Origin: Modestobacter caceresii
GTDB taxonomy: Bacteria > Actinomycetota > Actinomycetes > Mycobacteriales > Geodermatophilaceae
Assembly: GCF_000761485.1 (NCBI RefSeq)
Contig: NZ_JPMX01000118.1
Span: 62,001 to 126,000, forward strand
Direction: 5' to 3'
Length of the DNA stretch: 64,000 nt
Shown here: positions 1 through 64,000 of the stretch, piece after piece
Numbering within the stretch: the stretch's first letter is position 1
Layout: each line of letters begins with the position of its first letter
The notes under the pieces: model-generated
Databases searched by the model: none
Told to the model about the DNA's origin: nothing
Seen by the model: only the letters and a program-made list of their open reading frames with translations
Made by a program: the position numbers and the translations under genes

Positions 1-1226
1 TCGAAGACCCGCCAGACGCCGGTGCGGTCGGCCAGCCGGAAGCAGCGCAGCCCGCTGACGTCCCCGTCCGAGCCCTCGCCGGTGAGCCATGCGGTCACCT
101 CGGCGGCGTCCTCCGGGTGCACGGCGTGCGGCAGCAGCCGGCCACGCAGGCCCGGCCCGTCGGCCGGCTCCACGGCGGGAGCCGCCCAGCCGATCCGCAG
201 GTCGCCGTCGAGGATGAGCACCGCGTCGCTGCTGGAGCGGACCAGCGAGCGGAAGTAGGCCTCGCTCCGGCGCAGCCGCGCGGCGACCCGGTGCTCGACC
301 CGGGCGGCGGTGGCGCGGTGGACCGCGGTCAGGGACAGACAGCCCAGCAGGGCGATCGTGGCGGCCGGGGAGGGATCGGCACCCAGCAGCGGCGCACCGA
401 GGTAGGCGACCCCGGCGGCCACGGTCACCAGGTGCGGGAGCAGCTGGCCGACCACGTTGAGCCGGGAACTGGCCCGGGTCGGCGGCGCCTCGGCGTGGGC
501 GCCCGGATCGCGCACCGCCGCCAGGCAGACCAACAGCAGGGCGACGAGCTCACCGGCGGGTGCGGCGCCGTCCAGGGCGGAGAGGTGCAGCTCCTCGCCG
601 GCGATCGCCAGGCCGTGCGTGGTCGCCCAGGTCGCTGCGGCGAGCAGCAGCAGGGCGCCGGCGCACCGCCGCGGCCCGGGGGACGCCGCGATCAGCAGGA
701 GGACGGCGGACAGCACCGAGGCGGTCACCAGGCAGGCGACCTCCAGGACGATGCGGTCCGCGCCCTCCAGGGGCTGGGTCCGCATCGCCGGTCCGACCAC
801 CAGCACCTGGGCCAGCACGAGGGAGGCGCAGAAGAACAGCGCGGTCTCGGTGGCCAGCCGGGCACCGCCACGGCGCAGCCTGCCCGGGGACAGCAGGGTG
901 AGGACGGCGACCAGCGCGAGCAGCGCCGCCGGCAGCTGGACCAGCTGCCCGGTGGCGTCGAAGACGCCCTCCGGCGGAGGGTCGAGCAGCAGCCCGGCGA
1001 ACAGGCTGGTGCCCAGCCCGAGGAGCACGGCGAGGGAGAGCAGCCGCCAGCCGCGCGGGCCGCCGGAGAGCCGGCCGCCGGCGCGCCACAGCAGCCCGGC
1101 GGTGACCAGCGCGGCGGTGCACAGCAGCAGGTCGGCGGCCAGCGGGGCGGCACCGCCCGCGGCCCCGGTGAGCACCGGGACGGCGACCAGCCACCCAGGT
1201 GCCCGCAACCGACGCGTCCGCTCCAC
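1..1226 (-). CDS. Multi-pass membrane protein with PAS domain, C-terminus cut by window edge
   Basis: The reading frame is open from a GTG at 1226 to the left edge, giving about 408 residues without a stop. The first ~300 residues form eight or so hydrophobic segments separated by short loops (for example around LLLCTAALVTAGLLW and LLALVAVLTLLS). A PAS-like region follows from about residue 310 (SEAYFRSLVRSSSDAVLILD, then a GW core and HPEDAAEVTAWL). In actinobacteria this layout commonly precedes a GGDEF/EAL or histidine kinase output domain, which would lie outside the window, so the output activity cannot be named. The start is uncertain: GTG 1226 is followed by a basic stretch (ERTRRLR) typical before a first membrane helix, and a TTG at 1259 is also in frame. 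It lies 87 nt downstream of ilvD on the same strand and is probably functionally unrelated. Confidence 0.6.
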   Translation of the reverse strand, partial: MERTRRLRAPGWLVAVPVLTGAAGGAAPLAADLLLCTAALVTAGLLWRAGGRLSGGPRGWRLLSLAVLLGLGTSLFAGLLLDPPPEGVFDATGQLVQLPAALLALVAVLTLLSPGRLRRGGARLATETALFFCASLVLAQVLVVGPAMRTQPLEGADRIVLEVACLVTASVLSAVLLLIAASPGPRRCAGALLLLAAATWATTHGLAIAGEELHLSALDGAAPAGELVALLLVCLAAVRDPGAHAEAPPTRASSRLNVVGQLLPHLVTVAAGVAYLGAPLLGADPSPAATIALLGCLSLTAVHRATAARVEHRVAARLRRSEAYFRSLVRSSSDAVLILDGDLRIGWAAPAVEPADGPGLRGRLLPHAVHPEDAAEVTAWLTGEGSDGDVSGLRCFRLADRTGVWRVF

Positions 1227-1313
1227 CCCAGGACTGTCGGTGCAGGAGCGCGCCGGCAACAGCGTGAGCGGCCCGGCCTCACCCCATCGGGCGGGGCCGG
1301 ACCGGTGCGGGCG

Positions 1314-3080
1314 TCAGCCGCAGACGGCGCCCTGGGCCGCCGAGCCGACCAGCTTGGCGTACTTGGCGAGCACGCCACGGGTGTAGCGCGGGGCCGGCGG
1401 CGCCCAGCCCTCCCGGCGGCGGGCCAGCTCCTCGTCGTCGACCAGGAGCTCCAGCGTGCGGGCGGCGAGGTCGAGCCGGATCGTGTCGCCGTCGCGGACG
1501 AAGGCGATCGGGCCGCCGTCGACGGCCTCGGGCGCGATGTGGCCGACGCACAGGCCGGTGGTGCCGCCGGAGAACCGGCCGTCGGTGAGCAGCAGCACGT
1601 CCTTGCCCAGCCCGGCGCCCTTGATCGCGCCGGTGACGGCGAGCATCTCGCGCATGCCGGGGCCGCCGCGCGGGCCCTCGTAGCGGATCACCACGACGTC
1701 GTCCTTCTTGAGCGTGCCCTCGGTGACGGCGTCCATCGCACCCTGCTCGCCGTCGAAGACCCGGGCGGTGCCCTCGAAGACGTCGGCGTCGAAGCCGGCC
1801 GACTTCACCACCGCGCCCTCCGGCGCGAGCGAGCCGCGCAGGATCGTCAGGCCGCCGGTCTTGTGGATCGGGTCGTTCATCGCGTGCACGATCGTGCCGT
1901 CGAGGTCCGGCGGGCTGATCTCGGCGAGGTTCTCGGCCATCGTCTTCCCGGTGACGGTGAGCACGTCGCCGTGCAGCAGGCCGGCGTCCAGGAGTGCGCG
2001 CAGCACGACCGGCACACCGCCGACGCGGTCGACGTCGGTCATCACGAACCGGCCGAACGGCTTCACGTCGGCCAGGTGCGGGGTGCGGTCACCGATCCGG
2101 TTGAAGTCGTCGAGGGTGAGGTCGACGTCGGCCTCGTGGGCGATCGCCATCAGGTGCAGGACGGCGTTGGTCGAGCCGCCCAGCGCCATGACGACGGTGA
2201 TCGCGTTCTCGAACGCCTCCTTGGTCATGATCTGCCGCGCGGTGATGCCCTTGCGGAGCAGCTCGACGACGGCCTCGCCGGAGGCGATCGCGATGGCGTC
2301 CCGGCGGGCGTCCGGCGCCGGCGGCGCGGCGCTGCCGGGCAGGGCCATGCCCAGCGCCTCGGACACGCTGGCCATCGTGTTGGCGGTGTACATGCCACCG
2401 CAGGAGCCCATCCCGGGGCAGGCGGCCTTCTCGATGGCGGTCAGCTCGTCGCGGGTGATCTTCCCGGCGGCGCAGGCGCCGACGCCCTCGAAGACGTCGA
2501 TCAGGGTGAGGTCCTTGTCGCCGAGCTTCCCCGGCAGGGTGGAGCCGGAGTAGACGAACACGCTGGCCAGGTCGAGGCGGGCGGCGGCCATCAGCATGCC
2601 GGGCAGCGACTTGTCGCAGCCGGCCAGCAGCACCGAACCGTCCAGCCGCTCGGCGAACATGACCGTCTCGACCGAGTCGGCGATGACCTCGCGGGAGACC
2701 AGCGAGGCGCGCATCCCCTCGTGGCCCATGGAGATGCCGTCGGAGACCGAGATGGTGCCGAACTCCAGCGGGTAGCCGCCGGCGGCGAACACGCCCTCCT
2801 TGGCCCGCTTGGCCAGCCGGTCCAGCGACAGGTTGCACGGGGTGATCTCGTTCCAGGACGAGGCGACGCCGATCTGCGGCTTGGCGAAGTCGTCGTCGCC
2901 CATGCCCACTGCCCGGAGCATGGCCCGGGCCGGGGCCTTGGCGTCCCCGTCGGTGACCTCGCGGCTGCGGGGCTTGATGTCGGCGGTGGCGGGGCTGGTG
3001 GGGCGGTCCTCGACGGTCGTCACGACCGGCGATGGTAGGCCGGTCGCGGCCGGTGCACCGGTCGGCTGGGTGGTCGTCAT
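1314..3080 (-). CDS. ilvD: Dihydroxy-acid dehydratase
   Basis: IlvD dehydrates 2,3-dihydroxy-isovalerate and -3-methylvalerate to the 2-oxo acids in valine and isoleucine synthesis, in the cytoplasm, using an iron-sulfur cluster. The 588-residue product carries the family signatures: [10 protein letters not shown] near residue 37, the cluster cysteines in [21 protein letters not shown] and [16 protein letters not shown], and the C-terminal [13 protein letters not shown]. Length fits the bacterial family. The first 35 or so residues ([15 protein letters not shown]...) are not conserved, so the true start could be slightly internal. The gene stands alone; other ilv genes are not in the window. 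Confidence 0.95.
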
Positions 3081-3093
3081 GGCGTGCTCCTGA

Positions 3094-4071
3094 TCAGGGA
3101 CGGGGGCCGGGGGAACCGGCCGGGGAGGTGGGCTCGGACTCCGCTGCGGCGCTCCGGCGCGCCCAGTGGCCGGCCAGCAGCGAGCCCGAGACGTTGTGCC
3201 AGACCGAGAAGAGCGCCGCCGGCAGCGCGGCTGCGGCGGAGAAGTGCGCCGTGGCCAGTGCGGCGGCGAGGCCGGAGTTCTGCATGCCGACCTCGATGCT
3301 GACCGCCCGCCGGCCCTGCTCGTCGAAGCCGCACACGCGGGCCACCGCGTAGCCCAGGCCCAGGCCCAGCAGGTTGTGCGCGATGACCGCCACGACCACG
3401 AGCAGCCCCACCGACAGCAGGGTGTCCGCGCTCGCCGCGACGACGATCGCCACCACCACGGCGATCCCGGCCACCGAGACCAGCGGGAGGAGGTCCAGCA
3501 GCCGCTCGATCAGCCGCGGGACGAGCCGGCGCAGCAGCAGGCCGAGCAGGACGGGGACCAGGACGATCTGCACGATCGAGGTGAACAGCCCGGCGCCGTC
3601 GACCGGGAGGTACTGGCCGGCCAGCCACAGCACCAGCAGCGGGGTGAGCAGCGGCGCCAGCAGGGTGGAGACCGACGTCATCGCCACCGACAGCGCGGTG
3701 TCCCCGCGGGCCAGGTAGACGATCACGTTCGACGCGGTGCCGCCCGGGGCGGAGCCGACCAGCACCATCCCGGCCGACAGCGCCGGGGAGAGGTCGAGCG
3801 CCTCGGCGATCCCGAACGCCAGCCCGGGCATGACGACGAACTGGGTGGCCACCCCGGCCAGCAGCGCCCAGGGGCGGCGCGCCACGACCGCGAAGTCGAC
3901 CGGCCGCAGGGTCATGCCCATCCCGAGCATGATCACCGCGAGCAGCCACGGGACCGCCGCCGTCCCCCCGGCGAACGCCCCGGGGACCGCCAGCGCCAGC
4001 GCGCCCGCCAGCACGACGATGACGGCGAACCAGCGCCCGACGAACGAGCTCACGGCCCTGACCTGGTGCAC
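3094..4071 (-). CDS. BASS family (bile acid:sodium symporter-type) transporter
   Basis: This is a 325-residue, highly hydrophobic protein with about nine to ten membrane helices. BASS-type signatures are visible: [15 protein letters not shown] near the N-terminus, [16 protein letters not shown] in the middle, and [14 protein letters not shown] in the C-terminal half. The family moves organic anions (bile acids, pantoate, 2-oxo acids) with sodium; substrate cannot be read from sequence. I chose GTG 4071 because AGAGGAG sits six nt upstream; a second GTG at 4053 is possible. It is transcribed divergently from the XRE-type regulator starting at 4149, which makes that regulator a candidate controller. 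It follows ilvD's start by only 13 nt in the same direction, so readthrough into ilvD is possible. Confidence 0.85.
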
Positions 4072-4148
4072 CCCTGACTCCTCTCGCGCGCAGCACTGCG
4101 GCCGGCCAAGCGTGCGGGCCGGTGCACGAGGGCACAAGGAGACCCTTG

Positions 4149-5024
4149 ATGCTGGTACTGGCACCACCACCCGACGTCGTACCCAGAAGGTTCCGCGTGA
4201 CCGGTTCCCCACGCACCGAGCTGGCGGCCTTCCTGCGCTCCCGGCGTCGGCAGGTGGAGCCCGCCTCCGTGGGGCTGCCCGGGCACGGCGCCCGGCGCGC
4301 ACCCGGGCTGCGTCGGGAGGAGGTCGCGCTGCTGTCCGGCGTCAGCCACACCTGGTACACGTGGCTGGAGCAGGGCCGGGACATCTCGCCGTCCCGGCAG
4401 GTGGTGGACGCCGTCGCCCGCACGCTGCAGCTCTCGCCGGCCGAGCACGAGTACGTGCTGCGGCTCACCGGGCACGCCGCGACCGCCCCGGCCGAGCCCG
4501 GTCCGGCGGAGCTGCCGGCACACGCCGTGCGGCTGCTGGACGCCCTGGGCCCCTCCCCCGCCTTCGTCCTCACCCACAGCTGGTCGATCCTCGGCTGGAA
4601 CACCGCCTACGAGCGGCTCTACCCCGGGGTGGCCACGGCGCCGGAGGGCGAGCGGAACCTGCTGTGGGTGGTGTTCACCGACCCCGCCGTGCGCAGCCTG
4701 CTCGGCGACTGGGCCACCGACAGCCGGCGCTTCCTCACCCAGTTCCGGGCCGAGGTCGGCCGTCGGGTGCACGACCCGGCCGTCGTCGACCTGGTCACCC
4801 GGCTGCAGGGGGCCAGCGAGCACTTCCGGGCCGGCTGGGCCAGCCACGACGTCGACTCGTTCAGCTCCAGCGAGCGCCGCTTCGAGCACCCCCGGGTGGG
4901 CAGCCTGCTGCTGGAGCACCACCAGCTCACCCTGGCCGACTCCCCCGACCTGCACCTGGTCGTCTACACGGCCGCCGCGGGCACCGACAGCGCCGCCCGG
5001 CTGGCCCGGCTGAGCAGCGACTGA
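4149..5024 (+). CDS. XRE-type (MmyB-like) transcriptional regulator
   Basis: This 291-residue protein has an N-terminal helix-turn-helix (TELAAFLRSRRRQVEP, then LRREEVALLSGVSHTWYTWLEQGRDI) followed by a MmyB-type ligand-binding region (PAFVLTHSWSILGWNTAYERLY, then NLLWVVFTDPAVRSLLGDW). MmyB-like regulators pair an XRE HTH with a PAS-like pocket that binds fatty-acid-like ligands in studied members. ATG 4149 is preceded by AAGGAG at seven nt; an in-frame GTG at 4197 with AGAAGG upstream is the alternative. It is divergent from the BASS transporter at 4071; the 77-nt spacer probably carries both promoters. Regulation of that transporter is an inference from position. Confidence 0.85.
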   Translation: MLVLAPPPDVVPRRFRVTGSPRTELAAFLRSRRRQVEPASVGLPGHGARRAPGLRREEVALLSGVSHTWYTWLEQGRDISPSRQVVDAVARTLQLSPAEHEYVLRLTGHAATAPAEPGPAELPAHAVRLLDALGPSPAFVLTHSWSILGWNTAYERLYPGVATAPEGERNLLWVVFTDPAVRSLLGDWATDSRRFLTQFRAEVGRRVHDPAVVDLVTRLQGASEHFRAGWASHDVDSFSSSERRFEHPRVGSLLLEHHQLTLADSPDLHLVVYTAAAGTDSAARLARLSSD

Positions 5025-5068
5025 CCGACCCCCACCGGCCACCCCGCCGGATCTGGGACCATCGGGGT

Positions 5069-5431
5069 GTGGCTGTCGCTCGCATGCGGATGAGCCGGAT
5101 CGCGCTCGTCCCCGTCCTCTTCCTGACGATCTGCGTGCTCCCGGTGACCGTCGGCTCGCCCTGGGCGTGGCTGCTGATGGCGGTGCCGCTGGCGCTGGCC
5201 GCCTGGGTGTTCCGGGTCGGCGTCGACCTCGGGGACGACGGGGTCACCGTGCGGTCGCTGGTCGCCCGCCGCACGATCGCCTGGCCCGACGTGGCCGGCA
5301 TCCGGGTCGGTGAGCGCGCCGACCTGTGGCTGGTCACGACCGCCGGCACCCAGCTGCAGCTGCCGGTGCTGCGCGCCCGTGACCTGCCCCGCCTCGCCGC
5401 CCTCTCCGGCGGCCGCATCCCCGCCCCCTGA
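5069..5431 (+). CDS. Small PH-domain-like membrane protein
   Basis: This 120-residue protein has two adjacent hydrophobic segments (RIALVPVLFLTICVLPVTVG and WAWLLMAVPLALAAWVFRVG) followed by a compact domain with the pattern DLGDDGVTVRSLVARRTIAWPDVAGIRV. That pattern matches bacterial PH (bPH) proteins such as mycobacterial CFP-6, which place two helices before a beta-sandwich. No catalytic residues are expected. GTG 5069 was chosen because it gives a short basic leader (VAVARMRMSR) before the first helix; ATG 5084 and 5090 are in frame. It follows the XRE regulator by 44 nt. Function unknown. Confidence 0.7.
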   Translation: MAVARMRMSRIALVPVLFLTICVLPVTVGSPWAWLLMAVPLALAAWVFRVGVDLGDDGVTVRSLVARRTIAWPDVAGIRVGERADLWLVTTAGTQLQLPVLRARDLPRLAALSGGRIPAP

Positions 5432-5450
5432 CCCGCACGGCCCCGGGTCA
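5429..5450 (+). terminator. Possible hairpin terminator after the PH-like gene
   Basis: TGACCCG and CGGGTCA form a 7-bp stem with an 8-nt loop, overlapping the stop codon. There is no T-run. The downstream gene is convergent, so a terminator is expected here. Confidence 0.35.
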
Positions 5451-5558
5451 TCGGCCCGGACCCCCGGTCAGCTCGTCGGTTCCCCGGACCTCCCCGGGGG
5501 TGGCGTGGCCGGGCACCCCTCCCCCTCGGCGCACCCCGGAGCGCCACGTCGCCCCCGC

Positions 5559-6524
5559 TCAGTAGTCGGTGACCACGTTGGCCAGGGGCTCCCCGGCCAG
5601 CACCCGGGCCAGCTGGTCGGTGACGGCTGCGGTGGCGCGGTCGTTGGTGGCGGGCACCGCGCCGGCCACGTGCGGGGTGAGCAGCAGGTTCGGCGCGGAC
5701 CACAGCGGGTGCCCGGCGGGCAGCGGCTCCGGGTCGGTCACGTCCAGGGCGGCGCGCAGCCGGCCCGAGGTCAGCTCGGCCAGCAGGGCGTCGGTGTCCA
5801 CGACCACGCCGCGGGCGGCGTTGACCAGCAGGGCGTCGTCCTTCATCGCGGCCAGGAAGGCGGCGTCGACGAGGCCGATGGTCTGCGGGGTCACCGGCAC
5901 GATGAGCACCACGACGTCGGCCTCGGGCAGCAGCTGCGGCAGCTCGTCGATGCTCCGCACCCCGTCCCGGGCGGTGCGGGCGACGTACGTGATGTCGACG
6001 TCGAAGCCGGCCATCATCCGGCCGATCGTGCGGCCGATGTCGCCGGCGCCCACCATCAGCACCCTGGCGCCGATCAGGGAGTGCTCGGTGCGGAAGTCCC
6101 AGCGACCGGCGTCCTGCTCGCGGGTGAAGTGCGGGATGCCCCGCTGCGCGGCCAGCGTGGCGGCGACCGCCCACTCCGCGGTCGAGGGGGTGTGCGCGCC
6201 GCGGGCGTTGCACAGGGTGACCCGCTCGGGGAGCCGGCCGACGAACTTCTCCGCCCCCGCGCTCATCAGCTGGACCAGCCGCAGCTGCGGCAGCGCGTCC
6301 AGCACCTCGGCGGCGATCTCGCCGCCGCCGCGCGGCACCAGCACCTGGGCCTGCGCCGCCTCCCCGGTGGGCGGCCCCTCGTCGGGGAACCGGTGGGCGC
6401 GGACGCGGGGCGAGAGGGCCTCGACCGCCTCGGCGAGGGCCCGGGAGGGGACGAGCACGTGCAGCGTCTCCTCCGGGCCCAGGGGCAGCGTGGTGGCGGT
6501 GTCGGGACCGGTGACGTCGGGCAC
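5559..6524 (-). CDS. D-isomer-specific 2-hydroxyacid dehydrogenase
   Basis: This 321-residue NAD(P)-dependent enzyme reduces a 2-oxo acid or oxidises a D-2-hydroxy acid. The Rossmann motif MVGAGDIGRTIGRMM lies mid-protein, and the catalytic set is visible: Arg in NAARGVVVDTDAL, Glu in DVTDPEPLPAGHPLW and His in LLTPHVAG. Substrate cannot be assigned; the glyoxylate/hydroxypyruvate reductase subgroup is plausible. GTG 6524 is chosen because it begins a normal N-terminus (PDVTGPDTATTLPLG) and has a TAGGGT box eight nt upstream with no Shine-Dalgarno, as expected for a leaderless mRNA. It is divergent from the lipoprotein gene at 6590. Confidence 0.88.
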   Translation of the reverse strand: MPDVTGPDTATTLPLGPEETLHVLVPSRALAEAVEALSPRVRAHRFPDEGPPTGEAAQAQVLVPRGGGEIAAEVLDALPQLRLVQLMSAGAEKFVGRLPERVTLCNARGAHTPSTAEWAVAATLAAQRGIPHFTREQDAGRWDFRTEHSLIGARVLMVGAGDIGRTIGRMMAGFDVDITYVARTARDGVRSIDELPQLLPEADVVVLIVPVTPQTIGLVDAAFLAAMKDDALLVNAARGVVVDTDALLAELTSGRLRAALDVTDPEPLPAGHPLWSAPNLLLTPHVAGAVPATNDRATAAVTDQLARVLAGEPLANVVTDY

Positions 6525-6532
6525 GGGTCCCG

Positions 6533-6538
6533 ACCCTA
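6533..6538 (-). promoter_or_regulatory. Candidate -10 box, leaderless start of 2-hydroxyacid dehydrogenase
   Basis: TAGGGT on the minus strand ends eight nt before GTG 6524, and no purine-rich ribosome site precedes the start. Confidence 0.45.
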
Positions 6539-6576
6539 GGCGGGCCCGCTCGGCGCAGCGCGCCGGGCAACCGCCG

Positions 6577-6582
6577 TACTGT
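6577..6582 (+). promoter_or_regulatory. Candidate -10 box, leaderless start of lipoprotein gene at 6590
   Basis: TACTGT ends seven nt before GTG 6590; no Shine-Dalgarno is visible. Confidence 0.45.
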
Positions 6583-6589
6583 TGCCGAG

Positions 6590-7738
6590 GTGGGACGGCG
6601 GACGACGGCACCCGGTGCCCGGCGGCTGACGGCACTGCTCCTGGGCGGGCTGCTGCTGGCCGGTTGCGGCGGCGGCTACGAGCCGGCCGGCCCCTTCCGC
6701 GACGTGCCGCAGGGGCAGCCCCCGCAGGTCGCACCGCCGCAGGAGAGCAGCCCGATCCCGGCGCCCGGCCGGCCGTCCACCCCGGGCGCCGAGGACGCGC
6801 AGGCCGGTGACCCGAACGTGGTCGCCACCGACCTCGTCGTGCCCACCGGCCTGGCGCTGCTGCCGGACGGGACGGCGGTGGTCGGTGAGCGGGACACCGG
6901 GCGGCTGCTGCAGGTCTTCCCCGACCGCGCCCAGCCCCGAGAGCTGATGACCGTGCCGAGCGTCGACACCGGCGGGGACGGCGGGCTGCTCGGGCTGGCC
7001 CTCTCGCCCACGTTCGCCGAGGACGGGCTGCTCTACGCCTACGTCTCCACCGCGACCGACAACCGGGTGGTGCGCTTCCCGATCGGCGGCACCCCCAACC
7101 CGGTGCTGACCGGCATCCCCCGCGGCGAGGTGCATAACGGCGGCGGTCTGCTGTTCGGGCCGGACGGCGTGCTCTACGTGGGCACCGGCGACGTCGGGGA
7201 CCCTGCGCTGGCGGCCGACCCGGCGTCGCTGGCCGGGAAGGTGCTGGCCGTCGACGTCTTCGGTCAGCCGGTCGGCGCCGACCCGGTCCTGACCCGCGGG
7301 CACCGGGACGTCACCGCGCTCTGCCAGGGCGGCGACCAGCTCTACGGGACCGACGACGCGCTGCAGGGGACCGACGAGTTCAACGCACTCGTCGCCGGCG
7401 GCGACTACGGGCCCGGCGGCGTCGCACCGGTGCTCGAGGTGCCCGGGGAGGAGGGCGGGCTGGGCGGCTGCGCGGTCACCGGCCCCTACGTCTTCCTCGG
7501 GGCGCTCGACGGGAAGCAGGTGCACGTCGTCGAGCTCGACGGGGCACGGGTCCCGGTCGAGGAGCCGACGGCGTTCCTGGACGAGGACTACGGCCGGCTG
7601 CGCTCGGTGGCCCTGGACGCCGAGGGCGCGCTGTGGATCACCACCTCCAACCGCGACGGGGTGGGCACGCCGGCCGAGGACGACGACAAGGTGCTGCGGG
7701 TGCTCCCGCCGACCTCCTCGGCCGGCTCCCCGCTCTGA
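6590..7738 (+). CDS. Sugar-dehydrogenase-like beta-propeller lipoprotein
   Basis: The 382-residue product begins with a lipoprotein signal peptide (basic GRRTTAPGARR, hydrophobic LTALLLGGLLLAG, lipobox LLAGC). A proline-rich linker of about 45 residues leads to a six-bladed propeller typical of glucose/sorbosone dehydrogenases (PTGLALLPDGTAVVGERDTGRLLQV, GDGGLLGLALSPTFAEDG, LLFGPDGVLYVGTGDVGDP). The family oxidises aldose sugars with PQQ, but many actinobacterial members are uncharacterised and may not use PQQ; no PQQ synthesis genes are here. Expected location is the outer face of the membrane. It converges on the GNAT gene at 7755. Confidence 0.85.
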   Translation: MGRRTTAPGARRLTALLLGGLLLAGCGGGYEPAGPFRDVPQGQPPQVAPPQESSPIPAPGRPSTPGAEDAQAGDPNVVATDLVVPTGLALLPDGTAVVGERDTGRLLQVFPDRAQPRELMTVPSVDTGGDGGLLGLALSPTFAEDGLLYAYVSTATDNRVVRFPIGGTPNPVLTGIPRGEVHNGGGLLFGPDGVLYVGTGDVGDPALAADPASLAGKVLAVDVFGQPVGADPVLTRGHRDVTALCQGGDQLYGTDDALQGTDEFNALVAGGDYGPGGVAPVLEVPGEEGGLGGCAVTGPYVFLGALDGKQVHVVELDGARVPVEEPTAFLDEDYGRLRSVALDAEGALWITTSNRDGVGTPAEDDDKVLRVLPPTSSAGSPL

Positions 7739-7754
7739 GGCCGGGCCGACCGGG

Positions 7755-8297
7755 CTACCGGGTGAAGCGGTGGACCACGTGGTCGGGTGGGTCGACCGGG
7801 TTGTCCGGCACCAGCTCACCGTCGGCGTACCAGTGCGCCCCGGCGCGGCGCAGCGCCCGCCAGGAGGCCTCGTTGCCCAGTGCCACCGGCACCAGGAGGT
7901 CGTGCGCCTCGGGGTGGTCGGCGAAGCCGCGGGCGACGGCGGCGGCGATCATCGCTGCGCCCAGCCCCCGGCCGCGGGCCCCCGGTTCGCCGACCAGGTA
8001 GTCGATGCTCAGTGCGCCCGCGGGCACCTCGCAGATCGCCGACAGCTCGGCGAGCGACTCCGGTTCGTCGGCGAAGGCGTAGACCTGCACCAGCCCGAAC
8101 GGCTGCCCGTGGTGGACGCCGAGGTACACCGCCGTCCGGTCGGCGCCGTCGACGCTCGGCCCGTACTGCCGCTCGACCGCGGCGGGGCTCGGGTCGTCGT
8201 CCCACCACCGGGCGACCAGTGGCTCGGCCAGCCAGCGGCTGAGCAGCGGGAAGTCCGCCCGCCGCAGCGGGCGCAGCTCGACGGCGGGCAGCCCCAC
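7755..8297 (-). CDS. GNAT family N-acetyltransferase
   Basis: This 180-residue protein has the GNAT fold signature: ELRPLRRADFPLLSRWL at the N-terminus, the acetyl-CoA loop GEPGARGRGLGAAMI near residue 120, and the C-terminal ALGNEASWRALRRAGAHWY. The WW-containing start (ARWWDDDPSPAAV) recalls the aminoglycoside 6'-acetyltransferase-like and siderophore-synthesis-like subgroup. Resistance function should not be assumed, because most chromosomal members have other or unknown acceptors. It lies just upstream of gatB on the same strand with a 9-nt gap to the gatB stop, but gatB is transcribed first. Confidence 0.85.
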   Translation of the reverse strand: MGLPAVELRPLRRADFPLLSRWLAEPLVARWWDDDPSPAAVERQYGPSVDGADRTAVYLGVHHGQPFGLVQVYAFADEPESLAELSAICEVPAGALSIDYLVGEPGARGRGLGAAMIAAAVARGFADHPEAHDLLVPVALGNEASWRALRRAGAHWYADGELVPDNPVDPPDHVVHRFTR

Positions 8298-8306
8298 CGC
8301 CCCAGG

Positions 8307-9815
8307 CTAGGAGCCCAGCACCCGCTCCTCCAGCATCCGCTTCACCGTGGGGGCATCGGCCTTGCCGCGGGTGGTCTTCATGACCGCCCCGACGAGCGCA
8401 CCCAGCGCCTGGACCTTGCCGGCCTTGACCTTGGCGATGACGTCGGGGGCGCCGGCGATCGCGGCCTCGACGGCGGCGACCAGCTCGTCGGACTCCCCCA
8501 TCACCGCCAGCCCTTGCGCCTCGACGACCTGCGCCGGGCCGCCCTGGCCGGCCAGCACGCCGTCGAGCACCTGGCGGGCCAGCCCGTCGTTGATGGTGCC
8601 CGCGTTGACCAGGCCGACCAGCTCGGCCACCTGCGCCGGGGTGATCGCCAGCTCGCCCAGCTCGGTGCCGGCCTCGTTGGCCCGGCGGGCGAGGTCGCCC
8701 AGCCACCACTTGCGGGCGTCACCCGGGGTGGCGCCGGCGGCGACGGTCTGCTCGACCAGGCCGAGCGCACCGGCGTTGGCCAGCCAGGTCATCTCCGTGC
8801 CGGAGATGCCCCACTCCTGCTGGAGCCGGGCGCGCCGGGCGGCGGGCAGCTCGGGGAGCTCGGCGCGCAGCTTCTCGATCCACTCCGCGTCGGGCGCCAG
8901 CGGCACCAGATCGGGCTCGGGGAAGTACCGGTAGTCGGTCGCCTCCTCCTTGCTGCGCCCGGAGGAGGTGCTGCCGGTGTCCTCGTGGAAGTGCCGGGTC
9001 TCCTGCACGATCCGGCCGCCTCCGTCGAGGACGGCGGCCTGCCGGCGCATCTCGAAGCGGACGGCGCGCTCGACCGACCGCAGCGAGTTGACGTTCTTGG
9101 TCTCCGTGCGGGTGCCCCACTCCAGGTCGCCGACCGGGTTGAGCGAGATGTTGACGTCGCAGCGCAGGCTGCCCTGCTCCATCCGGACGTCGGAGACGCC
9201 GAGTGCCTGGACGATCTCGCGGAGCTCGGTGACGTAGGCGCGGGCGACCTCGGGGGCCAGCCGGCCGGCGCCGGGCACCGGGCGGGTGACGATCTCGACC
9301 AGCGGGATGCCGGCCCGGTTGAAGTCGATCAGCGAGTGGTCGGCGCCGTGGATGCGCCCGGTGGCGCCACCGACGTGCAGGTTCTTGCCGGTGTCCTCCT
9401 CCAGGTGGACCCGCTCGATCTCCACGCGGTGCGTCGTCCCGTCGACCTCGACGTCCAGGTGGCCGGCGACGCACAGCGGCTCGTCGTACTGGCTGGTCTG
9501 GAAGCCCTTGGGGATGTCGGGGTAGAAGTAGTTCTTCCGGGCGAAGCGCGACCAGTTCGCGATCCGGCAGCCCAGGGCGAGGCCGATCTTGATGGTCGCC
9601 TCGACCGCGGCGGCGTTGGCCACCGGCAGCGAGCCGGGCATGCCCAGGCACACCGGGCAGGTCTGGGTGTTGGGCTCGGCACCGAAGGTGGTGGCGCAGC
9701 CGCAGAACATCTTGGAGGCGGTGCCCAGCTCGACGTGGGTCTCCAGCCCGATGACCGGCTCGTAGCGGGTCAGGACGTCGTCGAACTCGACCAGCCGGTC
9801 GGCGGTGCTGGTCAT
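8307..9815 (-). CDS. gatB: Asp-tRNA(Asn)/Glu-tRNA(Gln) amidotransferase subunit B
   Basis: GatB is the tRNA-binding kinase/amidation subunit of GatCAB, which converts mischarged Glu-tRNA(Gln) and Asp-tRNA(Asn). The 502-residue product shows [13 protein letters not shown], the zinc-type cysteines [19 protein letters not shown], and [20 protein letters not shown]. The C-terminal YqeY-like tail ([20 protein letters not shown]-type) is present to the stop. ATG 9815 is preceded by GGAGGAG. The start overlaps the stop of the small membrane gene (ATGA), indicating translational coupling within gatC-gatA-small gene-gatB. Confidence 0.95.
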
Positions 9816-10012
9816 GGCTTCTCCTCCGGGTGGGACGTCGTGGTCGAGCCGGTGGCGGCGCTGCGGGTGGTGAACCAGGCACCGATCGCGGTCAGCACGC
9901 CCAGCACGATGAAGACGGCGAAGATCACCTGGCCGGTGACGGCCCAGAGCACCGCGCCGGCGACGATCACGAAGACGGTCAGCCCCCAGGCGGCCTTCAT
10001 GGGCCCGTTCAC
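9812..10012 (-). CDS. Small two-helix membrane protein between gatA and gatB
   Basis: The product is 66 residues from GTG 10012, or 62 from ATG 10000. It has two hydrophobic segments ([19 protein letters not shown] and [19 protein letters not shown]) and a short polar tail rich in Ser/Thr. I do not recognise a named family. It is tightly embedded: GTG 10012 overlaps the gatA stop (GTGA), and its own stop overlaps the gatB start (ATGA), so it must be co-translated with the amidotransferase. In M. tuberculosis I recall pfkA at this position, so the slot is variable. Function unknown. Confidence 0.75.
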
Positions 10013-11541
10013 GCGGCACCCGCTGTGGCGCCCAGTTCGTCGAGCAGCCGGTGGCCGCGGGCGGCGTCCTGCGCGGCCTCGAGTGCGGCGGCGACCCGGT
10101 AGCAGCGGTCGTCGGCCAGCGCCGGGGCCATCACCTGCAGCCCCACCGGCAGCCCCTCGGACAGCCCGCTCGGCACCGAGATCGCCGGGAGGCCGGCCAG
10201 GCTGGCCGGCAGGGTGCACAGGTCGGCGGCGTACATCGAGATCGGGTCGTCGACCCGGGTCCCGATCGGGAAGGCGACGGTCGGGGTGGTGGGGCTGACC
10301 AGCACGTCCACGTCGGCGAAGGCGGCGCTGAAGTCGCGGGTGATCAGCGTGCGCACCTTCTGCGCCTGGCCGTAGTAGGCCTCGTAGTAGCCGCTGGAGA
10401 GCGCGTAGGTGCCCAGGATGATCCGCCGCTTGACCTCCGGGCCGAAGCCCTGCTCCCGGGTGATCGCCATGACCTCGTCCAGGTCGCGGCTGCCGTCGTC
10501 ACCGGCCCGCAGGCCGAACCGGACGCCCTCGTAGCGGGCCAGGTTGCTGGAGGCCTCGCTCGGCGCGATCAGGTAGTAGGCGGGCAGCGCCAGGTCGAAG
10601 GACGGGCAGGAGACCTCGGTGACCTCCGCGCCCAGCCCGGCCAGCACCTCGATCGCCTCGCGGGTGCGGGCCAGGACGCCGGGCTCGTAGCCCTCGGCGT
10701 GACCGTCACCGCCGAGTTCGCGCACGACCCCGACCCGCACGCCGCGCAGGTCGCCGGCCGCACCCTCCCGCGCGGCGTCGGCCAGCCGGGCCAGCGGGGT
10801 GTCGATGCTGGTGGAGTCGCGCGGGTCGTGACCGCCGATGACCTCGTGCATCACCGCGGCGTCCAGCACCGTGCGGGCCATCGGCCCGGCCTGGTCCAGG
10901 CTGGAGGAGAAGGCGATCAGGCCGTAGCGGGAGACCGAGCCGTAGGTCGGCTTGTGCCCGACCAGCCCGGTGAGCGCGGCCGGCTGCCGGATGGAGCCGC
11001 CGGTGTCGGTGCCGATCGACCAGGGCGCGAGGTGCCCGGCGACCGCGGCGCTGGAGCCGCCGGAGGAGCCGCCGGGGATGCGGTCGGCGTCCCAGGGGTT
11101 GCGGGTCACCTGGTAGGCGGAGTTCTCGGTGGAGGAGCCCATCGCGAACTCGTCCATGTTGGTCTTGCCCAGCAGCACGGTGCCGGCCTCGGCGAGCCGG
11201 GTGGCGACCGTGGCGCTGTACGGCGGGCGCCAGCCCTCGAGGATCTTCGAGCCGCTCGTCGTCGGCACGCCCTCGGTGACCACCAGGTCCTTCAGCGCCA
11301 GCGGCACGCCGGCCAGCGGGCCGAGCTCGGCGCCGGTGGCGCGGGCCTGGTCGACCGCGGCGGCCGCGGCGAGCGCGGCGTCGTCCTCGACGTGCAGGTA
11401 GGCGCCGAGCCGGCCGTCGTCGGCGGCGATCCGGTCCAGGTGCGCGCGGGTCACCTCGACGGCGCTCACCTCACCGGAGCCGAGCAGCCGGGACAGCTCG
11501 GCGACGTCGGCGCGGGTCAGGTCACTGCTGGTGCCGGTCAC
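10009..11541 (-). CDS. gatA: Asp-tRNA(Asn)/Glu-tRNA(Gln) amidotransferase subunit A
   Basis: GatA is the glutaminase subunit that releases ammonia for GatB. The 510-residue product has the amidase-signature Ser-cisSer-Lys triad region: Lys in [18 protein letters not shown], the [12 protein letters not shown] loop and the nucleophile region [14 protein letters not shown]. The C-terminal [20 protein letters not shown] is typical. Its start overlaps the gatC stop by four nt (ATGA) and its stop overlaps the following small gene, so the three Gat subunits form one coupled operon. Confidence 0.96.
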
Positions 11542-11837
11542 TCGGCGTCCCCCAGGATGCGCGGCACGCGGATGCGGCCGTCCTCGGCGGCGGGCGCACC
11601 GGCCAGCACGACGTCGCGGGACAGGCTGGGGGTCACCTCGTCGGGGCGGAGCACGTTGGTCAGCGGGACGGCGTGGGTCATCGGCGGCACGTCGGCCACC
11701 GCGGCCTCACCGACCCGGGCGACGGCGGCGAGCACCTGGTCGAGCTGGCCGGCGAACCGGTCGAGCTCCTCGTCGGTGACGGCCAGGCGCGACAGACGCG
11801 CCAGGTGTGCGACGTCGGAACGGGAGATGCTGCTCAT
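11538..11837 (-). CDS. gatC: Asp-tRNA(Asn)/Glu-tRNA(Gln) amidotransferase subunit C
   Basis: GatC is the small subunit that wraps and stabilises GatA-GatB. The 99-residue product begins [19 protein letters not shown] and ends with [12 protein letters not shown], both GatC hallmarks. ATG 11837 gives the family's usual length; upstream in-frame sequence is not GatC-like. It is first in the operon and divergent from the ACT protein at 12033. I see no T-box or other leader in the 195-nt spacer. Confidence 0.93.
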
Positions 11838-12032
11838 GCTGCGCTGGGACCCCACTTCGCCGGCCGGACGGGCCCGGCCTCGACTCGCTCCAGGACTCAG
11901 CCACTCTACGTGGCGCGACCGGGCCGCCCGACCGCGAGCCGGGTTGGTCCGGGACCCCTCCATGCGGCAGGCTCCCCCTGTCCGCGATCGACGGTGATCG
12001 GCTCCGCCTCAGCACGACGTCCGGGGGGATCC

Positions 12033-12695
12033 GTGTCCTACCTCTTGCGGCTGGTCGTCCCCGACCGGCCCGGCACCTTGGGCGCCGTCGCCACGGCGCT
12101 CGGCCAGGCCGGCATCGACATCGTCTCGGTCGACGTCCTGGAGCGCGGCAACGGTGTCGCCGTCGACGACGTCGTCGTGGAGCTCCCCGCCGACCGGGTC
12201 GCCGACAGCCTGATCACCGCCGCCACCGCGGTGCCGGGTGTGCAGGTCGAGTCGCTGCGCCCCTTCGCCGGTCCGATGGACACCCACCGGGAGCTGGAGC
12301 TGCTCGAGGCGCTGACCCCGGCCGGGGCGGGCACCGCCAAGGTGCTGGCCGCCGAGCTCCCCCGGGTGTTCCGCAGTGGGTGGGCGGTGGTGCTCGCCGG
12401 TTCCGCGGACCAGCTCACCGTGCTGGCCGCCTCCGCCGCCGCACCGTCGCTGGACAGCGTCCGCCCCCCGTGGCTGCCGCTGACCACGCCCCTGCTGCTG
12501 CCCAGCGACGGCGACTGGGTGCCCTTGCGCTGGCAGGAGATGGCGGTGGAGATGATGGCCGCGCCGCTGGACCCCGAGGGCACCGCGGTGCTGCTCGGCC
12601 GGTCCGGCGGACCGGTGTTCCGCCGGTCGGAGCTGCTGCGGCTGGCCCACCTGACCGGGCTCGCCGCCACGGTCGCCCGGCTGCCCCCGCCGTAG
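12033..12695 (+). CDS. ACT-domain amino-acid-binding protein
   Basis: The 220-residue product starts directly with an ACT domain (VSYLLRLVVPDRPGTLGAVA, then GIDIVSVDVLERGNGVAVDD). A second regulatory-type region follows, ending near HLTGLAATVARLP. No catalytic domain is present, so it is likely a ligand-responsive partner or sensor. The same gene sits between ligA and gatC in mycobacteria (Rv3013 in memory). GTG 12033 is preceded by GGGGGGAT. It converges with ligA and is divergent from gatC. Confidence 0.8.
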   Translation: MSYLLRLVVPDRPGTLGAVATALGQAGIDIVSVDVLERGNGVAVDDVVVELPADRVADSLITAATAVPGVQVESLRPFAGPMDTHRELELLEALTPAGAGTAKVLAAELPRVFRSGWAVVLAGSADQLTVLAASAAAPSLDSVRPPWLPLTTPLLLPSDGDWVPLRWQEMAVEMMAAPLDPEGTAVLLGRSGGPVFRRSELLRLAHLTGLAATVARLPPP

Positions 12696-12720
12696 CCCTC
12701 CGGCCCGCCGGGGCGACGGT

Positions 12721-16204
<3,484 letters not shown>

Positions 16205-16516
16205 GACACCTCCTACAGCATTCGAACGCTTGTACGAATACTACCGCCGTCGAGGACCCCGAGCAACACTAAGGTGCAGGTCAGAGGCCTGTCCACAGAT
16301 TGCCGTCGCCCCTTGACAGGGTCGGTCCAGCACACCCGCCACCGCCCCGGACGACACCATTGCCTGGTGCACTCGGTGTCGACCGCGCTCTCCAGCCGCT
16401 CCTCGACGACCGCCGCGCCACGTCGGCGCAGGCGCGGGATGCCGCCGCCCAGTGGGCGCTCACGGAGACGACGGAGCCCGGTCAGCGAGGTCGGCAGCCT
16501 GGGCTCGACCGGGGCG
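16205..16516. other. Gene-free stretch upstream of the HNH gene
   Basis: This 312-nt region holds the HNH gene's ribosome site and a LexA-like box at its left end. The rest has no ORF with convincing codon use, no RNA gene I recognise and no strong inverted repeat. Confidence 0.6.
16222..16237. promoter_or_regulatory. LexA-like SOS box upstream of the HNH gene
   Basis: TCGAACGCTTGTACGA matches the actinobacterial/Bacillus LexA pattern CGAAC-N4-GTTCG with one mismatch (GTACG for GTTCG). It is 17 nt upstream of the start and would overlap the promoter. 13E12 proteins are known LexA targets in M. tuberculosis. Confidence 0.55.
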
Positions 16517-17563
16517 TCACTCCGGCAGCAGGTACTTCGCGGCCTCGCGGACGTGTGCCATCGCCGTCCGGGCGTAGCCCTGACTCGCCCCGGCCAGGCC
16601 GCAGGACGGGGTGAGCGTCACCGCGCCGGCCAGCTCCTCGGCCGGAAACCCCAGCTCCCGCCACCAGGCCTGCACGCGGCTGGCGGTCGCCTTCGGCCGG
16701 CCCAGGTCGGTGTCGGTGCCGGGGACGACGCCCACGAGCAGGTGGGTGCCCGCCTCGATGGCGGTGCCGACGGCGTCGAGGTCCTGCACCAGGCCCAGGT
16801 CGAAGGAGAGCCCCTGCGCCCCGGCGGCCCGGAAGAGGTCGAGCGGAGCGCGCTGGACACAGCAGTGCACCACGACCGGCGCCGACACCTGGCGGACGAG
16901 CCCGGCGAGCTGCTCCTCCACGACGTTCGACTCGATCGCCGACAGCTTGCCGAAGCCGCTGACGGTGGGCAGGCCGCCCTGCAGCACGGCGGGCACCGAC
17001 GGCTCGTCCAGCTGCACCAGGACCGAGGCCCCGGGCACCCGGGCGGAGACGGCCGCGACGTGGGCACCGATCCCCTCGGCGAGGGACTGCGCCAGGTCGC
17101 GGCGCGCCCCGGCGTCCACCACGGCCCGGTCGCCACGGCTGCGCTCCAGCCCGGCGGCCAGGGTCCACGGACCGGTCACCTGGATCTTCAACGGCCCCAC
17201 GTAGCGCTCGGCCACCTCGTAGAGGGCGTCCAGGTCGCGGGCCAGTGCCTCCCGGGCCCGGCGCAGGTCGGCGCCCGGACGGGCGACCAGCCGCCAGCCA
17301 GCCGGGGTGAGGTCCACGTAGAGGTCGACCAGCAGTGCGGCCGCGCGACCGATCAGGTCCGACCCGGCGCCGCGGCCGGGCAGCTCGGGCAGGTGCGGGA
17401 GGTCCGGCAGCTCGCCGACGACCAGGCGCATCGCCTCGACCGGGTCGGTGCCGGGCAGGGACCCGACCCCGGTGGCCGGCCCCCACACCGGGAGCGCCGA
17501 CCGCACCTCGCCGTCGGCGCCCGGCTCACTGCTGTCGTCCGGGAGGTGCGTCGCCGAGGTCAC
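16517..17563 (-). CDS. MetE-like cobalamin-independent methionine synthase family protein
   Basis: The 348-residue product resembles only the C-terminal catalytic half of MetE. It has a GVGSLPGTDPVEAMRLV N-terminus, the zinc ligands His and Cys in VVVHCCVQRAPLD and a later Cys in LTPSCGLAGASQGYA. Stand-alone half-MetE proteins are usually of unknown methyl donor; mycobacteria carry one beside ligA and mnmA (Rv3015c in memory). GTG 17563 has TACGGT six nt upstream and no Shine-Dalgarno. It is downstream of mnmA with a 41-nt gap. Confidence 0.85.
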   Translation of the reverse strand: MTSATHLPDDSSEPGADGEVRSALPVWGPATGVGSLPGTDPVEAMRLVVGELPDLPHLPELPGRGAGSDLIGRAAALLVDLYVDLTPAGWRLVARPGADLRRAREALARDLDALYEVAERYVGPLKIQVTGPWTLAAGLERSRGDRAVVDAGARRDLAQSLAEGIGAHVAAVSARVPGASVLVQLDEPSVPAVLQGGLPTVSGFGKLSAIESNVVEEQLAGLVRQVSAPVVVHCCVQRAPLDLFRAAGAQGLSFDLGLVQDLDAVGTAIEAGTHLLVGVVPGTDTDLGRPKATASRVQAWWRELGFPAEELAGAVTLTPSCGLAGASQGYARTAMAHVREAAKYLLPE

Positions 17564-17569
17564 GTGCCG

Positions 17570-17575
17570 ACCGTA
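17570..17575 (-). promoter_or_regulatory. Candidate -10 box, leaderless start of MetE-like gene
   Basis: TACGGT on the minus strand ends six nt before GTG 17563. Confidence 0.4.
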
Positions 17576-17604
17576 GCCCGCCGTCCCTCCCGCACCGGCG
17601 ACGG

Positions 17605-18702
17605 TCAGCTCAGTGCGGTCTCCGGCCGTTCACCGGCACGCATCACGGTGCCCTGTCCGAGCACCAGGTCACCCCGCTCGGCGTCCGGGGCGTACAGCAC
17701 GGCCGACTGCCCCGGGGCCACTCCGCGCTGGCGCTCCCCCAGCACGAGGCACAGCCCGCCGTCCTCGGCGAGGGAGACCTCGCAGGCGACCGGCGCGGCG
17801 TGGGCGCGCAGCTGCACCTGGGCCCGGAACGGCAGGTCGGGCACCGGCCCGGTCCAGGTGGGCGTCCCGGTGCGCACCTCGTCGACCTCCGCCTGGTCCG
17901 CCGTGCCGATCGTCACGGTGCGGCTGACCGGCTCGATCCCGAGCACGTACCGCGGGCGCTGGTCACCGACGGTGACACCCAGCCCACGACGCTGGCCGAT
18001 GGTGAAGCCGTGCGCGCCGGCGTGCGTCCCGACGGTCTGGCCGGTGGCGGCGTCGACGACCGGGCCGGGCTGCTCACCCAGCTTCCGGGCGAGGAAGCCG
18101 CGGGTGTCGCCGTCGGAGATGAAGCAGATGTCGTGCGAGTCCGGCTTGGTGGCCACCGCGTAGCCGCGCTCGGCCGCCAGCTCCCGCACCCGCTCCTTGG
18201 TCATCGAGCCGAGTGGGAAGACGGCGCCGGCCAACTGCTCGGCGGTGAGCACGCCGAGCACGTAGGACTGGTCCTTCGCGGGATCGACCGAGCGACGCAG
18301 CTCGCCGTCGGCCAGCCGGGCGTGGTGTCCGGTGACGACGGCGTCGAAGCCCAGCGCCCGGGCCCGGTCGAGGACCGCAGAGAACTTGATCTTCTCGTTG
18401 CAGCGCAGGCAGGGGTTCGGGGTCCGGCCGGCGGCGTACTCGGCGACGAAGTCGTCGATGACGTCCTCACGGAACCGGTCGGCCAGGTCCCAGACGTAGA
18501 ACGGGATGCCCAGCTCGTCGGCGACCCGCCGGGCGTCGTGGGAGTCCTCGACGCTGCAGCACCCTCGGGCACCGCTGCGCAGCGTCTGCCGGTCGGGTGA
18601 GAGCGCCAGGTGCACGCCGGTGACGTCGTGCCCCGCCTCGACGGCGAGTGCGGCGGCGACCGCGGAGTCCACTCCCCCGCTCATGGCGGCGATCAGTCGC
18701 AT
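17605..18702 (-). CDS. mnmA: tRNA-specific 2-thiouridylase
   Basis: MnmA thiolates U34 of tRNA Lys, Glu and Gln using sulfur relayed from a cysteine desulfurase. The 365-residue product has the PP-loop [15 protein letters not shown] at the N-terminus, the catalytic cysteine pair region [12 protein letters not shown] and [14 protein letters not shown], and a C-terminal beta-barrel. It directly follows the cysteine desulfurase with one intervening nucleotide, so the sulfur donor and acceptor are co-expressed. Confidence 0.95.
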
Positions 18703-18703
18703 C

Positions 18704-19894
18704 TCAGCGCCGCCCGGTCCCGGCCCGGCGGGCCCGCTCCACGACCGGGCCGATCACCTCGAGCAGTGCGTCCACGTCGGCGTCGGTCGAGGTGTGCCCC
18801 AGGCTGAACCGCAGCGAGCTGCGGGCCCGGGCGGGGTCGGCGCCGGCGGCCAGCAGCACGTGGCTGGGCCGGGCGACGCCTGCGCTGCAGGCCGACCCGG
18901 TCGAGCACTCGATGCCCCGGGCGTCCAGCAGCATGAGCAGCGCGTCGCCCTCCGCACCGGGGAAGGACAGGTGCGCGTTGCCCGGGAGCCGCCCGGGACC
19001 ACCGGCCACCACGTCGTCCAGCGGTGGGCCGTTGAGCTGGGCGTCGGGCACCTCGGTGACCACCCCGGCGACCAGTCGGTCGCGCAGCGCGGCCACCCGC
19101 GCCGTGCGCTCGGCCCGGTCCGCGACCGTGGCGTGGGTGGCCGCGGCCAGCCCGACGATCGCGGCGACGTCCAGGGTGCCGGACCGGACGTCGCGCTCCT
19201 GCCCGCCACCGTGCAGCAGCGGGGTGCACTCGGCGTCCCGGCGCAGCAGCAACGCACCGGCGCCCATCGGGCCACCCACCTTGTGCCCGGTCATGGTCAG
19301 GGCGTCGACGCCGCTGGCGGCGAAGTCCAGCGGCGACTGGCCGATCGCCTGCACCGCGTCGGTGTGCAACGGCACCGCGACCTCGTGGGCGACGGCGGCC
19401 AGCGCGGTCAGGTCGCTGACGGCGCCGATCTCGTTGTTCGCCCACATGACGGTGGCCAGGGCGACGTCCCCCCCGTCGCCGAGGGCGTCGGCCAGCGCGT
19501 CGGCGGTGACCCGGCCGGTCGGCTCGACCCGCAGCCAGGTGACCTCGGCGCCCTCGTGCTTCTCCAGCCACTCGACGCTGTCGAGGACGGCGTGGTGCTC
19601 GGCCGGGCTGGCCACGATCCGGCGACGTCCCTGGTCGGCGGTGCGGCGGGCCCAGTACAGCCCCTTGACCGCGAGGTTGTCCCCCTCGGTGCCACCACCG
19701 GTGAACAGCACCTCCGACGGCCGCGCCCCCAGGGCCGCAGCCAGGCGCTCCCGCGACTGCTCGGCCACCCGCCGGGCCTCGCGGCCGCTGGCGTGCAGGG
19801 AGGAGGCGTTGCCCACCCGGGCCAGCTGCTCGGTCATGGCCGCGAGCGCGACCGGCAGCATCGGGGTCGTCGCCGCGTGGTCGAGGTAGGTCAT
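18704..19894 (-). CDS. Cysteine desulfurase (IscS/NifS-like)
   Basis: This PLP enzyme converts cysteine to alanine and enzyme-bound persulfide. The 396-residue product has [11 protein letters not shown] at the start, the His in [14 protein letters not shown], the PLP lysine in [17 protein letters not shown], and the persulfide cysteine in [20 protein letters not shown]. Adjacency to mnmA suggests it mainly feeds tRNA thiolation (M. tuberculosis iscS, Rv3025c, sits likewise next to trmU). ATG 19894 lacks a ribosome site and has TACGCT nine nt upstream. Confidence 0.94.
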
Positions 19895-19903
19895 GGCAGA
19901 GCC

Positions 19904-19909
19904 AGCGTA
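19904..19909 (-). promoter_or_regulatory. Candidate -10 box, leaderless start of cysteine desulfurase
   Basis: TACGCT on the minus strand ends nine nt before ATG 19894; spacing is at the long end for a leaderless start. Confidence 0.35.
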
Positions 19910-20047
19910 GGCCTCGCCCGCCGGGGGCAACCCGATCGTGTCCGACAGGTGGAAGTGCGCACGGCCTTCCCGCCTCCTCGTGCCTGTGGCCGCGACGTGC
20001 GCCGAGCGCCGACCCGGAGGCCGGCGCCCGACGCGACGTGCTGGGGC

Positions 20048-20088
20048 GACCCTCCTGCGGCCCCTCGTCGCGAGGGAGCAGGAGGGTC
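20048..20088 (-). terminator. Strong hairpin terminator after etfA
   Basis: GACCCTCCTGC and GCAGGAGGGTC form a perfect 11-bp outer stem, and CCCTCG/CGAGGG a 6-bp inner stem around a 3-nt loop. It lies just after the etfA stop at 20095. No U-tract, as usual in high-GC actinobacteria. Confidence 0.75.
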
Positions 20089-20094
20089 CTCCTG

Positions 20095-21057
20095 CTACTT
20101 GCGGGCGCTGATCTGCTCGGTGGCCGCCGGGACGACGGTGAACAGGTCGCCCACCACGCCGAAGTCGGCGAGCTCGAAGATCGGCGCCTCGGGGTCCTTG
20201 TTCACCGCGACGATGGTCTTCGAGGTCTGCATGCCGGCCCGGTGCTGGATCGCCCCGGAGATGCCCACCGCGATGTACAGCTGCGGCGAGACCGTCTTGC
20301 CGGTCTGCCCGACCTGGAAGGAGTGCGGGTAGAAGCCGGAGTCGACGGCGGCGCGGGAGGCGCCGACGGCGCCACCGAGGGAGTCGGCCAGCCCCTCGAT
20401 CACCGAGAAGTTCTCCGCACTCGCCACCCCCCGACCGCCGGAGACGACGATCGCGGCCTCGGTCAGCTCCGGGCGGTTGGACTTCTGCTCCACGACCCGG
20501 TCGAGCACCCGGGTCTGCTTGGCGGCCTCGGAGACGGCGACCTGCACCGTCTCCTCGGTGCCGGCGGCCGGGGCCGGCTCGGGGGTGACCGAGTTGCCGC
20601 GCAGGGTGTAGATCGGCGTGCCGACGGTGACCTGCGAGTGCACGATCGTCGCCCCGGCGAACGCCACCTGGGTGGCGGTGCCGTCGGCGGCGATCTCGGT
20701 GACGTCGGTCAGGAAGCCGCTGCCGGTCTTGATGGCCAGCCGGCCGGCGATCTCCTTGCCCTCCGGGGAGGACGGGATGACGACCGCGGCCGGCGACTTC
20801 TCAGCGACCAGCTGTGCCAGCACCTCGGCCTTGGGGGCCACCAGGTAGGCGTCGACGTCGTCGGACTCGGCGACGTAGACCTTCGCCGCGCCGTACTCGG
20901 CCAGCACGTCCTTGATGCCCGCGGCGGTGCCGGGGGCGCCGATGACGACGGCGGCGGGCTCACCGAGCGCACGCGCGGCGGTCAGCGCCTCCAGCGTCGA
21001 CTTGCGGGGCCCACCGGCGGCGGGGTTGAGCTCGGCAAGGACCAGGACCTCTGCCAT
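20095..21057 (-). CDS. etfA: Electron transfer flavoprotein alpha subunit
   Basis: EtfA binds FAD and, with EtfB, carries electrons from acyl-CoA dehydrogenases to the respiratory chain. The 320-residue product shows the C-terminal FAD domain: [48 protein letters not shown] and [10 protein letters not shown]. It follows etfB with a 46-nt gap, ending at a strong terminator, so the pair is a two-gene operon. It serves the fatty and branched acyl-CoA oxidation functions seen elsewhere in the window. Confidence 0.95.
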
Positions 21058-21103
21058 GTCTGTTCTCTCCTCAGCTCTGAGTCTTCAGCACGGTCGCAGC
21101 CGG

Positions 21104-21883
21104 TCAGACGATCTTCTGGGCGGCCAGGTAGCCGACCAGCTTCTCGGCACCGTCGCCCTCGTCGGCGACCTTCACGCCCTCGCCCTTGGGCGGGCGGCCG
21201 GCGAAGTCGACGACCTTGCTGGTGGCGGTGGCCAGGCCCACGGTCGACGCGTCGATGCCGAGATCGGCCAGGGTCTTGGTCTCCACCGGCTTCTTCTTGG
21301 CCGCCATGATCCCCTTGAAGGAGGGGTAGCGCGGCTCGTTGATCGTGTCCCAGGTGGAGACGATCGCCGGCAGCGGCGCCTCGACCTCCCAGTAGCCGCC
21401 GTCGGTCTGCCGCTCGATCTTGGCCATCGAGCCCTCGATCGTCAGCTTGCGGGCGCCGGACAGCTGCGGGATGCCCAGCCGCTCCGACAGCAGCGCCGGC
21501 ATCACCGAGACCTGACCGTCGGTGGACTCGGCGCCGCACAGCACCAGGTCGTACTCCAGCTGCGACAGCGCGGCAGCGATGACGGCGCTGGTCTGCACGG
21601 CGCAGGAGCCGTGGATCGCCGGGTCGCTGACGTGCACGGCCTTGTCCGCGCCCATCGACAGGGCCTTGCGGATGGCGTCGGTGGCGGTGTCGGGACCGAC
21701 GGTCAGGACCGTGACCTCACCGCCCTGCGCCTCCTTGACGGTGAGCGCCTCCTCGATGGCGTACTCGTCCATCTCGTTGATCACGTTGTCGGCGGTGGCC
21801 CGCGCGACGGTGTTGTCCGACGGGTCCAGCTTCCGCTCGCTGCCGGAGTCGGGGACCTGCTTGACCAGAACGACGATGTTCAT
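21104..21883 (-). CDS. etfB: Electron transfer flavoprotein beta subunit
   Basis: The 259-residue EtfB partner binds AMP and forms the heterodimer with EtfA. Signatures are MNIVVLVKQVPDS at the start, INEMDEYAIEEALTVKE, and CGAESTDGQVSVMPALLSERL. ATG 21883 gives the canonical N-terminus; upstream in-frame codons are unrelated. First gene of the etfBA pair. In mycobacteria the same pair (fixA-fixB) lies near iscS and mnmA. Confidence 0.95.
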   Translation of the reverse strand: MNIVVLVKQVPDSGSERKLDPSDNTVARATADNVINEMDEYAIEEALTVKEAQGGEVTVLTVGPDTATDAIRKALSMGADKAVHVSDPAIHGSCAVQTSAVIAAALSQLEYDLVLCGAESTDGQVSVMPALLSERLGIPQLSGARKLTIEGSMAKIERQTDGGYWEVEAPLPAIVSTWDTINEPRYPSFKGIMAAKKKPVETKTLADLGIDASTVGLATATSKVVDFAGRPPKGEGVKVADEGDGAEKLVGYLAAQKIV

Positions 21884-22000
21884 CGTCAGACCAACCTCCG
21901 CGGTGGTTCGGGTGGGCGCGGGCGAGGCCCGCCTCGTGCCGATCATCGAGGCTACTTGCGGGTAACACCCGACGGGGAGGGCGGGGCCGGGTGACCCGGC

Positions 22001-23128
22001 TCACCCGGCGGCTGTCCACTCCCCCGTGCGGGCGAAGTGCTCGAGGACGGCGGTGTGCGGTGCGAGGTCCAGGCCCTGCGCCGTCACCCAGGCGTCGTCG
22101 TAGTAGGTGCAGGCGTAGCGCTCCCCGCCGTCGCACAACAGCGTGACCACGCTGCCCGTGCGGCCGGCGGCGAGCATCTCGGCGATGAGCCCGAACGCGC
22201 CCCACAGGTTGGTGCCGGTCGAGCCGCCGGCCCGGCGCCCGGCGACCCGCTCCAGGTGTCGCATGGCCGCCAGCGAGGCGGCGTCGGGCACGCAGACCAT
22301 CCGGTCGACGATGGTCGGCACGAACGAGGGCTCCACCCGGGGCCGGCCGATGCCCTCGATCCGCGAGCCCCGCCCGGTGGTGGCCGGGTCGGCGTCCCGC
22401 CAACCGGGGAAGAACGCCGAGCCCTCCGGGTCGACGACGGCGAGCCGGGTGGGCAGCCGGCGGTACCGGACGTACCGGCCGATCGTGGCACTGGTGCCGC
22501 CGGTGCCGGCGCCGACGACGACCCACTCCGGGACGGGGTGCCGCTCCCGGCTCAGCTGCTCGAAGACCGACTCGGCGATGTTGTTGTTCCCGCGCCAGTC
22601 GGTGGCCCGCTCGGCGTTGGTGAACTGGTCGAGGTAGTGACCGCCGGTCTCCGCGGCGATCCGCCGGGCCTCGTCGTAGACGGTGCCGGCGTCGGCCACC
22701 AGGTGGCAGCGGCCCCCGTGGAACTCGATGAGGGCGATCTTCTCCGCGCTCGTGCTCGCCGGCATCACCGCGACGAAGGGCAGGCCGAGCATCCGGGCGA
22801 AGTAGGCCTCGCTGACCGCCGTCGACCCGCTGGAGGCCTCCACCACGGTGCTGCCCTCGTGCAGCTGCCCCGAGCACAGCGCGTAGAGGAACAGCGAGCG
22901 CGCCAGCCGGTGCTTGAGGCTGCCGGTGGGATGGGTCGACTCGTCCTTCAGGTACAGGTCGATGCCCCACTCCGGCGGCAGCGGGTAGACCAGCAGGTGG
23001 GTGTCGGCGGACCGGTGCGCGTCGGCCTCCACCAGCGCGACTGCCCGCTCCACCCAGGCCCGCCCGCCCGGGTCGGAGCGGTCGACGTCGGTGGGGCGCA
23101 CGGCGGTCACCGGGGCATGGTGCCGCAT
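22001..23128 (-). CDS. PLP-dependent L-cysteine desulfhydrase, Cds1-like
   Basis: The 375-residue product belongs to the cysteine-synthase fold (beta family). The PLP lysine is in [17 protein letters not shown], the substrate loop is [15 protein letters not shown], and the phosphate-binding loop is [12 protein letters not shown]. Tail features ([18 protein letters not shown]) match mycobacterial Cds1 (Rv3684), which degrades cysteine to pyruvate, ammonia and sulfide. A cysteine synthase role is less likely because the substrate loop and C-terminus differ from CysK. It is transcribed alone, 117 nt upstream of etfB. Confidence 0.82.
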
Positions 23129-23153
23129 GCCCGTCCCCGGCGGCGCCGGGTGC

Positions 23154-23939
23154 TCAGCGGCCGGTGAAGGTCGCCTTGCCCGGGCCGCTCTCCAGGAACG
23201 AGCGCATCCCGGTCGCCTGGTCCTCGGTGTCGAACAGCTCGGCGAACAGTCGGCTCTCCAGCTCCAGGCCGGCCGCCAGGCTGCCGTCCAGGCCCTCGTC
23301 GATGGCCCGCTTCGCGGCGGCCAGCGCCAGCGGCGGACCGGCCGCGAACTTCCGGGCCATCGCCACGGCGGTCGCGTGGACCTCGTCGTCGGGGACGACG
23401 GCGTCCGCCAGCCCCATCTCCAGTGCCTCCTCGGCGCCCACGTGCCGGCCGGTGAACACCAGGTCCTTGGCCTTGGCCGGGCCGACCAACCGGGCCAGCC
23501 GCTGGGTGCCGCCGGCGCCCGGGATCACCCCGAGCTGGATCTCCGGCTGCCCCACCTTCGCGTCGCGGCCCATGATCCGGAAGTCGGCGCACAACGCCAG
23601 CTCGTAGCCGCCGCCGAGGGCGTAGCCGGTGATCGCGGCGATCACCGGCTTCGGGATGTGGGCGACCGTGGTGAACGAGGCGGTCAGCTCCCGGCCCCAG
23701 GCGACCATGCTCGCGCCGGTCAGCTGGGACATCGCCTTGATGTCGGCCCCGGCGGCGAACACCCGCTCCCCGCCGTAGAGGACGACCGCCCGCACCTCGG
23801 GGTCCTTGCCCGCCTCCAGCGCCGCGGCCCGCACCTCCCAGTGCAGCTGCTCGTCGATCGCGTTCATCTTCGGCCGGTCGAGCCGGATGGTGCCGACGCC
23901 GTCCTCGACCTGGAGGGTGACGAACTCGGGCGCTGCCAT
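23154..23939 (-). CDS. Enoyl-CoA hydratase/isomerase
   Basis: The 261-residue crotonase-fold protein hydrates trans-2-enoyl-CoA in beta-oxidation. The oxyanion-hole segments are [16 protein letters not shown] and [20 protein letters not shown]; the catalytic glutamates lie at GGGYELAL-adjacent and [19 protein letters not shown]. It shares direction with the Cds1-like gene (25-nt gap) and with the ABC ATPase upstream. It could act with etfBA nearby. Confidence 0.92.
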
Positions 23940-23995
23940 GCGGGCCTCCGTGTGCTGCGGGACGTCGGTGTCCGGGATCGGTGATGGGTCAGACC

Positions 23996-24796
23996 CTAGG
24001 TGGCGCGGCGGGCGGTGAACCGCCCGTTCTCGCGCTGCACGTCCAGCGGCAGACCGAAGGCGTCCGACAGCAGCGGCGCGGTCAGCACGTCGTCCACCGG
24101 GCCGGAGCCGACCACCTCACCACCGCGCAGCAGCAGCGCGTGGGTGTACCCCGGCGGGATCTCCTCGACGTGGTGGGTGACCAGCACCTGCGCGGGTGCG
24201 TTCGGGTCGCGGGCCAGGTCCGACAGCCGGGTGACCAGGTCCTCCCGGCCGCCCAGGTCCAGCCCGGCGCCGGGCTCGTCGAGCAGCAGCAGCTCCGGGT
24301 CGGTCATCAGTGCGCGGGCGATCTGGGTGCGCTTGCGCTCCCCCTCCGACAGCGTGCCGAAGGGGCGGTGCGCCATCCGGGCCACGCCCCACTGCTGCAT
24401 CAGCAGCGCCGCGCGGGTCAGGTCGTGCACGTCGTAGCGCTCCCGCCACCGGCCGACGACGGCGTACCCGGCGCTCACCACGACGTCGCCGACCCGCTCG
24501 CCCGGGCCGATCCGCTGCGCCAGCGCCGCGCTGGTCAGCCCGATCCGCGGGCGCAACTCGAAGACGTCGACCGCGCCGAGGGTCTCGCCGAGGATCCCCA
24601 CCTCCCCACGGGTGGGGTGCAGCTGCGCGCCGACCAGCTGCAGCAGCGTCGTCTTCCCCGCCCCGTTGGGGCCCAGCAGCACCCAGCGCTCGTCGGGCCG
24701 GACGGTCCAGTCGACCGCGCGCAACAGGTGCGCCTGGCCCCGGACGACGTCCACTCCGCGGATCTCGACGACCGGCTCAGTCCACACGCCTGCCAT
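23996..24796 (-). CDS. ABC transporter ATP-binding protein
   Basis: The 266-residue ATPase has Walker A GPNGAGKTTLLQL, the Q-loop region, signature LSEGERKRTQIARALM, Walker B LLLLDEPGAGLDL and the H-loop in VLVTHHVEEIPPGYTHALLL. Its single-domain form with an EIPPGYTHAL tail is like the ModF/YdeB-type solitary ATPases for which no permease is adjacent. None is visible here, so substrate is unknown and it may not be a transporter component. It is divergent from glgX at 24860. Confidence 0.85.
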   Translation of the reverse strand: MAGVWTEPVVEIRGVDVVRGQAHLLRAVDWTVRPDERWVLLGPNGAGKTTLLQLVGAQLHPTRGEVGILGETLGAVDVFELRPRIGLTSAALAQRIGPGERVGDVVVSAGYAVVGRWRERYDVHDLTRAALLMQQWGVARMAHRPFGTLSEGERKRTQIARALMTDPELLLLDEPGAGLDLGGREDLVTRLSDLARDPNAPAQVLVTHHVEEIPPGYTHALLLRGGEVVGSGPVDDVLTAPLLSDAFGLPLDVQRENGRFTARRAT

Positions 24797-24859
24797 CCAA
24801 CCAACCCGCCGCGCGTCGTGGTCACCGGGTGCGGGCCCGTCGTCGGGCACGATGCCGGG

Positions 24860-27028
<2,169 letters not shown>

Positions 27029-27035
27029 CCCCTGA

Positions 27036-27863
27036 TCAGATCGCCTCGGGCACGCCGGCCGCCACTGCGGCGGCCAACGCGTCCCGGGGCGGGTGCCCCA
27101 GCAGGTCGGGTAGGTCGCTGCGGGTGTCGGCGAGCAGCCCGGCAGCCACCGTCGAGTAGATCGACATCAGCATCGCCGGCTGGAAGGGCAGCAGGTCCTG
27201 TCCCGCCAGCGCCGTCCGCTGCGCTCCCAGCGTGATCGGCCGGTGCTCCGCTCCCCAGGCCCGAGCCAGCTGCGCTGCGGTGAACGCCGTGGTGCCGGCC
27301 AGCTCGTAGACCCGGCCGACGTGGGCCGAAGGGTCGGCCGCGACGTCAGCCGCCACCCGGACGGCGACGTCGGCCAGGTCCTGCCGCGCCACGGCGGCGA
27401 GTGCACCCGAGCCGAACGGGGCGGCCACCACCCCGTTCTGCGGGGCGGCCAGCTGCCCGAACAGCTCGGCGTAGAGGCCGTTGCGCAGCACGGTCCAGCG
27501 CAACCCGCTGCACGCCAGCCGCCGCTCGGTCCAGCGGTGGGCAAGGGCGAACCCGAGGTGGTCCCCGGCCCCGGTCAGGCTGGTGTAGACCACGTGCCCG
27601 ACCCCCTGCTCCTCGGCGGCGGTCAGCACCCGGTCGTGCCGGGTGAGGACGACGTCGTCCTCGGCGTACCCCGCCGACACGAGCACCAGGACGTCGACGC
27701 CGGCGAGGTCCAGCGTCGCCGGGTCGTCCAGGTCGAGGAGCCGGCCGGCGGGTCCGAACGCGCTGGGGGTGCGGCTGCCCGCGTGCGCCGGGACCCCCGC
27801 AGCGACCAGGCCGGTGTGGACGCGTGAGCCGAGCTGACCGGACGCGCCGGTGACGAGCAGCAT
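27036..27863 (-). CDS. NAD(P)H-binding quinone oxidoreductase 2-like (NmrA-type SDR)
   Basis: The 275-residue product has the Rossmann motif MLLVTGASGQLGSRV at the extreme N-terminus, then HVVYTSLTGAGDHLGFALAH and WTVLRNGLYAELFGQL, typical of QOR2/NmrA-like proteins. QOR2 reduces quinones with NADPH. ATG 27863 follows GAGGAAGAAG. It is divergent from an HxlR-type regulator (27945) with an imperfect inverted repeat between them, as in the qorR-qor2 pair of corynebacteria. Confidence 0.85.
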   Translation of the reverse strand: MLLVTGASGQLGSRVHTGLVAAGVPAHAGSRTPSAFGPAGRLLDLDDPATLDLAGVDVLVLVSAGYAEDDVVLTRHDRVLTAAEEQGVGHVVYTSLTGAGDHLGFALAHRWTERRLACSGLRWTVLRNGLYAELFGQLAAPQNGVVAAPFGSGALAAVARQDLADVAVRVAADVAADPSAHVGRVYELAGTTAFTAAQLARAWGAEHRPITLGAQRTALAGQDLLPFQPAMLMSIYSTVAAGLLADTRSDLPDLLGHPPRDALAAAVAAGVPEAI

Positions 27864-27884
27864 GGGATCTTCTTCCTCGAGGGG

Positions 27885-27908
27885 ACGATGCACGACTGGC
27901 GTGATCGT
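27885..27908. promoter_or_regulatory. Candidate operator between quinone reductase and HxlR genes
   Basis: ACGATGCACG (27885-27894) and CGTGATCGT (27900-27908) form an imperfect inverted repeat with one bulged base. Its position between the two divergent starts fits an HxlR binding site. Confidence 0.35.
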
Positions 27909-27944
27909 CGACGGCCCACCGGGGCCGGACAAGGAGGCACTTCC

Positions 27945-28358
27945 ATGTCAGCAGGGCACACCGGGGGAACCGACCTGCTCGACCCCTGCGGCTCTCCCAC
28001 CCACCCGGACTGCGGCATCCGCGACGTCCTGGACCGGGTCGGCGACACCTGGTCGGTGCTGGTCATCGCCGAGCTCTCCGCCGGCACCCGGCGCTTCGGC
28101 GAACTGCAGCGGGCGGTCGTGGGCGTCTCCCAGCGGATGCTCACCCTGACCGTGCGGCGGCTGGAGCGCGACGGGCTGGTGACCCGGACCGTCTACCCCA
28201 CGGTGCCCGCCACGGTCACCTACGAGCTGACCCAGCGCGGCCGCGAGCTCAGCAGCCTGGTCCGGCTGCTCGCGGACTGGTCGGCGAGCAACCGGGCGGC
28301 GATCACCCGGTCGCGGGCGGAGTGGGACGCGGGCAACCCGGGGTCCGGCGTGCGCTGA
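27945..28358 (+). CDS. HxlR family (QorR-like) transcriptional regulator
   Basis: The 137-residue winged-helix protein carries the HxlR core: CGIRDVLDRVGDTWSVLVIA, RRFGELQRAVVGVSQRMLTL, RRLERDGLVTRTVYPTVPA and YELTQRGREL. Two cysteines near the N-terminus (DPCGSPTHPDCGIRD) could sense oxidants or electrophiles, as the single Cys of QorR does. ATG 27945 has AAGGAGG at the right spacing. The divergent quinone reductase is the expected target. Confidence 0.88.
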   Translation: MSAGHTGGTDLLDPCGSPTHPDCGIRDVLDRVGDTWSVLVIAELSAGTRRFGELQRAVVGVSQRMLTLTVRRLERDGLVTRTVYPTVPATVTYELTQRGRELSSLVRLLADWSASNRAAITRSRAEWDAGNPGSGVR

Positions 28359-28372
28359 CGGGCGCATCCCGG

Positions 28373-28398
28373 CGAGGCCCCCCGCACAGGGGGCCTCG
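28373..28398. terminator. Bidirectional hairpin terminator
   Basis: CGAGGCCCCC and GGGGGCCTCG form a perfect 10-bp stem with a 6-nt loop between the convergent HxlR and FHA genes. Confidence 0.75.
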
Positions 28399-28400
28399 CA

Positions 28401-29369
28401 TCACTCCGCGGCCTGCTCGAAGGTGATGACGGTCCAGCCGAGGAGCAGCCGGTCACCGTCGGCGAGCGGGTGCGGCACGCCGGGCTCCAGCTGGGTCCAC
28501 TCGGTGGCCTCCGGTCCGGCGACGTGGGTGCCGTTGAGCGAGCCCAGGTCGGTCAGGGAGACCTCCCGACCGGCGCGCTGGATGGCGGCGTGGGCGGAGG
28601 AGAGCACGTTCTGGGTGTCGGCGATCGGCACCGGCCGGGCGTTGCCGGTGGTCACCAGGTCGTGGCCGTCGGGACGGCGACCGAGGACCAGGTCCTCGTC
28701 GACGTTGACGACCAGGCCGTCGTCGAAGCGCAGCACCGGCGCGGCCGGGGGCTCGGGCCGCCAGAAGGCGGTCTGCTCCCCGCCCTGACCGACCGGCTGA
28801 CTGGCGACCCGACCCGAGTTGCCGAAGCCCGCGTCGGAGCCGGCGGTGAAGGACTCACCGGTGGGCAGGGAGGTGGCCGGCGGGACGGCGACGGACGGCG
28901 ATGCGGGCGCCGCGAGCTGCAGCAGGGCACCGGAACCGGGCACGGTGCCCTCGACGAGGTCGAGTGCGACGCCCGGGGGCATCGCCGCGGCGGGCTGGCC
29001 CGGGCCGACGTAGAGGGTCTGCCCGAGCGCGAACCCGGAGGCCAGCGTGCAGCCGTCGACCGCCGAGCCGGAGACCGGGACGCCGTCCACGGCCGGCTGG
29101 CCCTTGCCCGACCAGAGCGCGACGCCGGCCCCGGTGCCACCGGAGGTGTCGGCGAGCACGAGGGCGAAGGACGCCGGCCCGTCGGCGAGCCGGGACACCT
29201 GACCGGCGACGGCGCCGAGCACGCGCTCGGCCCCGGGGCCGGAGACCCCCAGGCAGGCGTGCAGGGCGGCCACCAGCGCCGGTGACCCGGGGGCATCGAC
29301 CCACAGCAGACCACCGCCATGGCGGGCGACGACAGAGTCTCCGGGGAGGACCTCACAGCGGTCGGGCAT
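28401..29369 (-). CDS. FHA-domain protein
   Basis: The 322-residue product ends with an FHA domain: DLVLGRRPDGHDLV, then LSSAHAAIQRAGREVSLTDLGSLNGTHV, with the conserved Gly-Arg, Ser-His and Asn residues that contact phosphothreonine. The N-terminal ~200 residues (VVARHGGGLLWVDAPGS...) are actinobacterial and unassigned, without membrane helices. FHA proteins recruit Ser/Thr-kinase substrates. ATG 29369 has TAGGCT seven nt upstream and no ribosome site. It lies between the HxlR terminator and glgP, with no kinase gene near. Confidence 0.85.
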   Translation of the reverse strand: MPDRCEVLPGDSVVARHGGGLLWVDAPGSPALVAALHACLGVSGPGAERVLGAVAGQVSRLADGPASFALVLADTSGGTGAGVALWSGKGQPAVDGVPVSGSAVDGCTLASGFALGQTLYVGPGQPAAAMPPGVALDLVEGTVPGSGALLQLAAPASPSVAVPPATSLPTGESFTAGSDAGFGNSGRVASQPVGQGGEQTAFWRPEPPAAPVLRFDDGLVVNVDEDLVLGRRPDGHDLVTTGNARPVPIADTQNVLSSAHAAIQRAGREVSLTDLGSLNGTHVAGPEATEWTQLEPGVPHPLADGDRLLLGWTVITFEQAAE

Positions 29370-29376
29370 GACGGCC

Positions 29377-29382
29377 AGCCTA
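29377..29382 (-). promoter_or_regulatory. Candidate -10 box, leaderless start of FHA gene
   Basis: TAGGCT on the minus strand ends seven nt before ATG 29369. Confidence 0.45.
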
Positions 29383-29529
29383 ATGACCGCGCACGGATCC
29401 CGTGCCGCACGGGCGCGTGGCTCGCCGGGACGTCGGTCCATTGCGCACGACCCGCCCCAGCCGCCACACCCGTCGCACCCGTGTGGACACCGACCGGGGT
29501 CAGGTGACCACCACCGCCGGTTCCTCTCC

Positions 29530-32085
29530 TCAGGCGTTGACGACGACGCCGAGCTCGGCGGGGACCACCAGGTGTGCCGAGTGCGGGAGCACCCGCACGG
29601 TGTAGCCGAACGCGCCGGTGCGGGTCAGCGGCACGGTGCCGGTGAACCAGTGCCGCGAGCCCTCCACGCCGTCGTGCCGCAGCTCCAGCGTGGTGACCTG
29701 GTGCAGGCCGTCGGCGTCGTCGACCCGGCCGTAGGCCGCCTCGACCAGCACGTCGGACGGGGCGAGCCCGGGCAGTTCCACCTCGGCCCGCAGGTCGATG
29801 CCGCCACCGATCTCCGGGGTCTCCCCCACGCCGGCCGCCTCCACGTGGGCCACCCGGACACCGGGCCAGTGCTCCAGCAGCTTGGCCCGCCAGGCCGCCT
29901 CGGCGCGGGCCGGCTCGTAGCCGCCGGCGGCCATCGAGCGGGCGGCTCCCGCAGCCGGCACGTAGAGCCGCTGCACGTAGTCCCGCACCATCCGGGTGGC
30001 CAGCACCTTCGGGCCGGTCTCCCGCAAGGTGTCGCGGACCATCTCCACCCAGCGGGTGGGGAGGCCGTCGCTGTCGACCTCGTAGAAGCGCGGGACCACC
30101 TGCCGGTCGAGGAGCTCGTAGATCGCCTGCGCCTCGACGTCGTCCCGCCGCTCCGGGTCCTCGACGCCGTCCGCCGTCGGGATGGCCCAGCCGTTCTGGC
30201 CGTCGAACCACTCGTCCCACCACCCGTCGCGGATGGAGAGGTTGAGCCCGCCGTTGAGGGCGGACTTCATCCCCGACGTGCCGCAGGCCTCCAGCGGTCG
30301 CAGCGGGTTGTTCAGCCAGACGTCGCAGCCCCAGTACAGGTAGCGGGCCATGCCGATGTCGTAGTTGGGCAGGAAGGCGATCCGGTGCCGGATCTCCGGG
30401 TCGTCGGCGAACTTCACCATCTGCTGGATCAGCTGCTTGCCGCCGTCGTCGGCCGGGTGGCTCTTGCCGGCGATGACCAGCTGGACCGGCCGCTCCTCGT
30501 CCAGCAGCAGCGCCTTGAGCCGACCCGGGTCGCGCAGCATCAGCGTCAGCCGCTTGTACGACGGCACCCGACGGGCGAAGCCGATGGTCAGCACGTCGGG
30601 GTCGAACGCGGTCTCGGTCCAGCCGAGCTCGGCCTCCGCCGCCCCGCGGGACAACGCCGTGGCGCGCACCCGGCGGCGCACCTCCTCGACCAGCCGGCCG
30701 CGCAGCAGCCGTCGGGTGCGCCACAGCTCCGCGGCGGGGATCCGGTCGACGCCGTCGAAGTGCACGTCCTCGTCCACCTCGAGCGGGTCGCCCTGGCTGG
30801 TGGTCTGGGTGCCCAGCTCCACCAGCTCGCGGGCGGTCCAGGTCGGGGCGTGCACCCCGTTGGTGATCGACCCGATCGGGACGTCGTCGGGGTCGAAGCC
30901 CGGCCACAGCGGGCCGAACATGTCCCGGCTGACGTGGCCGTGCAGCTCGCTCACCCCGTTGGCCCGCTGCCCCAGCCGCAGCCCCATGTGGGCCATGTTG
31001 AACTTGCTCGGGTCGTCCTCGGCGCCCAGCGGGAGCAGCTGGTCGAGCGGGACGCCGAAGCCGGCGAAGTAGCGCTCGATCAGCGCCTTCGGGAAGCGGT
31101 CGATGCCCGCCGGCACCGGGGTGTGGGTGGTGAACACCGTGCCGCCCCGCACCGCCTGCAGCGCCTCGGGGAAGGACAGGCCGTGGGACTCGGTGAGCTC
31201 CCGGATCCGCTCGACGCCCTGGAAGCCGGCATGGCCCTCGTTGGCGTGGAAGACCTCCGGCGGCGGGGTGCCGGTCAGCGAGCAGAAGGCGCGGACGGCG
31301 CGCACCCCGCCGATGCCCAGCAGCATCTCCTGGCGGAGCCGGTGGTCCTCGCCGCCGCCGTAGAGCCGGTCGGTGACCCCGCGCTCGGCCGGGCTGTTCT
31401 CCTCGATGTCGCTGTCGAGCAGCAACAGCGAGACGCGACCGACCTGCGCCCGGTAGACGTGGGCGTACAGCGTGCGCCCCTCCGGCAGCGGCACGGCGAT
31501 CACCACGGCGTTGCGGTCGGCGTCCCGCACCAGCTTCAGCGGCAGGCCGTGCGGGTCCAGCGCCGGGTAGTGCTCCAGCTGCCAGCCGTCGGCGGACAGG
31601 CCCTGGGAGAAGTAGCCCGACCGGTAGAGCAGGCCCACCCCGATCAGCGGGACGCCGAGGTCCGAGGCGGCCTTGAGGTGGTCACCGGCCAGGATCCCCA
31701 GCCCGCCGGAGTACTGCGGCAGCACCTCGGTGATGCCGAACTCGGCGGAGAAGTAGGCGATGGTGGCCGGCGCCTCGGCGCCCAAGGACTGGTACCAGTG
31801 CGGGGCGTCGAGGTACTCGCGGAGGTCGTCGGCGACCGCCGTCAGCCGCTGCAGGAAGACCGGGTCGTCGGCCAGCGCGGCCAGCCGCTCGGCGCTGACC
31901 TCGCCGAGGACCCTGACCGGGTCACCACCGCAGCTCGCCCACAGCTCGGGGTCCAGCGCCTCGAACAGGTCGCGGGTCTCGGGGTGCCAGGACCAGCGCA
32001 GGTTGGTGACCAGCTGCGACAGCGGCATCAGTGCCTCGGGGAGGGAGGCGCGGACGGTGAGTCTGCGGAGGGCTCGCACCTCCAT
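29530..32085 (-). CDS. glgP: Alpha-glucan phosphorylase
   Basis: GlgP releases glucose-1-phosphate from alpha-1,4-glucan ends. The 851-residue GT35 protein has the N-terminal DUF3417-type segment (LPEALMPLSQLVTNLRWSWH), YFSAEFGITEVLPQYSGGLG, and the PLP-lysine region EACGTSGMKSALNGGLNLSI. Its length and N-terminus match the actinobacterial GlgP type rather than the shorter E. coli MalP type. It is divergent from glgE (154-nt spacer), the same layout as in mycobacteria. Products can enter glycolysis while GlgE builds polymer on the other side. Confidence 0.94.
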   Translation of the reverse strand: MEVRALRRLTVRASLPEALMPLSQLVTNLRWSWHPETRDLFEALDPELWASCGGDPVRVLGEVSAERLAALADDPVFLQRLTAVADDLREYLDAPHWYQSLGAEAPATIAYFSAEFGITEVLPQYSGGLGILAGDHLKAASDLGVPLIGVGLLYRSGYFSQGLSADGWQLEHYPALDPHGLPLKLVRDADRNAVVIAVPLPEGRTLYAHVYRAQVGRVSLLLLDSDIEENSPAERGVTDRLYGGGEDHRLRQEMLLGIGGVRAVRAFCSLTGTPPPEVFHANEGHAGFQGVERIRELTESHGLSFPEALQAVRGGTVFTTHTPVPAGIDRFPKALIERYFAGFGVPLDQLLPLGAEDDPSKFNMAHMGLRLGQRANGVSELHGHVSRDMFGPLWPGFDPDDVPIGSITNGVHAPTWTARELVELGTQTTSQGDPLEVDEDVHFDGVDRIPAAELWRTRRLLRGRLVEEVRRRVRATALSRGAAEAELGWTETAFDPDVLTIGFARRVPSYKRLTLMLRDPGRLKALLLDEERPVQLVIAGKSHPADDGGKQLIQQMVKFADDPEIRHRIAFLPNYDIGMARYLYWGCDVWLNNPLRPLEACGTSGMKSALNGGLNLSIRDGWWDEWFDGQNGWAIPTADGVEDPERRDDVEAQAIYELLDRQVVPRFYEVDSDGLPTRWVEMVRDTLRETGPKVLATRMVRDYVQRLYVPAAGAARSMAAGGYEPARAEAAWRAKLLEHWPGVRVAHVEAAGVGETPEIGGGIDLRAEVELPGLAPSDVLVEAAYGRVDDADGLHQVTTLELRHDGVEGSRHWFTGTVPLTRTGAFGYTVRVLPHSAHLVVPAELGVVVNA

Positions 32086-32226
32086 GACCCTAGCGTGACG
32101 ACGCTCACCTACAGGCCGGGACGACGATCGATGTGGACCCGCCCGGGACCACTCCGACCCCACCCGTCACTCCCCCTCCCGGTTGAGCCCGTCCCCCGCC
32201 GACGTGTGCGCAGCTGGTGATCTGGA

Positions 32227-32232
32227 TAGCGT
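32227..32232 (+). promoter_or_regulatory. Candidate -10 box, leaderless start of glgE
   Basis: TAGCGT ends seven nt before ATG 32240; no Shine-Dalgarno is present. Confidence 0.45.
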
Positions 32233-32239
32233 TGCCCCG

Positions 32240-34246
32240 ATGACTGGCCGCGCTGACCTCCGCCTCGGCATCTCCGATGTCGCCCCCGTCGTGTCCTGCG
32301 GGTCGTTCTCGACCCGCGCCGTGGTCGGTGAACACCTGCCGATCACCGCCACCGTCTTCCGCGAGGGCCACGACGCCGTGGCCGCCAACGTGGTCTTCAC
32401 GCCTCCGGGCGAGGAGCCCTCGGCGGCCCCGCTGCTCCGGATGACGAAGTTCGGGCCCGAGCCCGACCGCTGGACCGCCACGGTCGTGCCCGACCGCGAG
32501 GGTCTCTGGACCTATCAGGTCGAGGCCTGGGACGACCCGCTGAGCACCTGGCACCACGACGTCGAGGTGAAGGTCGAGGCCGGCCAGGGCCCCGAGGAGC
32601 TGGCCAACGACCTCGAGTCCGGTGCCCGGCTGCTCGAGGAGGTGGCCGCCGCGGCCCCCGAGGAGCACCGCGAGGCGCTCACCGGTGCGGCCACCGCGCT
32701 GCGGGACCAGTCGCTGGAGCTGACCGCGCGGATCGCCCCCGCCCTCTCCCCCACCCTGCAGCAGGTGCTGCACGACCACCCGGTGCGCCGGCTGGTCACC
32801 GGTTCGCAGCGGCACGAGCTGTGGGTCGACCGGTCGCGTGCGCTGTACGGCTCCTGGTACGAGTTCTTCCCCCGCTCGGAGGGCCCCGTCGTCGGTGGCG
32901 CCCCGACGCACGGGACGTTCGCCCAGGCTGCCGAGCGGCTGCCGGCGATCGCCGAGATGGGCTTCGACGTGGTGTACCTGCCGCCGATCCATCCGGTCGG
33001 CAAGGTCAACCGCAAGGGGAAGAACAACACCCTGGTGGCGCAGGCCGACGACGTCGGCTCCCCGTGGGCGATCGGCAGCGACGAGGGCGGGCACGACGCC
33101 GTCCACCCCCAGCTCGGCACCCTCGACGACTTCAAGGCCTTCGTCGGCCGGACGCGCGAGCTGGGCATGGAGGTCGCCCTCGACCTCGCCCTGCAGGCGG
33201 CGCCGGACCACCCCTGGGTCACCTCGCACCCCGAGTGGTTCACCACCAAGCCCGACGGCACGATCGCCTACGCGGAGAACCCGCCGAAGAAGTACCAGGA
33301 CATCTACCCGATCAACTTCGACAACGACCCCGAGGGCATCTACGCCGAGGTGCTGCGGGTCGTCCGGCACTGGATGGACGCCGGGGTCCGGGTGTTCCGG
33401 GTGGACAACCCGCACACCAAGCCGCTGAACTTCTGGCACTGGCTGATCTGGGAGGTCAAGAAGACCGATCCCGACGTCCTCTTCCTCGCCGAGGCGTTCA
33501 CCCGGCCGGCGATGATGCACCAGCTGGCGCGGATCGGCTTCACCCAGAGCTACACCTACTTCACCTGGCGCACCGAGCGCTGGGAGCTGGAAGAGTACGG
33601 CCGGGAGCTGGCCGAGAACGCGCACTACATGCGGCCGAACTTCTTCGTGAACACCCCGGACATCCTGCACGAGACGCTGCAGGTGGGCGGCCCGCCGATG
33701 TTCAAGATCCGCGCGGTGCTGGCCTCGATGATGAGCCCGACCTGGGGCGTCTACTCCGGGTACGAGCTGTTCGAGCACGTCGGCCTCCGTCCGGGCAGCG
33801 AGGAGTACCTGGACACCGAGAAGTTCCAGCTGCGCCCCCGTGACTGGGCTGCCGCCGAGGCCTCCGGTCGTTCCCTGGCGCCCTACCTGCGCCGGCTGAA
33901 CGAGATCCGGCGCGCGCACCCGGCCCTGCAGCAGCTGCGCACGCTGCGGTTCCACCCGATCGACAACCCGAACCTGCTCTGCTTCTCCAAGACCGACCCG
34001 GGTTCCGACGACTGCGTGCTCGTGGTGGTGTCGCTCAACAGCACCTACACCCAGATCGGGACGACCGCCCTGGACATGCCCGCCCTGGGCCTGGACTGGT
34101 CGGACGGCTTCTCGGTCACCGACGACATCACCGGGGCCCACTACGACTGGGGCCAGGCCAACTACGTCGAGCTGGACCCCTACCGGGAGCCGGCGCACGT
34201 GTTCACCGTCCACCGCAGCCTGTCCGCGTCGCACCCGCCGCACTGA
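32240..34246 (+). CDS. glgE: Maltosyltransferase GlgE (alpha-1,4-glucan:maltose-1-phosphate maltosyltransferase)
   Basis: GlgE transfers maltose from maltose-1-phosphate onto alpha-glucan, the polymerising step of the trehalose-to-glucan route. The 668-residue GH13_3 protein has an N-terminal beta-sandwich ([19 protein letters not shown]), a helical insert, and a barrel with [20 protein letters not shown], the nucleophile Asp in [14 protein letters not shown] and the Glu in [20 protein letters not shown] 32240 gives the family N-terminus. It starts the cluster glgE-treS-mak-glgB; the gap to treS is 96 nt. Confidence 0.96.
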
Positions 34247-34342
34247 CCCCGTCCTCGAGCTGTGGGTGTGCCGGCCGATCCCCCGGCCGGCACACCCGCC
34301 GCACCGATCCACCGCCCCCAGCAACGAACGAGGACCGAGTTC

Positions 34343-36210
<1,868 letters not shown>

Positions 36211-36214
<4 letters not shown>

Positions 36215-37578
36215 GCGCTCTGACCGACATGCTGGCCGACTGGATGCCCGGTCAGCGCTGGTTCGGCGGCAAGGGCCGCGAGTGGGCAGGGGTGACCGAG
36301 GAGGGCTTCTTCCTCGACCAGTCCGACCCGGCGCTGTCGGTGCACCGCGTGCGGGTCGAGTACACCGACGGGGCCAGTGACACGTACCTGGTGCCGCTGT
36401 CCTGGCGCAGCGCACCGGCCGAGGAGCTCTCCACGGCCTTCGTCGGCGCGGTCTCCGGGTCCCACGGCGAGAACTACGCCTACGACGCCATGCGGGACCG
36501 GGACGCGACCGTGCCGTGGCTGACCCACCTCGTGGCGGCCTCCACCGTCGGGCCGATGCGGTTCCACCCGGCCGGCGTGGCCTACATCCCCGAGGGCCTG
36601 CCCGGGGACGTGATCTCCACCGAGCAGAGCAACACCTCACTGGTCTTCGGCGAGACGGCGATCCTCAAGCTGTTCCGCCGGCTCGAGCCCGGGCTGAACC
36701 CCGACGTGGAGATCCACGACGCCCTGCGGCAGGCGGAGAACCAGCACATCGCGGGGCTGCTCGGGTACATCGAGGTCGACGACCCGAACGGGCTGGAGCC
36801 GGCCACCGTGGCCATGCTCCAGACCTTCGTCCCCAACGCCAGCGACGGGTGGCGGCTGGCCACCTCGAGCGTCCGGGACCTGTACGCCGAGGCCGACCTG
36901 CACGCCGACGAGGTCGGGGGCGACTTCGCCGGGGAGAGCGAACGGCTGGGCGAGGCGACCGCCTCGGTCCACGCCGACCTCGCCCAGGTGCTCCCCTCCG
37001 AGCCGGCCGACCGTGACTGGTACGCCACCGTCGCCGGGCAGATGACCGCTCGGCTGGAGGCGGCCCTGGCGGTCGTCCCCGACCTCGCCGAGCACGCCGA
37101 CGCGCTGCGCAGCCTGTACGCCGCGGTCGCCGACACGACCGAGCCGGTCGTCCGTCAGCGGGTGCACGGCGACCTGCACCTGGGCCAGGTGCTGCGGACG
37201 ACGACCGGCTGGATCGTCCTGGACTTCGAGGGCGAGCCGGCCCGCCCGCTGGCCGAACGACGCGAGCTGGACACCCCGCTGCGGGACGTGGCGGGGATGC
37301 TCCGTTCCTTCGACTACGCCGCCCGGCACATGCTGGTCGAGCAGCCCGACGACCCGCAGCGGGCCTACCGGGCGCAGGAGTGGGCCGAGCGCAACCGGCG
37401 CGCCTTCTGCGAGGGCTACTCCGCCGCCGGCGGCGTCACCCTGTCCAGCGACTCCGCGCTGCTGCGGGCCTTCGAGGCCGACAAGGCGGTGTACGAGTGT
37501 GTGTACGAGGCACGCAACCGACCGCACTGGCTGATGATCCCGCTCAGTTCGCTGTCCCGGCTGGCCGCCGGCAACTGA
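36211..37578 (+). CDS. mak: Maltokinase
   Basis: Mak (Pep2) phosphorylates maltose to maltose-1-phosphate, the GlgE substrate, using ATP. The 455-residue product has the N-terminal cap ([18 protein letters not shown]), then the kinase lobe with catalytic [16 protein letters not shown] and metal-binding [16 protein letters not shown]-type motif. The fold resembles aminoglycoside phosphotransferases, but context and cap identify a maltokinase. Translationally coupled to treS; followed by 107 nt then glgB. Confidence 0.95.
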
Positions 37579-37685
37579 AGGAGGGCCCCGCTGCCCCCAC
37601 CGCTCGCACCCTCGCGGCGGGACCCTGCAGAAGGGCCTGACCGGACGACCAGCACGACGACGAGACAGACCTGGAAGGACCACCG

Positions 37686-40820
<3,135 letters not shown>

Positions 40821-40841
40821 CCGGATCGAGTCGATCGGGAA

Positions 40842-40873
40842 CGGGGCGGGGACCTGCAAGGGTCCCCGCCCCG
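40842..40873 (+). terminator. Strong hairpin terminator after glgB
   Basis: CGGGGCGGGGACC and GGTCCCCGCCCCG form a perfect 13-bp stem with a 6-nt loop, 21 nt past the glgB stop. Confidence 0.8.
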
Positions 40874-40984
40874 TCGCCGTCCGGCGGCCCGACCGGTCCT
40901 CCCCTCCCGGCCGAGGCCGGCACGGTCCGGCAGGATGGACGGCGGTGCTGCCGCCGCAGGCGGCCTGAACGGATTCGAGAACCC

Positions 40985-42421
40985 ATGTCCTCCTCGCCCC
41001 GCCGGCTGCTCGCTGGCGCCGTCGCGGGTGTGCTGTTCGGGTCGGCCGTGCTGTCCGGCTGCGCGGTGACCCTGATCGAGGGGCGCGCGAGCCCCGCAGC
41101 CGGGCCCCAGGGCGACGTCACGCCCGCGGAGTTCCCGATCATCGGTGCGGCCGACGACGAGGTCGACCGGATCTCCCGCAACGCGCTCGCCGACCTCAAC
41201 ACCTACTGGACCGCGCAGTTCACCCCGACCTTCGGGCAGGCCTTCACCCCGCTGGCCGGCGGCTACTACTCCGTCGACCCGGGCGAGCTGGACCCAGCGC
41301 AGTACCCGAACGGGGAGATCGGCTGCGGGGAACCACCGGAGGCCGTCGTCGACAACGCCTTCTACTGCGGCCCGGGCACCCAGTACCCCAACGGTGACGC
41401 GATCCAGTACGACCGGGCGTTCCTCGGTGCGCTGGCCTTCGGCACCGTCGGCAGCGAGGGGTACGGCCGGTTCATCCCGGCCCTGGTGATGGCGCACGAG
41501 TTCGGGCACGCCGTGCAGGGCCGGGTCGGCTACCCGGTGGAGCGGTCGATCAACATCGAGACCCAGGCCGACTGCTTCGCCGGCGCCTGGACGGCGTGGG
41601 TCGCCGACGGCAACGCCCGGTACAACTCGATCCGCCCGGGCGAGCTCGACGACGTGCTGCGCGGCTACCTGCTGCTGCGCGACCCGGTCGGGACGGGCGC
41701 CTACGAGGGCGAGGCGCACGGCTCCTACTTCGACCGGGTGTCGGCGTTCCAGCAGGGGTTCGACGACGGCCCCTCGGCCTGCCGCGACGACTTCGACGCC
41801 ACCCGGCTGTACACGCAGAGCGCCTTCCAGAGCGACCGCGACTTCGCCACCGGCGGCGACGCGCCCTACGAACAGACGGTCGAGGACTTCGTCCCCGACG
41901 GGCTCGGGGAGTTCTGGCAGCTGGCCTTCGACCAGCTGGGCGAGGAGTTCACCCCGCCCGACGTCGAACCGTTCTCCGGCGAGGCCCCGGACTGCGCCGG
42001 CGAGGACACCGACGTCGATCTCCTCTACTGCCCCGCCGACGCGACCGTGCGCTACGACGAGGCCGACCTCACCCTGCCGCTGTACACCGCCGAGGAGGGC
42101 GGGGACTACGCCGTGCTCACCGCGGTGGCGATCCCCTACGCGCTCGCCGCCCGCGACCAGCTGGGGCTGTCGGTCGACGACCGGGCCGCGCTGCGGTCCG
42201 CCGTCTGCCTGTCCGGCGCCTTCACCTCCGCGGTGCTCGGCAACGAGACCACCGTGCTGAGCATCTCCCCGGGCGACGCCGACGAGAGCGTCTCGTTCCT
42301 GCTCGAGCACGCCACGGACCCCGCGGTGCTGCCCGATGTGCAGCTGACCGGATTCCAGCTGGTCGACGTCTTCCGCAGCGGGGTCGTCGACGGCCTGGCC
42401 GCCTGCGACATCGGCGCCTGA
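40985..42421 (+). CDS. Neutral zinc metallopeptidase lipoprotein
   Basis: The 478-residue product has a lipoprotein signal (SSSPRRLLAGAVAGVLFG, lipobox LSGC) and a zinc metallopeptidase domain of the YpfJ type with VMAHEFGHAVQGRVGYP (HExxH-type) and the downstream ligand region ETQADCFAGAWTAW. Several cysteine pairs (IGCGEPPEAVVDNAFYC; DCAGEDTDVDLLYC) suggest extracellular disulfides. Substrate unknown. It is monocistronic, bounded by the glgB terminator and the 90-bp inverted repeat. Confidence 0.87.
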   Translation: MSSSPRRLLAGAVAGVLFGSAVLSGCAVTLIEGRASPAAGPQGDVTPAEFPIIGAADDEVDRISRNALADLNTYWTAQFTPTFGQAFTPLAGGYYSVDPGELDPAQYPNGEIGCGEPPEAVVDNAFYCGPGTQYPNGDAIQYDRAFLGALAFGTVGSEGYGRFIPALVMAHEFGHAVQGRVGYPVERSINIETQADCFAGAWTAWVADGNARYNSIRPGELDDVLRGYLLLRDPVGTGAYEGEAHGSYFDRVSAFQQGFDDGPSACRDDFDATRLYTQSAFQSDRDFATGGDAPYEQTVEDFVPDGLGEFWQLAFDQLGEEFTPPDVEPFSGEAPDCAGEDTDVDLLYCPADATVRYDEADLTLPLYTAEEGGDYAVLTAVAIPYALAARDQLGLSVDDRAALRSAVCLSGAFTSAVLGNETTVLSISPGDADESVSFLLEHATDPAVLPDVQLTGFQLVDVFRSGVVDGLAACDIGA

Positions 42422-42428
42422 GCCCCCG

Positions 42429-42518
42429 GCAGTGATCAGGTGACCTGATCACCCGCTGTCCTCCCGCACCAGCGTTGGTGCGGGAGGACAGTCAGTGATC
42501 AGGGGACCTGATCACTGC
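42429..42518. repeat. 90-bp near-perfect inverted repeat (cruciform/terminator)
   Basis: Two 43-nt arms differ at five positions around a GCGT loop. The inner part is a perfect 16-bp stem (CTGTCCTCCCGCACCA at 42456-42471 with its complement at 42476-42491). Each outer part is itself a palindrome: GTGATCAGGT-G-ACCTGATCAC (42432-42452) and CAGTGATCAGG-GGA-CCTGATCACTG (42493-42517). It sits between convergent genes and should terminate both. Confidence 0.85.
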
Positions 42519-42527
42519 TGACCGCGG

Positions 42528-43514
42528 TCAGAAGAGGGCGGTCATGAGGGCGCGGCGGGCCGGGCCGACCCGCGGGTCCTCGTCGCCCACGATGCCGAAC
42601 AGCTCCACCAGGTGCTGCCGGGCGGCGTCCCGCTCCTCGCCCGCGGTGCGCCGGACGACGTCGAGCAGCCAGCCGAACGCGGCGTCGACGTCGCCGGTGC
42701 CGAGCAGGAAGTCCGCGGCGCGGGTCTGCGCGGCGATGTCGTCGGGAGCGGCCTCGGCGGCGGCCAGCGCATCCGGCCCGGCCTCCTCGGCCCGGCGGAA
42801 CAGCTGGACCTGACGCAGCGCCAGCCCGGCCACCGGGTGCTCCGGCTCGGTCTCCAGGATCGCCTGGTAGGCAGCCTCGGCGGCGGCCAGGTCACCCCGG
42901 TCGAGAGCGGCCTCGGCGGCGTCCAGGCGCGGGTCCTCCGGCTCCTCGGCCTCGCCGTCGCCCTTCGCGGCCCCGGGCACCGCGCCCCCGCTGGTGGCCG
43001 CGACGAGCTCGGTCACGAACTGCCGGGCCTGCTCCTCGGGGATGGCCCCGGTGAACTCGGCGACCAGCTGGCCCTGCCAGACGGCCTTGACCGCCGGGAT
43101 GCCCTGGACCCGCAGGCCCTGGGCGAGCGCCGGGTTCGCGTCGACGTCGACCTTGGCCAGCACCCAGGAACCGGCCCCCTCGGCGGCCAGCCGCTCGAGC
43201 ACCGGGGAGAGCTGCTTGCACGGCCCGCACCACTCGGCCCACAGGTCCAGGACGACGGGGACCTGGAAGGAACGGTCGAGGACCTCGCTCTGGAAGGTCG
43301 CCTCGGTGACGTCGATGACGGCGCTGCCGGGCGCACCGGCCGGGGCGGTGGCGCTCGGCGGCGGGGCGGCCGCGGCACGGGCTGCCGCCTCGTTGCGCGC
43401 CTGGACAGCGGCGAGGTCGACCGCACCGGCCAGCGACGCCGCCATCTGGGCCTGCTGGGCAGCGGCCCGGGGATCGGTTCGAGCGGGACGGTTGGGCTGC
43501 ATGACCTCGATCAT
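42528..43514 (-). CDS. Thioredoxin-TPR co-chaperone-like protein (CnoX/YbbN-type)
   Basis: The 328-residue product has a variable N-terminus, a thioredoxin fold with the active site LWAEWCGPCKQLSPVLERL, and a helical TPR region from about residue 220 (LDAAEAALDRGDLAAAEAAYQAIL). This matches CnoX/YbbN proteins, which protect unfolded clients and hand them to chaperones; here both active-site cysteines are kept, so it may be redox-active. ATG 43514 is used; 43502 is possible. Mycobacteria carry a thioredoxin-like gene (Rv1324) in the same neighbourhood as glgB and fadA4. Confidence 0.87.
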   Translation of the reverse strand: MIEVMQPNRPARTDPRAAAQQAQMAASLAGAVDLAAVQARNEAAARAAAAPPPSATAPAGAPGSAVIDVTEATFQSEVLDRSFQVPVVLDLWAEWCGPCKQLSPVLERLAAEGAGSWVLAKVDVDANPALAQGLRVQGIPAVKAVWQGQLVAEFTGAIPEEQARQFVTELVAATSGGAVPGAAKGDGEAEEPEDPRLDAAEAALDRGDLAAAEAAYQAILETEPEHPVAGLALRQVQLFRRAEEAGPDALAAAEAAPDDIAAQTRAADFLLGTGDVDAAFGWLLDVVRRTAGEERDAARQHLVELFGIVGDEDPRVGPARRALMTALF

Positions 43515-43548
43515 CCCACTCGCCGGCGACGGACCGCCCCGGGCCGGG

Positions 43549-43923
43549 TCAGGCCGGTGACCAGACCCCCAACTCGTTGCCGCTCGGGTCGGCGAAGTGG
43601 AACCGCCGGCCACCCGGGAAGTCGTAGGGCCCCTGGACGACGCGGCCCCCGGCGGCCTCCACCGCGCCGAGGGTGCGGTCGAGGTCGGCCGACCAGAGCA
43701 GCACCAGCGGGCCGCCCGGGCGCACCTTGGTGCCGACGGCCAGACCGCCCACCTCCGCTGCCGGGTCGCCGGAGGGACCGCGGATGCCGGCGTAGGTGTC
43801 GCCGTAGGCGGTGAACTCCCAGCCGAAGGCGTCGGCGTAGAACCGCTGCGCCTCCGCGAGGTCGAGGACGGTGAGCTCGACGTAGTCGATGGCGTGGTGA
43901 CGGTGCCCGGTGTGGTCTGCCAT
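43549..43923 (-). CDS. VOC (glyoxalase-fold) family protein
   Basis: The 124-residue single-module protein has the VOC pattern YVELTVLDLAEAQRFYADAFGWEF, a middle loop GIRGPSGDPAAEVGGLAVG and the C-terminal HFADPSGNELGVWSP. A His and Glu at metal positions (HHAIDYVEL, GNELGV) are visible. Activity unknown; many members bind antibiotics or metals without catalysis. ATG 43923 is used. It follows icmA by 26 nt on the same strand. Confidence 0.85.
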   Translation of the reverse strand: MADHTGHRHHAIDYVELTVLDLAEAQRFYADAFGWEFTAYGDTYAGIRGPSGDPAAEVGGLAVGTKVRPGGPLVLLWSADLDRTLGAVEAAGGRVVQGPYDFPGGRRFHFADPSGNELGVWSPA

Positions 43924-43949
43924 GCCGGGCATGCTGCCCGGCGGGTACG

Positions 43950-45641
43950 TCAGAACCGGGCGGCCTCGGTGTAGGTGCCCCACTCGGCGCGCAGGGCGTC
44001 GCAAATCTCGCCCAGCGTCGCCTCCGCCCGGGCCGCCTCGAGCATCGCCGGCACCATGTTCTCCTCGGTCCGGGCCACCTCGACCATCCGGGCGACGGCG
44101 GCGCGCGCCGCGGCGTCGTCCCGGCGCTGCCGCCGGTCGGCCAGCTCGGACCGCTGGTCGGTCTCCACCTGGTGACTGACCCGGAGGATCTCCAGGTCGT
44201 CGGCGGCAGCGCCGGCGCCGGTCAGCGTGTTCACGCCGACGACCTTCTTCTCGCCCTTCTCCAGCGCCCGCTGGTACACGAACGCCGCCTCGGCGATCTC
44301 GCCGGTGAACCAGCCGTCCTCGATGCCGCGCAGGATGCCGGCGGTCATCGTGCCGTCGCTGCCCATCTCCCGGATCCGGGTGAACACCTCCTCCGCCTGC
44401 CGTTCCAGCTCGTCGGTCAGCGCCTCGACGTACCAGGAGCCGCCGAGCGGGTCGGCCACGTTGAGCACCCCGGTCTCCTCGGCGATCACCTGCTGGGTGC
44501 GCAGCGCGATCTGGGCGGCCCGGGCACTGGGCAGGGCGAGCACCTCGTCCAGGGCGTTGGTGTGCAGCGAGTTCGTGCCGCCGAGCACCGCGGCCAGCGC
44601 CTCGACCGCCGTCCGGACGATGTTGTTGTCCGGTTGCTGGGCGGTCAGCGAGACCCCGGCGGTCTGGGTGTGGAACCGGAGCTGCTGGGCCTTGTCGGTG
44701 CGGGCGCCGTACACGTCGCGCAGCCAGCGGGCCCAGATCCGCCGGGCGGCGCGGAACTTGGCGATCTCCTCGAAGAAGTCGACGTGTGCGTCGAAGAAGA
44801 ACGACAGGCCTGGTGCGAAGACGTCGACGTCCAGGCCGCGGGAGAGCCCCAGCTCGACGTAGGCGAAGCCGTCGGCCAGCGTGTACGCCAGCTCCTGCGC
44901 GGCGGTCGAACCGGCCTCCCGGATGTGGTAACCGGACACCGAGATCGGCTTGTAGGCCGGGATCTCCGCGGCGCAGTACTCCATCAGGTCGCCGATCAGC
45001 CGCAGGTGCGGCTCGGGGGCGAACAGCCACTCCTTCTGCGCGATGTACTCCTTGAAGATGTCGGTCTGCAGCGTGCCGTCGAGCTGCGCGAGGTCCGCAC
45101 CCTGACGCTCGGCCGCGACCAGGTACATGCAGAACACCGGGACGGCGGGACCGCTGATCGTCATCGACGTCGTCGTCCGGTCCAGCGGGATGCCCTCGAA
45201 GAGCACGTCCATGTCCGCCGCGGAGTCGATCGCCACCCCGCAGTGCCCGACCTCGCCGAGCGCCAGGGGGTCGTCGGAGTCCCGGCCCATGAGGGTCGGC
45301 ATGTCGAAGGCGACCGACAGCCCTCCCCCGCCCTCGGCCAGCAGCGACCGGAACCGCTCGTTGGTCTGCCGGGCGTTGCCGAAGCCGGCGAACTGGCGGA
45401 TCGTCCAGGCCCGCCCGCGGTAGCCGGTGGCGTGCAGCCCGCGGGTGAACGGGAACTCGCCGGGCCAGCCGATCCGGTCGAACCCAGGGACGGCGGACTC
45501 GTCGGCCGGCCCGTAGGCGGGCTCCACCTCGAGCCCGGACAGCGTGGTGAAGTCCGCGTCCCGCACCCGCCCGGCGGCCAGGGCCGCGTCGTAGCGCTGC
45601 TGCCACCGGCTGCGGGCCTCGTTGCCCGGCTGCTCCGTCAT
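43950..45641 (-). CDS. icmA: Isobutyryl-CoA mutase-type large subunit (acyl-CoA mutase family)
   Basis: The 563-residue product is an adenosylcobalamin-dependent acyl-CoA mutase large subunit without a B12-binding domain, so a separate small subunit is needed and is not in this window. Two substrate-determining positions are Phe84 in WTIRQFAGFG and Gln202 in FKEYIAQKEW; in methylmalonyl-CoA mutase these are Tyr and Arg, and in Streptomyces IcmA Phe80 and Gln198. The sequence thus points to isobutyryl/butyryl-CoA interconversion rather than methylmalonyl-CoA. ATG 45641 has TAGTAT six nt upstream. It follows a MarR gene and lies 3 kb from the MeaB chaperone gene. Confidence 0.9.
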   Translation of the reverse strand: MTEQPGNEARSRWQQRYDAALAAGRVRDADFTTLSGLEVEPAYGPADESAVPGFDRIGWPGEFPFTRGLHATGYRGRAWTIRQFAGFGNARQTNERFRSLLAEGGGGLSVAFDMPTLMGRDSDDPLALGEVGHCGVAIDSAADMDVLFEGIPLDRTTTSMTISGPAVPVFCMYLVAAERQGADLAQLDGTLQTDIFKEYIAQKEWLFAPEPHLRLIGDLMEYCAAEIPAYKPISVSGYHIREAGSTAAQELAYTLADGFAYVELGLSRGLDVDVFAPGLSFFFDAHVDFFEEIAKFRAARRIWARWLRDVYGARTDKAQQLRFHTQTAGVSLTAQQPDNNIVRTAVEALAAVLGGTNSLHTNALDEVLALPSARAAQIALRTQQVIAEETGVLNVADPLGGSWYVEALTDELERQAEEVFTRIREMGSDGTMTAGILRGIEDGWFTGEIAEAAFVYQRALEKGEKKVVGVNTLTGAGAAADDLEILRVSHQVETDQRSELADRRQRRDDAAARAAVARMVEVARTEENMVPAMLEAARAEATLGEICDALRAEWGTYTEAARF

Positions 45642-45647
45642 GCCCAG

Positions 45648-45653
45648 ATACTA
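45648..45653 (-). promoter_or_regulatory. Candidate -10 box, leaderless start of icmA
   Basis: TAGTAT on the minus strand, close to consensus, ends six nt before ATG 45641. Confidence 0.5.
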
Positions 45654-45666
45654 GGACGTCCAACTA
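45652..45666. promoter_or_regulatory. Candidate MarR operator overlapping the icmA promoter
   Basis: TAGTTGGACGTCCTA on the minus strand is centred on the palindrome GGACGTCC (45654-45661) and overlaps the -10 box. The MarR gene just upstream is the likely binder. Confidence 0.4.
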
Positions 45667-45690
45667 CTTTGCGGCCACCCTCCGGTCGGG

Positions 45691-46200
45691 TCAGTCGTCG
45701 GCGACGTCCCCCGCGCCGAGCCGGACCTTCTTGAGCACGTCGAACAGCACGTCCAGCTCCGCCTCGGGCAGGTCGGCGAGCCCGAAGTCCTGGCCGGTCA
45801 GCGCCTCGGTCGCCCGCGGGACGACGTCCCGTCCGGCGTCGGTGATCGCGGCGAGCACCCCGCGGCCGTCGGCGGGGTTGGGCCGCCGCTCGACGTACCC
45901 GGCCGCCACCAGCCGCTCGATCGCGTTGGTGACGCTGGTCGGGTGCACCATCAACCGGCTGCCGATCACCTTCAGCGGCAGCTGCCCGGTGCGGGAGAAG
46001 GTCAGCAGCACCAGCACCTCGTACCGGGCGAAGGTCAGCCCGTGCGGCCTGAGCGCCTCGTCGAAGCGGGCCAGCAGGATCTGCTGCACCCGGAACACGC
46101 TCGTCGCCGCCCGCATCGAGGCGGCCGGGCCGAAGTGCTGCTCCCAGCTCTGCGCCGCGCGCTCGATCGGGTCGAAGGGCAGGCCCAGCGGTCGCACCAT
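45691..46200 (-). CDS. MarR family transcriptional regulator
   Basis: The 169-residue winged-helix protein has the MarR core: LLARFDEALRPHGLTFARYE, LPLKVIGSRLMVHPTSVTNAIERLVAAGYVERRP and NPADGRGVLAAITDAG with the wing. ATG 46200 gives the family's usual N-terminus. It precedes icmA by 49 nt, and a palindromic site lies in that gap, so it likely represses icmA and may respond to an acyl-CoA or related ligand. Autoregulation is not excluded. Divergent from the DUF559 gene. Confidence 0.88.
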   Translation of the reverse strand: MVRPLGLPFDPIERAAQSWEQHFGPAASMRAATSVFRVQQILLARFDEALRPHGLTFARYEVLVLLTFSRTGQLPLKVIGSRLMVHPTSVTNAIERLVAAGYVERRPNPADGRGVLAAITDAGRDVVPRATEALTGQDFGLADLPEAELDVLFDVLKKVRLGAGDVADD

Positions 46201-46271
46201 GACCGGGAGGCTAGTTCTCCGCCGCCGCACCCCCGCCTCCGCCGGGCCCCGCCTCCGCCGGCGCCGCCGCC

Positions 46272-46333
46272 GCCGAGTGTCGAGTTGTCGACCCCTGTCG
46301 ATGCAGGGACACGTCGACAGGTCGACACTCGGC
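46272..46333. repeat. Palindromic element upstream of the DUF559 gene
   Basis: Two 21-nt arms (46272-46292 and 46313-46333) differ at two positions; inside, CCCTG/CAGGG forms a second short stem. It contains GTGTCGAGTTGTCGACC at 46277-46293, which recurs exactly and inverted at 47311-47327 beyond the gene. Confidence 0.8.
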
Positions 46334-46399
46334 GCACGGCCGCGGCAGGCCTGTGGACGGCGGGCCCGGTCGCCGCCCTGCGTCGGCCAGGCTCGCCCG

Positions 46400-47275
46400 G
46401 TGGTCGTACCCGCGCACCGTCCACCGGCGCTGCGTGGACGCGTCTTCCGCGGCAGCGCAGCGGTCGGGGCGGGGCTGCTCACCCGGCGGCAGCTGGACAG
46501 CAGCGCCTGGCACCGGCTCTTCCGCGACGTCTACGCGTGCGCCGACCTGACCGTCACGCACGAGCTCCGCGCCGTGGCCGCCGCGTCGGTCCTGCTGCCG
46601 GGCGCTGTCGTCACCGGAGCCAGTGCCGCCGTCCTGTGGGGCCTGGCCGCAGCCGGCCCGGAGGACGACGTGCAGCTGACCGTGCCGCCCGCGACGCGGA
46701 CCAGCGTGGTCAGCGGCGTGCGCGTGAGCCGCGCGGCGCTCCGTCCCGGCGACGTCACCCGCCGGCGCGGTGTCCCGGTCACCACGCCCGAACGGACCGC
46801 CGTGTCGCTGGGCGCCGACCGCCCGCTCGACGAGGCCGTGGTGCTCATCGACCAGCTCGCCGCCGCCGGCCTGCTCGACCTCGGCGACGTCCGGGCCATG
46901 GCCGCGGCGACCACCGGCCGAGGGTGCCGGCGGGCCCGGGCCGCCGCCGGACTGGCGGACGGACTGGCCGGCTCACCCCAGGGGACCCGGCTGCGGTTGC
47001 TGCTGTACCGCGCCGGGCTGCCGACGCCGGTCGCCCAGCACTCCGTGCACGACGGGCGGGTGTTCGTGGCCCGGGTCGACTTCGCCTGGCCCGAGCAGCG
47101 ACTGGCCCTGGAGGACGACGGGCTGTGGCACGCCGAGCCCGGCCAGTTCGCCGCCGCCCGCCGTCGGCTCGACCGACTGCTGGCCGCGGGCTGGCGGGTC
47201 CTCTTCGTGACCGCGGCCGACCTGCACCGGCCCGATCAGCTGATCACCCGGATCGCGGCCGAACTGGCTCGCTGA
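46400..47275 (+). CDS. DUF559-domain (Vsr-like nuclease fold) protein with N-terminal winged-helix-like region
   Basis: The 291-residue product begins with an AbiEi-like winged-helix segment (LLTRRQLDSSAWHRLFRDVY, then AVVTGASAAVLWGL) and ends with a DUF559 domain: FVARVDFAWPEQRLALEDDG, LWHAEPGQFAAARRRLDRLL and AGWRVLFVTAADLHRPDQLI. The Asp/Glu pattern matches the Vsr/PD-(D/E)xK fold, but nuclease activity is unproven for most members. GTG 46400 (VVVPAHRPP) is chosen; no clear ribosome site. The gene is closely bracketed by two palindromes sharing an exact 17-bp motif, the second beginning right after the stop. Confidence 0.8.
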   Translation: MVVPAHRPPALRGRVFRGSAAVGAGLLTRRQLDSSAWHRLFRDVYACADLTVTHELRAVAAASVLLPGAVVTGASAAVLWGLAAAGPEDDVQLTVPPATRTSVVSGVRVSRAALRPGDVTRRRGVPVTTPERTAVSLGADRPLDEAVVLIDQLAAAGLLDLGDVRAMAAATTGRGCRRARAAAGLADGLAGSPQGTRLRLLLYRAGLPTPVAQHSVHDGRVFVARVDFAWPEQRLALEDDGLWHAEPGQFAAARRRLDRLLAAGWRVLFVTAADLHRPDQLITRIAAELAR

Positions 47276-47327
47276 GTGTCGACTCGTCGACCCCTCACGC
47301 GGGGGCGACAGGTCGACAACTCGACAC
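47276..47327. repeat. Palindromic element downstream of the DUF559 gene
   Basis: GTGTCGACTCGTCGACC (47276-47292) pairs with GGTCGACAACTCGACAC (47311-47327) with two mismatches and an 18-nt loop. It begins at the base after the stop codon and carries, inverted, the exact 17-bp motif of the upstream element. Confidence 0.8.
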
Positions 47328-47347
47328 GCGGGGAGCGAGCGCCGCCC

Positions 47348-48823
47348 TCAGGTGGGCGGGGCGGGGCGGAGGGGCGGGGCGTCCCGGATGCCGAAGACCT
47401 CGCGCAGGGCGACCCGGGCGGCGTTGTCGCCGCAGTGGCCGTGCACGGCGGGCCCGGGCGGGGTCGCCGAGGACGCCAGGTAGGTGCCGCGGACCGGGGT
47501 CTTGTAGGTGTTCCACCGCGGGACCGGCCGGGCCAGCATCTGCCGCAGCGACGCCTCGCCGTTGGAGATGTCCCCGCCGACGTCGTTGGGGTTCCAGCGC
47601 TCCATCTCCCCGGCGTGCATGGTGTGCCGGGCCAGGATCGTGTCCCGGAACCCGGGGGCGAACCGCTCCACCTGCGCCTCGATCGCCTCCGTCATGTCGA
47701 CGGTCGAGCCGTGCGGCACGTGCACGTAGGCCCAGAAGACGTGCCCGCCCTCCGGGGCGCGCGAGGGGTCGACGACCGTGGGCTGGACGGCGAGCACGTA
47801 CGGCTGGTCGGTGATCCGCCCGGCCGCCGGCGCGGCCTCCCCGGCGATCGTCTCCTCCATCGTCCCGGCGACGTGCACCGTGCCGGCCCGGCGGACGTCG
47901 GCGTTGGCCCACGGCACCGGCTCCGACAGCGCCCAGTCGACCTTGAAGACCCCGGGCCCGTGCTTGTACCGCTCCACCCAGCGCCGGTAGCCCGGGGACA
48001 CCTGGTTGCCGGCCATCGCCACGAACGCGCTGGGCGAGGTGTCCAGCAGCACGGCCGGGACGCCGTCGAACTCGCGCAGGTCGGTGACCTCGTGGCCGGT
48101 GACGACCTCGCCGCCCTGCTGCTCCAGGGCGGTGACCATCGCGTCGGCCAGCCGCTGCGAGCCGCCCTCGATCAGCGGCCAGCCGTTGTGGTGGCTCATC
48201 ATCCCCAGGAACATGCCCAGCGCCGCGGTCAGCGGGCGGCTCAGGTCGAGCATCCCGTGCGCGGCGGCACCGGCGATCAGCGCCCGGGCCGCGTCGTCGT
48301 CGAAGTGCCGGCGGGCCAGCCAGCCCACGCTGGGCAGCCCCTGCAGCCCGAAGCCGGCGATCCCGGCGAACCCCTTCACCGGCGGCAGCCGCCGGAACGC
48401 GGAGGTCAGGAAGAAGTCGGTGATCTCGTCGGCCTGGCGCAGCAGCGGCCCGAAGAGCCTGCGGTAGCCACGCTCGTCCCGGCCCAACCCGGCGGCGGTC
48501 TGCTCCAGCGAGTGGTGCGAGACCGCAGCGCGGCCGCCGTCCAGCGGGTGGGCGAAGTTGATCTCCGGCTGCAGCAGGCGGACCCCGCGGGAGGCCAGGT
48601 CGAACTCGTGGAAGAACGGCGCGGTCGCGGCCATCGGGTGCACCGAGGCGCAGATGTCGTGCTGGTAGCCCGGCAGCGTCACCTCCTCGGTGCGCAGCCC
48701 CCCGCCGGCCCGCTCGCCGCGTTCGACCACCTGCACCGACAGCCCGGCCGCGGCCAGCCGCAGTGCGCCTGCCAGCCCGTTCGGTCCGGCTCCGACGACG
48801 ACGGCATCCGGGGTCCCGTTCAC
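47348..48823 (-). CDS. Phytoene dehydrogenase-like FAD oxidoreductase
   Basis: The 491-residue flavoprotein has the dinucleotide-binding motif AVVVGAGPNGLAGALRLAAAG, the family segment VVERGERAGGGLRTEEVTLPGYQHD, and C-terminal TPPGPAVHGHCGDNAARVAL. Such CrtI-related NAD(P)/FAD proteins desaturate or oxidise diverse lipids; no carotenoid genes are adjacent, so carotenoid activity is not supported. GTG 48823 gives the canonical N-terminus. It follows the meaB stop by 23 nt and could be co-transcribed with it. Confidence 0.85.
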   Translation of the reverse strand: MNGTPDAVVVGAGPNGLAGALRLAAAGLSVQVVERGERAGGGLRTEEVTLPGYQHDICASVHPMAATAPFFHEFDLASRGVRLLQPEINFAHPLDGGRAAVSHHSLEQTAAGLGRDERGYRRLFGPLLRQADEITDFFLTSAFRRLPPVKGFAGIAGFGLQGLPSVGWLARRHFDDDAARALIAGAAAHGMLDLSRPLTAALGMFLGMMSHHNGWPLIEGGSQRLADAMVTALEQQGGEVVTGHEVTDLREFDGVPAVLLDTSPSAFVAMAGNQVSPGYRRWVERYKHGPGVFKVDWALSEPVPWANADVRRAGTVHVAGTMEETIAGEAAPAAGRITDQPYVLAVQPTVVDPSRAPEGGHVFWAYVHVPHGSTVDMTEAIEAQVERFAPGFRDTILARHTMHAGEMERWNPNDVGGDISNGEASLRQMLARPVPRWNTYKTPVRGTYLASSATPPGPAVHGHCGDNAARVALREVFGIRDAPPLRPAPPT

Positions 48824-48846
48824 GCCGCCATCCTGCCCGCCGCCCC

Positions 48847-49878
48847 CTAGAGGTGCGCGATGAGCTGGTCGGCCGCGCGGTAGGGGTCGGTCTCCCCCGC
48901 CACCACCTGCTCGGCCAGGGCACCGAGCGCCGCGGAGCCGGAGACGTCGCCCATCCGCTCCCGCAGCCCGGCGACCGCGATCGCCTCGACCTCGCGGGCG
49001 GCGCGCTCGACCCGCCGCCGGCGCCCCTCCCCGGAGGAGTCCAGCCACTCGCCGTGCTCGGCGAGCCGGGCCAGGACGTCGTCGACCCCGTTGTCGGTGT
49101 CGCGGGAGGCGACCGTCTTCACGATCGGTGGGCGCCAGGCCCCGGCCTCGGTGTGCCGGCCGCCGAGGGAGAGCATCGCCCGCAGGTCGCGCACGGTGGT
49201 GTCCGCGCCGTCCCGGTCGGCCTTGTTGACGACGAAGACGTCGGCGACCTCGAGGATGCCGGCCTTGGCCGCCTGGATCCCGTCACCCATCCCCGGCGCC
49301 AGCAGCACCAGCGTGGTGTCGGCGAGCGAGGCGACCTCCAGCTCGGACTGCCCCACCCCGACGGTCTCCACCAGGACGACGTCGCAGCCGGCGGCGTCGA
49401 GCACCCGCATCGCCTGCGGGGTGGCCCAGGCCAGCCCGCCGAGGTGGCCGCGGGAGGCCATCGAGCGGATGTAGACACCACTGTCGCCGGCGTGGTCCTG
49501 CATCCGCACCCGGTCGCCCAGCAGCGCGCCGCCGGAGAAGGGGGACGACGGGTCGACCGCCAGCACCCCGACCCGCTGGCCGGCCCGGCGGAAGGCACGC
49601 ACGAGGGCGGTCGTGGTCGTGGACTTCCCCACCCCGGGCGGGCCGGTGAGGCCCAGGACCCGGGCCCGGCCGGTGTGCGGCGCCAGCGCGGCCGCGACCT
49701 CGCGCAGCAGCGGGCTGGCGTCCTCGACGAGGGAGATCAGCCGGGCCACCGAGCGGGCGTCGCCCTCGCGGGCGCGGGACACCAGGGTGCCGACGTCGGC
49801 CGCCCGCCGGCCCCGCCGCCCCGACGGGACGACGGCGGCCGGCGACTGGACGGCCGTGCCCTCCGGCGGCGAGGTCAC
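48847..49878 (-). CDS. meaB: MeaB-type G-protein chaperone of acyl-CoA mutase
   Basis: MeaB loads and protects cobalamin in methylmalonyl- or isobutyryl-CoA mutase, using GTP. The 343-residue product has the P-loop [20 protein letters not shown], the SwitchI-like [11 protein letters not shown] and [20 protein letters not shown], and the NKAD motif [16 protein letters not shown] 49878 overlaps the thiolase stop (GTGA), so both are co-translated. The mutase large subunit it may serve is icmA, 3 kb downstream. Confidence 0.92.
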
Positions 49879-51080
49879 GCCCGGGCGGGCACGTGCAGGA
49901 CCAGCGCGTCGCCCTGGCCACCGCCGCCACACAGCGCCGCGGCACCCACCCCGCCACCGCGGCGGCCGAGCTCGAGCACCAGGTGCAGCACGATCCGGGC
50001 GCCGCTCATCCCGATCGGGTGGCCCAGCGCGATGGCGCCCCCGTTGGGGTTGACCTTCTCCGGGTCGACCGCCAGCTCGCGGGTGGAGACGATGCCGACG
50101 GCGGCGAACGCCTCGTTGAGCTCGACCAGGTCCAGGTCGGCGGGGTCGATGCCCTCCCGCGCACAGGCCTTGGCGATCGCCCGTGAGGGCTGGCTCTGCA
50201 GCGTGGCGTCCGGCCCCGCGACGACGCCGTGCGCACCGATCTCGGCGAGCACGGTCAGCCCCAGCTCCTCGGCCCTGGCCGCGGACATGACCACGACCGC
50301 GCAGGCGCCGTCGGAGATCTGCGAGGCGGTCGCGGCGGTGATCGTGCCGTCCTTCGAGAACGCCGGCTTCAGCCGGCCCAGGCTCTCCGCGGTGGTGTCC
50401 GGGCGGATGCCCTCGTCCTCGCGGAACTCGATCGGGTCGCCCTTGCGCTGCGGGATGAGCACCGGGGTGATCTCGTCGTCGAACAGGCCGTTCTTCTGCG
50501 CTGCGGCGGCCTTCTGGTGGCTGGCGGCGGCGAAGGCGTCCTGCTCCTCGCGGGTCAGCCCGTACCGGCTGTTGGCCTGCTCGGTGAGCGCGCCCATCGC
50601 CACCTGGTCGAAGGTGTCGGTGAGCCCGTCGTGGGCCATCGCGTCGACCAGCGTGGCGTCGCCGTACTTGACGCCGGTGCGCGAGGTGGGCAGCAGGTGC
50701 GGCGCCTGGGTCATCGACTCCATGCCCCCGGCGACCACGACCTCGAACTCACCGGCCCGGATCAGCTGGTCGGCCAGCGCGATCGCGTCCATGCCGGACA
50801 GGCACACCTTGTTCAGCGTGAACGAGGGCACCGACATCGGGATGCCGCCGGCCACCGCCGCGGGCCGGGCCGGGTTCTGGCCGGCGCCGGCCTGGATGAC
50901 GTGGCCCATGATCACGTAGTCGACCTGGTCGCCGGTGATGCCGGCACGCTCGAGCGCCGCCTTGATAGCGATCCCGCCGAGGTCGGCGGCGGAGAAGTCC
51001 TTCAGCGAGCCGAGCAGGCGGCCCATCGGGGTACGAGCACCCCCGACGATGACGGAACGGGTGGATGCGGGCTGGCTCAT
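49875..51080 (-). CDS. Acetyl-CoA C-acetyltransferase (thiolase)
   Basis: The 401-residue thiolase condenses or cleaves acetoacetyl-CoA. The nucleophile Cys is in [19 protein letters not shown]; the acid/base residues are in [19 protein letters not shown] and [15 protein letters not shown]. It resembles biosynthetic AtoB/PhaA-type and the mycobacterial fadA4 product (Rv1323), which in memory sits beside the epimerase and thioredoxin genes as here. Divergent from the epimerase gene (216-nt spacer). It would supply acetoacetyl-CoA to the crotonyl-CoA route. Confidence 0.93.
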
Positions 51081-51296
51081 CGAGGCTCCAGTGGCTTCCG
51101 GTCACCGCCGTTGGCGACCGTCTCGGCAGGACACCGCGCAGTTCCTCGGGCAGTCCCTCGGGGCACCACGGGCTGCCGCCAGGATAGGGCTCGCGCCGTC
51201 CGGCGGGCCCGGGCCGGTGACTGCGGCCACCGAACGAGCGTGAACCCCGTCACAACCAGCTGCCGGTGGCCGAGCGACGGCGGCAGGATGCGCGGC

Positions 51297-51749
51297 ATGA
51301 CCTCCGCCGTGCCCGACGACGCGCACACCGGCCTGTTCACCACGATCGACCACGTCGGCATCGCCGTCCCAGACCTGGACGAGGCGATCGCCTTCTACGC
51401 GAGGACCTTCGGCATCCACTCGGTCCACGAGGAGACCAACGAGGAGCAGGGCGTCCGCGAGGCGATGCTCGCGCTCGGCGACGGCGAGACCCGGGTCCAG
51501 CTGCTCGCACCCCTGACCCCGGAGTCCACCATCGCGAAGTTCATCGGCCGTTCGGGCCCGGGCCTGCAGCAGCTGGCCTTCCGGGTCACCGACGTCGAGG
51601 CGGCGAGTGCTGCGCTGCGCGAGCGCGGCCTCCGGCTGCTCTACGACGAGCCCCGCCGCGGCACCTCCGACAGCCGGGTCAACTTCGTGCACCCCAAGGA
51701 CGCCGGCGGGGTGCTGATCGAGCTGGTCGAACCCGCCACCGACGGATGA
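51297..51749 (+). CDS. mce: Methylmalonyl-CoA epimerase
   Basis: The 150-residue VOC-fold enzyme interconverts (2R)- and (2S)-methylmalonyl/ethylmalonyl-CoA. Hallmarks are FTTIDHVGIAVPDLDEAIAFY, GVREAMLALGDGETRVQLL and the metal-binding His/Glu pairs in IDHVGIA, LQQLAFRV and GVLIELVEP. ATG 51297 is used; ATG 51288 is in frame. It lies next to ccr, whose product ethylmalonyl-CoA needs epimerisation. Same order as mycobacterial Rv1322A-fadA4. Confidence 0.92.
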   Translation: MTSAVPDDAHTGLFTTIDHVGIAVPDLDEAIAFYARTFGIHSVHEETNEEQGVREAMLALGDGETRVQLLAPLTPESTIAKFIGRSGPGLQQLAFRVTDVEAASAALRERGLRLLYDEPRRGTSDSRVNFVHPKDAGGVLIELVEPATDG

Positions 51750-51781
51750 GTTGCCTGGGTCACATGACCTGGTCAACCGGA

Positions 51782-51797
51782 GCTACTGGTCAGTAGC
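51782..51797. promoter_or_regulatory. Palindrome upstream of ccr
   Basis: GCTACTGGTCAGTAGC is a perfect palindrome with 7-nt arms, 53 nt before the ccr start. GGTCACATGACC at 51758-51769 is a second symmetric site. These look like repressor operators (TetR-type possible); the regulator is unknown. Confidence 0.4.
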
Positions 51798-51850
51798 CTC
51801 CGCGCCACCACCTGCACCCTCCGAGCCAACGACGACCCGGGAGCGCACGC

Positions 51851-53182
51851 ATGGACCAGATCAGGGACGCCATCCTCGCCGACGACCTCGACGCGATCGG
51901 AGGGCTCCCGACACCGGGGTCCTACCGCGCCGTGCTGGTCCGCAAGGACGAACAGGACATGTTCGAGGGCCTGCCCACCAAGGGGAAGGACCCCCGCAAG
52001 GCCCTGCACGTGGAGGAGGTGCCGACCCCGGAGATCGGGCCGGGCGAGGCGCTGATCGCGGTGATGGCCTCCTCGGTCAACTACAACACCGTCTGGACGT
52101 CGATCTTCGAGCCGGTCTCGACCTTCGGCTTCCTCGCCCGCTACGGCCGGCTCAACGACCTGACCAGGAAGCACGACCTGCCGTACCACGTGGTCGGCTC
52201 GGACCTCGCCGGCGTCGTGGTCGCGGTCGGCCCCGGGGTCAACAAGTGGAAGCCCGGCGACGAGGTCGTCGCCCACTGCCTGTCCGTCGAGCTCGAGGAC
52301 CCGGCCGGCCACGACGACACGATGATGGACCCGCAGCAGCGGATCTGGGGCTTCGAGACCAACTTCGGCGGCCTGGCCGAGCTGTCCCTGGTCAAGAGCA
52401 ACCAGCTGATGCCCAAGCCGGCGCACCTCACCTGGGAGGAGGCGGCCTGCCCGGGGCTGGTCAACTCCACCGCCTACCGGCAGCTGGTCAGCCACAACGG
52501 CGCGAACATGAAGCAGGGCGACGTCGTCCTGATCTGGGGCGCCTCCGGCGGGCTCGGCTCCTACGCCACCCAGATGGCGCTCAACGGCGGGGCCATCCCG
52601 GTGTGTGTGGTCAGCAGCCCGGAGAAGGCCGAGATCGTCCGCCGGATGGGCGCCGAGCTGGTCATCGACCGCTCCGCGGAGGGCTACCGGTTCTGGAAGG
52701 ACGAGGAGACCCAGGACCCGAAGGAGTGGCAGCGGCTCGGGGCGAAGATCCGCGAGCTGACCGGCGGGGACGACGCCGACATCGTCTTCGAGCACCCCGG
52801 CCGGGAGACCTTCGGCGCCAGCGTCTACGTCGCCAAGAAGGGCGGCACGATCGTCACCTGCGCCTCGACCAGCGGCTTCCTCCACTCCTACGACAACCGC
52901 TACCTCTGGATGAACCTCAAGCGGATCGTCGGCTCGCACTTCGCCAACTACCGCGAGGCCTGGGAGGCCAACCGGCTGATCGACCGGGGCCTGATCCACC
53001 CGACGCTGTCGAAGACCTACGCCATGGACGACGTCGGCCAGGCCGCCTACGACGTCCACCGCAACCTGCACCAGGGCAAGGTCGGCGTGCTGACCCTCGC
53101 CCCGGAGGAGGGCCTGGGCGTGAAGGACCCGGCCAAGCGGGAGCGGCACCTGACGGCGATCAACCGCTTCCGCGACGTGTGA
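51851..53182 (+). CDS. ccr: Crotonyl-CoA carboxylase/reductase
   Basis: Ccr reductively carboxylates crotonyl-CoA to ethylmalonyl-CoA with NADPH and CO2. The 443-residue MDR-fold protein keeps all CO2-pocket residues known from Kitasatospora enoyl-CoA carboxylase (Asn81, Phe170, Glu171, His365): here Asn79 in SVNYNTVW, Phe168-Glu169 in IWGFETNFGG and His363 in IVGSHFANYREA, a constant offset of two. True carboxylating activity is therefore expected. It follows mce and neighbours thiolase, meaB and icmA. Confidence 0.95.
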   Translation: MDQIRDAILADDLDAIGGLPTPGSYRAVLVRKDEQDMFEGLPTKGKDPRKALHVEEVPTPEIGPGEALIAVMASSVNYNTVWTSIFEPVSTFGFLARYGRLNDLTRKHDLPYHVVGSDLAGVVVAVGPGVNKWKPGDEVVAHCLSVELEDPAGHDDTMMDPQQRIWGFETNFGGLAELSLVKSNQLMPKPAHLTWEEAACPGLVNSTAYRQLVSHNGANMKQGDVVLIWGASGGLGSYATQMALNGGAIPVCVVSSPEKAEIVRRMGAELVIDRSAEGYRFWKDEETQDPKEWQRLGAKIRELTGGDDADIVFEHPGRETFGASVYVAKKGGTIVTCASTSGFLHSYDNRYLWMNLKRIVGSHFANYREAWEANRLIDRGLIHPTLSKTYAMDDVGQAAYDVHRNLHQGKVGVLTLAPEEGLGVKDPAKRERHLTAINRFRDV

Positions 53183-53261
53183 CGACGGGCCACCTGGGAG
53201 TTGGCTGGGTGCGGCCCTCGACACGCTGACTGCGGCACTGGATCAATGCGAGGATGAGGGC

Positions 53262-54620
53262 ATGAGCGACCCCCGCGACGACGAGTTCGGTTTCCGCGAC
53301 GGCGGCCCCACCTTCGACGTGGTGCGCAAGGGGTACGACCGCGACCAGGTCGCCGAGACGCTGGCCAGCCTGGACGCCGACCTGCGGGTGGCGTTGGCCG
53401 ACCGGGACGCCGCCGTGTCCCGGTCGGCCGACCTCGCCCGTCAGCTGCAGGCGCTGCACGGCGAGGTCGAGTCGCTGCGGCGCCGCGCCGCCAGTGCCAG
53501 CGCGCCCACGTTCGAGAACATGGGCGAGCGCATCTCCAACATGCTGCAGCTCGCGCAGGACGAGGCGTCGGAGATCCGCCGCCAGGCCGAGGAGCAGGCC
53601 GCCCAGCTGCAGGCCGCCGTCGCCGCCGAGGCGGAGGCGATCCGGGAGCGGATCGCCGGCGAGGAGCGCGCCCTCGGGGAGCGCTCGGCCGCCAGCCGGG
53701 CCGAGGCCGAGCGCCTGGTCGGCGAAGCGCGCCAGCACGCTGAGCAGATCGCCGCGGTCGCCCAGTCCCGCGCCGATGACCTGGTCACCAAGGCCCGGGA
53801 GCGGGTGGCCCAGCTGGACGCCGACTCCGTGGGCCGTCGCACCAAGGCCGAGCAGGACTTCGAGATCGCCCAGCGGGCCCGCCGCACCGAGGCCGCCCGG
53901 CTGGAGGAGGAGCGCGAGCAGTCCTCGATCGCCGCCGCCCAGCAGCGGATCGCCGAGGCCGACGAGCGGGCGCACCACACGCTCACCGAGGTGGAGGCCT
54001 CGGCGGCGGCGATCCGGAAGGTCCGGGACGACCTGACCCGCCGGCTGGCCGACGTGCGCACCCTGCTCGGCCGGCTGCCGGACCTCTCCGACCAGGCGCC
54101 GCAGGACGAGGAGCCGCGACCGACGGCTCCGGCCGAGACTGTCCAGCAGGCCGAGGCGGCCCCGTCGCAGCCCACCGCGGCCGGGTCCGAGCAGGACGGG
54201 CCGTCCCAGCTCACCGGGGAGCAGCCCACCGGGGAGCAGCCCAGCGCGGCGGACCGCCCGGCCGCCCCGGAGCCGGAGGCCGCTCAGCCGCAGCCCACCG
54301 AGACCCAGGCCGTGCCGGTCCAGTCCGTCCAGACGCAGTCGGTCCCGGCCCAGTCGGTGCCCACGGCCGGTGCCCAGCAGCCGGTCCGGACGCCGGCACC
54401 GGCCCACCCGAGCCAGCAGCAGGCACCCGCGGCAGAGCGGACGACGGCGGGCCGGTCGACGGCGGAGCAGCCGGCGGCCGAGCGGGCACCGCAGCAGCGG
54501 CCCCAGCCCGGCGTGCGGCAGACGCCGCCGGTACCGGCCCGCGGTCCGGTGACGCGGGTCCAGCCGACCCCGGCCGTGCCGGCCGGCCAGGGCGGGCCGC
54601 CCCCGGCGAACCGGAGCTGA
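53262..54620 (+). CDS. DivIVA-like coiled-coil protein with Pro/Gln-rich tail
   Basis: The 452-residue product begins with a DivIVA-type anchor (FDVVRKGYDRDQVAETLASL), followed from about 35 to 285 by heptad-rich coiled coil (Ala/Glu/Arg/Gln) and a 170-residue low-complexity tail rich in Pro, Gln, Ala and Thr. It contains a 15-bp DNA tandem repeat (54212-54241). DivIVA proteins mark poles and septa and organise cell growth in actinobacteria; cell-envelope location is expected. No division genes are next to it. Start ATG 53262 has GAGGATGAGGGC upstream. Confidence 0.85.
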   Translation: MSDPRDDEFGFRDGGPTFDVVRKGYDRDQVAETLASLDADLRVALADRDAAVSRSADLARQLQALHGEVESLRRRAASASAPTFENMGERISNMLQLAQDEASEIRRQAEEQAAQLQAAVAAEAEAIRERIAGEERALGERSAASRAEAERLVGEARQHAEQIAAVAQSRADDLVTKARERVAQLDADSVGRRTKAEQDFEIAQRARRTEAARLEEEREQSSIAAAQQRIAEADERAHHTLTEVEASAAAIRKVRDDLTRRLADVRTLLGRLPDLSDQAPQDEEPRPTAPAETVQQAEAAPSQPTAAGSEQDGPSQLTGEQPTGEQPSAADRPAAPEPEAAQPQPTETQAVPVQSVQTQSVPAQSVPTAGAQQPVRTPAPAHPSQQQAPAAERTTAGRSTAEQPAAERAPQQRPQPGVRQTPPVPARGPVTRVQPTPAVPAGQGGPPPANRS

Positions 54621-54712
54621 CCGCGGCCACTGCTCCGCGGCGGCCCTGGTCGGCGCACCTCGCCCGCACTGCACGGGATCGAAGGAACCGACCAGCACCG
54701 GAGCGGAGCACC

Positions 54713-55600
54713 GTGCCCCGGCTGTCGCGGACCACGCTCGTCGCCGTGCTCACCGCGGGCCTGTGCGCGCTCGGGCTGCCGCTCACCTCCGGGGCGGCGG
54801 CCGCGCCCGTGGCCGACAGCGGCCCGGTGGACAGCGGCCTGGTCCGGATGGCCCACCTCTCCCCGGACACCCCCTCGGTCGATGCCACCATCGACGCGGT
54901 GTCCGAGCCGGACGTGGAGGTCGTGCTGCCCGCGGTCGGCTACGGCGACGTCTCGCCCTACCAGCGGGTGCCGGCGGGCACGTACACCGTCAGCGCCCGC
55001 GCGGCCGGGGCCGACCCGGGCAGCCCGCCGGTGCTGGCCACCACGGTCACCGTGGCCCCCGGGAGCGCGACCACGGTCGTCGGCGTGGGGCTCTTCGCCG
55101 ACCTGGGCCTCGCCGTGCTGACCGACGACCTCACGCTGCCGCCGGCCGGTTCCTCCCGCGCCCGGGTCCTCAACGCCGGTTCGACCGGCTCCCCGCTGGA
55201 CGTCGCCCTGGGCGGGGGCACCGTGCTCGCCACCGGCCTGGCGTTCGCCGACTCGACCGACCCCGTCGACGTGCCCGGTGGCGCCGGCACGCTCGTCGTC
55301 AGCGGCGCCGACGGCACCTCTGCCGAGCTGCCCGTCGACCTCGCCGCCGGGGCCGTCCACACCGTGCTCGTCCTGGACCGCGAGGGAGGCGGGCTCACCG
55401 TGACGACCACGCTCGACGCCGCCGGCCCGGGCGTCGTGCCGGTCGGCGGGGTGGAGGCCGGCGGTGGTGGCACCGCGGCTGACGACGGGCTGCCGGTCGG
55501 CCGCGCTGCGCTCGCCGCCCTCTCGCTCACCGCCCTGCTGCTGGCCGTCGGGGTGCGCCGGCCCCGCCGTGGCCACGCACCGCCGTCCTCGACGTCCTGA
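54713..55600 (+). CDS. DUF4397 surface protein with C-terminal membrane anchor
   Basis: The 295-residue product has a signal peptide (LSRTTLVAVLTAGLCALGLP, ALA-type cleavage near GAAAAP), a DUF4397-type beta region (LVRMAHLSPDTPSVDATIDA) and a C-terminal helix LAALSLTALLLAVGVRRP with a basic tail. Just before the helix is DDGLPVGRAAL, a possible but non-canonical sorting motif. The next gene encodes a class F sortase, which suggests attachment. GTG 54713 follows GGAGCGGAG. Function unknown. Confidence 0.82.
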   Translation: MPRLSRTTLVAVLTAGLCALGLPLTSGAAAAPVADSGPVDSGLVRMAHLSPDTPSVDATIDAVSEPDVEVVLPAVGYGDVSPYQRVPAGTYTVSARAAGADPGSPPVLATTVTVAPGSATTVVGVGLFADLGLAVLTDDLTLPPAGSSRARVLNAGSTGSPLDVALGGGTVLATGLAFADSTDPVDVPGGAGTLVVSGADGTSAELPVDLAAGAVHTVLVLDREGGGLTVTTTLDAAGPGVVPVGGVEAGGGGTAADDGLPVGRAALAALSLTALLLAVGVRRPRRGHAPPSSTS

Positions 55601-55610
55601 CCGGCCGACG

Positions 55611-56237
55611 ATGACGACATCGACCGGCCGGCGCGGGCGGGCGGCACTGCGGGCGGGACTGCTCGTGGTGGCCCTCCTCGCCGGCGGCGCGGCACTCGTG
55701 GACCACCCGGGCGACGCCGTGCCCGACACCGCGGTCGCCTCCCCACCCGGTCCGGTGGTCCTCGGCTCCGCCACGGAGGTGCCGGCGGAGCGGACTGTCG
55801 CGACCCCGGTCGGGCTGCGCATCGCCGCGATCGGCGTGGACACCGACCTCGTCCCGATCGGGGTCGACGACGCCGGCGCCCTGCTGCCCCCGGAGGACGT
55901 CCAGCAGGCGGGTTGGTTCGCCGCCGGCCCAGCGCCCGGCGAGGTGGGCCCGGCGGTGCTGGCCGGGCACGTCGACGACCACACCGGCCCCGGGGTGTTC
56001 GCCCGGCTGGCGGAGCTCAGCCCGGGTGACCAGGTGGTCGCCACCGGCAGCGACGGCCGGCCGGTGACGTTCACCGTGACCCGGGTGGCCACCCACCCCA
56101 AGGACGACTTCCCCACCGACGAGGTCTACGGGCCGACGACCGGCGCCGAGCTCCGGCTGATCACCTGCGGCGGCAGCTTCGACCGCGGCCGCCGCAGCTA
56201 CACCGACAACGTCGTCGTCCACGCATCCGCAGGATGA
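55611..56237 (+). CDS. Class F sortase
   Basis: The 208-residue product has an N-terminal membrane anchor (GLLVVALLAGGAALV) and a sortase domain with the catalytic His in AVLAGHVDDHTGPG, Cys in LRLITCGGSFDRG and Arg in GRRSYTDNVVV. Class F sortases link LPxTG-like proteins to the wall in actinobacteria. It follows the DUF4397 gene by ten nt, so the pair is likely an enzyme and its substrate. Confidence 0.9.
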   Translation: MTTSTGRRGRAALRAGLLVVALLAGGAALVDHPGDAVPDTAVASPPGPVVLGSATEVPAERTVATPVGLRIAAIGVDTDLVPIGVDDAGALLPPEDVQQAGWFAAGPAPGEVGPAVLAGHVDDHTGPGVFARLAELSPGDQVVATGSDGRPVTFTVTRVATHPKDDFPTDEVYGPTTGAELRLITCGGSFDRGRRSYTDNVVVHASAG

Positions 56238-56245
56238 TGGAACGG

Positions 56246-56284
56246 CCACCCTTCAGGGACCCACCCTGAGCCTGCGAAGGGTGG
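56246..56284. terminator. Hairpin terminator between sortase and the next minus-strand gene
   Basis: CCACCCTTC and GAAGGGTGG form a 9-bp stem, with TCAGGG/CCCTGA as an inner stem. Convergent genes flank it. Confidence 0.65.
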
Positions 56285-56303
56285 GGGGAAGGGTGGTCCT
56301 TCC

Positions 56304-56627
56304 TCAGCGGCGGCGGCCGCGGGCCCGCCAGCAGGCGGTGTGCCAGTGCCGTCGCCAGTCGGCGGCCGAGTCGGTGTCCCACGGGTCCAGGTCGGAGTCC
56401 CGGGCGTAGGCCGGCCAGGTGACCAGGTGCGGGGTCCGTGGCGGGATCAGCTGGTCACACCCCGGGCAGCGGTAGCTCTTGTCACTGCCCGCCCCGCTGA
56501 GCGGCCGCACCACCCAGTCGCCGTCGGAGGCCTCCTCGACCGGCTGCCGGCCCGTCGTCGGCCCACGCCCCGGCTGCGTGGTCCGGGCACGCCCCGGACC
56601 ACGCCGCGAGCCACCTCGGCGGGGCAC
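56304..56627 (-). CDS. Small zinc-ribbon-like protein
   Basis: The 107-residue basic protein has a CxxC knuckle (SYRCPGCDQLIPPRTPHLV) and a later His/Cys pair (HWHTACWRARGRRR), a possible zinc site. Actinobacterial homologues in this position are often just called ATP/GTP-binding without basis. GTG 56627 is three nt after the stop of the upstream dehydrogenase gene, so it is likely co-transcribed with it. No function can be assigned. Confidence 0.6.
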   Translation of the reverse strand: MPRRGGSRRGPGRARTTQPGRGPTTGRQPVEEASDGDWVVRPLSGAGSDKSYRCPGCDQLIPPRTPHLVTWPAYARDSDLDPWDTDSAADWRRHWHTACWRARGRRR

Positions 56628-56630
56628 CGG

Positions 56631-58412
56631 CTACCGGTTCGCGTGGTCGCGGAAGCCGCGGCCGGCCTTGCGGCCGAGGTAGCCGGCGGTCACCAGGTGC
56701 TCGAGCAGCGGCGCGGGAGCGAACCCGGGCTCGCGGAACTCGGTGTACAGCTCGCGCTCGATCGCCAGGGCGACGTCCAGCCCGACGACGTCCAGCAGCT
56801 CGAAGGGCCCCATCGGGTAGCCGCAGCCGACCTTCATCGCCGCGTCGATGTCGTCGGCGGTCGCGTAGTGCGCCTCCAGCATCTTCACCGCGTCGTTGAG
56901 GTAGGGGAACAGCAGCGCGTTGACGACGAACCCGGCGCGGTCGGTGCAGGAGACCGCGTGCTTGCCCACCTGCGCGCACAGCGCGTGCGCGGTGGCGGCC
57001 ACGTCGGGCTCGGTGGCGATCGTGGAGACGACCTCGACCAGCTTCATCACCGGCGCGGGGTTGAAGAAGTGCAGCCCCACGACGTCCCCGGGGCGCTCGC
57101 TGGCCTTCGCGCACTCGATGACCGGCAGGCTGGACGTCGTGGTGGCCAGCACCGCACCGGGCTTGGCGATCTCCCCCAGCGCGGCGAACAGCGCCTGCTT
57201 GACGCCCAGGTGCTCGACCACGGCCTCGATGACCAGGTCGGCGCCGGCGAGGTCGTCGAGCTGGGCGGAGCCGGTGACCCGGGCGAGGGCGGCGTCCCGC
57301 TCCGCCTCGTCCAGCCGGCCGCGGGCGACCTGCTTGTCCAGCGACCGGGTCAGCGCGTGCTGCACGGCCTCGACCTTGTCCAGGGTGCGGGCGACGAAGG
57401 TGACGTCGTAGCCGCCCTTGGCGACCACCTCGACGATGCCGACGGCCATCGTCCCGGAGCCCACGACGCCGACGCTGCGGATCGGGCGGGCCCCCTCGGC
57501 GGCGCCGCCGGTGGCCGGCGTGGCGGCGTCCGGGACGACCTCGGCGGAGTCGCGCCCGGCGTAGGTGTAGAAGCCGCGGCCGCTCTTCCGGCCCAGCAGC
57601 CCGGCGGTCATCATCTGCTTGATGATCGGTGCGGGGGCGTGCAGCCGGTTGCGCGACTGCTGGTACATCGTCACGAGGATCTCGTAGGCGGTGTCGATCC
57701 CGATCAGGTCCATCAGCGCGAGCGGGCCCATCGGCAGGCCGCAGCCCAGGCGCATCGCGGCGTCGATGTCCTCGCGGCTGGCGTAGCGGTTCTCGAACAT
57801 CGAGACGGCGTGGTTGAGGTAGCCGAACAGCAGGGCGTTGGCGATGAACCCCGCCTTGTCGCCGATGGTCACGTCGATCTTGCCCAGCCGCGCGGCCAGC
57901 GCCTCGACGTCCTCGACCACCGAGGGCTCGGTGACCACGGTGCGCACGATCTCGACCAGCTTCATCACCGGCGCCGGGTTGAAGAAGTGCATCCCGATGA
58001 CCTTGCCGGGGCGGCCGGTGGTGACCGACAGCTCGGTGACCGACAGGCTGGAGGTGTTGGTCGCCAGGATGGTGTCCGGCGGGCAGATCGCGTCCAGCTT
58101 CGAGAACAGCTGGGCCTTGAGCTCCATCCGCTCCGGGATGGCCTCGACGACCAGCTCGGCGACGGCGAGGTCCTCCATCGCGGTGGTGAACCGGATCCGG
58201 GACAGGATGGCGTCACGTTCGGCGGGCTCGAGCTTCCCGCGGGCGACGGCCTTGCCGGTGGACTGCTCGACGTGCGCCCGTCCGCGGTCCAGTGCCTCGT
58301 CGGCCACCTCGACCGCCGTCACCGACAACCCGGCCCGGGCGAGCACCTCGGCGATGCCGGCACCCATCGTGCCCAGCCCCACCACGCCGACCTCGGTCAG
58401 TTCTCTGGCCAC
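56631..58412 (-). CDS. 3-hydroxyacyl-CoA dehydrogenase with two tandem copies of the full enzyme
   Basis: The 593-residue product contains two complete 3-hydroxybutyryl-CoA dehydrogenase units. Unit one (~1-290) has GVVGLGTMGAGIAEVLARAG, NTSSLSVTELS, GMHFFNPAPVMKLVEIV and AMRLGCGLPMGPLALMDLIG; unit two (~310-593) has GVVGSGTMAVGIVEVVAKGG, TTSSLPVIECA, GLHFFNPAPVMKLVEVV and AMKVGCGYPMGPFELLDVVG. Both keep the catalytic His and Asn. The second unit's nucleotide loop is GSGTMAVG rather than GLGTMGAG. GTG 58412 has GGAGGG nine nt upstream. It supplies 3-hydroxybutyryl- or related CoA, fitting ccr and thiolase nearby. Confidence 0.92.
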   Translation of the reverse strand: MARELTEVGVVGLGTMGAGIAEVLARAGLSVTAVEVADEALDRGRAHVEQSTGKAVARGKLEPAERDAILSRIRFTTAMEDLAVAELVVEAIPERMELKAQLFSKLDAICPPDTILATNTSSLSVTELSVTTGRPGKVIGMHFFNPAPVMKLVEIVRTVVTEPSVVEDVEALAARLGKIDVTIGDKAGFIANALLFGYLNHAVSMFENRYASREDIDAAMRLGCGLPMGPLALMDLIGIDTAYEILVTMYQQSRNRLHAPAPIIKQMMTAGLLGRKSGRGFYTYAGRDSAEVVPDAATPATGGAAEGARPIRSVGVVGSGTMAVGIVEVVAKGGYDVTFVARTLDKVEAVQHALTRSLDKQVARGRLDEAERDAALARVTGSAQLDDLAGADLVIEAVVEHLGVKQALFAALGEIAKPGAVLATTTSSLPVIECAKASERPGDVVGLHFFNPAPVMKLVEVVSTIATEPDVAATAHALCAQVGKHAVSCTDRAGFVVNALLFPYLNDAVKMLEAHYATADDIDAAMKVGCGYPMGPFELLDVVGLDVALAIERELYTEFREPGFAPAPLLEHLVTAGYLGRKAGRGFRDHANR

Positions 58413-58550
58413 GCTGCCATCCCTCCGCCGTCCGGTGATCACGAGCAGTTTCGCACCAGCGCCCGACCCGGTCCCTACCGGCCGGTAGTTCGACCCCGTC
58501 GCAGGGGCCGGCCGCGCGCGGAGCGGGTGGTGCGGGGCGACGGGGTCCTT

Positions 58551-59222
58551 CTAGAAGAGGCGCTGCGAGGGGTCGTCGGTGCCCTTGAGGACGGCGTAGT
58601 CGACGGTCAGGCAGTCGATGCCGCGGTCGGCGGCCAGCACCCGGGCCTGCGGCTTGATCTCCTGTGCGGCGAACACGCCCTTGACCGGGGCCAGCCGCGG
58701 GTCGCGGTTGAGCAGCTCCAGGTAGCGGGTCAGCTGCTCGACCCCGTCGATCTCGCCGCGGCGCTTGATCTCCACGGCCACCGTCGCGCCGCCGGCGTCC
58801 CGGCAGAGCAGGTCGACCGGGCCGATCGCGGTCGGGTACTCGCGGCGCACCAGCGACCACCCCTCGCCGAAGGTCTCCACGTGCAGCGCGAGCAGCCGCT
58901 GCAGGTCCGCCTCCACGCCGTCCTTCTGCAGGCCGGGGTCGACGCCGAGGTCGTGCCGGGAGTCGTGCTCGACCGACTCGATCGTGATGATCAGCTGCTC
59001 GCCGGCCTTGTTGGTGACCGTCCAGGTGCCCGCGCCGTCGGTCAGCTCCTCCTTGACCGAGCACGGCGGGCTCATCCAGTTCAGCGGCTTGTAGGCCCGG
59101 TCGTCGGCGTGGATCGACACCGAGCCGTCGGCCTTCACCAGCAGCAGCCGGGTGGCGGGCGGGAGGTGGGCGGTGAGCCGCCCGATGTAGTCCACGGAGC
59201 AGCGGGCAATGACCAGGCGCAC
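58551..59222 (-). CDS. nucS: Endonuclease NucS (mismatch-specific, EndoMS)
   Basis: NucS replaces MutS/MutL mismatch repair in actinobacteria by cutting both strands at mismatches. The 223-residue product matches the mycobacterial protein (Rv1321) closely: [20 protein letters not shown] at the start and [14 protein letters not shown]. The nuclease core has Asp in [12 protein letters not shown], Glu and Lys in [12 protein letters not shown] and [15 protein letters not shown] 59222 has TAGCGT eight nt upstream. Divergent, with slight overlap of upstream regions, from the lipoprotein gene. Confidence 0.95.
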
Positions 59223-59230
59223 GGACGACG

Positions 59231-59236
59231 ACGCTA
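59231..59236 (-). promoter_or_regulatory. Candidate -10 box, leaderless start of nucS
   Basis: TAGCGT on the minus strand ends eight nt before GTG 59222. Confidence 0.45.
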
Positions 59237-59319
59237 CCGGCCGTCCGACCGGCCCTCCGCACCGGCGGGAGCGCGCAGGAGCCGTGGAACCCCCTGGGCC
59301 GCCGAGCCGTGTACTCCCT

Positions 59320-60219
59320 GTGCGGAACCCACCTGCCCTCCGTCCCGCCGTCGGTCTCGCACTGGCGACCCTGCTGCTGACCGCCTGCGCCGAGCAGGGC
59401 GGCACCGGGGCCGCGCCGCCCGGACCGTCCAGCGAGACGCCGACGGAGTCGGAGACGGTCTCGTTGCCGGAGGGCGAGGAGGCGCTGGTCCTCCAGGTCG
59501 CCGACGTCGGCGGCTTCACGACGCCGGAGATGCTGGCCGCGCGGCTGCCGGTCGTGAGCGTCTATGCCGACGGGCGGGTGATCACCCAGGGGCCGGTGCC
59601 GGCCATCTACCCGGGGCCGGCCTGGCCCAACGTGCAGGTGCAGCAGGTCGACCAGGCCACCGTGCAGCAGCTCGCCGCCCGGGCGATGGACGCCGGCATC
59701 GCGGAGACCGCCGACCTCGGCTCCCCGCCGCTGGCCGATGCCACCTCCACCCGCTTCACCCTGGTCACCGACGAGGGCCCGGTCACCCGGGAGGTCTACG
59801 CGCTGCGGGAGTCCGTGGGCGCCGGCGGGCTGACCGAGGAGCAGGAGGAGGCGCGGACGGAGCTGCAGGACCTGCTCGACGACCTGACCGACCTCACCCA
59901 GGCCGTCGGCGCCGAGGGCGAGGCGCCGGAGCCCTACACCCCGGAGGCGGTCGCAGCGCTCGCCCGACCGTGGACCGAGCCGGCCGACGAACTGGCCCAC
60001 CCGGAGCTGCCCTGGCCGGGGCCGGCACTGCCGGGTGAGCCGATCGCGCCGGGGGTGACCTGTGTGACCGCGACGGGCGAGGAGGCGCAGGCCCTCGCCG
60101 ACGCTGCCCGGGACGCCACCACCATGACCCCCTGGGTCGGCGCGGACGGCGCGCGCTGGTCGATCACCTTCCGCCCGCTGCTGCCGCACGAGTCCGGCTG
60201 CGCCGACCTGACCGACTGA
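59320..60219 (+). CDS. Lipoprotein of unknown function
   Basis: The 299-residue product has a lipoprotein signal ([20 protein letters not shown], lipobox LLTAC) and a Thr/Ser/Glu-rich linker, then a domain beginning [16 protein letters not shown] and [19 protein letters not shown]-terminal pair of cysteines ([15 protein letters not shown]) may form a disulfide. I do not recognise a named family. GTG 59320 is chosen because it places the signal peptide at the N-terminus. Adjacent to but divergent from nucS. Confidence 0.75.
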
Positions 60220-60224
60220 GGGCG

Positions 60225-60259
60225 GGGTGCTCCCCGGGCGCGTGACCCGGGGAGCACCC
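60225..60259. terminator. Strong bidirectional terminator
   Basis: GGGTGCTCCCCGGG and CCCGGGGAGCACCC form a perfect 14-bp stem with a 7-nt loop between convergent genes. Confidence 0.8.
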
Positions 60260-60263
60260 GGGC

Positions 60264-61640
60264 TCAGGCCGGCTGCGGCGCGCGCAGGTCGCCGTCCACC
60301 CCGCCGCGCTGCTCGATCGGGGCCAGCGGGTCGGCGGTCCGGGTGGAGTTGAACCGCACCAGGTCCAGCAGCCCCTCACGCTTGGCCACGATCGTGGGCA
60401 CCAGCGCCTGGCCGGTCACGTTGGTGGCGGTGCGGCCCATGTCCAGGATCGGGTCGACCGCCAGCAGCAGGCCGACGCCGGCCAGCGGCAGGCCCAGGGT
60501 GGACAGCGTGAGGGTCAGCATCACCACCGCCCCGGTCACCCCCGCGGTCGCCGCCGAGCCGACCACCGACACCAGGGCGATCAGCAGGTAGTCGGTGATC
60601 GAGAGGTCGACGTCGAAGAACTCGGCCACGAAGATCGCGGCCAGCGCCGGGTAGATCGCCGCGCAGCCGTCCATCTTCGTCGTCGCGCCCAGCGGCACCG
60701 CGAAGGAGGCATAACTGCGGGGCACCCCGAGATCGGTCTCGGTCACCCGCTGGGTCACCGGCAGTGTGCCGATGGAGCTGCGGGACACGAAGGCCAGCTG
60801 GATCGCCGGCCAGGCACCGGCGTAGAAGCGCACCGGCGACAGCCCGTGGAGCTTGAGCAGCACCGGGTAGACGACCAGCAGCACGATCGCCAGGCCGGCG
60901 TACACCGCGCCGACGAAGACCCCGAGGGAACCGAGGGACTCCCAGCCGTAGCTGGCCACGGCCTTGCCGATCAGCCCGACGGTGCCCAGCGGCGCGAGCA
61001 GGATCACCCACCAGAGGACCTTCTGCACGATCGCCAGCACCGAGCGGGTGACCGACAGGAACGGGTCCGCGGCGTCGCCGACCTTCAGCGCGGCCACGCC
61101 GATGGCGACCGAGACGACGATCAGCTGCAGGATGTTGAAGCTGACCCCGCCGTCCCCGTTCCCCTCCAGGCCGAGGAAGTTGGCCGGGACCAGCCCGGTG
61201 AGGAAGTCCCACCACGAGCCGGTCGTCGCCGGGGCCGCGGCGAGGTCGGCGTCCACCGAGCTGCGGTTGCCGGGCTGGGTGAGCAGTCCGAGGCCGATGC
61301 CGATGGAGACGGCGATGAGCGAGGTGATCGCGAACCACAGCAGGGTCTGACCGGCCAGCCGGGCGGCGTTGGAGACCTGCTTGAGGTTGGCGATGCTGAC
61401 GATGATGGCGGTGACGATCAGCGGGACGACGATCGCGCGCAGCAGCCCGACGAAGGTGTTGCCGATGGTGGTGAGGGTGCTGGTCAGCCAGTTGGCGTCG
61501 GTGCCGGGCACCAGGACGCCGTCGACGAAGGAGCCGGCGACCGGGCCCATCGCGCGGGCCACCAGGCCGAGGGCGATGCCGATGACCAGGCCGAGCAGGA
61601 CCTGGACCGCGAACGGGACGCGGCGGAGACGTGCGAGCAC
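60264..61640 (-). CDS. Dicarboxylate/amino acid:cation symporter (DAACS family)
   Basis: The 458-residue transporter has eight or so membrane segments and two re-entrant hairpins. Signature segments are FAVQVLLGLVIGIALGLVAR, LRAIVVPLIVTAIIVSIANL, FVSRSSIGTLPVTQRV (serine-rich hairpin), and GATTKMDGCAAIYPALAAIF, the transport-site motif, followed by DMGRTATNVTGQAL with the conserved Asp and Asn. Substrate is a C4-dicarboxylate, glutamate/aspartate or serine; sequence alone does not decide. GTG 61640 gives a normal N-terminus (LARLRRVPF). Confidence 0.92.
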   Translation of the reverse strand: MLARLRRVPFAVQVLLGLVIGIALGLVARAMGPVAGSFVDGVLVPGTDANWLTSTLTTIGNTFVGLLRAIVVPLIVTAIIVSIANLKQVSNAARLAGQTLLWFAITSLIAVSIGIGLGLLTQPGNRSSVDADLAAAPATTGSWWDFLTGLVPANFLGLEGNGDGGVSFNILQLIVVSVAIGVAALKVGDAADPFLSVTRSVLAIVQKVLWWVILLAPLGTVGLIGKAVASYGWESLGSLGVFVGAVYAGLAIVLLVVYPVLLKLHGLSPVRFYAGAWPAIQLAFVSRSSIGTLPVTQRVTETDLGVPRSYASFAVPLGATTKMDGCAAIYPALAAIFVAEFFDVDLSITDYLLIALVSVVGSAATAGVTGAVVMLTLTLSTLGLPLAGVGLLLAVDPILDMGRTATNVTGQALVPTIVAKREGLLDLVRFNSTRTADPLAPIEQRGGVDGDLRAPQPA

Positions 61641-61982
61641 GGGAGGGGTGCCTCTCTGGGGCGGTGCAGGGGTGGTGGAGGGGGGAGAGCCGGCGCACTC
61701 CTAGCGGGAGGTGGTCATCCGCCCGTGGTCGACGACGCGCCGCCGCGTCAGGCCCCACAGATCCGTCACGTGCAGGCGAAGGCCCGCACCGCCGTCCGCC
61801 ATTCCGCGGCGTGAGCGGGATCATGACCAACGACCGGCCGAACGGACCGGGACCGGAGGTGGCCCCCGTCGAAGGGCTCCGTCCCGTCATCCTCTCGGGG
61901 GAGACCGCCGGCTACCTCAGGTGGATGTGCACCGCTCCCCCGCCGAGCAGGCTCGGGGCATGCCGTCCCCGGGGAGCCGACC
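61641..61982. other. Gene-free stretch upstream of the symporter and DedA genes
   Basis: This 342-nt region between divergent genes has no ORF that I trust. One frame (from ATG 61823) stays open and runs into the second half of the DedA gene, but its first half has no recognisable protein features. Confidence 0.5.
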
Positions 61983-62650
61983 GTGACCGACGCCGTGCTC
62001 GGCTGGGTGCAGGAGCTGATGGCCTCGCCGTGGGTGTACCTGGTCCTGTTCTCGCTGGCCGCGCTCGACGGCTTCCTGCCCGTTGTGCCGGGCGAGAGCG
62101 TGGGATCACCGCCGGGGTCTTCGCCGCCACCGGGCAGCCCGACCTGGCCCTGGTGGTCGCGGTGGCCACGCTGGGTGCCTTCGCCGGTGACCACACCTCC
62201 TACCTGATCGGGCACCTGGCCGGCCCCCGGCTGTACGGGTGGGCCCGGCCGGGGAGCCGGCGGCGGGCAGCGCTGGACCGGGCGTCGCGGTTGCTGGCCG
62301 CGCGCGGCGGCGTCCTGCTGGTCACCGCCCGGTACGTGCCGGGCCTGCGGACGGCGGTGACGCTGACCGCCGGGGCGGTGGGCTGGCCGCTGCGCCGGTT
62401 CACGCCCTTCGCCGCGCTGGCCGCCCTGACCTGGGCCGGCTGGTCGGCCGGCATCGGGTACGTCGGCGGGCTGGCCTTCGAGCGCGACCCGCTGCGCGGC
62501 CTGCTGCTGGGGCTCGGACTGGCCCTGGCTCTGGCTGCGCTGGGCGAGGGACTCCGGTTCCTCCTGCACCGGCGACGGAGCTCCGACGACACGACGGCCT
62601 CCGGCGACACAGGGGCCGAGCGCACCCCGACCGAGGTGGGGGCAGGCTGA
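61983..62650 (+). pseudogene. DedA family membrane protein, frameshifted
   Basis: The N-terminal part (GTG 61983: LGWVQELMASPWVYLVLFSL, AALDGFLPVVPGES) and the rest (ITAGVFAATGQPDLALVVAV, AGDHTSYLIGHLAGPRLYGW, VTARYVPGLRTAVTLTAGAV, then a long charged tail) lie in different frames. The switch falls at 62100-62104, where GTGGGATC reads as if one G were lost from an ancestral GTGGGGATC. Restoring it gives PGESVGITAGVF, the usual DedA motif. DedA proteins are flippase-like. The gene may be broken, or this may be an assembly error in a G run. Confidence 0.75.
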
Positions 62651-62654
62651 CCGG

Positions 62655-63386
62655 GTGAGCACCGTCGAGAGCATCACCCCCACCACCCCGCGACCGGTGA
62701 GCCGCACCGTCTTCACCCAGGGCTGGCGGGACGTCACGTTCCTGCACTGGGCCGTCGACCCGGCCCTGGTCGCCCCGCTGCTGCCGGCCGGCACCGAGCC
62801 CGACGAGCTGGACGGCGCGACCTACGTCGGCCTCATCCCCTTCCGGATGCGCCGGATCGGCCTGCTCGGGGCGCCGGGGCTGCCCTACCTCGGCTCCTTC
62901 GCCGAGACGAACGTGCGGCTGTACTCGGTGGATGCGCAGGGACGGCGGGGCGTGGTCTTCCGGTCGCTGGAGGCCGACCGGCTGCTGCCGGTGCTCGCCG
63001 CCCGCTGGGTCGCCCGCCTGCCCTACCTGTGGTCCCGGATGCGCATCGCCCGTGACGGCGACCAGCTCACCTACCGGGCGGCCCGTCGGTGGCCCGGGCC
63101 CCGGGGCGCCGGGGGCACCATCGCCGTCCGGGTGGGTGACCGGCTGACCGACCCCGGTCCGCTGCCGCGGTTCCTCACCAGCCGTTGGGGGCTGCACCAG
63201 ACCACCCTGGGCCGGCTGGCCTACTGGCCGAACGAGCACCCGGAGTGGCCACTGCACGCCGCCGAACTGCTCGACCTCGAGGACGACCTGGTCGCCGCCG
63301 CCGGCCTGCCCACGGTGGGCGGCGCCCCGGACAGCGTGCTCTTCTCCCCCGGCGTCGACGTCCGGTTCGGCCCGCGGCTGCCGTGA
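62655..63386 (+). CDS. DUF2071 (YqjF-like) protein
   Basis: The 243-residue product shows the DUF2071 pattern: TQGWRDVTFLHWAVDPALVA near the start, YVGLIPFRMRRIGLLG, YLGSFAETNVRLYSVDAQG and GVVFRSLEADRLLPVLAARW. The acetoacetate-decarboxylase-like fold is predicted; activity unknown. GTG 62655 begins four nt after the DedA stop. It is followed by the Gfo/Idh/MocA gene. Confidence 0.88.
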   Translation: MSTVESITPTTPRPVSRTVFTQGWRDVTFLHWAVDPALVAPLLPAGTEPDELDGATYVGLIPFRMRRIGLLGAPGLPYLGSFAETNVRLYSVDAQGRRGVVFRSLEADRLLPVLAARWVARLPYLWSRMRIARDGDQLTYRAARRWPGPRGAGGTIAVRVGDRLTDPGPLPRFLTSRWGLHQTTLGRLAYWPNEHPEWPLHAAELLDLEDDLVAAAGLPTVGGAPDSVLFSPGVDVRFGPRLP

Positions 63387-63447
63387 CCGGCACGATGACC
63401 CGGCACGCCCCCGACGCGGCACACCTGACCCGAGGAGCACGAGACTG

Positions 63448-64000
63448 ATGGAACCCGTTCGGTTCGGCCTGGTGGGGTACGGCTTCGGCGGCCGGTACTT
63501 CCACGCCCCGCTGCTCGCCGCCGCCGCGGAGTGCGACCTCGTCGCCGTGGCGACCTCCTCGACCGAACGCCGCGAGCTGCTCAGCCGCGAGCACCCGGGT
63601 GCGACCGCCGTCGGCTCCCTGGCCGAGCTGGCCGCGGCCGGCGTCGAGGCGGTGGCCATCTCGACACCCGCCGACACCCACACCGCGCTCACCGACGAGG
63701 CGCTCGACCTCGGCCTGGCCGTCGTCTGCGACAAGCCCTTCGCACTGGACGCCCCCTCCGCCCGGTCCAGTGCCGAGCGGGCCCACCGGCTCGGCCTGCC
63801 GCTGGCGCCGTACCAGAACCGCCGCTGGGACTCCGACTTCCGCACCGTCCAGGCCCTCGCCGAGGCCGGGACGCTGGGCCGGATCACCCGGTTCGAGTCC
63901 CGGTTCGAGCGGTTCACGCCCGACCCCGGCCCGGCACCGTCCGGAGGCGGCACGCTGCTGGACTTCGGCAGCCACCTGGTCGACCAGGCCCTGGTGCTGC
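63448..64000 (+). CDS. Gfo/Idh/MocA family oxidoreductase, cut by right edge
   Basis: About 184 residues are visible. The Rossmann motif FGLVGYGFGGRYFHAPLLA opens the protein; VAISTPADTHTALTDEAL and VVCDKPFALDAPSARSSAER (the CDKP lysine site) follow, then PYQNRRWDSDFRT and LLDFGSHLVDQAL where the sequence ends. The family oxidises sugars, inositols or related polyols with NAD(P). ATG 63448 has GAGGAG upstream. Substrate unknown. Confidence 0.9.
   Translation, partial: MEPVRFGLVGYGFGGRYFHAPLLAAAAECDLVAVATSSTERRELLSREHPGATAVGSLAELAAAGVEAVAISTPADTHTALTDEALDLGLAVVCDKPFALDAPSARSSAERAHRLGLPLAPYQNRRWDSDFRTVQALAEAGTLGRITRFESRFERFTPDPGPAPSGGGTLLDFGSHLVDQALVL

Follow-up and report, generated by a model that had tools for sequence, protein, structure and literature searches.

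The window, the whole 64,000-nucleotide stretch of Modestobacter caceresii DNA that was analysed, contains a gene bracketed by two related palindromes between a MarR-family regulator and an oxidoreductase. The features considered here were as follows:

42432..42515, no strand: gene-less nested palindrome of another family, matching the upstream flank of locus L128 at 94% over 51 nt
45691..46200, minus strand: MarR-family regulator, left border of the site (window scan)
46271..46334, no strand: upstream palindrome, arms 46271-46292 and 46313-46334, with a 20-nt loop
46350..46362, plus strand: conserved box CCTGTGGACGGCG, located after the upstream palindrome and before the start codon
46400..47275, plus strand: AbiEi-like plus DUF559 (predicted Vsr/EDxHD-type) protein, 291 aa, probable GTG start
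46604..46834, plus strand: AbiEi_1 domain match, residues 69-145 (Pfam)
46982..46984, plus strand: codon 195, first residue of the nuclease tetrad, Gly in the window versus Glu in 147/151 aligned rows
47075..47263, plus strand: match to the DUF559 nuclease domain (residues 226-288), in which Asp227 and His244 are retained
47156..47158, plus strand: codon 253, fourth residue of the tetrad, Ala in the window versus Asp in 140/151 aligned rows
47276..47327, no strand: downstream palindrome, from the first base after the stop codon
47348..48823, minus strand: FAD-dependent oxidoreductase, right border of the site (window scan and site comparison)

The initial annotation had described a 17-mer shared by the two palindromes and found no further copy. 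This motif, GTGTCGAGTTGTCGACC, indeed lies exactly at 46277-46293 (plus strand) and 47311-47327 (minus strand), and these are its only exact occurrences in the whole 4.95-Mb genome. With up to three mismatches the window held five matches against 0.34 expected, namely the four hairpin arms and one place elsewhere (63651), and the full hairpin pattern was found nowhere in the host genome beyond its two flanks. The two hairpins described at the outset are both present, but the downstream one folds more weakly: as single-stranded DNA the upstream hairpin (46271-46334) gave z = -8.46, and the downstream hairpin (47276-47327) gave z = -2.37, with an equally good fold in 6 of 200 shuffles. The downstream palindrome was rightly placed directly behind the gene, the TGA ending at 47275 and the palindrome starting at 47276, and in relatives the GA of the stop codon belongs to the stem. 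When a pair of flanks was slid along the window (1563 positions), the DUF559 locus came top with a score of 27, followed by 18 at 45940-46020 (with its downstream flank inside the gene) and 17 elsewhere. The tetranucleotide GTAG is absent from both window palindromes (46271-46334 and 47276-47327).

Two simple explanations were rejected. The motif is not a genome-wide terminator, with only two exact copies in the genome, and a mobile element restricted to the window was ruled out after orthologous and paralogous loci had been read.

The window also holds a solo palindrome of another family (42432-42515), consisting of GATCAGGTGACCTGATC around TGTCCTCCCGCACCAGCG..; the locus whose upstream flank it matches, L128, is a DUF559-family gene in genome G009. 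It apparently lies between convergent genes, the right one being an ORF at 42528-43613 on the minus strand and the end of the left one having been placed by eye.

The protein family and the state of the window copy

Diverse paralogues of the window gene were found, many per genus genome. Our family sample comprised 151 loci, of which 92 came from Modestobacter, taken among the matches listed with weaker matches left aside, and 59 from other named records, nearly all belonging to other genera of Geodermatophilaceae (59 of 79 named loci kept; the other 20 lay in genomes already in the Modestobacter set). In Pfam the window protein matched AbiEi_1 with E = 4.5e-5, above the cut-off, and DUF559 with E = 0.009, below the cut-off. 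Among 27 aligned members, the window protein included, DUF559 was matched by 22 and MTES_1575 by 20 at E <= 0.1, and the scan of these members returned DUF559, MTES_1575, AbiEi and minor matches, with no Y1-transposase or other transposase domain. The N-terminal halves of four relatives matched the AbiEi models of PADLOC with best E-values of 1e-11 to 1e-20. A profile of the 27 members matched PDB 3r3p ('Mobile intron protein', E = 4e-4), which we take to be I-Bth0305I, the type enzyme of the EDxHD homing endonucleases, as well as 3hrl (E = 4e-4) and, weakly, Vsr (E ~0.25). These profile matches point to a Vsr/EDxHD-type nuclease fold for the family.

Alignment columns E195, D227, H244, and D253 read E-D-H-D in 138 of 150 rows, the exceptions including broken genes and a group with E-D-Y-E. 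From their order and the 3r3p match we infer that these columns are the EDxHD residues. The window protein reads G-D-H-A and thus lacks two of the four conserved residues. Its cassette, by which we mean the gene with its two palindromes, looks like a decaying member of the family and is probably an inactive remnant with intact ends. The window copy is a poor candidate for a live unit because its palindromes have no dispersed copies and two tetrad residues are missing.

No AbiEii-type partner gene was recognised either in the window, where the scanned neighbours are the MarR regulator and the oxidoreductase, or at 17 representative loci whose neighbours were read as translations. A query with L023, one of the relatives, gave no match among 50,697 phage records and, among 72,556 plasmid records, two weak ones.

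A further conserved part lies between the upstream palindrome and the gene. TGTGGA or its complement occurred in 148/151 loci versus 76 of 1769 background 200-nt stretches, and TGTGGA alone in 134/151 loci versus 0 of 234 shifted controls. It was present in 19 of 25 loci from other families of the order (L233 omitted), with the box on the other strand in some groups. The core TGTGGA/TCCACA resembles an actinobacterial DnaA box. We regard the box as a separate anatomical part, because cassettes whose palindromes are unrelated share it.

Matched palindromes and shared sites

In most genes of the family one palindrome precedes the matched coding start, usually by 50-90 nt and by more in some groups, and another lies at the stop codon or shortly behind it. 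Within a locus the two are alike, whereas other paralogue groups have very different palindromes, with types including GTGTCGA.., TGATCATCGGC.., TGACAGCTCAGCGGG.., GGGGCCATGTTGGCCAACATGGCCCC, GGGCAGAAATGGCCATTTCTGCCC, and more. In 121 of 151 loci (84/92 and 37/59 in the two sets) the match between a locus's own upstream and downstream flanks exceeded 99% of 117 shifted controls; 22 of the 30 loci below this cut-off were in the non-Modestobacter set. Own flanks also exceeded 99% of unrelated pairs in 81 of the 92 Modestobacter-set loci. The mean matched-flank score of the family was 25.7, versus 11.6 for MarR paralogue controls (15 of 17 loci used, L063 and L077 dropped), one of which reached the control maximum of 19.5.

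A cross-locus control proved unusable for the set of 59 loci (cross 95% value 74, own scores above it in 0/59), because many loci share a site in opposite orientation and their flanking genes cross-match. It was replaced by the shifted-flank controls and by a hairpin-only test, in which 65/92 and 33/59 loci were above the 95% cut and 39/92 and 21/59 above the 99% cut; the latter test is the weaker of the two, and its cross pairs include close relatives. The ungapped hairpin score exceeded 95% of controls upstream in 70% of the 92 and 54% of the 59 loci, downstream in 71% and 39%, and at both flanks in only 50% and 25%. Among loci from other families of the order, 16 of 26 passed the same matched-flank cut-off, which was derived from Geodermatophilaceae controls (26 of 30 loci kept, four partial or weak ones dropped).

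By eye, most palindrome loops in one group (L131-L137, L238, and L246) share GACACGCC/GGCGTGTC while their stems differ. The shared sequence hints that the loop contains a second recognised element.

Of the intergenic sites occupied by the 151 loci, 14 are shared and 9 are singletons. We compared upstream with downstream palindromes across loci. For pairs below 60% protein identity, the median similarity was 8.0 at the same site (345 pairs) and 7.0 at other sites (9132 pairs); at 70-85% identity it was 13.0 and 12.0, respectively. There was a small site effect under 60% identity, with scores of at least 14 in 9% of same-site versus 1% of other-site pairs. Judged by these scores, the palindromes appear to follow the protein more than the site. 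Flanking genes were convergent in 10 of the 14 representative loci at which both neighbours were called, using a crude ORF call.

Cassettes can lie in either direction at one site. At corA-rsmI (the names corA, rsmI, glpK, and pgm were read from translations and not profile-scanned), 37 cassettes were oriented 18:19, with at least six changes on the protein tree. Two further sites had both orientations (7:2 and 5:2), and the remaining 11 shared sites a single one. The G001 and G009 cassettes at glpK-pgm are mutually inverted, with palindromes at the borders. Five divergent corA-rsmI cassettes, 32-37% identical to any of the 151, had unrelated palindromes; in G013 and G001, at least, these looked complete at both ends by eye.

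All 23 genus genomes searched contained a match to the MarR border gene, at 82-100% identity in 13, and the MarR-oxidoreductase site was read in 13 genus genomes. The window-type gene with TGTCGA..GTCGAC palindromes was present in G000, G019, G014, G001, and G018. At the same site, G014 and G019 had the window's upstream palindrome; in G018 and G001 it was more variable or degenerate. The downstream 50-nt hairpin-pattern match was identical in G001 and G019. In G005, G015, and G009 the site held a 61-64% identical gene with another palindrome pair, the G009 gene being frameshifted. G017 had both palindromes and a C-terminal remnant but no intact gene, and G002 had other sequence. The site was empty in G010, G013, and G021, with no such hairpin at any of the three. 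Close relatives thus vary in the content of this site, which may be a gene, a remnant, other sequence or nothing among the 13 genomes. The initial annotation had named two outcomes that would speak against its reading, a site occupied in all relatives and hairpins unassociated with DUF559 genes. Neither occurred; the site is empty in G010, G013, and G021. At L044 (G014:C8), the downstream flank has an N run followed by a C tract inside the palindrome, probably an assembly gap at the hairpin.

Empty and degraded sites were also found elsewhere. The 23 rsmI loci read (of 24 matches) comprised 14 with a main-family gene, five with a divergent one, one with a fragment, and three with no gene; the last three (G007, G022, and a second G002 contig) had one hairpin each, family-like by eye. 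At pgm (23 loci read of 24 matches) ten were occupied, one had a fragment, and 12 had no gene within 1500 nt, four of them clean empty sites followed by the glpK end (G011, G008, G022, and G016). Gene-less pgm sites in G008 and G011 had terminator-like hairpins by eye. No target-site duplication or excision product was recognised in comparisons of occupied with empty sites, whose boundaries are blurred by divergence, and no movement event was seen in comparisons of genus genomes.

Palindromes dispersed without a gene

Copies of palindrome types P1, A, and B were counted in 23 genomes, gene-flank copies included, and reversed controls gave 0 in every genome. P1 (GGCAGAAATGGCCATTTCTGCC, up to three mismatches) had 29 copies each in G001 and G009 and 16 in G003, the three genomes in which a gene carries it. 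It was also found in G018 (19 copies; the gene there has a variant), G006 (19, none of them exact), and G007 (17), with at most nine elsewhere. Type A (CCRCCAAAATGGCCATTTTGGYGG, up to two mismatches) was found in genomes whose genes carry it (44 in G000, 23 in G002, 22 in G005, 13 in G004, and 9 in G017) and in genomes with genes of other types (27 in G001, 25 in G009, 25 in G019, and 22 in G014), with 0 or 1 elsewhere; the resident genes of these non-carriers were of type C in G019 and G014 and of type P1 in G001 and G009. Type B (GGGCCATGTTSGCSAACATGGCCC, up to two mismatches) reached 49 copies in G007, 38 in G006, and 22 in G013, all three having genes with this palindrome. Further copies occurred in G017 (49), G011 (23, of which 21 have two mismatches), G010 (12, with a gene of another type), G022 (9), and G008 (5), with 0 or 1 elsewhere. 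The G017 copies (GGGCCATGTT..) do not match the DUF559 genes examined there, the known gene of the group being of type A. Cognate genes may exist in G017 and G011, because both have further DUF559 matches (two in G017; in G011 including its one candidate gene, at a contig end), so that the cognate gene in G017 may be one of these two or may have been lost. In G015 and G021, in which no gene of the P1, A or B group was read, counts of the three types were 0, 0, 0 and 0, 0, 1. The fit between dispersed palindrome type and resident gene type is therefore imperfect.

Of 90 copies examined, 68 lay outside and 22 inside a long coding-like ORF, as called by a crude caller. Some copies formed doublets: among the listed coordinates, 9 of 11 non-gene doublets were spaced 52-55 bp, and five pairs among the fetched copies had spacings of 31, 31, 35, 52, and 54. 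The 75 copies away from DUF559 genes yielded 30 scored comparisons with a relative, in 21 of which the relative kept the group palindrome; six had no hairpin (one being a trimming artefact) and three had another hairpin (two representing one doublet). There were seven distinct places at which the solo palindrome of one species was missing from a relative or swapped for another hairpin, and by eye the replacing hairpins resembled palindromes bracketing other DUF559 groups.

Dispersal was found for one subfamily group, with up to 49 copies per genome, and other groups were sampled only. In four genome samples of 400-464 kb, own-genome palindromes were modestly commoner, with a mean of 1.04 (50 cells) versus 0.46 (686 cells). 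A separate case, L389 (G019:C1:340001-360000, near local position 7500), appeared by eye to be an intergenic palindrome mosaic resembling the L127 and L138 types, which bracket two different DUF559 groups.

Interpretation and comparison with known systems

The initial annotation had proposed a REP/RAYT-like unit in which a Vsr-fold nuclease-like protein stands in for the transposase. For the family this proposal gains from the matched palindromes, the empty and occupied sites, the two orientations, and the dispersal of one group, but the window copy itself does not hold up as a live unit. In our judgement the gene with its two palindromes probably belongs, as one cassette, to a large family of selfish nuclease elements that are tied to particular sites and are REP/RAYT-like but without a RAYT. 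We are evenly divided on the broader proposal of an undescribed selfish class, in which AbiEi-EDxHD nucleases would maintain and spread their own palindromes, creating REP-like repeats without an HUH transposase, and would reinvade fixed intergenic havens, some in either orientation.

We infer mobility and enzyme action of the cassettes from sequence comparison. The AbiEi-like N-terminal part may recognise the cassette's own palindrome; recognition by the protein or its DNA is suggested because matched pairs co-diverge with the protein. The EDxHD/Vsr-type C-terminal domain would cut DNA at the target, as suggested because the nuclease residues are conserved. Repair of the break from a cassette or palindrome elsewhere would then copy the cassette, or the palindrome alone, into intergenic targets, and the cassette would spread much like a homing endonuclease gene. 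During decay the nuclease residues would go first and then the gene, the palindromes staying behind, and the window copy seems to be at such a stage. A selfish life cycle is proposed because sites are found empty, inverted, decayed or with a single palindrome, and gene-less palindromes are dispersed.

AbiEi antitoxins are DNA-binding autoregulators, and the palindromes might instead serve an insulated regulatory gene as its operators and terminators, which we consider unlikely. The AbiEi-like domain, matched in the window protein and its relatives, would bind both palindromes and repress its own gene, the downstream palindrome doubling as terminator, and co-divergence would follow from drifting binding specificity. 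The positions fit, with the upstream palindrome mostly ending ~50-90 nt before the coding start and the downstream one lying at the stop codon, and with convergent neighbours in 10 of 14 loci the palindromes there could be kept as terminators. However, this explanation gives no account of the dispersed gene-less copies, of single palindromes without a gene, of both orientations at one site or of the conserved nuclease tetrad. The nuclease could also serve in defence or in a toxin-antitoxin-like role, the palindromes marking self or holding the protein inactive and conflict with phages driving the variety of paralogues. We regard this as quite improbable: the PADLOC AbiEi matches of four relatives and the many diverse paralogues per genome agree with it, but no AbiEii-type partner was recognised, L023 had no phage-record match and only two weak plasmid-record matches, and most loci occupy shared, fixed intergenic sites.

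We give very little probability to the converse order of events, in which the palindromes are ordinary repeats spread by other machinery and DUF559 genes insert into existing hairpins, duplicating them. Such an origin would agree with the hairpins seen by eye at gene-less sites of G007 and G022 (corA-rsmI) and of G008 and G011 (pgm, terminator-like), and with the imperfect fit between dispersed and resident types. It is at odds with one site holding different proteins with different palindromes, with a protein group keeping its palindrome across sites, and with the three empty MarR sites without such a hairpin.

The cassette family in Geodermatophilaceae is apparently undescribed. Judged by titles and the beginnings of abstracts, searches of open-licence literature listed no paper describing DUF559 genes with palindromes, and two open-licence papers containing both 'DUF559' and 'palindrom' have other subjects; this is weak evidence of novelty. 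DUF559 is a domain of unknown function, and its link to cognate palindromes offers a substrate that can be tested and perhaps a role. Should the nuclease be what drives the repeats, REP-like repeats would have a second origin, unrelated to the first, and some high-GC actinobacterial repeats would have a nameable source. In addition, the fast-diverging protein-palindrome pairs would form a naturally varied collection of DNA recognisers.

The closest known arrangement is that of REP/RAYT systems (REPtrons and TIRtrons, with IS200/IS605-related tyrosine transposases), in which, according to PMC3733652, a gene is bracketed by its own palindromes. The cassettes share with these systems the palindromes around the gene, the occurrence of different genes with different palindromes in one genome and, for one subfamily group, dispersal of palindromes, most of them lying outside coding-like ORFs and some forming doublets. 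In contrast, RAYT enzymes have an HUH motif and a catalytic tyrosine, whereas the cassette protein combines AbiEi-like and DUF559/Vsr-EDxHD parts, and the window palindromes differ from the GTAG class in lacking GTAG. EDxHD homing endonucleases and Vsr are approached through the 3r3p profile match, the weak Vsr match, and the E-D-H-D columns, and the site-bound presence, absence, and decay of cassettes recall the life cycle of homing genes. According to PMC3943268, I-Bth0305I binds as a dimer to a target of almost 60 bp, which is the size of many cassette palindromes. Unlike these enzymes, the cassettes lie outside introns and inteins where read, are bracketed by cognate palindromes, and encode an AbiEi-like N-terminus, and L023 had no match in phage records. 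The likeness to AbiEi, the antitoxin of type IV toxin-antitoxin systems, is confined to the N-terminal half, which is fused to a predicted nuclease domain and has no recognised AbiEii partner. As with MITEs and insertion sequences, there are a deleted derivative with both ends (G017) and gene-less end copies, but no transposase domain was found in the 27 members scanned and no target duplication was recognised. Because neither the enzyme nor the required mechanism belongs to a known palindrome-spreading system, the cassettes would constitute a new kind.
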